NCBI RefSeq assembly: GCF_003201595.1
Contig: NZ_QJJS01000023.1
Span: 1-55,230, forward strand
From: Sphaerotilus hippei
Lineage (GTDB): Bacteria > Pseudomonadota > Gammaproteobacteria > Burkholderiales > Burkholderiaceae_C
Reading direction: 5' to 3'
Length of the DNA: 55,230 bases
Shown: positions 1 to 55,230 of the stretch, one piece after another
Layout: the number at the start of each line of letters is the position of its first letter
Numbering within the stretch: position 1 is the first letter of the stretch
Position numbers and translations under genes: made by a program
Notes under the pieces: generated by a model
What the model was told of the DNA's origin: nothing
The model's input: the letters and a program-made list of their open reading frames with translations, nothing else
Databases searched by the model: none

Positions 1-36
1 CACCCGGTCCTTGTATTCCTTGCCGTATCGAGCCAC
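1..36 (-). CDS. N-terminus of a probable transposase (IS3-type OrfA-like), cut by window edge
   Basis: A GTG codon at 36-34 on the minus strand opens a frame reading MARYGKEYKDRV to the window edge. A good ribosome binding site (GAGGAG) lies just upstream. The opening Met-Ala-Arg-Tyr-x-x-x-(F/Y)-Lys resembles the start of IS3-type OrfA transposases common in Burkholderiales. Only 12 residues are visible, so the family call is tentative and the rest of the element, if present, lies to the left. Confidence 0.35.
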   Translation of the reverse strand, partial: MARYGKEYKDRV

Positions 37-111
37 GTCTTCTCCTCGTCTTCGCCCCCTCTTTGGGTTCTATCGACGCGGCAACTATTCTGACGTGAGG
101 GGATCCCCACA

Positions 112-130
112 GGGCGGCTCCACGCCGCCC
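112..130 (-). terminator. GC-rich hairpin downstream of mnmA
   Basis: GGGCGG and CCGCCC arms flank a short loop just after the mnmA stop codon. There is no T-tract on either side, so it may only stabilise the 3' end rather than act as a true intrinsic terminator. Confidence 0.3.
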
Positions 131-138
131 CTCGGGCC

Positions 139-1242
139 TCACTCGATCATGCCTCCACCCAGGCACACGTCCCCGTCATACAGCACGGCCGACTGACCTG
201 GCGTGACGGCCCAGTGGGGCTCCCGGAAGGTCAGCTGGAAGGTGTTCTCCCCTTCCCGCGCGCGATATTCACAAGCCGAATCGGCTTGCCGGTAACGTGT
301 CTTGGCCGCGCAGGAATGCAGTTGCGGGGCCTGTCCGGCCACCCAGCTCGCATCGTTGGCGCGCAGTTCGTGCGACGTGAGCCAGGGGTGATCATGTCCC
401 TGCACGACATAGAGCGTGTTGTTCGCCATCTCCTTGCGCGCGACGAACCAGGGTTCGTGATCACCGCCTCCGCGCGGGGCCTTGGCTTCCTTGACGCCCC
501 CGATGCCGATGCCCTTGCGCTGTCCGAGCGTGTAGAAGCTCAGTCCGACGTGTTCGCCCAGCACCCGCCCACGATCGTCCCTGATCGGTCCGGGCTCCTT
601 GCTCAGGTAGCGGTTCAGGAATTCCCGGAACGGGCGTTCGCCGATGAAGCAGATGCCGGTCGAGTCCTTTTTCCTCGCATTGGGCAGGCCGATCTGCTCG
701 GCGATGCGCCGCACTTCGGTCTTGTGGATCTCGCCGATCGGGAAGATTGTGCGGGCCAGCTGGGCCTGGTTCAGGCGGTGCAGGAAATAGCTCTGATCCT
801 TGGCGGGATCGATCCCCTTGAGCAGTTCGTGGCGATCGGTCAGCGGGTTGTGCCGCACGCGCGCATAGTGGCCGGTGGCGATGTGCCCGGCCCCCAGCCG
901 GACGGCATGGTCAAGGAAGGCCTTGAACTTGATTTCCGCGTTGCAGAGGATGTCGGGGTTGGGCGTGCGCCCGGCGGAGTATTCCCGCAGGAACTCGGAG
1001 AACACCCGTTCCTTGTACTCGGCTGCAAAATTGACGTGCTCGAGGTCGATGCCGATGACATCGGCGACGGCCGCCGCATCGAGGAAGTCCTGACGCGACG
1101 AGCAGTACTCGCTGTCGTCGTCGTCTTCCCAGTTCTTCATGAAGATGCCGATGACCTCGTGGCCCTGCTGCTTGAGCATCCACGCGCTCACCGCGGAGTC
1201 CACGCCACCGCTGAGGCCGACCACCACCCGTTGTTTCATCAT
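139..1242 (-). CDS. mnmA: tRNA-specific 2-thiouridylase MnmA
   Basis: MnmA adenylates and then thiolates U34 at C2 in the wobble position of tRNA-Lys, -Glu and -Gln, in the cytoplasm, with sulfur relayed from the IscS/Tus system. The 367-residue product has the PP-loop motif GLSGGVDSA near its start, followed by the [10 protein letters not shown] stretch typical of MnmA. The two catalytic cysteines sit in [12 protein letters not shown] and in [11 protein letters not shown]. Length matches the family. The start is taken at the first of two consecutive ATG codons because the family begins immediately before the PP-loop; the frame is open further upstream, but that translation is low-complexity Pro/Arg-rich and not MnmA-like. 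It is divergent from the pnt operon across about 240 bp. Confidence 0.96.
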
Positions 1243-1481
1243 CGCTCGTGTTGTCCGATCAATCCGTGAACATACACGATTCGCCGGGTGTCCCCTCGTT
1301 GACCATGGCTTGAAGGACGAGTGTGCCCGACGGTGCTCGCCGATGCCACAGGCGGCCCGCGGCCCGGTGACACCCATGTCTGCTGAGCTGCGACAAGTGC
1401 GGGCAAACCTGATGCATGCGTTCGCTGTGCTTTCGCCGATTCTGTGCGAAGCTGAACTCACATGGAGTTGGAGGAGCAAAC

Positions 1482-2609
1482 ATGCTGATCGGAGTACCGC
1501 GAGAGGTGGCGGCGGGGGAGACCCGTGTGGCCGTGACGCCGGAGACGGCGAAGAAGCTGGCGGCACAAGGTCACCAGCTGGTGGTGGAGCGTGATGCGGG
1601 GCGCCTGGCCAGCGTGCCCGATTCGGCCTACGAGGCGGTGGGTGCACAGATCGCCGATGCGGCGCATGCCTATCGTGCCGACCTGGTGCTCAAGGTGCGT
1701 GCACCACAGGCTCACGAGCTGATCCTGCTGCGCGCCGGATCGACGATGGTGGGCATGCTCGATCCGTTCGATCGGGAGGGGCTGCAGCGCCTGGCTTCGG
1801 CCGGGGTCACCGGCTTCGCGCTGGAGGCCGCGCCACGCACGACGCGCGCCCAGAGCATGGACGTGCTGTCCTCGCAGGCCAACATCGCCGGCTACAAGGC
1901 GGTGATGCTGGCGGCGAACACCTACCAGCGCTTCTTCCCGATGCTGATGACGGCAGCGGGGACGGTCAAGGCCGCCCGCGTCGTGATCCTCGGGGTGGGT
2001 GTGGCGGGGCTGCAGGCCATCGCGACGGCCAAGCGCCTGGGGGCGGTCATCGAAGCTTCCGACGTGCGACCCTCCGTCAAGGAGCAGGTCGAGTCGCTGG
2101 GGGCGAAGTTCATCGACGTGCCCTACGAGACGGCCGAGGAGCAGGCCGCCGCCGAAGGGGTGGGGGGTTATGCCCGGCCCATGCCCCCCAGCTGGCTGGA
2201 GCGCCAGCAGCGTGAAGTGGCCAAGCGGGTCGCGCAGGCCGACATCGTCATCTCGACCGCGCTGATTCCGGGGCGTCCCGCCCCGACGCTGGTGACCGAA
2301 GCGATGGTGCAGGCGATGAAGCCGGGTTCGGTCATCGTCGACATCGCGGCCGGGCGCGGGCCGGGGGGTGGGGGCAACTGCCCGCTGACCGTGGCCGGCC
2401 AGACCGTTCAGGCGCACGGCGTCACGCTGATCGGCGAGACCAACCTGCCCGCCCTGGTCGCGGCGGACGCCTCGGCGCTGTACGCCCGCAACGTGCTGGA
2501 CTTCCTCAAGCTGATCATCACCAAGGACGCCACGCTGCAGGTGCCGATGGACGACGACATCGTCGCGGCCTGCCTGATGACCCGTGACGGTCAGATCACC
2601 CGGAGCTGA
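1482..2609 (+). CDS. pntA: NAD(P) transhydrogenase alpha subunit, part 1 (NAD-binding domain)
   Basis: This is the cytoplasmic NAD(H)-binding domain I of the proton-translocating transhydrogenase, which transfers hydride between NADH and NADP+. The 375-residue product starts [20 protein letters not shown], the typical PntA/alanine-dehydrogenase-like opening, and contains a Rossmann fold around residues 165-195 ([20 protein letters not shown]). A strong Shine-Dalgarno (GGAGGAG) sits about 6 bp before the chosen ATG; the frame is open 22 codons further upstream. In this organism the alpha subunit is split: domain I is this gene and the membrane part is the next one, as in Rhodospirillum and many betaproteobacteria. 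Confidence 0.95.
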
Positions 2610-2611
2610 AC

Positions 2612-2932
2612 ATGGATGCCGTTTCTCCCACCCTCATCAACCTGATCATCTTCGTGCTGGCGATCTATGTGGGCTACCACGTGGTCTGGACCGTCACGCC
2701 GGCGCTGCACACGCCGTTGATGGCCGTGACCAACGCGATCTCGGCCATCGTCATCGTCGGCGCCATGCTGGCGGCGGCCTTGACCGAGACCCCGACCGGC
2801 AAGGTCTTCGGCGTGCTGGCCGTGGCGCTGGCTGCGGTCAACGTGTTCGGCGGCTTCCTCGTGACCCGCCGCATGCTGGAGATGTTCAGGAAGAAGGACA
2901 AGAAGGCCGCGGCCGCAGGAGACAAGCAATGA
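2612..2932 (+). CDS. pntA2: NAD(P) transhydrogenase alpha subunit, part 2 (membrane segment)
   Basis: This 106-residue protein has three hydrophobic helices (about residues 8-28, 37-60 and 64-86) and a short basic tail (RKKDKKAAAAGDK). It corresponds to the C-terminal membrane portion of E. coli PntA, made here as a separate polypeptide. It starts 2 nt after the stop of part 1 and its TGA overlaps the ATG of pntB (ATGA), so the three proteins are almost certainly co-translated and assemble into one inner-membrane complex. Confidence 0.93.
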   Translation: MDAVSPTLINLIIFVLAIYVGYHVVWTVTPALHTPLMAVTNAISAIVIVGAMLAAALTETPTGKVFGVLAVALAAVNVFGGFLVTRRMLEMFRKKDKKAAAAGDKQ

Positions 2933-4365
2933 GCATGAATCTGGTGACGCTGCTCTATCTGATCGCCAGCGTCTGCTTCATCCAGGCCCTGAAGGGCCTG
3001 TCGCATCCCACCACCTCGATCCGGGGCAACCTGTTCGGCATGGTCGGCATGACCATCGCCGTGCTGACCACGGCCGGCCTGATCCAGCGCCAGGCGGTGG
3101 CGCTCGACGTCGGCTTCGGTGACGGCCTGGCCTGGGTGCTGGGCGCACTGGTCGTGGGCGGGGCTGCCGGGGCCACGATGGCCCGGCGGGTCGAGATGAC
3201 CAAGATGCCCGAGCTGGTCGCCTTCATGCACAGCATGATCGGCCTGGCCGCGGTCTTCATCGCGGTGGCGGCGGTGGCCGAGCCCTGGGCCTTCGCCATC
3301 ACCACCAAGGGGGGCGAGATCCCGGGTGGCAACCGCATCGAGCTGGGCCTGGGTGCCTTCATCGGCGCGGTCACGTTCAGCGGCTCGGTGATCGCCTTCG
3401 GCAAGCTCAGCGGCAAGTACAAGTTCCGGCTGTTCCAGGGCGCGCCGGTGGTCTTCGCCGGCCAGCACAAGCTCAACGCCGCGCTGGGCCTGGCCTCGCT
3501 GTTCTTCCTGTTCGGCTTCTGGCACAGCCAGAGTCCGCTGGACTTCGGCCTGGTCTGCGCGCTGGGTCTCGTGATGGGCGTGCTGATCATCATCCCCATC
3601 GGCGGGGCCGACATGCCCGTGGTGGTGTCGATGCTGAACAGCTACTCGGGCTGGGCCGCGGCGGGCATCGGCTTCTCGCTGAACAACTCGATGCTGATCA
3701 TCGCCGGCTCGCTGGTCGGCAGCTCGGGCGCCATCCTCTCGTACATCATGTGCAAGGCGATGAACCGCTCGTTCTTCAACGTGATCCTGGGCGGCTTCGG
3801 CGGGGATGCCGCCGCGGCCACCGGCGGCAAGGCCGAGCAGCGTCCGGTCAAGAGCGGCAGTGCCGACGATGCGGCCTTCATCCTGGGCAACGCCGAGACG
3901 GTGGTGATCGTGCCGGGCTACGGCCTGGCGGTCGCGCGGGCCCAGCACGCGGTCAAGGAACTGGCCGAGAAGCTCACGCACAAGGGCATCACGGTGAAGT
4001 ACGCGATCCACCCGGTGGCCGGACGCATGCCGGGCCACATGAACGTGCTGCTGGCCGAGGCCGAGGTGCCCTACGACCAGGTCTTCGAGATGGAGGACAT
4101 CAACGGCGAGTTCGGCCAGGCCGACGTGGCCATCATCCTGGGCGCCAACGACGTGGTGAACCCGGCCGCGCTGACCAAGGGCACGCCGATCTACGGCATG
4201 CCCATCCTGGAGGCCTACAAGGCCAAGACCATCATCGTCAACAAGCGCTCGATGGCGGCAGGTTATGCCGGCCTGGACAACGAGCTGTTCTACATGGACA
4301 AGACGATGATGGTGTTCGGGGATGCGAAGAAGGTGGTGGAGGACATGGTCAAGGCCATCGAGTGA
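2929..4365 (+). CDS. pntB: NAD(P) transhydrogenase beta subunit
   Basis: PntB supplies most of the proton channel and the NADP(H)-binding domain III. The 478-residue product has an N-terminal half of about nine membrane helices and a soluble C-terminal domain with the signature IVPGYGLAVARAQHAVKEL (about residue 325). It also contains the conserved HPVAGRMPGHMNVLLAEA and INGEFGQADVAIILGANDVVNP segments that bind NADP. Its ATG overlaps the preceding stop codon. The operon ends at a rho-independent terminator about 40 bp downstream. The likely role is NADPH supply. Confidence 0.96.
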   Translation: MSMNLVTLLYLIASVCFIQALKGLSHPTTSIRGNLFGMVGMTIAVLTTAGLIQRQAVALDVGFGDGLAWVLGALVVGGAAGATMARRVEMTKMPELVAFMHSMIGLAAVFIAVAAVAEPWAFAITTKGGEIPGGNRIELGLGAFIGAVTFSGSVIAFGKLSGKYKFRLFQGAPVVFAGQHKLNAALGLASLFFLFGFWHSQSPLDFGLVCALGLVMGVLIIIPIGGADMPVVVSMLNSYSGWAAAGIGFSLNNSMLIIAGSLVGSSGAILSYIMCKAMNRSFFNVILGGFGGDAAAATGGKAEQRPVKSGSADDAAFILGNAETVVIVPGYGLAVARAQHAVKELAEKLTHKGITVKYAIHPVAGRMPGHMNVLLAEAEVPYDQVFEMEDINGEFGQADVAIILGANDVVNPAALTKGTPIYGMPILEAYKAKTIIVNKRSMAAGYAGLDNELFYMDKTMMVFGDAKKVVEDMVKAIE

Positions 4366-4405
4366 ACCCGTTGCCGTCCTGAATCCATGCCGGCAGACAT
4401 GCCTG

Positions 4406-4429
4406 AAGGGCCGCCTCGTGCGGCCCTTT
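4406..4429 (+). terminator. Rho-independent terminator after pntB
   Basis: AAGGGCCGC and GCGGCCCTT arms form a stem with a small loop, followed by a short TTTG run. It separates the pnt operon from the acyl-CoA ligase gene. Confidence 0.75.
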
Positions 4430-4529
4430 GTCGTGCGGTCTGGGATTAGAGTCCAGCCTCCAGCGCTGGCATCCCCCAATGACCGGTCCGCCGGGTCACG
4501 TGAGAATCGGTCGCAGACAGGAGATATCC

Positions 4530-6212
4530 ATGGAGAAGATCTGGCTGAAGCACTATCCCGCAGGCGTGCCTGCGGAGATCGAGGCCGACCGCTATGCCTC
4601 GCTCGTCCAGTTGATGGACGAGAGTTTCACGACCCATCGTGATCGTGCGGCCTACCGCTACATGGGCCAGACGTTCAGCTATGGCGAGGTGGCCGAGCAG
4701 TCGCGCGGGTTCGCGGCCTGGCTGCAGGGCCAGGGCATCGGGCGAGGCGACCGGGTGGCGCTGATGATGCCCAACGTGCCGCAGTACCCGGTGGCCGTCG
4801 CGGCGGTGCTGCAGCTCGGCGCGGTGGTGGTCAACGTGAACCCGCTCTACACCGCGCGCGAACTGGAGCACCAGCTGCTCGATGCCGGTGCCACGGCCAT
4901 CGTCATCCTCGAGAATTTCGCCCAGACCCTGCAGCAGGTGCGCAGCCGCCTGCCGGCGCTGCGCACGGTGGTGCTGTGCTCGATGGGCGAGATGCTGGGC
5001 TTTCCCAAGGCCCTGATCGTCGACCTGGTCGTGCGCAAGGTGCGCAAGCTGGTGCCGGCCTTCGACCTGCCCGAGGCCGTGCGCTTCAAGGCGGCCCTGG
5101 CCCGGGGGCGCACGATGGTGCTGAGACCCGCCGTGGTCGGCCCCGACGACATCGCCGTGCTGCAGTACACCGGCGGCACCACCGGGGTCAGCAAGGGCGC
5201 GGTGCTGCTGCACCGCAACCTGGTGGCCAACGTGCTGCAGTGCGAGGCCTGGTATCGGCCCGCGCTCGAGCGCATCGACCCCGACGAGCAGATCACCCAG
5301 GTCTGCGCGCTGCCGCTCTATCACATCTTCGGCTTCAACACGAACATGATGCTGGGCATGCGGGTGGGCGCCTGCAACGTGCTGATTCCCAATCCGCGTG
5401 ACCTGCCGGCCCTGCTCAAGGAGCTGGTGGGCGTGCGCTTCCACACCTTCCCGGCGGTCAACACGCTGTTCCAGGCGCTGGCGAACCACCCGGACTTCAG
5501 CACGGTGGACTGGTCGCACCTGAAGATCTCCGTCGGCGGGGGCATGGCGGTGCAGCAGGCCACGGCCAGGCTCTGGCTGCAGAAGACCGGCTGCGCGATC
5601 TGCGAGGGTTACGGCCTGTCCGAGACCTCGCCGACCGTGGCCTGCAACCCGACGACGAGCAGCAGCTTCAGCGGCTCGATCGGCCTGCCGCTGCCCGGCA
5701 CGGAGCTGAGGCTGCTCGACGACGAAGGCCGGGAGATCGCGCCGGGCTCGCCGGGCGAGATCGCCGTGCGCGGGCCGCAGGTGATGGCCGGCTACTGGCA
5801 GCGTCCCGACGAGACCGCCAAGGTGATGACCGCCGACGGTTTCTTCCGCACCGGTGACATCGGCCTGATGGACGAGCGGGGTTACTTCCGCATCGTCGAC
5901 CGCAAGAAGGACATGATCCTGGTGTCCGGTTTCAACGTCTATCCGAACGAGATCGAGGACGTGCTGACCCAGATGTCCGGGGTGGCCGAGTGTGCGGTGG
6001 TCGGCGTGCCCGATGAGCGCACCGGCGAGGCGGTCAAGGTGGTCATCGTGCGCAGGGAGGCCGGACTGACCGAGCAGGCCGTGCGGGCCTACTGCGAGCA
6101 GAACCTGACCGGCTACAAGCGCCCCAAGGTGGTCGAGTTCCGCGACGACCTGCCCAAGACGCCGGTGGGCAAGGTGCTGCGCCGGCAGTTGCGCACGCCC
6201 ACGCCGGCCTGA
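4530..6212 (+). CDS. fadD: Long-chain fatty acid--CoA ligase
   Basis: This is an AMP-forming acyl-CoA synthetase that activates long-chain fatty acids for beta-oxidation or lipid synthesis at the inner face of the membrane. The 560 residues match E. coli FadD in length. Visible motifs are the P-loop-like YTGGTTGVSKGA at about residue 213, GYGLSETSP at about 360, FFRTGDIG and the hinge/motif RIVDRKKDMILVSGFNVYPNEIE near 460, and the C-terminal lysine in KTPVGKVLRR. AGGAGA precedes the ATG at good spacing. It stands as a single gene after the pnt terminator. Chain-length specificity cannot be read from sequence. Confidence 0.93.
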   Translation: MEKIWLKHYPAGVPAEIEADRYASLVQLMDESFTTHRDRAAYRYMGQTFSYGEVAEQSRGFAAWLQGQGIGRGDRVALMMPNVPQYPVAVAAVLQLGAVVVNVNPLYTARELEHQLLDAGATAIVILENFAQTLQQVRSRLPALRTVVLCSMGEMLGFPKALIVDLVVRKVRKLVPAFDLPEAVRFKAALARGRTMVLRPAVVGPDDIAVLQYTGGTTGVSKGAVLLHRNLVANVLQCEAWYRPALERIDPDEQITQVCALPLYHIFGFNTNMMLGMRVGACNVLIPNPRDLPALLKELVGVRFHTFPAVNTLFQALANHPDFSTVDWSHLKISVGGGMAVQQATARLWLQKTGCAICEGYGLSETSPTVACNPTTSSSFSGSIGLPLPGTELRLLDDEGREIAPGSPGEIAVRGPQVMAGYWQRPDETAKVMTADGFFRTGDIGLMDERGYFRIVDRKKDMILVSGFNVYPNEIEDVLTQMSGVAECAVVGVPDERTGEAVKVVIVRREAGLTEQAVRAYCEQNLTGYKRPKVVEFRDDLPKTPVGKVLRRQLRTPTPA

Positions 6213-6251
6213 CGTACGCTCGCGGGTGGATTCCACCCACCGAGCTCGACC

Positions 6252-7040
6252 ATGCCCATCGCCCGTACCGCCATCGTCAGTGCCATGCAGGAGGAGCTGG
6301 CCGCCGTGCTGGCGCTGGCCGGCGATCTCGAGGTCCATGAACATGCCGGCCGGCGCTTCCACCGCGGCGAGCTGCAGGGCGAGCCGGTCGTGCTGGTGCT
6401 GTGCGGCATCGGCAAGGTGGCGGCCGCGACCACGGCCACGCTGCTGGCCGAACGCCATGGCGCGGACCGGCTGGTCTTCACCGGGGTGGCCGGCGGCCTG
6501 GGCGAGGGCGTGTGCATCGGGGACGCCGTGCTGGCCACCGAGCTGGTGCAGCACGACATGGACGCCCGCCCGCTGTTCCCGCGCTACGAGGTGCCGCTGA
6601 CCGGCCGCTCGCACTTTCCCGCCTGCGCCACGCTGAACGCCGAGCTGGCGCAGGCCACCCGGACCGTGCTCGATCGCCCCGCGCACTGGGGTGACGAGGC
6701 GATCGCGCTCGGCGTGCGCACGCCCCGGCTGCACCACGGGCTGGTGCTCAGCGGCGACCGCTTCGTCTCGACTCGTGAAGAAAGCGCGGCCCTGCGCACG
6801 GCCCTGCCGGCGGCCCTGGCCGTCGAGATGGAAGGCGCCGCGCTGGCCCAGGTCTGCCACGACCTCGGGCTGCCGTTCGCGGTGCTGCGCACCATCTCCG
6901 ACCGGGCCGACGACACCGCCCACCTCGATTTCGGCCGGTTCATCCAGGCCGTGGCGGCGCAGGCCAGTGCCGCCATCATCGACACCTGGCTGAAGGCGGC
7001 GCCACGCCGCCGGGCCGTGCTCAGGGATGGGCGGCGATGA
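6252..7040 (+). CDS. mtnN: 5'-methylthioadenosine/S-adenosylhomocysteine nucleosidase
   Basis: This enzyme cleaves the glycosidic bond of MTA and SAH, recycling adenine and removing SAM by-products. The 262-residue protein starts TAIVSAMQEEL, with the glutamate pair typical of the active site. It continues with the phosphorylase-fold segment FTGVAGGLGEGVCIGD. It carries VEMEGAALAQV (substrate-binding Glu) and the catalytic Asp region RTISDRADD. It lies 39 bp after fadD on the same strand. Its last 20 bp overlap the 3' end of the convergent M20 peptidase gene. A role in the SAM cycle fits the nearby met genes. Confidence 0.92.
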   Translation: MPIARTAIVSAMQEELAAVLALAGDLEVHEHAGRRFHRGELQGEPVVLVLCGIGKVAAATTATLLAERHGADRLVFTGVAGGLGEGVCIGDAVLATELVQHDMDARPLFPRYEVPLTGRSHFPACATLNAELAQATRTVLDRPAHWGDEAIALGVRTPRLHHGLVLSGDRFVSTREESAALRTALPAALAVEMEGAALAQVCHDLGLPFAVLRTISDRADDTAHLDFGRFIQAVAAQASAAIIDTWLKAAPRRRAVLRDGRR

Positions 7041-8511
7041 CGTCGGCCACGGCGGCGGTCAGCCGCTTGGCGTAGGGCAGGTGCAGGAACTCGTTCGGGC
7101 CGTGGGCATTGCTCTTCGGGCCGAGCACGCCGCAGACCATCATCTGGGCCTTCGGGAAGCCCTGCTGCAGCAGGTTCATCAGCGGGATCGTGCCGCCCTG
7201 GCCGATGAAGGCCAGCGGCGCGCCGTAGTGCGCCCGCGAGGCGCTGTCCATGGCGCGCTCCAGCCATGGTGCCAGGCTCGGGGCGTTCCAGCCGGTCGCG
7301 CCACCGCCGAGGCGGTCATCGGCCTCGAAGGTGACCCGCGCGTTGTAGGGCGCATCCAGCTCCAGCAGCTGCTTGAGGGCCTGGCAGGCGGTCGAGGCCT
7401 CGACCAGCGGCGGCAGGCGCAGGCTGAGCTTGAACGCGGTGAACGGCCGCAGCACGTTGCCGGCCTGGCCGAGGCCGGGAAAACCGTCGGCACCCGTGAC
7501 CGACAGCGTCGGTCGCCAGGTGCGGTTGAGCAGCGCTTCGGTCGGGTCGGTGGTGGTCGGCAGCGTCGCTCCGCCGTCGGCACCGCAGGCCCAGGGATAA
7601 CGTTTCCAGACCTCGTCGCCGAGGATCAGCGCGGTGTCGCGGGCCTGGCGCAGCCGGTCGCCGGGCACCTCGCAATGGAAGACGCCGGGCAGCAGGCGCC
7701 CGGTCGCGCTGTCCTCCAGCCGGTCGAGCACCTGGCGCAGGATGCGGAAGCTCGAGGGCACCAGCCCGCTGGCGTCCCCCGAGTGCACCCCTTCTTCCAG
7801 CACCTCGACCTTCAGCGTGCCGGTCACGTTGCCGCGCAGCGAGGTGGTCAGCCAGAGCTGGTCGTAGTTGCCGGCGCCCGAATCGAGGCAGACCACCAGG
7901 CTGACCTCGCCCAGACGCCCGCCGAGGGCGTCGATGCAGGCCGGCAGGTCGTGGGAGCCGCTCTCCTCGCAGGTCTCGATCAGCCCGACGATGCGGGGAT
8001 GGGCGCGGCCCTGCCGCTTCAGCGCCTCGATCGCGGTGATGCTGGCGTAGACCGCATAACCGTCGTCGGCGCCGCCGCGGCCGTACAGCCGGTCCTGGTC
8101 GATCACCGGCGTCCAGGGACCGAGGTCGGAGCGCCAGCCGCTGAACTCGGGCTGCTTGTCGAGGTGGCCGTACATCAGCACCGTGGGCGCCGGCCCCGGG
8201 TCGGTCGACGGGGCCGTGGCCGGCACCTCGAAGAACAGCACCGGGGTGCGGGGCCGTCCGGCCGCGTCGACCAGGCGGATCACCTCCAGCGTCAGGCCGG
8301 GCACCCGGCGCGACTCGACCCATTCGGCCGCCCGTCGCATCACCGTCTCGATGTGGCCGTGGGCCACCCAGTCGGGGTCGAACATCGGGCTCCTGGCCGG
8401 GATCTCGATGTACTGGCGCAGTTGCGGGATCAGGTCCTCGTCCCAGCGCTGGTTCACCCAGGCGGCAAGCGTGTCGGCGTCCGGGGCGGGCAGGCGGTCA
8501 GGTGCGTTCAT
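7021..8511 (-). CDS. M20 family metallopeptidase (dipeptidase/carboxypeptidase type)
   Basis: This 496-residue cytoplasmic zinc hydrolase probably cleaves short peptides or N-acyl amino acids. The metal-binding pattern is clear: MYGHLDKQPE (first His/Asp), LYGRGGADDGYA (bridging Asp), ETCEESGS (general-base Glu and Glu ligand), VCLDSGAG (Asp) and a late histidine in NAHGPNEFLHL. The family includes CNDP-type dipeptidases and DapE/ArgE-like enzymes. The insertion of a lid domain between residues of about 210-330 is normal. The substrate is not predictable. It is convergent with, and overlaps, the nucleosidase gene. Confidence 0.88.
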   Translation of the reverse strand: MNAPDRLPAPDADTLAAWVNQRWDEDLIPQLRQYIEIPARSPMFDPDWVAHGHIETVMRRAAEWVESRRVPGLTLEVIRLVDAAGRPRTPVLFFEVPATAPSTDPGPAPTVLMYGHLDKQPEFSGWRSDLGPWTPVIDQDRLYGRGGADDGYAVYASITAIEALKRQGRAHPRIVGLIETCEESGSHDLPACIDALGGRLGEVSLVVCLDSGAGNYDQLWLTTSLRGNVTGTLKVEVLEEGVHSGDASGLVPSSFRILRQVLDRLEDSATGRLLPGVFHCEVPGDRLRQARDTALILGDEVWKRYPWACGADGGATLPTTTDPTEALLNRTWRPTLSVTGADGFPGLGQAGNVLRPFTAFKLSLRLPPLVEASTACQALKQLLELDAPYNARVTFEADDRLGGGATGWNAPSLAPWLERAMDSASRAHYGAPLAFIGQGGTIPLMNLLQQGFPKAQMMVCGVLGPKSNAHGPNEFLHLPYAKRLTAAVADVIAAHP

Positions 8512-8575
8512 CGTGGCGACTCCAGAGGCGGCGGATCAGGTCCGCCGCCAGTTTATGCCGCCTCGGCCGCCGGGT

Positions 8576-9160
8576 TCAGGCGCGCTCGAACTTGAACACC
8601 GCGGTGCTGGCCAGCAGGTTCGGCAGGTGGCGCACGACCTGGCCCTCATGCAGCCCGAAGGACTCGAGGATGCGCAGCCCGCACTGGCCGGCCAGCACCT
8701 CGAAGTCCTTGAACGTGCCCACGCGGATGTTGGGCGTGTCGAACCACTGGTAGGGCAGCGCCTTGGTCACCGGCATGCGCCCGCGCATCACGCTCAGGCG
8801 GTTGGGCCAGTGCGCGAAGTTCGGGAAGGCGACGATGCCGATGCGTCCGACCCGGGCGGTCTCGCGCAGCATCGCCTCGGTGTTGCGCAGGTTCTGCAGC
8901 GTATTGAGCTGCAGCACCACGTCGAAGCTGCCGTCCTCGAACAGGCTCAGGCCTTCCTCGAGGTTGCGCTGCAGCACGTTGACGCCGCGCTTGACGCAGT
9001 CGAGCACCTTGGCATCGTCCAGCTCCACGCCGTAGCCGACGCAGCCGCGCTCGCGCGCCAGCAGGGCCAGCAGGCCGCCGCCGCCGCAGCCGAGGTCGAG
9101 CACGCGGCTGCCCGGGGGCACCAGCGAGGCGAACACGTTCATGCTGTCGTGCTGGCTCAT
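8576..9160 (-). CDS. metW: Methionine biosynthesis protein MetW
   Basis: MetW is a small SAM-dependent methyltransferase-like protein found next to MetX, needed for or enhancing homoserine acylation in several proteobacteria. The 194 residues include motif I ([15 protein letters not shown]) at about residue 20 and the MetW hallmarks [12 protein letters not shown] and [16 protein letters not shown]. Its ATG overlaps the TGA of metX (ATGA), showing translational coupling and shared control by the riboswitch upstream of metX. Confidence 0.95.
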
Positions 9161-10290
9161 GCGCCGACCTCCTGGGCGATGCGCTCGAAATAGGCCCGCA
9201 CGACCCCGTGGTAGCGCGGGTCGTCGAGCAGGAAGGCGTCGTGGCCGTGGGGGGCGTCGATCTCGGCGTAGCTCACGTCGCGGCGGTTGTCGACCAGCGC
9301 CTTGACGATCTCGCGCGAGCGCAGCGGCGAGAAGCGCCAGTCGGTGGTGAAGCTGACCACGAGGAAGCCGGCCTGGGCGCGCGCCAGCGCGCGCGACAGG
9401 TCACCGCCGAACGCGCGGGCCGGATCGAAGTAGTCCAGCGCCCGCGTGATCAGCAGGTAGGTGTTGGCGTCGAAGTACTCGCTGAACTTGTCGCCCTGGT
9501 AGCGCAGGTAGCTCTCGATCTGGAACTCGATGTCCTGGGTCGAGTAGGCCAGCTCGGCCGCGCGCAGCTCGCGGCCGAACTTGGCCTCCATCGAGTCGTC
9601 CGACAGGTAGGTGATGTGGCCGATCATGCGGGCCACCCGCAGGCCGCGCTTGGGCAGCACGCCGTGGGCGTAGAAGTGGCCGCCGTGGAAGTCGGGGTCG
9701 GTCACGATGGCGCGCCGTGCCACCTCGTTGAAGGCGATGTTCTGCGCCGACAGGTTGGGCGCACTGGCCACCACCACGGCATGGCGCATGCGGTCGGGAT
9801 ACTGCAGCGTCCACGACAGCGCCTGCATGCCGCCCAGGCTGCCGCCCAGCACGGCCGCGAGCCGGCGGATGCCCAGCCGCTCGAGCAGCCGTGCCTGGGC
9901 GTCGACCCAGTCTTCCACCGTCACGACCGGGAAGTCGGCGCCGTAGGGGCGGCCGGTGTCGGGGTTGTCGTGCATCGGCCCGGTCGAGCCGAAGCACGAG
10001 CCCGGGTTGTTGACGCAGACGACGAAGAAGCGGTCGGTGTCCAGCGGCTTGCCGGGGCCGATCAGGTTGTTCCACCAGCCCTCGCTCTTCGGGTCGTCGG
10101 CGTGCACGCCCGCCACGTGGTGGCTGGCATTCAGCGCGTGGCAGACCAGCACGGCATTGCTGCGGTCGGCGTTGAGCGTGCCGTAGGTTTCGTAGACGAG
10201 GTGGTAGTCCCGCAGTGACGCGCCGCTGCGCAGTGGCAGCGCCTCGTCGAAATGCATCTGCAGGGGAACGACGGTGCCGAGTGACGCCAT
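9157..10290 (-). CDS. metX: Homoserine O-acyltransferase MetX
   Basis: MetX acylates homoserine (acetyl or succinyl donor) in the committed step of methionine synthesis. The 377-residue alpha/beta-hydrolase has the nucleophile elbow [10 protein letters not shown] at about residue 150 and the C-terminal Asp/His of the triad within [13 protein letters not shown]. The oxyanion and substrate region [11 protein letters not shown] is also conserved. Acetyl versus succinyl donor use cannot be decided here. The chosen ATG has no clear Shine-Dalgarno: a T-tract of the leader terminator ends 8 nt before it. A further ATG lies 11 codons inside. Control by SAM is strongly suggested by the leader. Confidence 0.94.
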
Positions 10291-10298
10291 GCTTGCCC

Positions 10299-10340
10299 AA
10301 AAAACAAAAACCGGCTCCACCTGCAGAGGTGAACACCGGT
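10299..10340 (-). terminator. Leader terminator upstream of metX (riboswitch expression platform)
   Basis: On the minus strand ACCGG plus CACCT pair with AGGTG plus CCGGT, followed by TTTTTGTTTTTT, giving a textbook intrinsic terminator placed just before the metX ATG. The 5' arm of this stem can instead pair with the 3' end of the SAM-II aptamer (10354-10358 with 10325-10329, and 10348-10351 with 10334-10337), so terminator and antiterminator are mutually exclusive. Terminator shape is seen directly; regulation is inferred. Confidence 0.8.
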
Positions 10341-10351
10341 CGATTCGGGTG

Positions 10352-10405
10352 CCCCTCTTTAGCGGAATTTCTAAAGCGCCCGCAAGCCGGACCAAATCGG
10401 CGCTG
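10352..10405 (-). promoter_or_regulatory. SAM-II riboswitch aptamer
   Basis: On the minus strand this leader matches the SAM-II (SAM-alpha) consensus. P1 is AGCGCC/GGCGCT (10399-10404 and 10375-10380), enclosing a loop that begins GATTTGG and ends GGCTTGCG. A short A/T-rich linker follows, then the hallmark 3' strand GCTAAAGAGGGG (10352-10363), which folds back as the pseudoknot. It lies about 60 nt before metX, a known SAM-II target gene. The class binds S-adenosylmethionine and turns methionine genes off. It is best known from Alphaproteobacteria. Confidence 0.88.
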
Positions 10406-10521
10406 AAATCGCAGTGTAGCGCGGCTCGAGGGTCCCCGATGCGGGGGGCTTCCCCCCGAGGACCAGGGTGCCCCCGGAGCCTGGGATGGGCCTGGAGAGC
10501 GGGCTGCGGACAATCCGCACG

Positions 10522-11364
10522 ATGCCTTGTCTGTCTGCCTTCTTCTTTCCGGGAGCGCTGGAAGTGTCCGGTCCGCCGTCACGTGAACGTCCGTCGACCG
10601 CACGGGCGGCCGTGTCGCATCGGCTGCGGTCCTGGTGTGCGGCCGCTCGTGGCCTGTGGCGGCGCCGGCGCGGGGCCGGGCCGGAGGTCACCACGCCGGC
10701 GCCGCTCGAGGCGCAGGGCTCGGCGCTGTCTCCCCACGAACTGCTGCGAGATGTCCAGGACGGGCTGGGCGCGCGGCTGAGTCGCCTCGCCGGTGCGGCG
10801 GGCCATGCCGGGCGGCCCGAAGGGGCCCTCGGACGTGATCTGGAGGCCAGCCGGTTCGAGATGCGGGTGCTGGGTCATGCCGCGCAGCGCTCCATGCTGA
10901 CGCTGGACGAGCCGCTCGGCTGGCTGCACGAACAGGTGCAGCAGGCCTTGTGCGATCGTGGCCTGGTGCTGCACTGGCAGGTCGATGAGCGGGTGGCGCA
11001 GCTGGCGCTGCCGGTGCGCGACACGCTGGCCCTGCTGTGGATCGCCCGCGAGGCGCTGGACAACGTGGTCCTGCATGCCCATGGCGCGGTGTCCGCCCGT
11101 TTCGGGCTGGAGCTGACCTGCGGCGAGACCGGCTGCCACCTGCGGCTGAGCGTCGAGGACGACGGCCGCCCGAACGCGGTCATCGGATCGGTGGCGCGTT
11201 TCCATCCGGGGCGTGGCCTGGCCCGGGTGCAGCGTCAGGCCACGGCACTGGGGGCCCAGCTGGTGGTCGGGCCGGAGGCGCAGGGCTGGACGCTGGAGAT
11301 CGGCCTGCCGCTGGAGCCGGCCGATCGTTGCCAGGTTCAGGCGCGTGGGGGCTCGGTCGCCTGA
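10522..11364 (+). CDS. Histidine-kinase-like ATPase protein lacking the phospho-acceptor His
   Basis: The 280-residue product has no obvious signal peptide, although its first 15 residues are hydrophobic. It carries a HisKA_3-type segment, [18 protein letters not shown] (about residues 73-90), and a HATPase_c domain with N-box [19 protein letters not shown] in place of the G1 box, and a final [18 protein letters not shown] ... GLPL. In NarX/UhpB kinases the H-box reads RELHDxLG; here the His position is Gln. It may be a pseudokinase or an ATPase regulator. No response regulator gene is adjacent. The start is uncertain: no good ribosome binding site is seen, and the frame is open 18 codons upstream. 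Its 3' end overlaps the convergent GST gene by 28 bp. Confidence 0.7.
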
Positions 11365-11954
11365 AAGCTCGGGCGCAGCGCCAGCTTGTCCGACAGGCGG
11401 GCCAGGTTGGGATGGCGGCTGCGCCAGTCGATCTCGGGGAAGCGGAAATCCAGGTACTGCAGCGCGCAGCCGGCGGCGATGTCCGCCAGCGACAGGTAGA
11501 GACCGCAGCACCAGGCCTGCTCGCCGAGCGAGGTGCTCATGGTCTGCACGCTGGCGCGCACCTTGCCCAGCTGGCGGTCGATCCAGGCCTGGCTGCGCTG
11601 GCCGTCATTGCGGCCGGGCCAGGTGGCCTCCAGCCGCGCGAGGATGGCGGCGTCGAGCAGGCCGTCCGACAGCGCTTCCCAGGTGCGCACGACCGCCCGC
11701 TCGCGGCCCTTTTCAGGGATGAGCCGGCCCACCGGCGACAGGGTGTCGACGTATTCGACGATCACCCGGGAGTCCTGCAGCACCTCGCCGCCTTCCAGCA
11801 CCAGGCAGGGCACCTTGCCCAGCGGGCTGGTCGCCTGGTCCTGCGGCTGGGCCCAGACGTCTTCCAGCTCCAGCTTGTAGTCGAGTTTCTTCTCGGCCAG
11901 CACGATGCGGACCTTGCGGACGTAAGGGCTGGTCAATGATCCGATGAGTCGCAT
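11337..11954 (-). CDS. Glutathione S-transferase family protein
   Basis: This is a 205-residue cytoplasmic GST with an N-terminal thioredoxin-like domain (MRLIGSLTSPYVRKVRIVLAEKK), the cis-Pro GKVPCLVLEGG region, and the glutathione gamma-Glu-binding motif QDSRVIVEYVD. An all-helical C-terminal domain follows, with the N-capping LSLADIAAGCALQYLDFRF. The SPYVRKVR stretch places the likely catalytic Ser near residue 8, as in many bacterial beta/nu-like GSTs. The ATG giving the standard GST start was chosen over one 14 codons upstream. The substrate is unknown. Confidence 0.88.
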   Translation of the reverse strand: MRLIGSLTSPYVRKVRIVLAEKKLDYKLELEDVWAQPQDQATSPLGKVPCLVLEGGEVLQDSRVIVEYVDTLSPVGRLIPEKGRERAVVRTWEALSDGLLDAAILARLEATWPGRNDGQRSQAWIDRQLGKVRASVQTMSTSLGEQAWCCGLYLSLADIAAGCALQYLDFRFPEIDWRSRHPNLARLSDKLALRPSFQATEPPRA

Positions 11955-12065
11955 GGAGAGGGCAGTGTCCGGGGGTCGCGGTGCGACGTGAACCACGATT
12001 CTACCGGCAGGGTCAGGGTCGACCCGCCCCCCTCGGCGGGGTCTGCCGGTACCGTCGTGAACGTG

Positions 12066-13367
12066 TCAGCGTGCGAGGGTCCAGTCGACCCGGGACGGCC
12101 GTCCGGGCAGATCGAGGCAGCTCTGCACCGGGGCGGTGCGTGCGACGATGCGCCCGCGCCGGGCCACGAGCAGGCGGGCCGACCGCAGCCGCAGCGCCTC
12201 CACGCAGGAGCGGGCCTGCAGCAGCACGAAATCGGCATGGCAGCCGGGCTCGAGCCCGTAGCCGTCCAGGCCGAGGATGCGGGCACTGTTGACCGTCACC
12301 GCGTCGAAGCAGGCCTGCATCTGCGCCTGCGAGGTCATCTGCGCGACATGCAGGCCCATCTGGGCCACCTCGAGCATGTCGCCCGAGCCGAGGCTGTACC
12401 AGGGGTCCATCACGCAGTCGTGCCCGAAGCCCACGTTCACGCCGGCGGCCATCAGTTCGGGCACCCGGGTCATGCCGCGGCGTTTCGGGTAGCTGTCGTG
12501 CCGACCCTGCAGCGTGATGTTGATCAGCGGGTTGGCCACCGCGTGCACGCCGGCTTCGGCGATCAGCGGCAGCAGCTTGGACACGTAGTAGTTGTCCATC
12601 GAATGCATCGAGGTCAGGTGCGAGCCCGTCACCCGCCCCTGCAGGCCCAGCCTCAGCGTCTCGGCGGCCAGCGTCTCGATGTGGCGCGACAGCGGGTCGT
12701 CCGATTCGTCGCAGTGCATGTCCACCCGCAGGCCACGCTCGGCGGCCAGCGTGGTCAGCAGCTTCACGCTCTCGGTGCCGTCGGCCATCGTGCGTTCGAA
12801 ATGCGGGATGCCGCCGACGACGTCGACGCCCAGGTCCAGCGCCCGCTTCAACTGGGCCAGCGCGCCCGGCGAGCGCAGCAGGCCGTCCTGTGGAAACGCC
12901 ACCAGCTGCAGGTCGATCCAGGGCCTCACCTGCTCACGCACCGCCAGCAGCGCCTCGACCGCCAGCAGGCGCGGGTCGCAGATGTCGACATGGGTGCGGA
13001 TGGCCAGCAGGCCCCTGGCCACCGCCCAGTCGCAGTACTGCAGGGCGCGCTCGATCAGGGCCTCGGCGGTCAGCAGCGGCTTGAGCTCGCCCCACAGCGT
13101 GATGCCCTCGAGCAGCGTGCCGCTGCGGTTCACCCGCGGCAGGCCGTGGCTCAGCGTCGCATCCATGTGGAAATGCGCGTCGACGAACGGCGGGCTGAGC
13201 AGCCAGCCGTCCGCGTCGACCTGCTCGCAGCCTTCGGGCGCGGGCAGGCCCGGGCCCAGCGCGGCGATGCGGCCGTCGAGGGCCAGCAGGTCGATGCCCT
13301 GGCGCCCGTCGGGCAGGCAGGCGTTGCGGATCAGCAGCGGGCGAGGGGCGTCGGGCGGGGTGGGCAC
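12066..13367 (-). CDS. codA: CodA-like cytosine/5-methylcytosine deaminase (amidohydrolase)
   Basis: The 433-residue protein aligns along its length with E. coli CodA. It has metal ligands in VDAHFHMD, RTHVDICD, DMHCDESDD and SHLTSMHS, the QGRHDSYPKRRGMTRVPEL segment, and GHDCVMDPWYSLG holding the catalytic Asp313 equivalent. The next residue, Asp314 in E. coli CodA, is Cys here; that position is known to discriminate cytosine from 5-methylcytosine. The start is GTG, 3 nt after the stop of the upstream TPR/GGDEF gene, which implies coupling. It is in the same block as upp and the URC genes, so a role in pyrimidine base salvage or catabolism is likely. Substrate preference is open. Confidence 0.85.
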   Translation of the reverse strand: MPTPPDAPRPLLIRNACLPDGRQGIDLLALDGRIAALGPGLPAPEGCEQVDADGWLLSPPFVDAHFHMDATLSHGLPRVNRSGTLLEGITLWGELKPLLTAEALIERALQYCDWAVARGLLAIRTHVDICDPRLLAVEALLAVREQVRPWIDLQLVAFPQDGLLRSPGALAQLKRALDLGVDVVGGIPHFERTMADGTESVKLLTTLAAERGLRVDMHCDESDDPLSRHIETLAAETLRLGLQGRVTGSHLTSMHSMDNYYVSKLLPLIAEAGVHAVANPLINITLQGRHDSYPKRRGMTRVPELMAAGVNVGFGHDCVMDPWYSLGSGDMLEVAQMGLHVAQMTSQAQMQACFDAVTVNSARILGLDGYGLEPGCHADFVLLQARSCVEALRLRSARLLVARRGRIVARTAPVQSCLDLPGRPSRVDWTLAR

Positions 13368-13370
13368 GGT

Positions 13371-14963
13371 TCAGGCGGTCTGGGGCTGAGGTTCGGGGGC
13401 GGTCCGACCGGCCGAACGCACCTCCTGGCAGCGCTGCATCAGCAGCGTCAGCGTGTCGTTCGGGCGGGCCTGCGTGTGGCCGGTCTGCAGCTGCACAAGC
13501 AAACCGCCGGCCAGCACCGACCAGTCCTCGCTGGCCAGGTGCTGGCGCACCCGTTCGGCGACACGCTCCAGGTCCTCGCCCCCCGACCGGTGCAGCAGCA
13601 CCGCGAGCTCGTCGAGGCTCCAGCGCGCCGGCAGGTCACCGGCGCGCAAGGCCTGGCGCAGCAGCATCGCCGCCCGGCCCAGCGTGCGGTCACGCACCTG
13701 CGCGCCCTGCTGTTCGCCCACGTCGGCCAGGCCGGCGATGCGCACGGTCAGCACGGCGCAGCGCTGCCGAGACAGGTCCAGACCCTGCAGGGCCTCCTCG
13801 CCACGCTGCACGAACTGCTGGCGGCTGATCACGCCGGTGAAGGGGTTGTCGAGCAGCCACGACGAGGCGCCCGACCCCGTGCCCGTGTGCTCGCGGTGCT
13901 GCAGCTGGAATTCCAGGATGTGCTGGCGCAGCGGGCGTGCCAGCTGGCTGGCCAGCAGCCGGGCCTGCCAATCCTCTTCCAGCACCGCCATCGCCTCGTC
14001 GAGGCGGCCGAGCTGGGTGAGCCAGCGGGCGCGCCGGCGGGTGCCGAATTCGGCCAGCGTCTGGTGGTGCAGCGTCCGCGCGGCCTCGACCCAGTTGCGC
14101 GCGCCGGCCACGGCGAGGTCGATCGTGCCCTGGGCGGCAGCGAGTTCCACTTCCGTCCAGTCGGCCAGCAGGTTGAGCCAGGCCCGGCCGGCGCTGCGCT
14201 CCTGGTGCAGCACGCTCACCCCCTCGAGCGCGAGGTCGAGCCGGCCTTCCCAGCAGTCCAGCAGCGTGCCGATGATGCCCAGCAGGCGGTGGTCGGTGGG
14301 CGACGGTGCCGGTCCGTCCGGCGCCGTGCTCCGGGCCCGCGCGGCCGCCAGCGTGTGGCGCAGCTCCTCGAGGACCGGGCCGGCCTGGCCGGCGGCCAGG
14401 TCGTGCACCACCGCGATCGCGGCGATCGCCGCCTGCAGGATCAGGAAGTGCAGCTCCCAGTCGCCGCGCTGCAGCTGCCGGGCCACGGTCAGCCCCAGTT
14501 CGGTGCAGCGGCGTGCATGGCGGGTGTCGCCTTGCCAGGCGCAGGCGAGCGATTTCTGGTCGAGCACCTGCAGGCGCAGCAGCTCATGGCCTGAGCGTTC
14601 GGCCCACACCGCGGCCTGATGCGCCGCGGCGATCGCCTCGTCATGGCGGCCCAGCGCGCTGGCGGCCGCACAGATGCAGGCCAGCGCACGGATCTCGGTC
14701 GGGTGGCCATCGGTGGCCTGCGTGGCCCGGCGGGCGAGCTCGGCCGACCAGCGTGCCGCCGTCAGGGCCTCCTCGCTGTTGGACTCGCGCTGCAGGCACT
14801 GGGCGATCCACAGCACGGCCCGGGCCTCGGCCGCGGTGTCACCCAGTTCGGTGGCGCCTTGCAGCATCTGGCGGGCGCACTGCATGCAGCGGTCCCAGCG
14901 GCCTTGCCGCCAGTGGCCCAGGCAGGCGTGATCGAGCTCTTCCGGATTCAACAGTCGGGTCAT
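13371..14963 (-). CDS. TPR protein with C-terminal degenerate GGDEF domain
   Basis: The 530-residue cytoplasmic protein has about 330 residues of helical TPR-like repeats rich in Ala/Leu/Arg, then a GGDEF-type domain beginning LDNPFTGVISRQQFVQRGEEAL (about 370-390). The signature GGDEF is replaced by SLDEL, so diguanylate cyclase activity is unlikely. The inhibitory-site RxxD (RAGD) is intact at the canonical five residues before it, which suggests c-di-GMP binding. The start at 14963 follows GGAG; another in-frame start lies 9 codons upstream. The stop is 3 nt before the GTG of the CodA-like gene. The architecture resembles regulators that sense a ligand through TPRs, but its target is unknown. 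Confidence 0.75.
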   Translation of the reverse strand: MTRLLNPEELDHACLGHWRQGRWDRCMQCARQMLQGATELGDTAAEARAVLWIAQCLQRESNSEEALTAARWSAELARRATQATDGHPTEIRALACICAAASALGRHDEAIAAAHQAAVWAERSGHELLRLQVLDQKSLACAWQGDTRHARRCTELGLTVARQLQRGDWELHFLILQAAIAAIAVVHDLAAGQAGPVLEELRHTLAAARARSTAPDGPAPSPTDHRLLGIIGTLLDCWEGRLDLALEGVSVLHQERSAGRAWLNLLADWTEVELAAAQGTIDLAVAGARNWVEAARTLHHQTLAEFGTRRRARWLTQLGRLDEAMAVLEEDWQARLLASQLARPLRQHILEFQLQHREHTGTGSGASSWLLDNPFTGVISRQQFVQRGEEALQGLDLSRQRCAVLTVRIAGLADVGEQQGAQVRDRTLGRAAMLLRQALRAGDLPARWSLDELAVLLHRSGGEDLERVAERVRQHLASEDWSVLAGGLLVQLQTGHTQARPNDTLTLLMQRCQEVRSAGRTAPEPQPQTA

Positions 14964-15203
14964 TCCCGCTACTCCATGGTGACGACGCACTGATGCCGGC
15001 CAGATCGATGTGAAAAAACCAGACAGTCCCGATCGAGTATGCAGCGAACCGTTCTGGTGCAGGCCGTCAATCGTGACGGCGAGGCGGCGGGGGTTTCCCG
15101 GGGCCCCTGAATGAGGGGGTCGTCGACCGGTGCTGCGCCGTCCAGGCGCAGCGGGTGCGGGCTGCCCGCGAGCCCCCGGGCGGCCCGGCCCGGGGAGCCG
15201 GCC

Positions 15204-15842
<639 letters not shown>

Positions 15843-15881
15843 CGTCGCTCCTGTGTCGAAATAAGGGTCGGTCTTGCGCCG

Positions 15882-17145
15882 TCAGAACACGGTGCCGTCG
15901 CTGTCGATCTGCACCGGAGGTGCCCCGCCGGGGCGCCGTTCGGCGGCGATCTGGCGCCCGGCGGCCCAGCTGCCGCCTTCGAGCATGCAGGCCAGCGGCA
16001 GCGCCTCGGCCGAGGCGCCCAGCTCGGCTCGCACCCGCGGAGCCAGCTCGTCGAGCAGCGTGATCGTCAGCGCACGCCACTCGATCACCCACGGATCGGC
16101 CGGGCTCAGGGGCCGGGACATCACCTCGGGCCGCAGCGGCACGAGCACGCCGGCGTCCAGCAGCAGGCCGCCGTTGCGGTATTCGGGCAGGCCGGTCAGC
16201 TCGTCGAGGCCGGCCACGGCGATGCCGGACCACTCGAACGGCTCCAGCAGCGAGTAGCTCAGCCACTGCGACAGCTTGTGGAACGGCACCCAGCCGGCCG
16301 CGACCTCGTCGGCGGCGCCTGCATGGGGGTGGGGCCAGACATCGCCCAGGGCCTCGCCGTCGATCCACTGGCCGCTCGGCCAGATCGTGCTGAAGGCGTC
16401 GAGCAGCTCGGCCAGCAGCTCGCGGGCCGGCAGCGTCGGCACGGCGGGGTCCCGGGCGGCGGCCCGGGCGCTCAGGCGATCGAACATCCGCCCGGGGCGG
16501 CCGTCGGCGCCGAAGCGTGCGGGCTGCGCCGCCAGGGCCTGACCCAGGCCGTGCATCAGCGCGACCCGGCCGTCGAGACCGACCAGCGGGTTGAGGTCGC
16601 TGACCTGGAAGATGGCCGCCAGCGTGCCGGCGTCGAGCGTGAGCAGGCCCCGGGCATCGACCTGGCAGGGGCGCTCAGGGTCCGACGAGAACGCGCCGCC
16701 GAGGAAGGCCCGGAACGTGGCCACCGCCAGTCCCTCGGAGCGGCCGAACGACCGGCCCGACGCCTCCTCGTGGCAGGTCCAGCCGGCACCGGCGCCGGCG
16801 TCGAGCAGCACGCTGACCAGCGTCAGGTCGATGCGCGCCCGTGCCAGCTCGGCCGTGCCGGCGCCTGCCAGCAGGGTGTCGAGCTCGTCCTTGCGGTCCA
16901 CGCCACCAGCCTCGAAATGGCGCCAGCGGCTGTGATACGGGATCTGCAGGTCCGGGAAGTGCTGCCGGGTCAGCTGCGCGATGCGCTGCGCCACGGCCGG
17001 CAGCTGGCGGCGGTCGATGCGGAAATGCGCCGAATGGCCGGCGTCCACCGCCGCGGTGATCTGGCGGCAGCGCCGGCGGATGGTGGCCGGATCGCGCAGC
17101 AGGCCGGTCAGGGTGCCCGGGTCGCGGGCGACGAGGGTGTCGGTG

Positions 17146-17153
<8 letters not shown>
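15882..17153 (-). CDS. URC4/Urg3 family protein (DUF1688), uracil catabolism
   Basis: This 423-residue protein matches the DUF1688/URC4 family: opening LLRDPATIRRRCRQITAAVDAGHSAHF, then IPYHSRWRHFEAGGVDRKDEL, GRSEGLAVATFRAFLGGAFSSDP and WVPFHKLSQWLSYSLLEPFEW. URC4 is required for growth on uracil as nitrogen source in Lachancea kluyveri and its reaction is not well defined. It overlaps the end of the URC1 homologue by 8 bp and is followed by upp, the set expected for the URC pathway. No signal peptide is present, so it is cytoplasmic. Confidence 0.87.
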
Positions 17154-18438
<1,285 letters not shown>

Positions 18439-18562
18439 GGATGCTCCTGGTCTGATGGGCTGGGGGGCAGGGTCGATCCGGGATCTGCTGGAGCACAGGG
18501 GTCTAGCAAGGTGCGCGCCGGGTGCTTGGGGGCCGGGCGGGCCGCAGCGTGGCGCGGGCGGG

Positions 18563-19384
18563 TCATGCCGGGGCCAGCGCGGTGAGCAGCCGCTCCCAGG
18601 GGCGGGCGAGGGCGCCCTCCAGCGTGTCGCCGGTGCAGCCGGAGCCGGGCGTGTGCGTGGCGACGGCCTCGGGCAGCGTGCGGCCCGACAGCAGGTCGTC
18701 GACGATCAGGCCCAGCGTGAGCAGCCGCCGGGCGGGACTGCCCGGCGCGGCGGCGAGTTCGGCCGGATGGGCGTGGTCGCGCACGTAGCGCACGACGTCG
18801 CCGGCCAGGCCCCAGGCGGCGCAGAGCGCACTGCCGTAGGCGGCATGGGTGACGCCGTACTGCTGCTGCTCGGCCTCGGCCAGTTGCAGCCGGTCGTGGC
18901 CATGGGCCTGCAGCAGCTCGGCATACGGTGTCTTCAGCTTGACCAGCAGCACGGCCTGGCCGCTGCGGGCGAACAGGCCGGCGGTGTGGGCCTGCAGCGG
19001 GTCCAGCCCGAGCGCCATCGCGCTGCGGCCCATCAGCAGCCCGGCCTGGCTCGAGCGGGTCCAGATCGCCTCCATCGCCGGCGTGGGCACGAAGGCCGCC
19101 CGCAGCGCGATCTCGAAGGTGATGGCGGCGACCTCCCGCGTGCCAAGGTAGCGCACCGCCTCGCCCACCGTCTCGACCCGCCGCAGCAGGCCGAACATCG
19201 CGGAGTTGACCGTGCGCACCACGGCCGAGGCCAGGGCCATGTCGGCCTCGACCAGCGCGGCGATGTCGCCGATCGTGCTGTCGGCGCGGTTCAGCAAGGC
19301 CAGCAGCTCCACCAGGGTGAGCGGCCGGGCGGGCAGGTCGACGTCGAGGTTGCGCAGGTCAAGGGCCGGGTTCATCGTGGTCAT
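18563..19384 (-). CDS. HDOD domain protein
   Basis: The 273-residue protein is almost wholly an HDOD domain, a catalytically inactive HD-type fold used in signalling. Visible features are DIAALVEADMALASAVVRTVNSAMFGL, the helix pair AVRYLGTREVAAITFEIALRAAF and the HTAGLFARSGQAVLL region where true HD hydrolases carry metal ligands. Partners and role are unknown; HDOD proteins often accompany GGDEF/EAL or chemotaxis proteins. It may be transcribed ahead of the URC block, but a 124-bp gap allows a separate promoter. Two in-frame ATG codons (19384 and 19375) are possible starts, without a clear ribosome binding site. Confidence 0.8.
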   Translation of the reverse strand: MTTMNPALDLRNLDVDLPARPLTLVELLALLNRADSTIGDIAALVEADMALASAVVRTVNSAMFGLLRRVETVGEAVRYLGTREVAAITFEIALRAAFVPTPAMEAIWTRSSQAGLLMGRSAMALGLDPLQAHTAGLFARSGQAVLLVKLKTPYAELLQAHGHDRLQLAEAEQQQYGVTHAAYGSALCAAWGLAGDVVRYVRDHAHPAELAAAPGSPARRLLTLGLIVDDLLSGRTLPEAVATHTPGSGCTGDTLEGALARPWERLLTALAPA

Positions 19385-19471
19385 TGCAACAGATTGCCGG
19401 CCCCCCTGGGGCCCCTGGCCGAGCGGGGCGGGCGCCCGGCGCCACATCGGTCACGGCCGGGCGGGCGGCGC

Positions 19472-19717
19472 TCAGGCGTTGCCATTGCGGATCAGGGCGA
19501 TGAAGTCCTCCGGCGCCATGCCCAGGGGCAGCAGGTGTTCGGTGATCTCCATGCCGGTGGACGGCTCGAGGGTCGCCTCGAACCACTGCCAGTCCGAATC
19601 CTGGCCGGTGTCGGGCGCACCGCCGCCCGGCGGGGGCGGCAGCAGCAGGCGATCCAGTGCCGGATCGAACCGCATGACCTCGAGCATGAATTCGCTCAGT
19701 GGCATGACTTGAGCCAT
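19472..19717 (-). CDS. Small acidic protein of unknown function
   Basis: This 81-residue frame has a good GGGGAG ribosome binding site 7-8 bp before its ATG. The product has a helical N-terminus (SEFMLEVMRFDPALDRLLL), a Pro/Gly stretch and an acidic, hydrophobic C-terminal half (EITEHLLPLGMAPEDFIALIRNG). No family was recognised. It lies 87 bp upstream of the HDOD gene on the same strand and divergent from the metallopeptidase gene. Codon use is consistent with a real gene. Confidence 0.6.
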   Translation of the reverse strand: MAQVMPLSEFMLEVMRFDPALDRLLLPPPPGGGAPDTGQDSDWQWFEATLEPSTGMEITEHLLPLGMAPEDFIALIRNGNA

Positions 19718-19883
19718 GGATGTGTCTCCCCGGTGGCCGCGCCGTCGTCGACGTGCGGTGCATGTGGCGTACTTTGCGCGCGCCCTCCGGGGCTGTCATC
19801 ACCCGGAGGGGGGAACCCGTGGGGGAGGGGCCGCTCAGAATCGGGGCCGAGGGCGCATCGATCGCCCGAGCCGAGGGAGTCCG

Positions 19884-21083
19884 ATGAACAGTTTCCTGGC
19901 CGCCTTGCGGCGGCAATTCAGTGCGGTCCTGGACGCGTCGCGCTCGCCCGCGGCACCGGCCCGGTCGATGACGCGGGGGGCACGCTCGTTCCACTGCGTC
20001 TGCGGCCAGGCGGTCTTCTTCGACAACAGCCGCTGCCTGGCCTGCGGCCGCGAGCTGGGCCTGGTCGTGTCCCTGCGTCGCGTGGTGTCCCTGCAGGTCC
20101 GGGGCGAGGGGCTCGAAGGGCTGGGCGAGGCGGCCGGCCAGCGTTTCGTGCGCTGCGACAACAGCCGGCTGGCGGCGGCCTGCAACTGGCTGATCCCCGC
20201 GGCCGAGCGCGACGGCCGGGGCCGGCGGCCGCTGCACTGCGCGGCCTGCCGGCTCAACCGCACGATTCCGGACCTGGCGCTGCCCGCCAACGCGCAGGCC
20301 TGGGCCCGCATCGAGGCGGCCAAGCGCCGGCTGGTGTCGCAGCTGCTGGGCCTGGGGCTGCCGGTCGCGTCACGCCTGCCCGATGCCGGCGCCGAGGACC
20401 TCGAGCGGGGGCTGGCCTTCGACTTCCTGCGCGAGTGGCCGGGCGGGCCGCCGGTGCTGACGGGCCATGCCGGGGGCATCATCACCCTCGATGTCGAGGA
20501 GGCCGACGACGTCGAGCGTGAGCGGACCCGCACCCTGCTGCACGAGCACTACCGCACCGTGCTGGGTCATCTGCGCCATGAGGTGGGGCACTACTACTGG
20601 GACCGGCTGGTGGCCGACGGCCCCTGGCTGGAGGCGTTCCGCACGCTGTTCGGCGACGAGCGGGTGTCCTACCGCGACGCGCTGCAGCGCCACTACGACC
20701 AGGGACCGACCCCCGACTGGCCGCAGCGCCACGTCAGCGCCTATGCCAGCAGCCACCCCTGGGAGGACTGGGCCGAGACCTGGGCGCACTACCTGCACAT
20801 CACCGACGGGCTGGACACGGCGCTGAGCTTCGGACTCGACGCGGGGGATGTGCGGCTGGACCTGACGCCGTTCCCGGCCTCGGCGCTGGACACGGCGGAC
20901 CCGGCGTTCCTGCAGCTGATCAACGCCTGGGTGGAGCTCAGCGGCGTGCTGAACGAGGTGGCCCGCAGCCTGGGCCAGCCCGACCTCTATCCTTTCGTGC
21001 TGGGCGTGCCTGCGGTGCGCAAGCTGCACCTGGTGCACCGGGTGGTGCAGGCGCAGGCGCTGCAGGCCGGTCGTGCAGACTGA
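19884..21083 (+). CDS. Putative zinc-binding metallopeptidase with N-terminal zinc ribbon
   Basis: This 399-residue protein has a ribbon-like cysteine cluster (FHCVCGQAVFFDNSRCLACGREL, about residues 37-59) and a second cysteine pair in LHCAACRLNRT. A gluzincin-type active site HLRHEVGHYYWDRLV (about residue 233) follows, with the downstream acidic ligand candidate in HPWEDWAETWAHYLH. This is the layout of the family annotated as putative zinc-binding peptidase in Burkholderiales and Alphaproteobacteria, whose substrate is unknown. GAGGGAG precedes the chosen ATG. No signal peptide is visible, so it is probably cytoplasmic. It converges with the flavoprotein gene, with 3 bp between stops. Confidence 0.85.
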   Translation: MNSFLAALRRQFSAVLDASRSPAAPARSMTRGARSFHCVCGQAVFFDNSRCLACGRELGLVVSLRRVVSLQVRGEGLEGLGEAAGQRFVRCDNSRLAAACNWLIPAAERDGRGRRPLHCAACRLNRTIPDLALPANAQAWARIEAAKRRLVSQLLGLGLPVASRLPDAGAEDLERGLAFDFLREWPGGPPVLTGHAGGIITLDVEEADDVERERTRTLLHEHYRTVLGHLRHEVGHYYWDRLVADGPWLEAFRTLFGDERVSYRDALQRHYDQGPTPDWPQRHVSAYASSHPWEDWAETWAHYLHITDGLDTALSFGLDAGDVRLDLTPFPASALDTADPAFLQLINAWVELSGVLNEVARSLGQPDLYPFVLGVPAVRKLHLVHRVVQAQALQAGRAD

Positions 21084-21086
21084 GCC

Positions 21087-22346
21087 TCAGCCCGTCAGCA
21101 GGCGCAGCAGGCCGCGGGCCGAGATCAGGTGGCCCGGATTGCTGGTCTCGTTGAGCACCCCGCTCATGCGCTGCAGCAGCCGCGGGCTGCGACGGGCCCG
21201 CCAGATCACCAGATCGGCCAGCCAGGGGTGGGCGTTGACCCGGTTGGCACGTTCGTACAGCGCGAACTTCGGGCGCAGCGTGTCGAGCCGGCGTTCGTAG
21301 TCGGCCAGGGTGGCGTGGTCATCGGTGCCGGCGCCGAGCAGGGTGTCGGCGGCCATCAGGCCGGTTTCCAGCGCCTTGCCGATGCCCTCGCCGGTGAAGT
21401 CGTAGGTCGAGCCCAGCATCTCGCCGGTGGCCAGCAGGCCGGGGCGGCCGCTGCGGGCGCCGCTCAGCGTGCAGCGCAGCGGCGCGCCCCGGAGTTCGCC
21501 CTGCATCGTGCCTCCGTCCATCAGGGCCCGGGCCGGCTCGTAGAGGCGGGTGAAGGCGTCGAAGACCTCGCGCAGGTTGGCGTCGGCCGCGCGGTCCCGC
21601 TCCCGGGTGTCCCCGCGCCGGAAGAAGGCGCCCACGCCGATGTTGTAGACGTCGCCGCCGCACGGGAAGATCCAGCCGTAGCCCGGGCGCAGCGCCCGAT
21701 GCCAGACCACGTCCATCGTGCGGTGCGACTCGGCCAGGCCCGGGTGGTGCACATAGGCGCGCAGCGCCACGCCGCTGGGCGTGCGGCGGTCGCACAGGCC
21801 CGTGCGGGCCAGCGCGGGCACGTGCGCCCCGGTGGCCATCACCACCCAGCGGGTGTGCACCTCGCGGGTCTGCCCGCCGTGCACCAGCCGGGCGCCGACG
21901 ACCTGGCCGTCCTGCTCGATCAGCGACTCGAAGCGCGCCGGGGTCAGCACCCGCGCGCCGCTGCGTCGCGCGTGGCGGCAGAGCAGGGCGTCGAGCCGGC
22001 GCCGCGGCAGCACCGCGAGCGTGCCCGGCACGTCCACATGGCCGCCTCGCGGGGCCACGCAGCGCACGTGGCTGACGGCGTGGGCGTGGCGCATCACCTC
22101 GTCGAGCACGCCCAGGCGCTGCAGCGCCTGGTGGGCGTCTGGGATCAGGCCGTCACCGCAGACCTTGTCGCGCGGGAAGTCGTGCTGGTCGACCAGCCAG
22201 ACCTCGTGCCCCGCCCGCGCCAGGTGGGCGGCGCAGGCGCTGCCGGCCGGGCCGGCCCCGACCACGAGCACCTCGCAGCGCGCGGGCAGGGCCGGCTCGG
22301 AGGGCACGGCGAGATCGTCGTCGGGGGCGTCAGCAGGGGAGCTCAT
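21087..22346 (-). CDS. Geranylgeranyl-reductase-family FAD-dependent oxidoreductase
   Basis: The 419-residue flavoprotein has a dinucleotide-binding motif VLVVGAGPAGSACAAHLARAGHEVWLVD (about residues 26-53) followed by RDKVCGDGLIP, the signature of the geranylgeranyl-reductase/ChlP-like group. It also has the second FAD motif GLLATGEMLGSTYDFTGEGIGKALETG (about residue 305). Members reduce prenyl chains or act as general FAD monooxygenase-like enzymes; no isoprenoid genes are adjacent, so the substrate is unknown. A hydrophilic N-terminal 25 residues precede the fold. Confidence 0.85.
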   Translation of the reverse strand: MSSPADAPDDDLAVPSEPALPARCEVLVVGAGPAGSACAAHLARAGHEVWLVDQHDFPRDKVCGDGLIPDAHQALQRLGVLDEVMRHAHAVSHVRCVAPRGGHVDVPGTLAVLPRRRLDALLCRHARRSGARVLTPARFESLIEQDGQVVGARLVHGGQTREVHTRWVVMATGAHVPALARTGLCDRRTPSGVALRAYVHHPGLAESHRTMDVVWHRALRPGYGWIFPCGGDVYNIGVGAFFRRGDTRERDRAADANLREVFDAFTRLYEPARALMDGGTMQGELRGAPLRCTLSGARSGRPGLLATGEMLGSTYDFTGEGIGKALETGLMAADTLLGAGTDDHATLADYERRLDTLRPKFALYERANRVNAHPWLADLVIWRARRSPRLLQRMSGVLNETSNPGHLISARGLLRLLTG

Positions 22347-22459
22347 GCCCGAATTCTAGGCAAGAGGAGGGGATTGATGCCTGTCAAGCCGGCCCGGCCG
22401 GCGCAGTGACACGATGCAGTCATGCGCTGCGCAGCGTCGATTTCGTCAGGAGATGCACC

Positions 22460-22873
22460 ATGACCACCGTACTCGACCCCCCTCGCCGCGCAGCCCTGCG
22501 TCAGGCCCTGCTGCAGCAGCGCGAGGCGCTGCTGGACCGGATGGCCACCCACCAGGGTGACACCACCCGCATCCAGCATGCCCGCGAGGTGCTGGAGCAG
22601 GCCCAGGAGGACGGCCGTGCCGCCGACGCCGACCGGGAGGTCGATCTCGTGCTGACCGACCACGACCGGCTCAACCTGGCCCACCTCAGCGCCGCCCTGC
22701 AGCGCATGGACCATGAAGGTTATGGCGTCTGCGTCGACTGCGGCTGCGAGATCGCCTTCGAGCGCCTGCTGGCCCAGCCGCAGGCCCTGCGCTGCGTGCC
22801 GTGCGAGCAGCGGCACGAGGGCAGCCAGGCCGGCGGCCGCGGCTTCCCGGGCCACCGTCCGGCCACGCTCTGA
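22460..22873 (+). CDS. TraR/DksA family zinc-finger protein
   Basis: The 137-residue protein has an N-terminal coiled-coil-like region (residues 8-85, with acidic turn EDGRAADADREVD) and a four-Cys zinc finger CVDCGCEIAFERLLAQPQ...CVPC at about 91-115. DksA-like proteins insert the coiled coil into the secondary channel of RNA polymerase and modulate initiation; the Asp-containing tip needed for DksA activity cannot be assigned with certainty. AGGAG precedes the ATG. It lies 44 bp before the release-factor-like gene, so the two may be co-transcribed. Confidence 0.85.
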   Translation: MTTVLDPPRRAALRQALLQQREALLDRMATHQGDTTRIQHAREVLEQAQEDGRAADADREVDLVLTDHDRLNLAHLSAALQRMDHEGYGVCVDCGCEIAFERLLAQPQALRCVPCEQRHEGSQAGGRGFPGHRPATL

Positions 22874-22917
22874 ATTTCCCTCCCACCCGGTTTTCCCACC
22901 CGAAAAGGACCTGCTTC

Positions 22918-23298
22918 ATGACCACTTTCCACGCTGTCGTCTGGATGGACCACCAAGGCGCCCATGTCCTGCAGTTCGACGAGGACCATGTCCAGACCCA
23001 GCTCGTCAAGGCGCACAGCCACCACCTGCGCCACCACGCCTCCGATGCCCGGGCCGAGCGCGAGTTCTTCGAGGCCGTGGCCCAGGCGGTCACGGGGGTC
23101 CAGGAGGTGCTGCTGGTCGGTCCGGGCCAGGCGCGCGACGAGTTCCGCAAGTTCTGCGTCGAGCGCCATGCCGCCGTGGCCGGGCACATCGTCGACAGCC
23201 TGCCGGCCGATCACCCGACCGACCACCAGCTGGTGGCGCTGGCGCGCAAGTTCTTCGCCAAATATGACCTGATGGCCGCAACGACCACCGTCGCCTGA
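22918..23298 (+). CDS. eRF1-like 'translational machinery' protein
   Basis: This 126-residue protein has MDHQGAHVLQFDEDHVQTQLV, a His-rich turn (KAHSHHLRHH) and the VLLVGPGQARDEFRKFC motif of bacterial proteins related to the archaeo-eukaryotic release factor eRF1 middle domain. Such proteins are widespread in Burkholderiales and annotated as translational machinery proteins, without proven function; a ribosome-rescue or stress role is often suggested. AAAAGGA precedes the chosen ATG. No GGQ loop is present, so it is not a classical release factor. Confidence 0.72.
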   Translation: MTTFHAVVWMDHQGAHVLQFDEDHVQTQLVKAHSHHLRHHASDARAEREFFEAVAQAVTGVQEVLLVGPGQARDEFRKFCVERHAAVAGHIVDSLPADHPTDHQLVALARKFFAKYDLMAATTTVA

Positions 23299-23322
23299 TC
23301 CCTCTGCTTGCACAATCGGCCC

Positions 23323-25686
23323 ATGAATGGGCCGATCCGTCCTTGTCTCCCGTGGCTGCGGTCCGGTCTGGCCGTGCTGGCGTTCGTGCTGGCCGCCGCG
23401 GCCCCCGTGCGGGCCCAGTCGACGGATGCCCTTCCCCTGCCGCCCGAGGCGGCCGCCTCCGCCCCCCCGGTGCCGCCGGGCCGGCCGCGCGTCGGACTGG
23501 TGCTGTCCGGTGGCGGCGCGCGCGGCCTCGCGCACGTGGGCGTGCTCAAGGTGCTCGAGCGTGAGCGGGTGCCGGTCGACCTGATCGCCGGCACGTCGAT
23601 GGGCGCCATCATCGGCGGGCTGTACGCCAGCGGCATGGACGCGGCCGAGCTGGAGCGTGAGCTGTCCACCCTCGACTGGGTCGGCCTGTTCGCCAACCGG
23701 CAACCGCGTGAACGCCTGGCCCAGCGCCGCAAGGAAGAGGACTTCGAGATCTCGCCCGCCCTCGAGGCCGGGCTGAGCCGCAGCACCGGCGAGCTGATGC
23801 TGCCGCTGGCCTCGGTGTCCAGCCGCGGGCTGGAGCTGCTGCTGCGCCGCTACACGCTGCCGGTGCGGCAGGTGCGTCGCTTCGACGAGCTCCGGGTGCC
23901 GTTTCGCGCCGTGGCCACCGACATGGAGACGGGCGAGGCGGTGGTCTTCGGTGCCGGCGACCTGTCCCAGGCCCTGCGCGCGAGCATGTCGGTGCCGGGC
24001 GTGTTCCCGCCCACCGAGGTCGACAACCGCATCATGGGCGACGGCGGCCTGGTCAACAACCTGCCGGTCGACGTCGTGCGCGCGATGGGTGCGGACATCG
24101 TCATCGCCGTCAACATCGGCACGCCGCTGGGTGCGCGCGACTCGCTGGGCACGGTGCTCGGGCTGACCAGCCAGATGATCAACATCCTGACCGAGCAGAA
24201 CGTGCAGCGCTCGATCGCCAGCCTGCAGCCCGGGCGCGACGTGCTGATCGCGCCGGCGCTCGGCCGCCTCACGTCGGGGGATTTCGAGAAGGCGGCCGAG
24301 CTGATGCGCCTGGGCGAGCAGCAGGCGCTGGCGCTGCTGCCCCGCCTGGCGGCGCTGTCGCTGTCGCCCGAGCAGTGGGCGGCGTGGCGGCAGTCGCGCC
24401 CGCAGGTCGCCACGGCGCCGGTGCCCGACATCGTCTCGGTGCGTTTCGAGGGCAGCGACGAGACCCGCCCCGAGCATTTCGCCGGCGTGCTGACCAGTCA
24501 GCCGGGCCAGCCCTTCCGGGTGGCGGCGGCCGAGCAGGACAGCCGCATCCTGGCGGCCACCGGCGATTACCTGCACACCGACTACCGCCTCGAGGACCTG
24601 CCCGCCGGCACCGGCCTGGTGTTCCAGCTCGAGGAAAAGCCCTGGGGGCCGAACTATTTCCGCCTCGGCCTGGACCTGGTCAGCGACTTCGCCGGGCGGG
24701 GCGACTTCAACATCAAGCTCAGCCACAACCGCCACTGGCTCGACGACAACGGCTCCGAATGGCGCAACCGCGTCCAGATCGGCTCGGTGCCCCGCTGGTT
24801 CAGCGAGTGGTACCGCCCGCTGGGGCCGCAGCGCAGCCGGGCGAGCGACTGGTTCGTCTCCGTCCACGGCGACGCCGAGCGTCGCCGCCAGACCGCCTAT
24901 GCACCGCTGGCCGCGGGCGAGGACGGTGGCCAGGCGGTGGTGCAGGGCCGTTACGTGCGTGGCCTGGTCCGGCTGGGGGTCGACGTCGGCCAGCCGCTGG
25001 GCGTGATCGGCGAGTGGCGCCTGGGCCTGCTGCGCGACGGTCTGCGCTACACGCCCGAATTCATCGCCGGCACCGACGTCAGCGCCGAGGCGCTGTCCCC
25101 ACGCGACGTGGAGGAGAGCTCGCTGCGGCTGGCGCTGATGCTCGACACGCTGGACCACGTCAGCTTCCCGCGTGCGGGCTGGCGGCTCAAGATGGTGGCC
25201 CAGGCCGGTCGGCGCCGCGGGCTGGGCACGCTGGTGGCGGGCGGGCGCGAGGACTTCCAGCGCTACGAGATCGATGCCACCCATGTCGTCAGCCTCGGCC
25301 GGCAGACCGTGGACGCCACGGTCAAGCTGCGCGAGGCCCACCAGACGCTGGCGGGCGGGCTCGGCCACTACACGCTCGGCGGCTTCCACAACCTGTCGGG
25401 CTACCGGGCCGACCAGCTGTCGGGCAACCAGGTGCTGCTCGGCCGGCTGACCTACACGCTGCGGCTCAACCAGCAGCCGGTGCTGACGCGCGGCTTCTTC
25501 GCCGGGGCGACGCTGGAAGCGGGCAATGCCTGGAGTTCCAGCGGGTCCGCCCTGCGGGTCAACGACCTGCGCTGGGGCGGGTCGCTGTTCCTCGGGGCCG
25601 ACACCGGCCTGGGGCCGCTGTACTTCGGCTTCACCTGGGCGCCGCTGGGCAGCGGCGGGGTCTACCTGCTGCTCGGCCGGCCCTGA
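23323..25686 (+). CDS. Patatin-like phospholipase with outer-membrane barrel (type Vd autotransporter)
   Basis: The 787-residue protein begins with a Sec signal peptide (basic WLR, then LAVLAFVLAAAAPVRAQ). A patatin domain follows, with oxyanion loop SGGGARGLAHVGVLK, nucleophile elbow GTSMG (about residue 95) and catalytic dyad Asp in MGDGGLVNNLP. A POTRA-like segment (about 365-430) and a C-terminal barrel of the BamA/Omp85 type (GGFHNLSGYRADQLSGNQV...) complete it. This is the PlpD (type Vd) architecture from Pseudomonas: the barrel inserts in the outer membrane and the lipase faces outward or is released. The start at 23323 was chosen over a TTG 5 codons upstream. Confidence 0.92.
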   Translation: MNGPIRPCLPWLRSGLAVLAFVLAAAAPVRAQSTDALPLPPEAAASAPPVPPGRPRVGLVLSGGGARGLAHVGVLKVLERERVPVDLIAGTSMGAIIGGLYASGMDAAELERELSTLDWVGLFANRQPRERLAQRRKEEDFEISPALEAGLSRSTGELMLPLASVSSRGLELLLRRYTLPVRQVRRFDELRVPFRAVATDMETGEAVVFGAGDLSQALRASMSVPGVFPPTEVDNRIMGDGGLVNNLPVDVVRAMGADIVIAVNIGTPLGARDSLGTVLGLTSQMINILTEQNVQRSIASLQPGRDVLIAPALGRLTSGDFEKAAELMRLGEQQALALLPRLAALSLSPEQWAAWRQSRPQVATAPVPDIVSVRFEGSDETRPEHFAGVLTSQPGQPFRVAAAEQDSRILAATGDYLHTDYRLEDLPAGTGLVFQLEEKPWGPNYFRLGLDLVSDFAGRGDFNIKLSHNRHWLDDNGSEWRNRVQIGSVPRWFSEWYRPLGPQRSRASDWFVSVHGDAERRRQTAYAPLAAGEDGGQAVVQGRYVRGLVRLGVDVGQPLGVIGEWRLGLLRDGLRYTPEFIAGTDVSAEALSPRDVEESSLRLALMLDTLDHVSFPRAGWRLKMVAQAGRRRGLGTLVAGGREDFQRYEIDATHVVSLGRQTVDATVKLREAHQTLAGGLGHYTLGGFHNLSGYRADQLSGNQVLLGRLTYTLRLNQQPVLTRGFFAGATLEAGNAWSSSGSALRVNDLRWGGSLFLGADTGLGPLYFGFTWAPLGSGGVYLLLGRP

Positions 25687-25714
25687 ACGGCCCGGCCGGT
25701 CAGGCCGTTCAGGG
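25681..25714. repeat. Perfect 12-bp inverted repeat spanning two convergent stop codons
   Basis: CCCTGAACGGCC and GGCCGTTCAGGG flank a 10-nt loop. The left arm holds the TGA of the patatin gene and the right arm holds the stop of engB. It lacks T-tracts, but it is symmetric and could act as a shared bidirectional 3' end structure. Confidence 0.8.
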
Positions 25715-26521
25715 CGCGGGCGCCTGCTCCGGGGCCGCCGGATCGTCCTGCCCATCCTCGTGCGTGGCGTCTGCGTCGAGTTCATCGAACTCGTCGTCGT
25801 TCTGCTGGCCGGGGTAGGAGAAGACCGAAGCCGCCGCGTCGGCCGGCGGGCACCAGCCGTGCAGGATCTGCGCGACATCGGCCACGCCGGTGCGCTTGAG
25901 CGCCGAGAACAGCGCGATGCTCACGTCCGACTCGTCGGTCACCAGCTCGCCCAGCACCTCCTGCGCCTTGCGCAGCGACAGGTCCGACTCCTTGCGGTTG
26001 AGCTTGTCGGCCTTGGTCAGGATCACCAGCAGGCGGACCTCGCCGTTGCTCACCCGCGGGGCGACGAAGCTCAGCAGCTGGCGGTCGAGGTCGGTGAAGC
26101 CGTGGCGCGAGTCCACCATCTGCACCACGCCCGACAGGTTGCGCCGCACCGCCAGGTAGTCGGCCATCACCTTCTGCCAGCGCAGCTTGGCGGTGCGGGC
26201 CACCGCGGCGTAGCCGTAACCCGGCAGGTCGGCCCAGAGCGCGTTGGGCGTCTCCTTCGGACCCACCATGAACAGGTTGATATGTTGAGTGCGACCAGGG
26301 GTCTTCGACGCAAATGCAAGCTGACGCTGCTGGGCCAGCGTGTTGATCGCGGTGGATTTGCCCGCATTCGATCGCCCGACGAAGGCAATTTCAGGCAGGT
26401 TGTGTCCCGGAAGCTGGTCCAGACGGGCTGCCGTGGTGAAAAACCGGGCCGTGTGGGTCCAGGCCAGGGCCGTGCGCGTGGCGTCCGCGCCACCGGCGGC
26501 AGAGGAGGGTGTGGAGGTCAT
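25709..26521 (-). CDS. engB: Ribosome biogenesis GTP-binding protein EngB/YsxC
   Basis: EngB is an essential TRAFAC GTPase that helps assemble the large ribosomal subunit. The 270-residue product has G1 FVGRSNAGKST (about residue 48), the G2 region KTPGRTQHINLF, G3 DLPGYGYA, G4 LTKADKLNR and a weaker G5. It is longer than typical EngB (about 200-220) because of a C-terminal acidic, low-complexity extension of about 45 residues (DDEFDELDADATHEDGQDD...). It is divergent from the cytochrome c4 gene with 64 bp between. Confidence 0.95.
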   Translation of the reverse strand: MTSTPSSAAGGADATRTALAWTHTARFFTTAARLDQLPGHNLPEIAFVGRSNAGKSTAINTLAQQRQLAFASKTPGRTQHINLFMVGPKETPNALWADLPGYGYAAVARTAKLRWQKVMADYLAVRRNLSGVVQMVDSRHGFTDLDRQLLSFVAPRVSNGEVRLLVILTKADKLNRKESDLSLRKAQEVLGELVTDESDVSIALFSALKRTGVADVAQILHGWCPPADAAASVFSYPGQQNDDEFDELDADATHEDGQDDPAAPEQAPAP

Positions 26522-26585
26522 TGGGCGTCATTGTAAAATCCACAGGTTCAACGTCCCGTTCCCTGCCTCAAATTAGCCGCTCATC

Positions 26586-27215
26586 ATGAACCTGAACGTC
26601 AAGTCGATTCTTGCTCTGCTGGCGGCCTCCGCCCTGGCTGCCCCGCTGTATGCCGCCGATGCCCAGCCCGCCGTCAAGGTCGACCTGGCCAAGGGTCAGG
26701 CGATCTCGGCGCAGGTCTGCTCGGCCTGCCACACGGCTGACGGTTCGCGCGGTGTGCCGACCAACCCCATCCTGCAGGGTCAGCATCCCGAGTATCTGGT
26801 CAAGCAGCTGACCGAGTTCAAGGCAGGCAAGCGCGAGAACGCCGTGATGAGCGGCATGTCGGCCGCCCTGTCGCCGGAAGACATGCGCAACGTGGCCGCC
26901 TTCTACGCCAGCAAGCAGGCCAAGCCCGGCACCGCCAAGACCAAGGACCTGGTCGTGCTGGGTGAGCAGATCTACCGCGGGGGCATCGCCGATCGCCGCG
27001 TTCCGGCCTGCGCCGGCTGCCACAGCCCGACCGGCGCCGGCCTGCCGGTGCAGTACCCGCGCCTGTCCGGCCAGCACGCCGAGTACACCGAAGCCCAGCT
27101 GCGCGGCTTCCGCGACGGCGTACGCAAGAACAACGCCGTGATGACGGGCGTGACCGCCAAGATGAACGATCGCGAGATCAAGGCCGTCGCCGACTACATC
27201 GCCGGCCTGCGCTGA
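26586..27215 (+). CDS. Dihaem cytochrome c4
   Basis: The 209-residue exported electron carrier has a signal peptide (SILALLAASALAAPLYA) and two cytochrome c domains with haem motifs CSACH (about residue 47) and CAGCH (about 141), each followed by a methionine-ligand region (GMSAALSPEDM; MTGVTAKMND). Cytochrome c4 donates electrons to terminal oxidases in many betaproteobacteria. A TAAAAT box at 26534-26539 in the 64-bp divergent intergenic region may be part of its promoter. The ResB/CcsA haem-attachment genes follow directly, a logical pairing. Confidence 0.93.
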   Translation: MNLNVKSILALLAASALAAPLYAADAQPAVKVDLAKGQAISAQVCSACHTADGSRGVPTNPILQGQHPEYLVKQLTEFKAGKRENAVMSGMSAALSPEDMRNVAAFYASKQAKPGTAKTKDLVVLGEQIYRGGIADRRVPACAGCHSPTGAGLPVQYPRLSGQHAEYTEAQLRGFRDGVRKNNAVMTGVTAKMNDREIKAVADYIAGLR

Positions 27216-27243
27216 ACGCCCGCCCGCTGAACCTGACCTGAAG

Positions 27244-27268
27244 AGGCCGGTCCTGGACCGGCCTTTTT
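27244..27268 (+). terminator. Rho-independent terminator after cytochrome c4
   Basis: AGGCCGGTC and GACCGGCCT pair around a 3-nt loop and are followed by TTTTT. It ends the cytochrome c4 transcript about 50 bp before resB. Confidence 0.9.
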
Positions 27269-27315
27269 GCTGGGCGTTTTTCTTTCGATGCCCTGACGCT
27301 GATAATCCGCACGCC

Positions 27316-29475
27316 ATGTCTGCTTCCACCGCCGGTCTTGAAGTCCGCGCCGGCGCCCGCTGGGTCCGGGACGCGATCGAACTGTTCTCGTCGATGCGTT
27401 TCGCGATCGCGCTGCTGACGCTGATCTGCATCGCCTCGGTCATCGGCACCGTCGTGCGCCAGCACCTGCCACCGATCAACTACGTCAACCAGTTCGGCCC
27501 GTTCTGGGCCGAGGTGTTCGGCAAGCTCGGGCTCTATGCGGTCTACAGCGCGGGCTGGTTCCTGCTGATCCTGGCTTTCCTGGTGCTGTCGACCAGCCTG
27601 TGCGTGGCCCGCAACGCACCCAAGATCCTGTCGGATCTGCGCAACTTCAAGGAAGACCTGCGCGAGAACTCGCTGCAGGCCTTCCACCACAAGGCCCGCG
27701 GCACGCTGGCCATGAACCGCGACGCCGCGATCGCCCGGGTCAGCGAGGTGCTGTCGGCCGGCGGCTGGAAGGCCAAGGCCCAGGTGCGCGACGGGGGCGT
27801 GATGGTCGCGGCCCGCCAGGGGGCGGCCCACAAGCTGGGCTACATCGCCGCGCACGGCGCGATCGTGCTGATCTGCATCGGTGGGCTCTTCGACGGGGAC
27901 CTGGTCGTGCGCGCCCAGATGGCGCTGCTGGGCAAGACCACCTACCGCGGCGGCGGGCTGCTGCAGGACGTCGCGCCCGGGCACCGGCTGTCGCCGTCGA
28001 ACCCGACCTTCCGCGCCAACCTGTTCGTGCCCGAAGGGGCCACCTCCGGCACGGCGGTCATCAACATGACCGATGGGGTCGTGCTGCAGGACCTGCCGTT
28101 CTCGGTCGAGCTGAAGAAGTTCATCGTCGAGTACTACGACACCGGCATGCCCAAGCTGTTCGCCAGCGACATCGTGATCCACGACGTCGACGGCCAGCGC
28201 ACCGAGGCGCGCATCAAGGTCAACGAGCCCTTCATCCACCGCGGCATCGCGATCTACCAGTCGAGCTTCGACGACGGTGGCTCGAAGCTGACGCTCAAGG
28301 CCCACCCCTTCGGGCGTCCCGGTCCGGCCTTCGAGGTCAAGGGCGAGGTCGGTGGATCCACCGAGCTGAAGCCGGCCGGTGAGCGTTCGACCGTCGCCCC
28401 GCTGCAGCTGGAGTTCTCCGGGCTGCGCGTGATCAACGTCGAGAACATGGCGGCCGAGCAGGCCGGTGCGCGCAACGGTGCCGACGTGCGTGGCGTGGAC
28501 CTGGCCAGCCAGCTCGATCGCCACCTGGGCTCCGGCGCCCGGCCGTCGGGCGACAAGAAGCTCAACAACGTCGGCCCGTCGGTCAGCTATCGCCTGCGGG
28601 ACGCGTCGGGCCAGGCCCGTGAGTACAACAACTACATGCTGCCCGTCGAGATCGACGGTCTGCGGGTGTTCCTCGCCGGCGTGCGTGACAGCCCCGACCT
28701 GCCTTACCGTTACCTGCGCATGCCCGCCGACGAACGCGGCGAGCTCGACGGCTGGCTGGCACTGAAGGCGGGCCTGGCCGATCCGGCGCTGCGCACCGAG
28801 GCTGCTGCTCGTTATGCCAGGAAGTATGCGCCCGCTGACAAGCCTCAGTTCGTCGAGCAGCTGCAGGCCTCCTCGCTGCGCTCGCTCGGCCTGTTCGCCG
28901 GGGCGGAGCAGGTGCGGACCGGGCAGACGACCGCCGGCCTGCAGGCCATGCAGGACTTCATCGAGGTCAACGTGCCCGAGGCCGAGCGGGCCCGCACCTC
29001 CGAGGTGCTGATCCGCATCCTCGATGGCGCCCTGTTCGAGCTGCTCAACCTGACCCGTGAACGCCAGGGCCTGCCCGCGGCGAAGCCCGACGAGGCGACC
29101 CAGCGTTTCATGTCGCAGGCCGTGCTGTCGCTGTCCGACTCGTTCGCCTACCCGGCTCCGCTGCTGTTCTCGCTGCAGGACTTCCAGCAGGTCCAGGCCA
29201 GCGTGTTCCAGGTCACCCGCGCGCCGGGCCAGACGCTGGTCTACATCGGCTGCGCGCTGCTGATCCTCGGCGTGTTCTCGATGCTCTACATCCGGGAGCG
29301 TCGCCTGTGGATCTGGCTGGGCGGTGATGCCCGGGCCGAAGGCATGGACGTCAGCATGGCGCTGTCGTTCAACCGCAAGATGCTCGACAACGATCAGGAG
29401 TTCGAGGCCGTGCGCCGTGCGCTGCTCGGCGCACCGACCGCGCCATCCTCGACGACCGGAGACAAGACCCCATGA
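27316..29475 (+). CDS. resB: Cytochrome c biogenesis protein ResB (Ccs1)
   Basis: ResB and CcsA form the system II cytochrome c synthase that carries haem across the inner membrane and attaches it to exported apocytochromes. The 719-residue ResB starts ELFSSMRFAIALLTLICIASVIGTVVRQ and has three early membrane helices (about 20-45, 75-100 and 175-200). A very long periplasmic domain of about 440 residues and a final helix LVYIGCALLILGVFSMLYI follow. Its TGA overlaps the ATG of ccsA, so the two are co-translated. Confidence 0.93.
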   Translation: MSASTAGLEVRAGARWVRDAIELFSSMRFAIALLTLICIASVIGTVVRQHLPPINYVNQFGPFWAEVFGKLGLYAVYSAGWFLLILAFLVLSTSLCVARNAPKILSDLRNFKEDLRENSLQAFHHKARGTLAMNRDAAIARVSEVLSAGGWKAKAQVRDGGVMVAARQGAAHKLGYIAAHGAIVLICIGGLFDGDLVVRAQMALLGKTTYRGGGLLQDVAPGHRLSPSNPTFRANLFVPEGATSGTAVINMTDGVVLQDLPFSVELKKFIVEYYDTGMPKLFASDIVIHDVDGQRTEARIKVNEPFIHRGIAIYQSSFDDGGSKLTLKAHPFGRPGPAFEVKGEVGGSTELKPAGERSTVAPLQLEFSGLRVINVENMAAEQAGARNGADVRGVDLASQLDRHLGSGARPSGDKKLNNVGPSVSYRLRDASGQAREYNNYMLPVEIDGLRVFLAGVRDSPDLPYRYLRMPADERGELDGWLALKAGLADPALRTEAAARYARKYAPADKPQFVEQLQASSLRSLGLFAGAEQVRTGQTTAGLQAMQDFIEVNVPEAERARTSEVLIRILDGALFELLNLTRERQGLPAAKPDEATQRFMSQAVLSLSDSFAYPAPLLFSLQDFQQVQASVFQVTRAPGQTLVYIGCALLILGVFSMLYIRERRLWIWLGGDARAEGMDVSMALSFNRKMLDNDQEFEAVRRALLGAPTAPSSTTGDKTP

Positions 29476-30833
29476 GTTCCACCACCACGACCACCACCCT
29501 CGAGCTGGGGCGCCCTTCGCTGCTGGGTCGCCGCGGCGTCCTCGACTGGCTGTTCGCCGCGCTGATCCTCGGCGGGGCGGCCTTCGCGTGGCAGCGCTAC
29601 GGCGCCAGCATGGACGGCTACGAACGTGGCATCCTGATCTGCGCGGTGCCCGCGCTGGTCTCGCTGGGCTGGTTCTGGTCGCCGCTGCGCCTGCTGTCGG
29701 TCGGCGTGGGGGCGGCATCGCTGCTGGCCATCGCGCTCTACCAGCGCCACACCGACAGCTTCGGCGCCGATCTGGCCGCCGCCGAGACGGTGTTCTGGCT
29801 CAAGTACGCGCTGTCCAGCCAGAGCGCGATCCTGTGGATGGGCGTGCTGGTGTTCATGAGCACGATCACCTACTGGATCGGGCTGTTCGCGGGGCGCGAC
29901 GGCTCGTCGGCGGCGCAGCGCATCGGCTCGGGCCTGGCCTGGGCGGCCGTGTTCATGGCGCTGGTCGGCACCTTCGTGCGCTGGTTCGAGAGCCACCAGA
30001 TCGGCGCGGACATCGGCCACATCCCGGTGAGCAACCTCTACGAGGTCTTCGTGCTCTTCACCTGGATGACGACGCTGTTCTACCTGTACTACGAGCAGCT
30101 CTACGGCACCCGTTCGCTGGGCGCCTTCGTGATGCTGATCGTCAGCGCGGCGGTCGGTTTCCTGCTCTGGTACACGGTCTCGCGCGGGGCCCAGGAGATC
30201 CAGCCGCTGGTGCCGGCGCTGCAGAGCTGGTGGATGAAGATCCACGTGCCGGCCAACTTCGTCGGCTACGGCACCTTCGCGCTGTCGGCCATGGTCGCGC
30301 TGGCCTACCTGCTGAAGTCGGCCGCGCCCCGCTCGCTGTGGACCGGCCTGGTGGCGGTGCCTGGCGCGCTGCTGGCGGTGCTGGGGCTGTTCCTGGTGGC
30401 GGGCAACCTGACGCCCGAGGTGGCCGGGGCGGTCGGCAAGTCCATGCGCATGCTGGGTGTCTGCGTGGCGATCTTCGCCTTCACCATCCTGACCCGCCGC
30501 ACCCTGAACGCCCGCACGCCGGCGCCCGAGCTGCTCGACGACCTGATGTACAAGGCCATCGCGGTCGGCTTCGCCTTCTTCACCATCGCCACCATCCTGG
30601 GCGCCTTCTGGGCCGCCGAGGCCTGGGGCGGCTACTGGAGCTGGGACCCGAAGGAGACCTGGGCGCTGATCGTCTGGCTGAACTACGCGGCCTGGCTGCA
30701 CATGCGTCTGGTCAAGGGCCTGCGCGGCGTGACGGCCTCCTGGTGGGCGCTGATCGGCCTGCTGGTCACGACCTTCGCCTTCCTCGGCGTCAACATGTTC
30801 CTGTCGGGCCTGCACTCCTACGGCGAGCTGTGA
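29472..30833 (+). CDS. ccsA: Cytochrome c biogenesis protein CcsA/CcsB (ResC)
   Basis: The integral membrane partner of ResB has 453 residues and about eight or more helices. The haem-handling WWD motif is clear: WGGYWSWDPKETWALIVWLNYAAWLH (about residue 385), with conserved flanking histidines for haem ligation. The N-terminus has additional helices relative to Gram-positive CcsA, as usual for betaproteobacteria. The 4-nt overlap with resB indicates a two-gene operon. The cognate thiol-reducing partner is not in this operon; a TlpA-type gene lies about 15 kb away. Confidence 0.93.
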   Translation: MSSTTTTTTLELGRPSLLGRRGVLDWLFAALILGGAAFAWQRYGASMDGYERGILICAVPALVSLGWFWSPLRLLSVGVGAASLLAIALYQRHTDSFGADLAAAETVFWLKYALSSQSAILWMGVLVFMSTITYWIGLFAGRDGSSAAQRIGSGLAWAAVFMALVGTFVRWFESHQIGADIGHIPVSNLYEVFVLFTWMTTLFYLYYEQLYGTRSLGAFVMLIVSAAVGFLLWYTVSRGAQEIQPLVPALQSWWMKIHVPANFVGYGTFALSAMVALAYLLKSAAPRSLWTGLVAVPGALLAVLGLFLVAGNLTPEVAGAVGKSMRMLGVCVAIFAFTILTRRTLNARTPAPELLDDLMYKAIAVGFAFFTIATILGAFWAAEAWGGYWSWDPKETWALIVWLNYAAWLHMRLVKGLRGVTASWWALIGLLVTTFAFLGVNMFLSGLHSYGEL

Positions 30834-30905
30834 CGCGCGGCGGGTGGCGGGGCCCTACAGCCGCCGCCCCGTCCTGCCGATAACCAGGCTTCACGAGGTG
30901 AAGCC

Positions 30906-31277
30906 ATGCCCTACATCCTGCGCAATGCCCTGGGTCAGATCGACAGCCTCCACCGCGAGGCCGCCCAGGGCTGCGAGTACATCGCGGTCGACGATCCACA
31001 ACTGCAGGCCTGGCTGGCCGGCGACGCCGCGGCCGCCCGGGCCCCCAGCTTCGCCGCCCTCGACGCCGGGCTGGTCCGGGTGCTCGAGGATCTGGTCGAC
31101 GTGCTGATCGCCCGCAACGTCATCTGCATCACCGACCTGCCCGTCGAGGCCCAGCAGAAGCTGTTCGAGCGCAAGAACTTCCGCGAACGCTTCCAGCACC
31201 AGGCGCTCAGCCTGTTCGGCGACGAGGCGACCTTCGGCCAGCGTGGCGTGATCCGCACCGGACACGAAAAGATGTAA
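30906..31277 (+). CDS. Conserved small protein, function unknown
   Basis: This 123-residue soluble protein opens [19 protein letters not shown] and has a helical middle ([45 protein letters not shown]). It resembles small Burkholderiales proteins of unknown role that are sometimes given enzyme names without support. AGGTGAAG precedes the ATG. It lies 72 bp after ccsA on the same strand and 143 bp before msrP. No domain with known activity was recognised. Confidence 0.75.
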
Positions 31278-31420
31278 GCCCGGACCGCCCTGGCGCGACC
31301 GAGAGCACAGGACGTCATCCCGCGCCGGCCCCACGGCCACCGGGTTTTGCCGACCGGGCCATCATGCCCGGCGGATGCACGTCATCCCGCTCTCATTTCC
31401 CCGGCGCCAGGAGCCTTGCC

Positions 31421-32437
<1,017 letters not shown>

Positions 32438-32442
32438 ACACC

Positions 32443-33093
32443 ATGACGCTGCGCATGGTGGCGCTCGACCGCGCCCTGCGGCCCGCCTGGGTCCGCCGCC
32501 TCGCCTGGCTGCTGTGCCTGCTGCCGCTGCTGCTGTGGATCGTGCGGGGCGTGCAGGGTGAGCTCGGCGTGAACCCGGCCGAGACCCTGGTGCGGGGCAC
32601 CGGGATCTGGACGCTGCGCATGCTCTGCGTGGTGCTGGCGGTCACGCCGCTGCGCCAGTGGGCGGGCCTGGCCTCGATCGCCTCCTGGCGCCGCATGCTG
32701 GGGCTGTTCGCCTTCTTCTACGCGGTGCTGCACCTGCTGGCCTACGCGTGGCTGGACCAGGGGCTGGAGCTGCCCGCCATCGCGCGGGACATCGCCAAGC
32801 GGCCCTTCGTGCTGGTGGGCTTCGCGGCCGCCGTGCTGATGCTGCCGCTGGCGCTGACCTCCTTCAACCGGGCGATCCGGGCGCTGGGGGCGCGGCGCTG
32901 GAAGCTGCTGCACCGGCTGGTCTACCTGATCGGCCCGCTCGGCCTGCTGCACTTCTTCTGGATCCGCAGCGCCAAGCACCGCGAAGGGGAGGTGCTGGTC
33001 TACGCGGCGATCATGCTGGTGCTGCTGGCGGCCCGGCCGCTGTACCAGTGGCACCAGCGGCGTGCACCGGCGCGCCGGGTGATGTCGGCCTGA
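32443..33093 (+). CDS. msrQ: Protein-methionine-sulfoxide reductase haem-binding subunit MsrQ
   Basis: The 216-residue inner-membrane haem b protein passes electrons from the quinone pool or flavin reductase to MsrP. Six hydrophobic helices can be traced. The ferric-reductase-like haem-ligand histidines are likely those in FYAVLHLLAYAW, KLLHRLVYLIGPLGLLHFFW. The gene follows msrP by 5 nt and they form the classic MsrPQ operon. Length matches E. coli MsrQ (about 210). Confidence 0.93.
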   Translation: MTLRMVALDRALRPAWVRRLAWLLCLLPLLLWIVRGVQGELGVNPAETLVRGTGIWTLRMLCVVLAVTPLRQWAGLASIASWRRMLGLFAFFYAVLHLLAYAWLDQGLELPAIARDIAKRPFVLVGFAAAVLMLPLALTSFNRAIRALGARRWKLLHRLVYLIGPLGLLHFFWIRSAKHREGEVLVYAAIMLVLLAARPLYQWHQRRAPARRVMSA

Positions 33094-33241
33094 GCACGCT
33101 CGATCACGGGTGCGCCGGTCTTCTGGCGTCCCTGCACCCCTGTCCGGGGGTGCCATCCGGGTTATCCCGCAACTGAGGGTGGGCGCCGATCGACCTGGCA
33201 TCTAGCATGCAAGCGTGAGTTGCCAAAGGGAGGCTGATCGC

Positions 33242-33778
33242 ATGAATGCTCGATACACCGAAACCGCCGCGCACCCCTCGCGCGAGTCCGTCCTGTCGGC
33301 GATGCACGGCGAGGGCGCCCGCCAGGAGCCGTCCCGCGAAGAGGCCTGGCTGCGTCATTTCGAGAAGGTCCGCCTCGGCGGGGACGCCTTCGAGATCGCG
33401 GCGCTGTCGCTGAGTGCGGCCCGGCGCAGCCTCGACGGCGACGATGCGGAGCAGGCGCTGACCCACCTCAACCGGGTCGAGCGTGTGCTGGGCGGCGTGC
33501 CGGTGCAGTGGCGCACGCTGAGCCTGCAGGCCGATCTGGCCGAGCTGACCGGCGACGTGGCGCGCGCGGTCCGGCAGTCACCGCTGCTCGAGGATCCGAT
33601 GCAGGCCCGCCAGCTCGGTGAGCTGGCCCGCGACCGCTGCTATGCCGTCACCGCGCTGCTGGACCGGCTGCATGACCACGGCGCGCGGGTCACGCTGCGC
33701 CTGCGGGTGGCCGATCTGCTCGAGGCGGCCGGCGACGTGGCCGACGCCAGCGCGATGCGTGCCCGCGCGGCCCGCTGA
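33242..33778 (+). CDS. Uncharacterised helical protein
   Basis: The 178-residue soluble, Ala/Arg/Leu-rich protein has repeated helix pairs (ALSLSAARRSLDGDDAEQALTHLNRVERVL; LSLQADLAELTGDVARAV; LRLRVADLLEAAGDVADASAMRAR) that suggest short TPR-like repeats. There is no signal peptide. A strong AGGGAGG ribosome binding site precedes the ATG. No family was recognised, and it stands between msrQ and a YitT-like gene on the same strand. A hairpin-prone 148-bp gap separates it from msrQ. Confidence 0.65.
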   Translation: MNARYTETAAHPSRESVLSAMHGEGARQEPSREEAWLRHFEKVRLGGDAFEIAALSLSAARRSLDGDDAEQALTHLNRVERVLGGVPVQWRTLSLQADLAELTGDVARAVRQSPLLEDPMQARQLGELARDRCYAVTALLDRLHDHGARVTLRLRVADLLEAAGDVADASAMRARAAR

Positions 33779-33855
33779 TCCACGCGTCGGCGTGAGCGGG
33801 CGGCGCTGTTGCGGCAGCGCACAATGAAGGACATCGGTTTTCCCCTGTCCTTTCC

Positions 33856-34473
33856 ATGACCTTGCCTTCCGAGCCGGTGACCCTGGCCCACAGTCGCTTC
33901 GAGGACGCCCAGGCGCTGCTGATCGGCACGCTGCTGCTGTCGCTGGCGGTGCAGATGTACCGCCACGCCGGGCTGCTGTCCGGCGGCACGTCGGGCCTGG
34001 CCTTCCTGGTCCACTATGCCGGATCCTGGCCGTTCGGCCTGGTGTTCTTCGTCATCAACCTGCCGTTCTACTGGCTGGCCTGGCGGCAGATGGGTCCGGT
34101 GTTCACCCTCAAGACCTTCACGGCGGTGGCGCTGCTGTCGGTCGAGACCGAGCTGATGCCGCAGTGGCTGTCCTTCGGTCAGCTCGATGCGCTGTTCGCC
34201 GCGCTGATCGGCGGGGTGCTGATGGGCAACGGCCTGCTGATCCTGTTCCGTCACCGCGCCAGCCTGGGCGGCGTGGGCATCGTGGCGCTGCTGCTGCAGG
34301 AGCGCCGCGGCTGGCGGGCCGGCCACGTGCAGATGGCGGTCGACTGCGCCATCGTGGCCGCCTCGCTCTGGCTGTTCGAGCCGCAGCGGGTGCTGGTCTC
34401 GGTGCTCGGCGCCGTCGCGGTGAACATGGTGCTGGCCACCAACCACCGGCCGGGGCGCTACGTCGCCCAGTGA
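33856..34473 (+). CDS. YitT family membrane protein
   Basis: The 205-residue inner-membrane protein has about six hydrophobic helices. The YitT/DUF161-like motifs are the Gly-rich loop HAGLLSGGTSGLAFLV (about residue 35) and GGVLMGNGLLILFRHRASLGGVGIVALLLQE (about residue 117), two related inverted segments typical of the family. Function is unknown, with a transporter role often assumed. It begins 77 bp after the helical-protein gene and converges with the HupE-like gene. Confidence 0.85.
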   Translation: MTLPSEPVTLAHSRFEDAQALLIGTLLLSLAVQMYRHAGLLSGGTSGLAFLVHYAGSWPFGLVFFVINLPFYWLAWRQMGPVFTLKTFTAVALLSVETELMPQWLSFGQLDALFAALIGGVLMGNGLLILFRHRASLGGVGIVALLLQERRGWRAGHVQMAVDCAIVAASLWLFEPQRVLVSVLGAVAVNMVLATNHRPGRYVAQ

Positions 34474-34593
34474 GCGGCGGGGTTGCTGCCGGCATCCATC
34501 CGATGCCGAGGACCCGCGCCAGCCACGGCAGCAGCACGGCGTGGCCGGGCCCGGCCGGTGGGGCGACGGGGCATGGTCGTGCGGCGACCCGCT

Positions 34594-35913
34594 TCACGGC
34601 CATGCCAGCACGACGTCGAATGCCCGCTCGATCAGCCAGACCGTGGCGAGCAGCGCGATCAGGCCGGACCCCGCCACCATCACGCCGCGCTGGTACAGCC
34701 CGGTGCCGCGCCCGGCCCAGGCCAGGGGCAGGAACAGCGCGACCAGGCCCAGCTGTCCCAGTTCGACGCCGACGTTGAAGCCCGCCAGGGCCTCGAGCAG
34801 CGAGGTGCCGCCCACGTCCAGGTCCTTCAGCGCGCCGGCAAAGCCGAAGCCGTGCACCAGCCCGAACAGGAAGGTCAGCGGCCAGCGCTGGCGCGGCAGC
34901 ATCGGCCGCAGGTTGTCGATCGCGGTGAGCAGCACGCTGGCGGCGATCAGCGACTCCACCCAGCGCGACGGCGGATCGATCACGTCCAGCACGGCCAGCG
35001 CCAGCGTGATCGAGTGGGCGACGGTGAAGGCGGTCACCACCCGCAGCACGTCCGTCAGCACCGGCCGCCACGCCGGCGCCGGCGCCCAGCCGCCGCGTGG
35101 CCGGACCGTCGCCACGGCCGCCGGGTCGGCGAGCGTGCGGCCCCCGGTCTCGAACGCCAGGTTCGTGCGCTGCAGCCCCATCCAGCGGGTGTCGTCGGGC
35201 CCGGCGGGTTCGGGGGCATCGGCCGGCTGCCCGGGTGCAGGCGTGCGGCGCACCAGCACCGCCGGCAGCAGCAGCGCCAGCAGGAAGAGCACGTGGTCGG
35301 TGCCGATCAGGATGTGGTGCACCCCTTCGGCGACGAAGCCGAGCCAGCCGGTGGCCGGCCGGTCACCGGTCGGCCCGAAGCTCGGCACCGGATCGCCGGG
35401 CTGGCGCGGCACCAGCACCGCCACCTCGGCCGCCGACTCCCGGGGGGCCGTGTCCCGCTGCAGCCTCAGGATGCCGCGGTGGGTGGCGTCGCTGTCGGCG
35501 AACAGGCGGTAGTCCACCGCCAGCGTGGACACGGCGGCCGCGCAGGTCCAGCGTCGACGCAGCACCACATAGGCCCCGTCGCTGTGTTCATCGATCTGCG
35601 GCGGGCCCGCGGGGCGGCTGCTGCAGGCCTGTCCGCCAGCGCCCAGCGCCAGCCGGTCCGTCGACCAGCGCTGCAGCTCGTCCGCGCGCGAGCGCACCTC
35701 GCCCCACTGCAGCTGGCCATCCTGGTCGCGGTCCAGGTCGAGTTCACGGTCCAGGTCGCGCAGGTGCACGTCCAGGCGCTGCTCGACCCCGTCGCCCGTG
35801 ACCGTCAGCGTCAGGTAGGCGTCGCTGGGCTTGTGGGCCCGGGCGGCGCCGCCGGCCAGCAGCAGGATGAGGCCCATCAGCAGGATCCGCAGGGTCGGGG
35901 GTGGGGTGATCAT
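34594..35913 (-). CDS. HupE/UreJ-like membrane protein with EF-hand-like loop
   Basis: The 439-residue protein has a cleavable signal peptide (LLMGLILLLAGGAARA) followed by HKPSDAYL. An extracytoplasmic domain of about 180 residues carries an EF-hand-type loop DRDQDGQLQWGEV (about residue 60). A membrane domain of about six to seven helices starts at FVAEGVHHILIGTDHVLFLLALLLP (about residue 210), with several conserved His/Asp. HupE/UreJ proteins are linked to nickel or cobalt entry, but this larger subgroup is uncharacterised. It is the last gene of a minus-strand set with a TPR protein, a lipoprotein and a DUF4331 protein. Confidence 0.85.
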   Translation of the reverse strand: MITPPPTLRILLMGLILLLAGGAARAHKPSDAYLTLTVTGDGVEQRLDVHLRDLDRELDLDRDQDGQLQWGEVRSRADELQRWSTDRLALGAGGQACSSRPAGPPQIDEHSDGAYVVLRRRWTCAAAVSTLAVDYRLFADSDATHRGILRLQRDTAPRESAAEVAVLVPRQPGDPVPSFGPTGDRPATGWLGFVAEGVHHILIGTDHVLFLLALLLPAVLVRRTPAPGQPADAPEPAGPDDTRWMGLQRTNLAFETGGRTLADPAAVATVRPRGGWAPAPAWRPVLTDVLRVVTAFTVAHSITLALAVLDVIDPPSRWVESLIAASVLLTAIDNLRPMLPRQRWPLTFLFGLVHGFGFAGALKDLDVGGTSLLEALAGFNVGVELGQLGLVALFLPLAWAGRGTGLYQRGVMVAGSGLIALLATVWLIERAFDVVLAWP

Positions 35914-35931
35914 GTCGGCCAGCCTCTCGGG

Positions 35932-37269
35932 TCAGCGGGTCAGGGCGGCGCCCGGGGTGCCGGCCAGCGCCGGGGGCGACAGGCGCACGTCACGCAGGCC
36001 GGTGCGCTCCAGGTGGCGCATCACGTCGGCGCCGGCCTGGGGCTGGCCGGCGGCGCGGGCGCTGTCGAGCAGCACCCGTGCATCGGCGGGCTCCTTCTGC
36101 TCGGCCCAGTGGGCCCGGGCCAGCGGCAAGGCTGCGGCGGGTTGGTCTCGCAGTTCGAGCAGGTGGCGTGCTTCCTCGCGGCGGTGCAGCGTGTCGCCGC
36201 GCAGCCGGGCGGCGTCGAAGCGGGCCTGCAGCAGGTCGATGGCCGCCGTGGCCGTCGGTCGATCCAGCCTGCGCAAGGCGATGGCATGGCGCAGCAGCAG
36301 CGCATCCGGCAGGTCCTGCAGCCGCTCGGGGGTCAGCGCCAGCACCTCGGTGTCGAGGCGCCGGTCCAGCAGCCAGTCGGCGTAGGCGGCGCGGGTGTAG
36401 ACGTCGGGCTGCTGTCCGAGCGCCTGCCGGTAGAGCGCCCGGGCGGCCGGATCTCCCCGGCGCTCGGCCAGCTCGGCCCGCACCAGCGCGAGCCAGGCCA
36501 CGAGGCCTGGGTCGGTGGTGGTGGCCGCGTGCTCCCCGGCGAGTCGGCGCAGCGCCCGGTCCGCGGCCTCGTCCCGGCCCTGCAGGCTGGCGAGTTCGGC
36601 GGCACAGACCCGCGCCGGCAGCGTGGTCGCCGTGCCGAGGGCGGCATAACGCTCGCCGGCCAGACGCGCGCAGCCCGTGGTCGCCTCCTGCAGCCGGCCC
36701 TGCGCCTGCAGCAGCGTGATGCGGGTCAGCTCGGCCTGGGCCTGGATCTCCAGCGGCACCCCCGGCCCGGGCGCGGACGAATGACCGGTCGAGGTAGGGG
36801 CGGCGATCAACGCGTCCAGCTCGGCCAGCGCGGGCGCGAAGGCGTGCTGGCTCTGGCGGATCGTCGCGCGCAGCAGGCGCACGGGGGCCGGCGCATCGGG
36901 GCGGCTCCACCACGGGGCCAGGGCGGCCTGGGCGACGCCGAGCTCACGCGGGTCGCCGTCGCGGCGGGCTCGCCCGATGGCCTGGCGCGCGAGGTGCAGC
37001 GCGGTGCCGAGGTCCGCCGCCTGACCCGAGGGGCCGGCCTTCACCGCGGCCCGCAGCAGGCGCTCCTGGCGGGCCTGCGGATCGCGGCCGCCGGGCAGGG
37101 TACCGATCACTTCGTCGTCGCCGACCGGGGTGCGGGGGGCGGCCTGCACGAGGCCGCACAGGCTCGCGCCCAGCAGCAGCGTCGGCAGCGCGGCCCGCAG
37201 CCGCTGCAGGGCCGGGCGGGTGCGTCGGGTCCGGGCGCAGGCCCGGGGGCAGGTCGGGTTCATGGTCAC
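35932..37269 (-). CDS. Exported TPR-rich protein, function unknown
   Basis: The 445-residue protein has a long basic N-terminus (RACARTRRTRPALQRLRAA) and a hydrophobic segment LPTLLLGASLCGLVQAAP, consistent with a signal peptide. The rest is Ala/Arg-rich helical repeat of the TPR type from about residue 90 to 430. The start is GTG at 37269 with AGGAA 5 nt upstream; an in-frame ATG two codons in is an alternative. It lies 18 bp before the HupE-like gene and 47 bp after the small lipoprotein gene. It may act as a periplasmic scaffold for its neighbours, which is inference. Confidence 0.75.
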   Translation of the reverse strand: MTMNPTCPRACARTRRTRPALQRLRAALPTLLLGASLCGLVQAAPRTPVGDDEVIGTLPGGRDPQARQERLLRAAVKAGPSGQAADLGTALHLARQAIGRARRDGDPRELGVAQAALAPWWSRPDAPAPVRLLRATIRQSQHAFAPALAELDALIAAPTSTGHSSAPGPGVPLEIQAQAELTRITLLQAQGRLQEATTGCARLAGERYAALGTATTLPARVCAAELASLQGRDEAADRALRRLAGEHAATTTDPGLVAWLALVRAELAERRGDPAARALYRQALGQQPDVYTRAAYADWLLDRRLDTEVLALTPERLQDLPDALLLRHAIALRRLDRPTATAAIDLLQARFDAARLRGDTLHRREEARHLLELRDQPAAALPLARAHWAEQKEPADARVLLDSARAAGQPQAGADVMRHLERTGLRDVRLSPPALAGTPGAALTR

Positions 37270-37316
37270 GTCGGTTCCTGTGGTGGGACGGGCCGGCCGG
37301 TCACCGGCCCGGGGCC

Positions 37317-37550
37317 TCAGAGATCGACCGGCTCGTCGGTCTCGCTCGTCGGCGGGGTCAGCGGGCTGACCTCGACCGGATCACCCTGCTCGTCGGTCGC
37401 CAGGCTGGCGGCGTAGGTCGCATAGGCCGCCGGCGTGGTGGTGGCCGAGGCGGGCACCTCGTGGCCGGCCTGGGTCGGTGCCACGTCGTCGCTGCCGCCG
37501 CAGGCCGCGAGCGCACCACAGAACATCAGCATCATCAGGGGCTGTTTCAT
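37317..37550 (-). CDS. Small lipoprotein
   Basis: The 77-residue protein has a short signal with lipobox LAAC (MMLMFCGALAACGGSDD), so Cys17 should be lipidated. The mature part is acidic, low-complexity and Thr/Pro/Ala/Glu-rich, and likely disordered. Asp at +4 does not give a clear inner-membrane retention signal. It starts 7 bp after the DUF4331 gene stops, so it is surely in the same operon. Function is unknown. Confidence 0.8.
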   Translation of the reverse strand: MKQPLMMLMFCGALAACGGSDDVAPTQAGHEVPASATTTPAAYATYAASLATDEQGDPVEVSPLTPPTSETDEPVDL

Positions 37551-37557
37551 GCCGGCC

Positions 37558-39105
37558 TCACTGGGTGCCGCCGAGGGGCGTGTTCAGGTAGGGGAAACCG
37601 GCCAGCAGCGGCACGGTGGCCTGGTCGACCGCGTCGTGCAGCTTGAAGGCCGTGGCTCCCAGCGGCACCGCCGACGGCTTGCAGCCCGTCCCCAGGCCCA
37701 GCGCGTCCGTGTCGCCGTTGGCCATGCACAGCCCGCCCATCACCGCGATCAGCGAGATGTCGACCACGTCGTCCTTCGGGCGGCGGCCGTTCGGGTAGCC
37801 GGCGTTGTCGCTGCCCCCCGCGAGCAGGTTGCCGACCACGCCGAGCCGGTTCTGGGCCGCGAAGGCCACGGGCGCGATGGCGGTGTTCAGCCGCAGCATC
37901 TCCGAGGCCGTGACCGTCGCCGGCTGGTTGACCCCCTTGATGCCCGTCAGGAAGGTGGTGACCAGGTCGGTGCGCGGGTAGTGGGTGGGGGCGGTGCCGG
38001 GCAGCGCCAGCGCGATCTCCAGCAGCTTGGGCAGGGTCGGGTTCGTCACGTAGTCGGCGAAGCGGCTGTCGTCCCGCGGCCGGGACGCGTTGAAGCGGTC
38101 CTTGTCCTTCAGGCCGATGACCACCTCGTTGACCAGGGGCATGCCCAGGCGGGAGACCTGGGTCCAGGCGCCGCCGACCTTCTCGCTGGTCTGGTGGCCC
38201 GAGGCGGGCTTGCCGTCGAGCAGGCGTGCCTGGCGCAGGCTGGCCGTGGTCCAGCCGCCGATCACCGTCTCGCTGCCGGCGGTCAGGCAGCTCCTGTGCA
38301 CCTCGAGCGCCAGCGTGGTGACGTTCTTGTCGGCGAGCGTGCTGGTGACCGCGCCCTTGAGCTCGGGGTTGGTGATGACGCTGACCGGGGCGTTGACCAG
38401 GTCGAAGATCGTGCCGAGGTTGACCGCGAACGGATCCTGGCGCTGGCCGACGAAGACCTTGCCCGGCATGGCGCAGCCCGGGATGTTGACGCCGTGGATG
38501 TGCCTGGCCGCATAGGCGGCGTAGTCGGGGACGCTCTTGACGCCGATGTGATCGACCGGCTTGGCGAAGGACGTGCCGCCACCGGCGGTGTGGGTCAGCG
38601 CCGCGGCGCTGCCCTTGCGGCGGTCGCCCCGCACCAGGCTGACGCCGTAGGTCTCGGCCAGCTGCAGGTTGGTGTCGCCGACGCTGCTGATCGCTCCGGC
38701 CTGGATCAGCGGGATGTTGACCTGCTTGCCGCCCACGTCCAGCGCCACGCCCGCGCCGTTGCCGGCCAGCGTGTTCCTGAAGCGGAACTGGAAGGTCAGG
38801 TCCTCGACCGCATCGCCGTTGTTGTCGATGTGGATCTCGTAGAGCGCGTTCGGGTCGAGCGCGAAATAGTTCGGGCCGCCGTAGGCGTCCTGCAGCGGCA
38901 GGTAGTTGGCGATCAGCGTGACGTAGTCGCTGCGGTCGGCCTCGTAGCTGCGGAACAGGTAGAAGTCCGAGGCATCGACCTTGGGCACGGTGGTGATGAA
39001 CGGGGCCTCGCGGTGGCTGGAGGCGAAGGTGCCTGTGGTGAGCAGGCCCAGGCTGGCGACGACGGTGGCCAGCATGGCCTTCCTGGAGCGGGGGGCAGAA
39101 CGCAT
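37558..39105 (-). CDS. Exported DUF4331 domain protein
   Basis: The 515-residue protein has a signal peptide ([20 protein letters not shown], cleavage before SSHREAP). Its DUF4331 fold opens [27 protein letters not shown]. Further family-like segments are [30 protein letters not shown] and [25 protein letters not shown]. The role of the family is unknown. AGGAG precedes the ATG at good spacing; the frame is open 22 codons further up without signal-peptide character. First gene of a four-gene minus-strand operon, divergent from lipB. Confidence 0.9.
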
Positions 39106-39260
39106 GTCGGATCTCCTGGTGCGGGGGGACGGACGTCGGTGGCGGGGTGGATCGCGGCACGGGAGCCCCACGATCCGTGAACCCTTACGCGGTCGGTCAC
39201 GATCCGGATGCAGCGATCCGGACCCGGCGCCGGCCGGATCGCCCGGGTATGCTCGCCGCC

Positions 39261-39944
39261 ATGTCGACGATCGCTCCCCTGATCCGCCCGCTCGGGCGGC
39301 TCGCCTATGCCCCGGTGTTCGAGCGCATGCAGGCCTGGACGGCCGCCCGCGGCCCCGACACCCCCGACGAGCTCTGGCTCTGCGAGCACGATCCGGTCTA
39401 CACCCAGGGTGTGGCCGGCAAGGCCGAACACGTGCTGCTGCCCGGTGACATCCCGGTGGTGCAGAGCAACCGTGGTGGCCAGGTCACCTACCACGGGCCC
39501 GGCCAGGTGGTCGCCTATCCGCTGATCGACCTGCGGCGCCTGGGCATCTACGTCAAGGAATACGTCTACCGCGTCGAGGCGGCCGTGATCCGCACGCTGG
39601 GCGACTTCGCCGTGGTCGGCCACCGGGTCGGTGGCGCGCCCGGCATCTACGTGCGGCTGGACGATCCGTTCGCCCACGGCGCGCTGACCGGCCCGGCCGA
39701 TCCGCGCGATCCGTTCCGCGGGCTGGGCAAGATTTCCGCGCTGGGCATCAAGGTCAGCCAGCACTGCACCTACCACGGGGTCGCGCTGAACGTGGCGATG
39801 GACCTGCAGCCTTTCGAGCGCATCAACCCCTGTGGTTATGCGGGGTTGCGCACGGTCGACTTGGCTACACTGGGCGTTTCGGTCGAGTGGAACGACGCCG
39901 CCGCGCGCCTGGCACAGCACCTCGGAGCGCTCCTGCAGCCCTGA
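39261..39944 (+). CDS. lipB: Octanoyltransferase LipB
   Basis: LipB transfers octanoyl from acyl carrier protein to lipoyl domains of 2-oxoacid dehydrogenases and the glycine cleavage H protein. The 227-residue protein shows [18 protein letters not shown] (substrate site), the catalytic lysine in [12 protein letters not shown] and the catalytic cysteine in [10 protein letters not shown]. Start at 39261; an ATG four codons earlier is also possible and neither has a strong ribosome binding site. lipA follows at 73 bp. Confidence 0.95.
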
Positions 39945-40017
39945 CCCGCTGCCGCCCGGCCCGCCGCCCGCACGCCCACACCGACCCGCTGTCTACCGGC
40001 GAACCGAGGCCCGCTGC

Positions 40018-41007
40018 ATGTCCACCGATACCCAGAACACCCCGGCCGCCCCGGCCGCCTACGATCCCACCGTCAAGCAGAAGGCCGAGGCCAAGACCGC
40101 ACGCATCCCGATCAAGATCGTGCCGGCCGAGACCCTGAAGAAGCCCGACTGGATCCGCGTCAAGGCCGGCAGCCCCAGCACCCGCTTCTACGAGATCAAG
40201 CAGATCCTGCGCGAGCACAAGCTGCACACGGTCTGCGAGGAAGCCAGCTGCCCCAACATCGGCGAGTGCTTCGGCCACGGCACGGCCACCTTCATGATCA
40301 TGGGCGACAAGTGCACCCGCCGCTGCCCGTTCTGCGACGTCGGCCACGGCCGCCCGGATCCGCTCGACGTGAACGAGCCGGCCAACCTGGCCAAGACCAT
40401 CGCCGCGCTCAAGCTCAAGTACGTCGTCATCACCAGCGTCGACCGCGATGACCTGCGTGACGGCGGTGCCGGCCACTTCGTCGAGTGCATCCGCCAGGTG
40501 CGCGAGCTGTCGCCCGCGACCCGCATCGAGGTGCTGGTGCCCGATTTCCGCGGCCGCATGGACCGTGCGCTCGACATCCTCAAGACCTCGCCGCCGGACG
40601 TCATGAACCACAACCTCGAGACCGCGCCGCGCCTGTACAAGGAAGCGCGTCCGGGTTCGGACTACCAGTTCAGCCTGAACCTGCTCAAGCGCTTCAAGGA
40701 AGCCGTGCCGGGCGTGCCGACCAAGAGCGGCATCATGGTCGGCCTGGGCGAGACCGACGAGGAGATCCTCCAGGTCATGCGCGACATGCGCGAGCACGGC
40801 ATCGACATGCTGACCATCGGCCAGTACCTGGCGCCGTCCGGCCACCACCTGCCGGTGCGCCGCTACGTGCACCCCGACACCTTCAAGATGTTCGAGGCCG
40901 AGGCCCACAAGATGGGCTTCACCCACGCCGCCGTGGGCGCCATGGTGCGCTCGAGCTACCACGCCGACCAGCAGGCCGCAGGGGCTGGCGTTGCGGATGC
41001 GGTCTGA
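40018..41007 (+). CDS. lipA: Lipoyl synthase LipA
   Basis: This radical-SAM enzyme inserts two sulfurs into the octanoyl chain made by LipB. The 329-residue protein has the auxiliary cluster motif [12 protein letters not shown] (about residue 77-88), the radical-SAM motif CTRRCPFC (about 100) and the C-terminal RSSY that ligates the auxiliary cluster. All cysteines are intact. The next gene starts inside its last 11 bp. Confidence 0.97.
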
Positions 41008-42310
41008 GCCGGGGCGTCTGGCCCGGCGCCTGAGCGCCTGGGCGTCGACCGGGCTGGCGCTGATCGCCGCTCTGCTGCTGGGGCTGCCCGCCCGGGCCGA
41101 CGAGGCCTGTGCGGCCGATGCGGCCGCGGTGGTCGGTTTCCTGCGTGGCAACGATGCCGGCGTGGTCGAGGAGCTGGCCCAGGACGGCCCCGCGCGCCTG
41201 GACGCCCTCGACGCCGAGCTGGGCCGTGCCGCCGCGTCGGCCCAGGGCACGGCGGCCTGTGCCGACGTGCTGGGGTCCCACCTGCGGGCCGTGCGGCCCG
41301 GCCAGCTCTCGCTGCAGTGGAGCGGGCTGCCGGCGGCCGCATCGGCGCTGCCACCCGCCTCCGCGCCGGTGCTGCCGTTCGAGGTCAGCCTGCAGTCCGG
41401 CCTGCCGGTGCTGACGCTGCGCAGCCTGTCCACCGCCTACCAGGCCGAGCTGCACGCCGTCATCGCCCGGATGGCGCCGCGCTGGCGTCAGGCTGGTCGG
41501 CTGATCATCGACCTGAGGGGCCAGACCGAAGCCGGCTCCGACGGCGTCTGGGAGCCGCTGCGTGACCTGGCGCTGGGCTCGGCCATCGAGCTGCACGGTG
41601 TGCGCTGGTGGGCCACGCCGGCCAATGCCCAGGTGCTCGACGAGACGCTGGCCCGTTTCCCCGACGCGTCCGGCGCCTGGCGCGAGGCCATGCAGGCTCG
41701 CATCGCCGCCCTGCGGGCCGCCCCGGCCGGATCGTGGCTGCCCGTCGGGCCGGCCTCGATGCGCTACGAGCCGCCGCAGGCCGCCCAGGCGATCCGCCAT
41801 GTCGCGCTGATCGTCGACCGCAGTTGCCGCGACAGCTGCGAACAGCTGGTCATGGAGCTGCGCGGCGCGAGCAATGTCGTCGTCTGGGGGCGTGCGACCC
41901 TGGGCGCGCTCGATGCCGGCAACCCCGGGCGCCATGCCCTGCCCGGTGGGCGGGCCACGCTGACCTATGCGATGAGCCTGACCCAGCGCCCGCGCGCCCT
42001 GCAGGTCGACGGCAAGGGCATCGCCCCGGCCCGTGACCTGGGCGAGGTGGCGCCCGAGCGCTGGCGTGCCGCCGTGGCCGCCTGCGACCTGCAGTGGCCG
42101 TGTGCCGAACCGCCACCACGGGTGGCCGAGCGCCGCAGCACCGGCAGCCGGAGCAAGGCCTCCGCCCGATCGACCGGCGGCAAGGCCGGCAGCAAGAAGA
42201 GCCGCGCCGGGACGACCCGGAAGTCGAGCCGCACCACCTCGTCGGCCGCGCCCTCGCGCAGCGGCAAGGCGAAGGTCAAGGCAGGGGACCGCAAGAGCCC
42301 GCGCCGCTGA
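40997..42310 (+). CDS. Exported S41-peptidase-like protein with basic C-terminal tail
   Basis: The 437-residue precursor has a signal peptide ([18 protein letters not shown]). The central region resembles the tail-specific-protease (S41) core: [25 protein letters not shown] and [39 protein letters not shown], where S41 enzymes carry the nucleophile in SASE; here it is DSCE, so the serine is kept and the surroundings differ. The last 65 or so residues are Lys/Arg/Ser-rich ([20 protein letters not shown] onward), unusual for an exported enzyme. The ATG at 40997 overlaps the lipA end; a TTG two codons upstream is an alternative. Activity is unproven. Confidence 0.72.
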
Positions 42311-42375
42311 CCCGCCCATCGAGGGGGGGCATCGGCGCCGGCCGCCCACACCCACATCACACAGGAGGTCGGACC

Positions 42376-43113
42376 ATGGAACACCACTTTCACGCCGCAG
42401 CGCTCGACGAGGACGCACGCACCCTGGACCTGGCGCGCCGCCGTTGCCTGCGGGTCCTCGGGGCCCTGGGCGCCGCGGGCTCGCTGGGCAGCGTGCACGC
42501 CTTCAGCCTCAGCTCGGCCGATGCCACCGCCGGCCTGCGCGCCGCGCTGGAGCAGGGCGCCAAGGTCGCGGTCAGCCAGCTCGGCCAGCCCGGCGGCTTT
42601 CTCGGCAACGAGGCCCTGCGCATCCCGCTGCCGGGCTGGCTCGAGCAGGCCGGCAAGCTGCTGCGCACCCTGGGCCAGGGCAAGCGTGTCGACGAGCTGG
42701 TCAACGCGATGAACAGTGCCGCCGAGCAGGCCGTGCCGGCCGCGCAGCCGCTGCTGCTCAACGCCATCAAGGGCATGAGCGTCACCGACGCGCAGAAGAT
42801 CCTCACCGGAGGGGAAACCTCCGTCACCGAGTTCTTCTCGGGCAAGACCCGCGAGCCGCTGACCGAGAAGTTCCTGCCCATCATCACCCAGGCCACCGCC
42901 AAGGTCGATCTGGCCAGCAAGGCCAACCGGCTGATCGACCAGTCGCGCAAGCTGGGCATCTCCAGCGGTGGCCAGACCATCGAGCAGCACGTCAATGCCA
43001 AGGCGGTGGACGGCCTGTTCACCGTCATCGGCGAGCAGGAGAAGAAGATCCGCCAGGATCCGGTCGGCACCGGCTCGGCCATCCTCGGCAAGGTGTTCGG
43101 CGCATTGAAGTGA
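42376..43113 (+). CDS. DUF4197 domain protein, exported
   Basis: The 245-residue protein has an N-terminal stretch LARRRCLRVLGALGAAGSLGSVHAFSLSS; its Arg-Arg followed by a hydrophobic run could be a Sec or Tat-type signal. The mature part matches DUF4197: LRAALEQGAKVAVSQLGQPGGFLGNEALRIPLPGWLEQAGKLLR and a C-terminal half of TEKFLPIITQATAKVDLASKANRL and VDGLFTVIGEQEKKIRQDP. Function is unknown. An excellent CAGGAGGTC ribosome binding site precedes the ATG. It probably belongs to the same transcription unit as the next two genes. Confidence 0.87.
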   Translation: MEHHFHAAALDEDARTLDLARRRCLRVLGALGAAGSLGSVHAFSLSSADATAGLRAALEQGAKVAVSQLGQPGGFLGNEALRIPLPGWLEQAGKLLRTLGQGKRVDELVNAMNSAAEQAVPAAQPLLLNAIKGMSVTDAQKILTGGETSVTEFFSGKTREPLTEKFLPIITQATAKVDLASKANRLIDQSRKLGISSGGQTIEQHVNAKAVDGLFTVIGEQEKKIRQDPVGTGSAILGKVFGALK

Positions 43114-43123
43114 GGAGATCGCC

Positions 43124-43435
43124 ATGGTGCTCGTCGTCTTCCGTTCACGACTGAAACCCGAAGCGCTGCCGGCCTACACGCCGATGGCGCAGCGCATGAG
43201 CGAGCTGGCCCGGCAGATGCCGGGTTACCACTCGCACCAGGCGTTCACCGCGGCCGACGGCGAGCGGGTGACCCTGGTGGAGTTCGAGACCGAGGCGCAG
43301 ATGCGCGCCTGGTCCGTGCATCCGGAGCACCTGGAGGCGCAGCGCATCGGGCGCGAGCAGTTCTACGCGTCCTACAGCCTGCAGGTGTGCACGGTCGAGC
43401 GTGAGCGCCACTTCGAGGCGGGGCCGTCCGCTTGA
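43124..43435 (+). CDS. Antibiotic biosynthesis monooxygenase (ABM) fold protein
   Basis: This 103-residue small protein opens VLVVFRSRLKPEALPAYTPMAQRMSELARQMPGYHSHQAF, the dimeric alpha/beta barrel pattern of ABM/YgiN-type oxygenases. Members degrade quinones, haem or polyketides or have no known substrate. TGAGGAGA precedes the ATG. Its TGA overlaps the TTG start of the DUF4087 gene. The neighbours suggest no specific substrate. Confidence 0.82.
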   Translation: MVLVVFRSRLKPEALPAYTPMAQRMSELARQMPGYHSHQAFTAADGERVTLVEFETEAQMRAWSVHPEHLEAQRIGREQFYASYSLQVCTVERERHFEAGPSA

Positions 43436-43809
43436 TCTCCACGGGCCGGCGGCGCCAGGCCCGCCGCGTGGCACTGGCCCTGCTCGGCAGCGCGCTGGTG
43501 GTGTCGGCGGCCGTGGCTGGTCCGGTGCGTCGCTGCGGCTGGTTCCAGAACCCGACGCCGGGCAATGCCTGGCTGGTCGACCGCGACGGGGAATGGGTCG
43601 TCGGACTCCAGGGTGGCCATCAGGCCGAAGGCGACTGGCCGGTGTTCAGCCAGGCCCGCTGGGTCCGCACCAACGGGCACTACGGTCATGGTTGTGCCTG
43701 CCTGACGGTGCGGGTCGATGCGGCGGCGCGCACCGTGCTGCGCATCGACGCGGCCACGGCCCGGCCGCTGTCGGCCTGCCGGCGTGATCCGCGCCTGCCC
43801 CGGGAGTGA
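43432..43809 (+). CDS. DUF4087 domain protein, exported
   Basis: The 125-residue protein has a basic n-region RRRQARR followed by VALALLGSALVVSAAVAGP, a Sec signal. The mature part is the DUF4087 domain: RCGWFQNPTPGNAWLVDRDGEWVVGLQGG and WVRTNGHYGHGCACLTVRV. The start is taken as TTG at 43432, overlapping the previous stop (TTGA); a GTG 12 codons later would remove the basic n-region. Function is unknown. Confidence 0.82.
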   Translation: MISTGRRRQARRVALALLGSALVVSAAVAGPVRRCGWFQNPTPGNAWLVDRDGEWVVGLQGGHQAEGDWPVFSQARWVRTNGHYGHGCACLTVRVDAAARTVLRIDAATARPLSACRRDPRLPRE

Positions 43810-43822
43810 GGCTGCCGGCCGT

Positions 43823-44374
43823 TCAGCGGGGCTGCTGCTGGCGCCAGCGCCGGACGGCGTCGAGCATCTGGCTGACGTGGCTTTCCGGGTTCATGCTGGC
43901 GTGGTGCGCGATGACCTTGCCGGCCGGGCTGACGAGGTAGGAGACCCGGTCGGCGACGTCGGGCATCAGCAGGATGCCGGCGTCGTACTGCCGGATGACC
44001 CGGCCGCCCGGGTCGGCCGCGACGGCAAACTGGCTGCGGCACGCTTCGACGCTGAACTTCTTCAGCGTCTCGATGCTGTCGCTGGACATGCCGATGACGG
44101 TGGCGCCGAGCTGCTGGAACTCGGGGGTCGCCTCGGCGAAGGCGTGCGCCTCGACGGTGCAGCCGCTGGTGAAGGCCTTCGGGAAGAAGTACAGCACCAC
44201 CGGGCCCTTGCGCAGCGCGTCGGCCATCGAGAAGGTCGACGCCTTGCCGCCCAGCGCGGCCTCGGTGACGAAGGCCGGCGCCTTCGCCCCGATGGGCAGG
44301 TCGGCCCGGGCGGGCAGCCCGATCAGGGCGAGCGCCGCGACGGCGGCTGCACGGGTGAACAGCGAGGCGGGCAT
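43823..44374 (-). CDS. Exported peroxiredoxin (Bcp/PrxQ type)
   Basis: The 183-residue precursor has a signal peptide (AAAVAALALIGLPARA). The thiol-peroxidase fold has the peroxidatic cysteine in FTSGCTVEAHAF (about residue 74), preceded by VVLYFFPKA as in PrxQ. A cysteine in VEACRSQF could resolve the disulfide. An extracytoplasmic peroxiredoxin fits the periplasmic repair theme of the MsrPQ genes. It is followed 31 bp upstream (on the same strand) by the acyltransferase gene. Confidence 0.87.
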   Translation of the reverse strand: MPASLFTRAAAVAALALIGLPARADLPIGAKAPAFVTEAALGGKASTFSMADALRKGPVVLYFFPKAFTSGCTVEAHAFAEATPEFQQLGATVIGMSSDSIETLKKFSVEACRSQFAVAADPGGRVIRQYDAGILLMPDVADRVSYLVSPAGKVIAHHASMNPESHVSQMLDAVRRWRQQQPR

Positions 44375-44405
44375 GGGGTGGATCTCCGTCTGGCGCGAGG
44401 GCTGG

Positions 44406-45590
44406 TCAGGCCGGTGACTGCCGGGCCTGCACCGTCGTGCGGCGGGCCATCAGGGCGCCGATCCTGCCGCCGAGCTTCTGCGACGGGCGCTCGAAGGCCC
44501 GATAGGTCACGACCGCCAGCACGATGGACAGCGGCAGCCCCACCGCCGTGGCCATCAGCGTGCCGTGGGCGGCCCTGAAGCTGCCCATCACGGCAAAGAT
44601 CACCAGCGCGTGGAACAGGTAGAGGCTGTAGGAGATCGTGCCCAGCTTCTGGATCAGCGGCCAGCGCAGCACACGGGTCACGGCCGGACTCGAGATGGCC
44701 AGCACCAGCAGGATGGTCACCGAGGGCAGCGTCATCCAGTGGGTGGCGATCATCGGGAAACCCGGCATGCCCAGCTCCCGGATCTGCGAAGGATAGGTGT
44801 AGGACAGCACCGCGATGAGCACCAGCAGCCCGCGCCGGCGCGGGTCGAGCTGCCGGTACCAGACCTGGATGGCTTCGGCATGCAGCGCCAGTACCGCCCC
44901 GATGGTGAAGAACAGCGCGTAGTGCAGCGAGATGACCAGATCCGCCAGGATCGGCATGTGCAGGTACTTGGCCAGGTAGGACACCCCGGCCGCGCCGATG
45001 CTGACCGGCACCGACCACTGCAGGGCCTTGCGGGCCCCGAAGCGGGTGATCAGCAGGTAGATGACGGGGAAGAACAGGGAGATGCGCAGTTCGTGGACCA
45101 GCGTCCAGGCGACGAAGTTGTAGTGCGCCTCGAACGGCCAGAGCAGGAGCAGGTGCTGCAGCAGCAGGTCCCAGTGCAGCGGCTGCCCGGTCACGCTGCC
45201 CAGCCAGCTGCTCGGCGCGGCGCCGCCCGGCCAGCCGAGCCAGGCGATCAGCAGCACGTTCAGCAGGATCGACATCACGTAAGGGGGCCAGATCCGGATG
45301 ATGCGTCGTGCGGCGTAGGACGCGTAGTCGCTGTCTGCCTTGCGCAGCATCAGCGCCAGCGAGAAGCCGGACAGCACGAAGAACAGCAGCACCGCCGGCA
45401 GGCCCAGCATCAGCCCGCCCAGCGGTGACAGCGCCAGCGCGTGCAGCCCCCGCTGGATCGCGGAGCCCGCGAGCGCAGGGTCGTCCTGGATCACTGCCGC
45501 GTAATGGCAGATCACGACACACAGCGCCGCGATTCCCCGCAGCCCGTCCAGTTGAGTCCAGCGCGGTGCGCGCCTGTTTTCTGTCGACAT
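44406..45590 (-). CDS. Acyltransferase family 3 (OafA/YrhL-like) membrane protein
   Basis: The 394-residue protein has about ten hydrophobic helices with the family opening LDGLRGIAALCVVICHYAAV and the motif DYASYAARRIIRIWPPYVMS that marks acyltransferase 3. Such enzymes O-acetylate surface polysaccharides, Nod factors or peptidoglycan, using acetyl-CoA across the inner membrane. The start at 45590 has AAGG at -11; an in-frame ATG at 45605 lacks a ribosome binding site. No glycan cluster is adjacent, so the target is unknown. Confidence 0.88.
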   Translation of the reverse strand: MSTENRRAPRWTQLDGLRGIAALCVVICHYAAVIQDDPALAGSAIQRGLHALALSPLGGLMLGLPAVLLFFVLSGFSLALMLRKADSDYASYAARRIIRIWPPYVMSILLNVLLIAWLGWPGGAAPSSWLGSVTGQPLHWDLLLQHLLLLWPFEAHYNFVAWTLVHELRISLFFPVIYLLITRFGARKALQWSVPVSIGAAGVSYLAKYLHMPILADLVISLHYALFFTIGAVLALHAEAIQVWYRQLDPRRRGLLVLIAVLSYTYPSQIRELGMPGFPMIATHWMTLPSVTILLVLAISSPAVTRVLRWPLIQKLGTISYSLYLFHALVIFAVMGSFRAAHGTLMATAVGLPLSIVLAVVTYRAFERPSQKLGGRIGALMARRTTVQARQSPA

Positions 45591-45731
45591 CGAACAAACC
45601 TTCATGGGCGGAGGCGCCCACTGAACATGGACAGGATTGTCGGCGTCAATGCCGGTTCCTCCGCCAGCCGATGCTCTGGATCGGGGGGGTGTACGCGTAG
45701 GAGCTCGTGTTTTCGCGTGACGGACTGCCGC

Positions 45732-46235
45732 TCAGGCCGATTCGGCCAGCAGCTTCTCGAGCAGCTGGTGCAGCTGTTCAAAATCCGGCGCCCCGACATA
45801 ACGCTTGACGATCTCGCCCTGCTTGTTGAGCACGAAGGTGGTCGGCGTGATCTGCACGTTGCCGTAGCTGCGCGCGATCTCGCCCTTCTGGTCCATCGTC
45901 ACCTGGAAGGGCAGCTGGCGGCTCTGGGCGTAGTTCACCACGTAGGCGGGGGGGTCGTAGGCCATCGCCACCGAGAGCGTCTCGAAACCCTTGGCCTGGT
46001 ACTTCCTGTGCGTGGCCACGAGCTCGGGCATCTCCTTCATGCAGGTGGTGCAGCTGGTGGCCCAGAAGTTGACCAGCACCACCTTGCCGCGCAGGTCGTC
46101 GCTGCGGTGCTGGCTGCCGTCGAGCAGGGTGTAGCTCACCGAAGGCGCCTTGTCCTTCTGGGTCAGCGCCAGCGTGGCCGCCGTGGCCACGGCGGCGAAG
46201 GCGGCGACGGAGAGGACGACGTGGGTCAGCTTCAT
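45732..46235 (-). CDS. TlpA/ResA-like thiol-disulfide oxidoreductase
   Basis: The 167-residue protein has an N-terminal hydrophobic anchor (VVLSVAAFAAVATAATLAL) and a thioredoxin domain with active site WATSCTTC (about residue 55-62), followed by MKEMPELVATHRKYQAKG and cis-Pro region ITPTTFVLNKQG. TlpA proteins are membrane-bound, periplasm-facing reductants that keep apocytochrome c or CuA sites reduced, so it could serve the ResB/CcsA system. The gene is divergent from gatB. Confidence 0.9.
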   Translation of the reverse strand: MKLTHVVLSVAAFAAVATAATLALTQKDKAPSVSYTLLDGSQHRSDDLRGKVVLVNFWATSCTTCMKEMPELVATHRKYQAKGFETLSVAMAYDPPAYVVNYAQSRQLPFQVTMDQKGEIARSYGNVQITPTTFVLNKQGEIVKRYVGAPDFEQLHQLLEKLLAESA

Positions 46236-46340
46236 GGCGGGCTCGGCAGGTCAGGCAAAGGCCGAGTGTAAGCGTGCGTCCGATGTCCTTGTGCGTCGGG
46301 CGGGCTCGCAGGCGGTCGGCTTTGCCTTACGATCGGCACC

Positions 46341-47795
46341 ATGAGTGCATCCCTTCTTGTCCGGGGCTACGAGGTCGTGATCGGCTTCGAGACCCATGCC
46401 CAGCTCTCGACCCGTTCGAAGATCTTCTCCGGTGCTTCGACGCAGTTCGGCGCCGAACCCAACACCCAGGCCTGTGCGGTCGATCTGGCGCTGCCGGGCA
46501 GCCTGCCGGTGATCAACCGCGGTGCCGTCGAGCGGGCGATCCGCTTCGGCGTGGCCGTGGGCGCGACCATCGCGCCGATGTCGATCTTCGCGCGCAAGAA
46601 CTACTTCTACCCCGACCTGCCCAAGGGCTACCAGATCAGCCAGTACGAGATCCCGGTGGTGCAGGGCGGCCGGATGTCGTTTTTCGTCGATGCCCAGCCC
46701 ATGGCGATCAACCTGACGCGTGCCCATCTGGAAGAGGATGCCGGCAAGTCCCTGCACGAGGACTTCCACGGCATGAGCGGCATCGACCTGAACCGCGCCG
46801 GCACGCCGCTGCTCGAGATCGTCACCGAGCCCGAGCTGCGCTCCAGCCGGCAGGCGGTCGAATACGCGAAGGCGCTGCACACGCTGGTGGTCTGGCTGGG
46901 CATCTGCGATGGCAACATGCAGGAAGGCAGCTTCCGCTGCGACGCCAACGTGTCGGTGCGCCGCCCGGGTGAGCCCTTCGGCACGCGCCGCGAGATCAAG
47001 AACCTCAACAGCTTCCGTTTCCTGCAGCAGGCCATCGACTTCGAGGTCAACTGGCAGATCGACCAGATCGAGGACGGCTACGAGATCCAGCAGGCCACCG
47101 TGCTGTTCGACCCGGACACCGGCGAGACCCGCATGATGCGCACCAAGGAAGATGCGCACGACTACCGCTACTTCCCCGACCCCGACCTGCCGCCGCTGGT
47201 GATCGCCTCGGCCTGGGTCGACGAGGTGAAGTCCGCCATGCCCGAGCTGCCCGGTGCGCTGGCCGCCCGCTTCCAGAGCGAGCAGGGCCTGCCGGCCTAC
47301 GACGCGGCGATGATGACCGCCAGCCGCGCCACGGCCGAGTATTACCAGGCGGCCGCGGCCGCCTGCGGCCAGCCCAAGCTGGTGGCCAACTGGGTGATGG
47401 GCGAGATCAGCAAGCGACTCAACGCCGAAGGCGGCGACATCGCCCGGGCGCCGGTCGGCCCGGCCACGCTGGCGGTGATGATCGGTCGCATCCAGGACGG
47501 CACGATCTCCAACAACGCCGCCCGCCAGGTGTTCGAGGCGCTGTGGTGCGGTGAAGGCTCGGACGTCGACTCGATCATCGAGTCCAGGGGCCTGCGGCAG
47601 ATGAACGACAGCGGGGCGCTCGAGGCCATCCTCGACGAGGTCATGGCCGCCAACGCCAAGTCGGTCGAGGACTTCCGGGCCGGCAAGGAAAAGGCCTTCG
47701 GTGCACTGGTCGGTCAGGCGATGAAGGCGACCAAGGGCAAGGCCAACCCGGCCCAGGTCAACGAACTGCTGCGGCGCAAGCTGGTCGGTGCCTGA
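46341..47795 (+). CDS. gatB: Aspartyl/glutamyl-tRNA amidotransferase subunit B
   Basis: GatB is the kinase/tRNA-binding subunit of GatCAB, which converts Asp-tRNA-Asn and Glu-tRNA-Gln to the amidated forms. The 484-residue protein opens [26 protein letters not shown] and has [42 protein letters not shown] and the C-terminal YqeY-type tail [24 protein letters not shown]. gatC and gatA are not next to it; the 5' neighbour is an opposite-strand TlpA gene, so the operon context must lie elsewhere or gatB is separate. Confidence 0.97.
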
Positions 47796-47819
47796 GCCTG
47801 CGGGCCGGCCGCTCCGGTC

Positions 47820-48521
47820 TCAGCGGGCCGGTGCGGCCGCGCCGCTGCTGCCGCCCGCTGCGGTGGCACGGTTGGCACCCGACGGCAGGCCCCACAGCGT
47901 GCGCAGTCGCTGCAGCTCCTCGTCGTAGCGGGCGTTGATGCGCTGGATCTCGGCCTGGTGGGTGGCCGCGGCCGACTGCTGGGCCTCGATGCTGGCCCCG
48001 TTGCCCTCGATCTTCGACTTCAGCGGCCGGGGCAGGGCCTTGCCCTTGTAGAACTCGGCCTCGTCGAGCAGGCGCTTGTTCTCGATGCGCAGCTGGTCGA
48101 GCCGGCGGGTGTTGAACTGCATCGCCTCGACCGCCGGAGCCAGCGCGGCCGCGCGGGCCCGCTGGTGGGCCGCCTCGTTCGGGAAGCGGGTCAGCAGGTT
48201 GCGGTCATGGCGGATCGCGTCCCGCAGGGCCGCCTCCCGGACCATCTGCTTGCGCTGCGATTCTTCATAGGCGGCACGCTCTTCGGCCGTCAGGCTGGGC
48301 GTCAGCACCCGCCGCACTGAACCGTCGCTGTTGCGCACCGCCTGTTCGCGGTCGGCACACTCGGGGATCGGCCGGTCCGACGTGATCTTGCGTCCCTTGC
48401 CGTCCACGCAGGTGTAGATGCCGGTCGCGTGCGCCGGCGCCACATGGACCATGGCGGCCAGCGCCGACCAGGCGCAGCCCAGCGCCAGTGTGCGCACTTC
48501 CATGGTCCGTCGCCGGGTCAC
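47820..48521 (-). CDS. DUF4124 domain protein, exported
   Basis: The 233-residue precursor has a signal peptide (ALGCAWSALAAMVHVAPAHA), then the DUF4124 segment GIYTCVDGKGRKITSDRPIPECADREQ and a long helical, possibly coiled-coil part (about 85-205). DUF4124 proteins are common periplasmic proteins of unknown role in betaproteobacteria. The GTG at 48521 overlaps the pyrE stop (GTGA), which supports translational coupling; an ATG six codons in is the alternative start. It is convergent with gatB. Confidence 0.83.
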   Translation of the reverse strand: MTRRRTMEVRTLALGCAWSALAAMVHVAPAHATGIYTCVDGKGRKITSDRPIPECADREQAVRNSDGSVRRVLTPSLTAEERAAYEESQRKQMVREAALRDAIRHDRNLLTRFPNEAAHQRARAAALAPAVEAMQFNTRRLDQLRIENKRLLDEAEFYKGKALPRPLKSKIEGNGASIEAQQSAAATHQAEIQRINARYDEELQRLRTLWGLPSGANRATAAGGSSGAAAPAR

Positions 48522-49210
48522 TCGCTGACCCCGTAGCGCTCGCGGTAGGCCTGCACCGCCGGCAGGCTGGCCGACAGGGTCGGGTCCTGCTGCTGCTGCA
48601 GGTACTGCAGCAGGTCGGCCAGCGTGGCGATCGGCACGACCGCCAGGCCCAGCTCACGCCGCACGAACTGCACGGCCGAATGGGCGGCGTCCACGCCGTG
48701 CTCGCTGGCCTTCTCCTGGCGGTCCAGGGCGATGGTCACGCCGCAGGGCGTCGCGCCGGCGGCCTGGATCATCGCGATGGACTCGCGCACCGACGTGCCC
48801 GCCGAGATCACGTCGTCGATGATCAGCACCCGACCGCGCACGGGGGCGCCCACCAGCGTGCCGCCTTCGCCATGGTCCTTGGCTTCCTTGCGGTTGTAGG
48901 CGTAGGGCAGATTGCGGCCCAGGCGCGCCAGCTCGACCGACACGGCCGCCGCCAGCGTGATGCCCTTGTAAGCGGGCCCGAACAGCATGTCGAACTCGAC
49001 GCCCGAGGCCAGCAGGCGGCGTGCATAGAATTCGGCCAGCCGACCAAGCTTGGCGCCGTCGTCGAACAGCCCGGCGTTGAAGAAGTAGGGCGACAGCCGT
49101 CCTGCCTTGGTCTTGAATTCCCCGAAGCGCAGCACGCCGGCATCCACGGCAAAGGCCACGAAGTCCTGGGCCAGATCGTCGGAGGTGAGTGAGGGGTGTT
49201 GTGTCGTCAT
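48518..49210 (-). CDS. pyrE: Orotate phosphoribosyltransferase
   Basis: PyrE makes orotidine 5'-phosphate from orotate and PRPP in de novo pyrimidine synthesis. The 230-residue protein has FVAFAVDAGVLRFGEFKTKAGRLSPYFFNAGLF, FGPAYKGITLAAAV and PYAYNRKEAKDHGEGG, and the PRPP-binding loop VLIIDDVISAGTSVRES. The ATG lies only 18 bp from the divergent xth start, so its promoter must overlap or lie within the xth coding sequence. The downstream DUF4124 gene is coupled by a 4-bp overlap. Confidence 0.96.
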   Translation of the reverse strand: MTTQHPSLTSDDLAQDFVAFAVDAGVLRFGEFKTKAGRLSPYFFNAGLFDDGAKLGRLAEFYARRLLASGVEFDMLFGPAYKGITLAAAVSVELARLGRNLPYAYNRKEAKDHGEGGTLVGAPVRGRVLIIDDVISAGTSVRESIAMIQAAGATPCGVTIALDRQEKASEHGVDAAHSAVQFVRRELGLAVVPIATLADLLQYLQQQQDPTLSASLPAVQAYRERYGVSE

Positions 49211-49228
49211 GTCGAAAGAAGGTCCTGC

Positions 49229-50017
49229 GTGCGTCTGGTCAGTCTCAACCTCAACGGCATCCGTTCCGCGGCCACCAAGGGCCTGCACGCCTGGGCCGAG
49301 ACCCTCTCGGCCGATTGTATTGGCGTGCAGGAACTCAAGGCTCAGGTCGTGGACCTGAAGTCTCCGCTGGATGTGCTGGACGGCATGTCGGGCGCGTTTC
49401 ATTGCGCCGAGAAGAAGGGCTATTCCGGCGTCGGCCTGTACACGCGCCACGAGCCGACCGAGGTCCGGGCCGGCCTGGGCGTGCCGGAGTTCGATGCCGA
49501 AGGCCGCTACATCGAAGCCCGTTACGACCGCCCCGGGCGCAAGCTGTCGGTCATCAGCTGCTACTTCCCGAGCGGATCCTCGGGCGAGGAACGCCAGCAG
49601 GCCAAATTTCGATTTCTAGACATCATTTACCCTCACTTACTGGCGCTGAAGGCCGAGCGCGAGTTCGTGCTGATGGGCGATGTCAACATCGCGCACAAGG
49701 AAATCGACCTGAAGAACTGGAAGGGCAACCTGAAGAACAGCGGCTTCCTGCCCGAGGAACGGGCCTGGATGACCCGCCTGCTCGACGAGGCCGGCCTCGT
49801 CGACGTCTACCGGCGCCTGCACCCCGAGACCACCGACGCCTGTTACACATGGTGGAGCAACCGCGGCCAGGCCCGCGCCAAGAACGTCGGCTGGCGCATC
49901 GACTACCACCTGGCGACGCCCGGCCTGGCCGCGACCGCCCGGCAGGCCTCGATCTACAAGGATCAGTGGTTCAGCGACCATGCGCCGCTGACGATCGACT
50001 ACGACTTTGAGTTCTGA
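49229..50017 (+). CDS. xth: Exodeoxyribonuclease III (XthA family)
   Basis: This is an AP endonuclease/3'-5' exonuclease for base-excision repair. The 262-residue protein opens with GTG: VRLVSLNLNGIRSAATKGL, preceded by AAGAAGG 6 nt upstream. Conserved catalytic segments are CIGVQELKAQ (metal-binding Glu), the tyrosine region KKGYSGVGLYTR, VLMGDVNIAHKEIDLKN, and the terminal SDHAPLTIDYDF (Asp-His). It is divergent from pyrE with only 18 bp between start codons. Confidence 0.94.
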   Translation: MRLVSLNLNGIRSAATKGLHAWAETLSADCIGVQELKAQVVDLKSPLDVLDGMSGAFHCAEKKGYSGVGLYTRHEPTEVRAGLGVPEFDAEGRYIEARYDRPGRKLSVISCYFPSGSSGEERQQAKFRFLDIIYPHLLALKAEREFVLMGDVNIAHKEIDLKNWKGNLKNSGFLPEERAWMTRLLDEAGLVDVYRRLHPETTDACYTWWSNRGQARAKNVGWRIDYHLATPGLAATARQASIYKDQWFSDHAPLTIDYDFEF

Positions 50018-50226
50018 CTCCGCCGGGGCAGGGCCCTCGGGTCGATGCTTTCGTGGCAGGTGGCGGCCTTCTTCGATCCGCCCGACCCGGCCTCCGGCGG
50101 GCTGAGGCGCTGCCGGGGTGACCACGGCGCGCATGTGGCATGTGTATTGGCATGGGCATGCCCAGGTGCTGTTCGGTGTCACCGGCTGCGCGCAGTGCCC
50201 GCGCGTGCTCCGGGTCAAACCGTGTG

Positions 50227-50670
50227 TCAGACCCCCTGTTTCGCCGGCACCGGATGGCACGCGCAGGCCTCTCCATGCGCGGCGGCCACCAGTTCGTCGA
50301 GGATGCCGCAGGCGCCGTCGGCGTGGCGGCCCTGGCAGCGTGAGCGCAGCTCCACCAGCTGGCGCTCCAGCGCGTGCATGCTGTCCAGGCGGGCCTGCAC
50401 CCGCGCGAGCTGGGCCTCGACCAGCCGGTCGACGTCGTCGCCGTGGCGCTGCGGGTCGTCGACGAAGTCCAGCAGGCGCCGGATGTCCGACAGCGGCATG
50501 TCGAGCGCCCGGCAGTGACGGATGAAGGACAGTCGCTCCAGGTGCGCCGCCCCGTAGTCGCGGTAACCGTTGTGCGACCTTGCGGGGGCCTGCAGCAGGC
50601 CGGTCTTCTCGTAGTAGCGGATGGTCTCCACGTCGACGCCGGTCGCGTCGCCCAGGGCCTTGATGCGCAT
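50227..50670 (-). CDS. cadR: Cd(II)/Pb(II)-responsive MerR-family regulator CadR
   Basis: The 147-residue regulator begins MRIKALGDATGVDVETIRYYEKTGLL, the MerR winged-helix signature. The metal-binding cysteines match CadR: one in SFIRHCRALDMPL and a pair in LRSRCQGRHADGACGI near residue 112-120, plus a CACH motif at the tail. MerR proteins bind between overlong -35/-10 elements and twist the DNA on metal binding. The divergent efflux gene and the operator at 50698-50718 support this. No other metal gene is adjacent. Confidence 0.92.
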   Translation of the reverse strand: MRIKALGDATGVDVETIRYYEKTGLLQAPARSHNGYRDYGAAHLERLSFIRHCRALDMPLSDIRRLLDFVDDPQRHGDDVDRLVEAQLARVQARLDSMHALERQLVELRSRCQGRHADGACGILDELVAAAHGEACACHPVPAKQGV

Positions 50671-50694
50671 GGCCTCGTCCTTTCAGGGCAGGTC

Positions 50695-50726
50695 TTGACA
50701 CTGTAGCGGCTCCAGGGTTTCCAATC
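50695..50726 (+). promoter_or_regulatory. MerR-type promoter with dyad operator for the cation-efflux gene
   Basis: A TTGACA -35 (50695-50700) is followed after about 20 bp by a weak CCAATC-type -10, the over-long spacing typical of MerR-controlled promoters. The spacer holds an imperfect dyad ACACTGTAGC-G-GCTCCAGGGT (50698-50718), with 8 of 10 positions symmetric. It closely resembles the CadR operator form ACCCTATAGTGGCTACAGGGT. CadR presumably activates the efflux gene and represses itself from here. Confidence 0.82.
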
Positions 50727-50748
50727 GAATCCTTGATCAGGAGTCCCC

Positions 50749-51396
50749 ATGTCTGCCCACTGCTGCGAACACGACACCCCCCGGCCCGAGACGATCGCCC
50801 ACCTGGCGCGTTACCGGCGCATCCTGTGGATCGCGCTGCTGCTCAATGCGGCGATGTTCGTGCTCGAGCTGGGCGCCGGCTACCGCGCCGGCTCGGTGTC
50901 GCTGCTGGCCGATGCGATCGACTTCGCCGGTGATGCACTGAACTACGGCGTGTCGCTGGCCGTGCTGTCGGCCGCGCTGGTCTGGCGCGCGCGTGCGGCC
51001 CTGGTCAAGGCGGCCAGCATGATGGGCTTCGGCCTCTTCGTGCTGGGGCGGGCCGGCTGGAGCGTGTTCACCGGCGTGCTGCCCGATGCCACGACCATGG
51101 GCGTGATCGGCCTGTGCGCGCTGGCGGTCAACCTCGGCGTGGCCTGGATGCTCTACGCCTTCCGCGAAGGGGACGCCAACATGCGCAGCGTCTGGCTCTG
51201 CTCGCGCAACGACGCCATCGGCAACCTGGCGGTGATGGCCGCGGCGCTGGGCGTGCTGGGCACCGGCACGGCCTGGCCCGACCTGGCCGTGGCCGCCGTC
51301 ATGGCCTCCCTGGCGCTGCACGGGGGCTGGCAGGTCTGGCGCCATGCCCGCAGCGAGCTGGACCAGGACGGTCACGGGCACGGCCACGTGCATTGA
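50749..51396 (+). CDS. Cation efflux protein (CDF family-like, Cd/Zn)
   Basis: This 215-residue inner-membrane protein has about six hydrophobic segments. Metal-site-like motifs are LLADAIDFAGDALNYG (about residue 45-60) and SRNDAIGNLAV (about 150), corresponding to the DxxxD-type site in cation diffusion facilitators. The N-terminus is metal-binding-like (HCCEHD) and the C-terminus ends in alternating His-Gly (DGHGHGHVH). It is shorter than typical CDF members because it lacks the cytoplasmic C-terminal domain. Divergent from CadR across a MerR-type operator, so Cd or Zn export is likely. Confidence 0.85.
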   Translation: MSAHCCEHDTPRPETIAHLARYRRILWIALLLNAAMFVLELGAGYRAGSVSLLADAIDFAGDALNYGVSLAVLSAALVWRARAALVKAASMMGFGLFVLGRAGWSVFTGVLPDATTMGVIGLCALAVNLGVAWMLYAFREGDANMRSVWLCSRNDAIGNLAVMAAALGVLGTGTAWPDLAVAAVMASLALHGGWQVWRHARSELDQDGHGHGHVH

Positions 51397-51413
51397 GGCC
51401 GGCCCGGCCGGTT

Positions 51414-52166
51414 TCAGGACTTGCCGGCCGTGAACCCGCCGTCGACCAGCAGGTGGGCGCCGGTGATGAAGCTGGCCTCGTCGCTGAGCAGGAACAGCGT
51501 GGCGTTGGCGACCTCCTCCGGCCGGCCGAGGCGGCCGATCGGGTGCTGCCGGACCAGCGCCTGACGCAGCGTGTCGTCGAGCCCCGACAGCAGCGGCGTG
51601 TCGATGTAGCCGGGACCGATCGCATTGACCCGCACGCCGCGGGCCGCCGACTCGAGCGCCAGCGTGCGCGTCAGGTTGACCACCCCGCCCTTGGCCGCGG
51701 AGTAGGCCGCCGTCATGCTCTGGCCGAACACGCCCAGGATCGAGGCGCAGTTGACGATGCTGCCGCTGCCCTGCCGATGCATTTGCCGCAGGGCAGCCCG
51801 GGCGACGCGGAACACGCCGTTGAGGTTGATGTCGATGATGCGCAGGAAGTCCGCGTCGGGGTATTCGGCTGCCGCGCTCAGGCCGCCGATGCCGGCGTTG
51901 TTGAAGACGCCGTCCAGGCGGCCGAGCTGCGCCACGGTGTCGGCGACCAGCTGGTCGACCTGCTCCGTGGCGCTGACGTCGACGGCCAGGAACAGGCAGC
52001 GCCTGCCGTCCTGCGTGTCGCGGGCCGCGGCGAGCGACGCTCCGGCTGAGCCGGGCAGGTCGGCGATGACCACGTTCGCCCCTTCCTGGAGGCAGCGGTC
52101 GACCGTGGCCAGCCCGATGCCGCTGGCGCCGCCGGTGACGAGGATGTTCTTGCCTTGAAGCCGCAT
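51414..52166 (-). CDS. SDR family oxidoreductase
   Basis: The 250-residue classical short-chain dehydrogenase has the cofactor motif TGGASGIGLA (about residue 10-19), NNAG (about 90), the catalytic Ser in NCASILG and YSAAK (about 155). Asp in VVIADLPG after beta-2 suggests NAD preference. LNLTRTLALESAARGVRVNAIGPGYIDTP and the C-terminal LLVDGGFTAG are typical of glucose-dehydrogenase/3-oxoacyl-ACP-reductase-like SDRs. AAGGAGAG precedes the ATG. Substrate is unknown. Confidence 0.92.
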   Translation of the reverse strand: MRLQGKNILVTGGASGIGLATVDRCLQEGANVVIADLPGSAGASLAAARDTQDGRRCLFLAVDVSATEQVDQLVADTVAQLGRLDGVFNNAGIGGLSAAAEYPDADFLRIIDINLNGVFRVARAALRQMHRQGSGSIVNCASILGVFGQSMTAAYSAAKGGVVNLTRTLALESAARGVRVNAIGPGYIDTPLLSGLDDTLRQALVRQHPIGRLGRPEEVANATLFLLSDEASFITGAHLLVDGGFTAGKS

Positions 52167-52448
52167 GGGGACTCTCCTTGGGGTTGCTGCAGACGATTCT
52201 GCGGCGCGGGGCGCGCGCGCGGCGGCCTCCGCGCGGGGGCTGACATTCGTCAAGCCATGCTGTGGGCTGGCGGCAACCCCCGGTTCACGGGTCCGTGAAG
52301 CCCGCACGCTGCCCCGGCCTTCCTGCCCCGATCCGGGGTCGCACGATGGCTGGAACGACCGCGTACGCCTAGCATCGATCGCATGGCGAGGCGACACGGC
52401 CGTGCGACGCGGGTTGCACCGGGGCCTCGCGCTTCAGGAGAAGAATCG

Positions 52449-53108
52449 ATGCGTGCACACCGGATGCTGATGCCTGCGCTGCTGCTGGCGAGCGGCCTGT
52501 GGTCCACCGCCGCCGCCCAGGCGGGCGAGCTCTACGGCCAGCTCGGCTTCCCGGGCTTCGGGCTGGGTTATGCCCATCCGGTCAGCGAGCGGATCTCCCT
52601 GCGCGGTGATTTCATGACCCTCGGTTCCCGCAGCGATGAGCAGACCGAGGACGGCATCACCTACCAGGGCCAGCTCAAGGCCCATCGCCTGGGCCTGTTC
52701 GCCGACTGGTTCGTCTTCGGCGGCAGCTTCCGCCTGACCGGCGGGGTGGCGTCGTCGCGTTACCAGCTGGACCTGGACGCCTCCGGCGCCGGCCGCCAGC
52801 TCGACGTCGGCGGCACCACCTACACGCTGGGCGCCGACGACGGCCTGAACGTGCGCGTCAAGTTCCCGACCACCATGCCCTACCTGGGCCTGGGCTGGGG
52901 TCACCAGGCCGCCCAGGGTCTGCGCTTCTCGGTCGACCTGGGCGCGCTGATCGGCAAGGCCAAGGTCAGCGCCACCGGCCGCGGCACCCAGCTGGGTTCG
53001 GCCTCGGCACAGGCCAGCATCGACCGGGAAACGGCCGAGCTCAAGGAGAGCGTGGGCAAGGCGAGCTTCATCCCGCAGATCACCTTCGGGCTGGGTTACA
53101 GCTTCTGA
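52449..53108 (+). CDS. Outer-membrane beta-barrel protein, exported
   Basis: The 219-residue protein has a signal peptide (MLMPALLLASGLWSTAAAQA), and alternating hydrophobic strands from ELYGQLGFPGFGLGYAHPVS to a C-terminal ITFGLGYSF, ending in the aromatic residue typical of barrel proteins assembled by BamA. The pattern GLGWGHQAAQGLRFSVDLGALIG recalls small OmpW/Ail-like or hypothetical OM barrels of about 8 strands. AGGAGAAG precedes the ATG. Function is unknown; a single gene, divergent from the SDR. Confidence 0.82.
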   Translation: MRAHRMLMPALLLASGLWSTAAAQAGELYGQLGFPGFGLGYAHPVSERISLRGDFMTLGSRSDEQTEDGITYQGQLKAHRLGLFADWFVFGGSFRLTGGVASSRYQLDLDASGAGRQLDVGGTTYTLGADDGLNVRVKFPTTMPYLGLGWGHQAAQGLRFSVDLGALIGKAKVSATGRGTQLGSASAQASIDRETAELKESVGKASFIPQITFGLGYSF

Positions 53109-53410
53109 CGGTACCGGCCAGGGCGCCAGGCGCACGGCATCCGTGATGCCACGACCGGCCGTCGATCGTGCCATGCGCCTGATGATGGCGGTCACGGAAA
53201 CCGGCTGATCGGGATGACAGCGAGGCCACTACGCCCACGTCGGCATCGACGTGGCCGATTTTCCCTCGCACGTGGCCGTATTCCCTCCGAGGTGATATGG
53301 CTGTTGGCGTGCTGCAGGCGGTTCCGGCATCGAGGCGCCTGCGTGCATGCGACATCCGTTGTCGCAGTCGTCAGGAGGATCGTTTCCGTCTACCACCAGA
53401 GGATGTCGAC
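53109..53410. other. 302-bp intergenic region between barrel gene and sirtuin gene
   Basis: No convincing gene is seen. The stretch holds a pair of near-identical short direct repeats (53249-53287) and an unstructured remainder, then the AGAGGA ribosome binding site of the sirtuin gene at about 53398. The repeats resemble the terminal repeats of mobile elements, so this may be the scar of an inserted or excised element at the edge of an accessory region. Confidence 0.5.
53249..53287. repeat. Two imperfect 19-bp direct repeats
   Basis: ACGTGGCCGATTTTCCCTC (53249-53267) and ACGTGGCCGTATTCCCTCC (53270-53288) are adjacent, separated by 2 bp. Tandem sub-terminal repeats with a GTGGCCG...TTTTCC core are reminiscent of IS21-type element ends, but no transposase lies here. 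Confidence 0.6.
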
Positions 53411-54211
53411 ATGACCTGTACCCCCGCCGCCGGGTTGCCCGAAGAATGGCTCCGCGTGGCCGACTGGCTGCACAAGGCGCGCCACGTGGTGGTGGTGACC
53501 GGCGCCGGCATCTCCGCCGAAAGCGGCATGCCCACCTTCCGCGATGCGCAGACGGGCCTGTGGCAACGCTTTCGCGCCGAGGAACTCGCCACGCCTGGGG
53601 CCTTCCGGCGGGACCCCGCGCTCGTGTGGGGTTGGTACGAGTGGCGCCGCATGCGGGCGCTGCAGTGCGAACCCAATGCGGGCCACCTGGCGCTGGCGGA
53701 ACTCGCCAGGCGGGTGCCGCAGTTGACCCTCGTCACCCAGAACGTGGACGACCTGCACGAGCGGGCGGGCAGCCCGGACGTCATTCACCTGCACGGCAGC
53801 CTGCATGCACACCGCTGTCTGGCGTGTGCCCGACCGCATGCGATGCCGCCGGGCGTGCCGTCCGAGCCTGAAGGCGGGCGCCTGCTCGATCCACCCCGCT
53901 GCGCCCATTGCGGAGGACGAATCCGGCCCGGGGTGGTCTGGTTCGGGGAGTCCTTGCCCGAGCAGGCCTGGGCGCAGGCGGAGGAAGCCGTGAAGGAGGC
54001 CGACCTCATGCTGGTGATCGGGACCTCCGGGCTGGTGCATCCGGCCGCCTCGCTGCCGGAAAAGGCAGTCAGGCGTGGGTGTCCGGTGGTGGTGGTCAAT
54101 CCGGCGGAGAGTGAGTTGGATGGGGTGGCGGAGGTGGTGTTGCGTGGGGCTGCGGGGGTGGTGCTTCCCGTGCTGGGTGCTCTTGAGTCGGGAATAGGCA
54201 CCTCCCCGTAA
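53411..54211 (+). CDS. NAD-dependent protein deacylase, sirtuin (CobB-like, class III signature)
   Basis: The 266-residue SIR2-family enzyme removes acyl groups from lysine using NAD+. It has GAGISAESGMPTFRD (about 32-46), the catalytic region TQNVDDLHERAGSPDVIHLHGSL (His in HLHGS) and two cysteine pairs (CLAC and CAHC) for the zinc ribbon. It has RPGVVWFGE and NPAESELD. The sequence WYEWRR around residue 78 holds Tyr and Arg three apart, the class III (SIRT5-like) signature for succinyl/malonyl-lysine; E. coli CobB has the same. AGAGGA precedes the ATG. Its last 30 codons use G/T-rich codons unlike the rest of the window. Confidence 0.9.
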   Translation: MTCTPAAGLPEEWLRVADWLHKARHVVVVTGAGISAESGMPTFRDAQTGLWQRFRAEELATPGAFRRDPALVWGWYEWRRMRALQCEPNAGHLALAELARRVPQLTLVTQNVDDLHERAGSPDVIHLHGSLHAHRCLACARPHAMPPGVPSEPEGGRLLDPPRCAHCGGRIRPGVVWFGESLPEQAWAQAEEAVKEADLMLVIGTSGLVHPAASLPEKAVRRGCPVVVVNPAESELDGVAEVVLRGAAGVVLPVLGALESGIGTSP

Positions 54212-54296
54212 CTTGAAGCAGTGCTTGAGCGGAAATCACATTCTGCTGAAACGGCGATTCCCGCTGCTGCCAGTTGCTTCGGGAGCAAACGTGGCG

Positions 54297-55094
54297 TCAG
54301 GGTTGTGTCGCGACACTCTGGGCTGGAATACACAACGTCGGTGCTATAGGCGAAAAGCTCGGTGCACTGCGGTTGATCTCCTCGGCCAGCTCTGGCGCCA
54401 CACCGAAGGACTCGCTCAGGTGTGGAGAGATGACCACACCATGCAATTGCGCCCGCAGGTCGTCCCAACGTCCGCGCAGGACTTCCCAGTTCTTTTCGTC
54501 GTAGGTGCCCTTGAACACCACCGGGCGTACCAACATGTGTGGCAAGTCGTCCGCTGCGACGCCCTTGCCAAGGGCTTCCTCCAGCTGCGTTTCCCACAGA
54601 CTGCCAACTCGGTCGATGCGGCCGATTTGCTGCTCCACGACGCCTGGATTCCATTCGGGATGGAGCAGCACCACGGTCTTGCATGCCTTGTGCAGGTTGA
54701 GCCCCTCGCGCCCCACCACCGACTGGGCGACAAGAACGCGCGGATTGCTGTTGGGACGATTGAAAGCCAGTTGCAACAGGCGCCGTGTTTCAGGCGCGGT
54801 GTGTCCGTACATCAAGCGGGCAAATCTGCCTTCGGTGCGCTTGAATTCTTCCTTCAGGCGGCTTTGCAGGACCGCCCAAAGGCTAGAGGCTTCCGTCGCA
54901 CTAAGCTGGCCATCACCGTCTTTATCCCCTTCGTCACGCTCGCTGACAGCATTGATGAGTTCGGTGAATGCCTCCGTCATATGTCGCGTCGACGTAGCGT
55001 CAAGTATCGGATCAACAAGTTCATCCATGGCGCGGCTGACCAGTACCAGCAGGGCGATTGCATGAAGCTCTTGCCTGAAATCGGTGCTACAAGA
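54297..55094 (-). pseudogene. SNF2-type helicase, C-terminal fragment cut off by an insertion element
   Basis: The 3' end is intact (stop at 54297-54299) but the frame stays open and has no start or ATPase N-terminal half before the transposase. Visible motifs belong to the second RecA domain: VLVAQSVVGREGLNLHKACKTVVLLHPEWNPGVVEQQIGRIDRVGS (motifs V-VI) at about 95-140 from the internal Met at 55028. Upstream of it is an EF-hand-like acidic loop DKDGDGQLSATE, and DPILDATSTRHM. RapA-like or DISARM DrmD-like helicases are candidates. The sequence is visibly less GC-rich than the flanking genes. The exact break to the insertion element lies between about 55030 and 55110 and was not resolved. Confidence 0.72.
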
Positions 55095-55114
55095 GCGAGT
55101 TTTTGACGCCCCCG

Positions 55115-55230
55115 ATGCCCGACAACCAGCCCCTGCCCCCCGCGCCTGAAGCCCTCGGCGACCTGGCGGCGTTCGCCGAACTCGACGACCCGCGCAGCCG
55201 GCGTTGCCGCTACCCGCTGGAGGAGTTGCT
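55115..55230 (+). CDS. N-terminus of an ISAs1-family transposase, cut by window edge
   Basis: The ATG at 55115 opens a frame with LGDLAAFAELDDPRSRRCRYPLEELL, matching the DDE_Tnp_1-associated N-terminal domain of ISAs1-type transposases (FADLPDPR...R...YPL pattern). The gene runs off the window. It lies head to head with the helicase fragment, whose beginning it has presumably interrupted. Confidence 0.7.
   Translation, partial: MPDNQPLPPAPEALGDLAAFAELDDPRSRRCRYPLEEL

Follow-up and report, generated by a model that had tools for sequence, protein, structure and literature searches.

The window, which is the whole 55,230-nt stretch of contig NZ_QJJS01000023.1 of Sphaerotilus hippei, carries on its minus strand the genes metX and metW, preceded by a leader with a match to the SAM-II (SAM_alpha) riboswitch aptamer and a predicted terminator. 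The features are listed below in the order of transcription, by window position.

10413 to 10418, minus strand: -10-like hexamer TACACT (from the sequence)
10341 to 10413, minus strand: SAM-II (SAM_alpha, RF00521) aptamer match (42.6 bits; the genome's sole match at E 0.001)
10399 to 10404, minus strand: P1 5' strand AGCGCC (from the sequence and the RF00521 match; pairs counted over 72 aligned rows)
10375 to 10380, minus strand: P1 3' strand GGCGCT (from the sequence and the RF00521 match; pairs counted over the same 72 rows)
10354 to 10363, minus strand: 3' strand of the P2 pseudoknot, GCTAAAGAGG, also the candidate 5' arm of the antiterminator (from the sequence, folding and pairing over 72 rows)
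10325 to 10358, minus strand: predicted antiterminator helix (AGAGGGGCACC / GGTGTTCACCTCT), -11.9 kcal/mol alone (folding; complementarity across relatives)
10309 to 10341, minus strand: predicted terminator hairpin, 14 bp with one bulge, -18.4 kcal/mol (folding)
10299 to 10310, minus strand: T-tract TTTTTGTTTTTT, with one G within (from the sequence)
9157 to 10290, minus strand: metX, homoserine O-acyltransferase, start codon ATG at 10290 (NF047916 MetX_succinyl, 677.7 bits, cut-off 560)
8576 to 9160, minus strand: metW, overlapping the end of metX (PF07021, 186.2 bits; TIGR02081, 228 bits)

Among the named relatives compared, the window MetX is closest to that of Rubrivivax gelatinosus (80.9%), a similarity that points to Burkholderiales. 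A misassigned metX start codon was considered and rejected, given that several named relatives align from residue 1-3. We infer that metW is on the same transcript as metX. The RF00521 element lies just upstream of these methionine genes, which bears out the earlier note in naming metX as the target of the leader. A divergent open frame occupies 10468-11364 on the plus strand, and its translation resembles, by eye, the ATPase part of a sensor kinase.

RF00521 aligned over its full length with 10413-10341, scoring above its gathering cut-off of 36 with an E-value of 1.4e-7 for the 3-kb stretch searched, and this was the sole match at E 0.001 in the 4.43-Mb genome; a chance match as the source of the score is thereby ruled out. 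The earlier note had proposed this minus-strand scan as a check on its SAM-II assignment, and the assignment is upheld by the score, by the gene context and by the relatives. All parts of the conserved SAM-II core (GAUUU, UUGC and GCUAAA) are present, with GATTT at 10398-10394 and GCTAAA at 10363-10358; AGAGG lies at 10358-10354, and P1 is a helix of 6 bp (10404-10399 with 10380-10375). The P1 arms, the GATTT loop and the 3' strand all lie where they had been placed. In the bound form, strand 10354-10363 is modelled as pairing with TTGC (10385-10382) and CC (10390-10389). This P2 pairing was drawn with the aid of structure 2QWY and is absent from the Rfam model.

The predicted terminator stands between the aptamer and metX. 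It had been described as perfect, and here only its presence stands, as the stem contains one bulge and G-U pairs, and the T-tract is broken by a G. Likewise, the competing pairings between the 3' strand of the aptamer and the terminator 5' arm do exist in folding of the window (10358-10354 with 10329-10325, and 10351-10348 with 10337-10334), but their extent had been understated: the antiterminator is longer, and with RNA out to 10316 it adds pairs between 10366-10361 and 10321-10316. The window therefore holds both an intrinsic terminator between aptamer and gene and an aptamer strand able to form an antiterminator mutually exclusive with that terminator, as in a transcription-attenuating platform. 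When a growing transcript was folded, the pairing of AGAGG (10358-10354) with CCTCT (10329-10325) had a probability of 0.95-0.98 with RNA out to 10316 and 0.89-0.92 out to 10312, and fell to 0 once the RNA reached 10308, where the terminator takes over. To mimic the aptamer with SAM bound, the P2 strand was kept from pairing; the inner terminator arm then paired with itself with RNA out to 10316, and the terminator formed in the full-length leader. The terminator also won at equilibrium in the full-length leader with the P2 strand unbarred (antiterminator probability 0.01), so the decision of the switch must be kinetic. The polymerase still covers roughly twelve bases behind its active site, and an antiterminator could therefore persist while the T-tract is being crossed.

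The comparison across relatives drew on 295 distinct leaders, from which 9 with three mismatches were removed to leave 286. Among them are the second members of tandem leaders, as well as records whose titles name alpha- or gammaproteobacteria; of 84 further hits chosen, 80 were fetched, and the leaders L061-L178 are among the matches listed by a scan whose pattern fixes part of P1. By similarity to the window MetX, 127 of the 286 leaders precede metX. Clusters judged by eye from translations add 67 metZ-like, 23 metH-like, 8 metN-like and 4 metK-like targets, and 57 leaders fall outside all of these groups; family models were applied to MetX and MetW of the window and to a handful of small proteins, the other targets being assigned by similarity or by eye. 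A terminator (hairpin at -8 kcal/mol or below) follows 224/286 leaders as against 17/279 control stretches taken 300-560 nt farther downstream, and the remaining 62/286 leaders have none by the criteria used.

Complementarity between the P2 3' strand and the terminator was assessed in silico in the 212 of these 224 leaders whose hairpin starts 5-45 nt past GCTAAA, with the strand written as GCTAAA followed by the bases that come next in each leader (a few mismatched leaders were treated as consensus). Against its own terminator 5' arm and loop, the strand gave a mean duplex energy of -11.67 kcal/mol, compared with -10.00 kcal/mol for permuted partners (0/2000 permutations as low) and -7.91 kcal/mol for shuffled arms. 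The signal persisted when one leader was kept per similarity cluster (n = 175, 153, 108 and 72; 0/5000 permutations as good in each), and for the 72 divergent leaders retained at the last of these thresholds the own-partner duplex had a z of -6.0. In 68/212 leaders, six or more consecutive pairs involve the ten initial bases, GCUAAANNNN, whereas shuffled arms average 5.7; permuted partners match the true ones on these ten bases (65.3 vs 68, n = 212), so that the arms have pairing with them in common, and what is specific to each leader resides in the variable tail. The duplex includes at least three of the ten bases in 194/212. Taken by itself, the window leader does not stand out, its own partner ranking at 0.21 among all arms. 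Overall, the comparison of relatives points to the P2 3' strand as the antiterminator arm for SAM-II.

Pairing in P1 and P2 was counted in an alignment of 72 matches from 70 chosen sources, which was fitted to P1 and in which many rows were chosen by motif. Over both helices, 91.4% of cells are paired and 46 are changed on both sides, compared with 23.3 in shuffles, in these P1-fitted rows. In P1, 96.5% of cells are paired; the outer pair differs at both positions in 27 rows and the inner pairs are nearly invariant. The idea that P1 is frozen in this order for a special reason was considered but is not claimed, because L287-L289 carry a compensated change (GCGCC/GGCGC to GCGTC/GACGC) and the scan pattern mentioned above itself fixes part of P1. 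In P2, the four inner pairs are present and invariant in 72/72 rows and pair 21/59 in 60/72, with weaker pairs at 17/60 (standard in 37/72) and 24/57 (54/72).

A -10-like TAnnnT begins 18-27 nt before GATTT in 202/286 leaders, compared with 17/286 at a control distance of 48-57 nt, so transcripts probably begin at P1. In the window, this would probably put the start around the first P1 base (10406-10404).

These results suggest, with a probability of about 0.88, that a SAM-II riboswitch of the OFF type governs metX-metW by transcription attenuation. Transcripts would start at the first base of P1 or close to it. At low SAM, the free 3' strand GCUAAAGAGGGGCACC would base-pair with the nascent terminator's 5' arm and loop, and the polymerase would clear the T-tract ahead of terminator formation. 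When SAM is plentiful, the aptamer would close the P2 pseudoknot and sequester the 3' strand, so that the terminator hairpin forms and metX is turned off. SAM binding, the kinetic order and the transcription start are what we infer for the window switch; its computed support comprises the aptamer match, the terminator, the exclusive pairings, the leader-specific complementarity and the methionine gene context. Most likely, judging from its sequence, the window RNA senses S-adenosylmethionine and halts transcription early, as a predicted switch. The attenuator logic put forward in the earlier note finds support in the RF00521 score, in the genes downstream and in the leaders of relatives.

Judged by covariance-model scores, SAM-II is widespread in this order. 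A local model built from 30 aptamers, whose E-values are rough, detected it at E 0.001 in 217 of the 300 genomes searched from the order and in 134 of 150 from the family. RF00521 found it at E 0.001 in 137 of the 300 order genomes, and in only 52 of them above its cut-off, which misses most genomes of the order where the local model detects the element. GATTT, TTGC and GCTAAA are invariant in 30/30 aligned copies. The same strict core also occurs, among the matches listed, in records with alpha- or gammaproteobacterial titles (L066, L070, L080, L082, L098, L113 and L125), namely Thalassospira, Bosea, Rhodoplanes, Halomonas and a Legionellales MAG.

The window element is of an already known type that is common in this bacterial group. 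A transcription-attenuating SAM-II had been presented in the earlier note as unusual, a view that gives way to two precedents. Putative terminators after many SAM-II aptamers were already reported in 2005, and the passages describing those leaders agree with the window in the aptamer with P1 and a P2 pseudoknot, the association with methionine genes, the promoter just upstream of P1 and the terminator between P2 and the gene; the copies of the order differ in lying mostly under the Rfam cut-off (Corbino et al., 2005; PMC1273637). In S. meliloti, the SAM-II ahead of metZ has a predicted intrinsic terminator after it, and an RNA of fitting size was seen on a blot in vivo (PMC9373788); that system is alphaproteobacterial, whereas the window element precedes metX-metW. 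The metX SAM-II of structure 2QWY shares the aptamer core, but its P2 strand carries the ribosome-binding site, and a 2024 review describes SAM-II in terms of direct occlusion of the ribosome site (PMC10907184).

Translation enters the interpretation by several routes. As the earlier note had stated, no Shine-Dalgarno sequence stands before the ATG at 10290, and this is usual in relatives. A Shine-Dalgarno-like motif was found in 24/98 metX leaders with a terminator and 1/12 without (random 13-mers, 7%), and in 25/49 metZ-like leaders with a terminator and 2/8 without; such counts vary with the motif set and the choice of start (25/99 vs 24/98). It is possible, if on balance doubtful, that the hairpin acts as a dual attenuator, which terminates transcription and also hinders the ribosome on read-through RNA, an arrangement compatible with transcription attenuation as the main explanation. 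In the 98 metX leaders with a terminator, the median distance from the hairpin's end to the start codon is 19 nt, and just a quarter or so of these leaders have the motif; Barrick and Breaker 2007 also list dual attenuation of transcription and translation as a category. The argument is one from positions, however, and metX leaders with no detected terminator likewise tend to lack the motif.

A stronger version would have the hairpin and U-tract replace the ribosome-binding site in the metX leaders of this order, with read-through mRNA being translated from a Shine-Dalgarno-less start beside a U-rich stretch and with polymerase and ribosome both hindered. If true, one SAM-controlled structure would work at two levels. 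As the motif is scarce also where no terminator was detected, the terminator does not account for its rarity, and we have lowered our estimate for this version accordingly, to the point of considering it unlikely.

Alternatively, SAM-II might act mainly on translation, with SAM hiding a GAGG in the P2 strand that serves as a distant ribosome-loading site and with a constitutive terminator. The window has such a GAGG with the ATG about 60 nt downstream and no Shine-Dalgarno-like motif adjoining the ATG, and a comparable proposal, over a distance of 74 nt, exists for metA of S. meliloti (PMC9373788). GAGG, GGAG or AGGA occurs in or just past the P2 strand in 44/127 metX and 27/67 metZ-like leaders, but these are a minority, and the window form AAAGAGG is found in only 30/127 and 1/67, respectively. 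Leader-specific complementarity between the terminator arm and P2 would moreover be needless for a constitutive terminator, and we consider this alternative decidedly improbable next to transcription attenuation.

The order's element also bears on a regulator described earlier under another name. Passages of Leyn 2014 (PMC4239095) report SAM_alpha only in Rhizobiales and Rhodobacterales, and describe, for 35 betaproteobacterial genomes, a novel RNA element with a pseudoknot and terminator ahead of metXW or metZ, naming the Methylophilales and Nitrosospira lineages for metZ. In our data, the window and the records titled Variovorax, Rhodoferax, Hydrogenophaga, Rubrivivax, Herminiimonas and Bordetella have SAM-II ahead of metX, and Nitrosospira (L074) and Novimethylophilus (L063) have it ahead of a metZ-like gene; metX was downstream in all other named betaproteobacteria checked save L093, where the gene is unassigned, and L122, which has no open frame there. 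The two descriptions share the betaproteobacterial metXW/metZ leaders, the pseudoknot, the terminator that follows and a proposed antiterminator. They differ in that Leyn 2014 treats metXZ as a new element, scored here as SAM-II, and builds the antiterminator from GC-rich regions 3 and 4 rather than from the P2 3' strand. By its RF00521 scores, core, gene positions and published description, the "novel metXZ RNA element" is very probably SAM-II. That metXZ is a separate class merely resembling SAM-II, and perhaps sensing something else, is hardly credible: Leyn 2014 did call it novel and limit SAM_alpha to the two alphaproteobacterial orders named above (PMC4239095), but copies from this order score with RF00521, keep the invariant core and precede metX or a metZ-like gene in the lineages that Leyn 2014 named. 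As metXZ is very likely SAM-II, its ligand is likely known, and an orphan betaproteobacterial regulator is probably removed from the list. A prior statement of this identity was not found in passages of the open-access literature, which is weak evidence of absence since only passages were covered.

Tandem SAM-II-like cores about 110-165 nt apart were seen in L011, L111, L191, L203, L205, L238, L160, L052, L080 and L294, in which a canonical core with a terminator is followed by a variant core with no obvious terminator. Tandem SAM-II is not new, as 44 examples have been published (PMC9481103). The variant core mostly has GATTTAA or GAGTT, together with CTTGCGGG or CTTGCAGG. In L011, L111, L191, L205 and L052, a protein of about 100-118 aa (beginning MFDC or MYDC) starts some 50-70 nt past the variant core; those of L011, L111 and L052 had no Pfam match.

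The family RF02424 (Bp2_287, "Burkholderia sRNA") matches the strand opposite SAM-II leaders at 12/12 fetched loci, 3 of them above the RF02424 cut-off (L287 1501-1673, minus strand; L288-L298; L111 245-389, minus strand). The sequences suggest that this entry is probably an antisense reading of the SAM-II leader. By eye, a metZ-like gene follows the SAM-II leader in L288 and L289.
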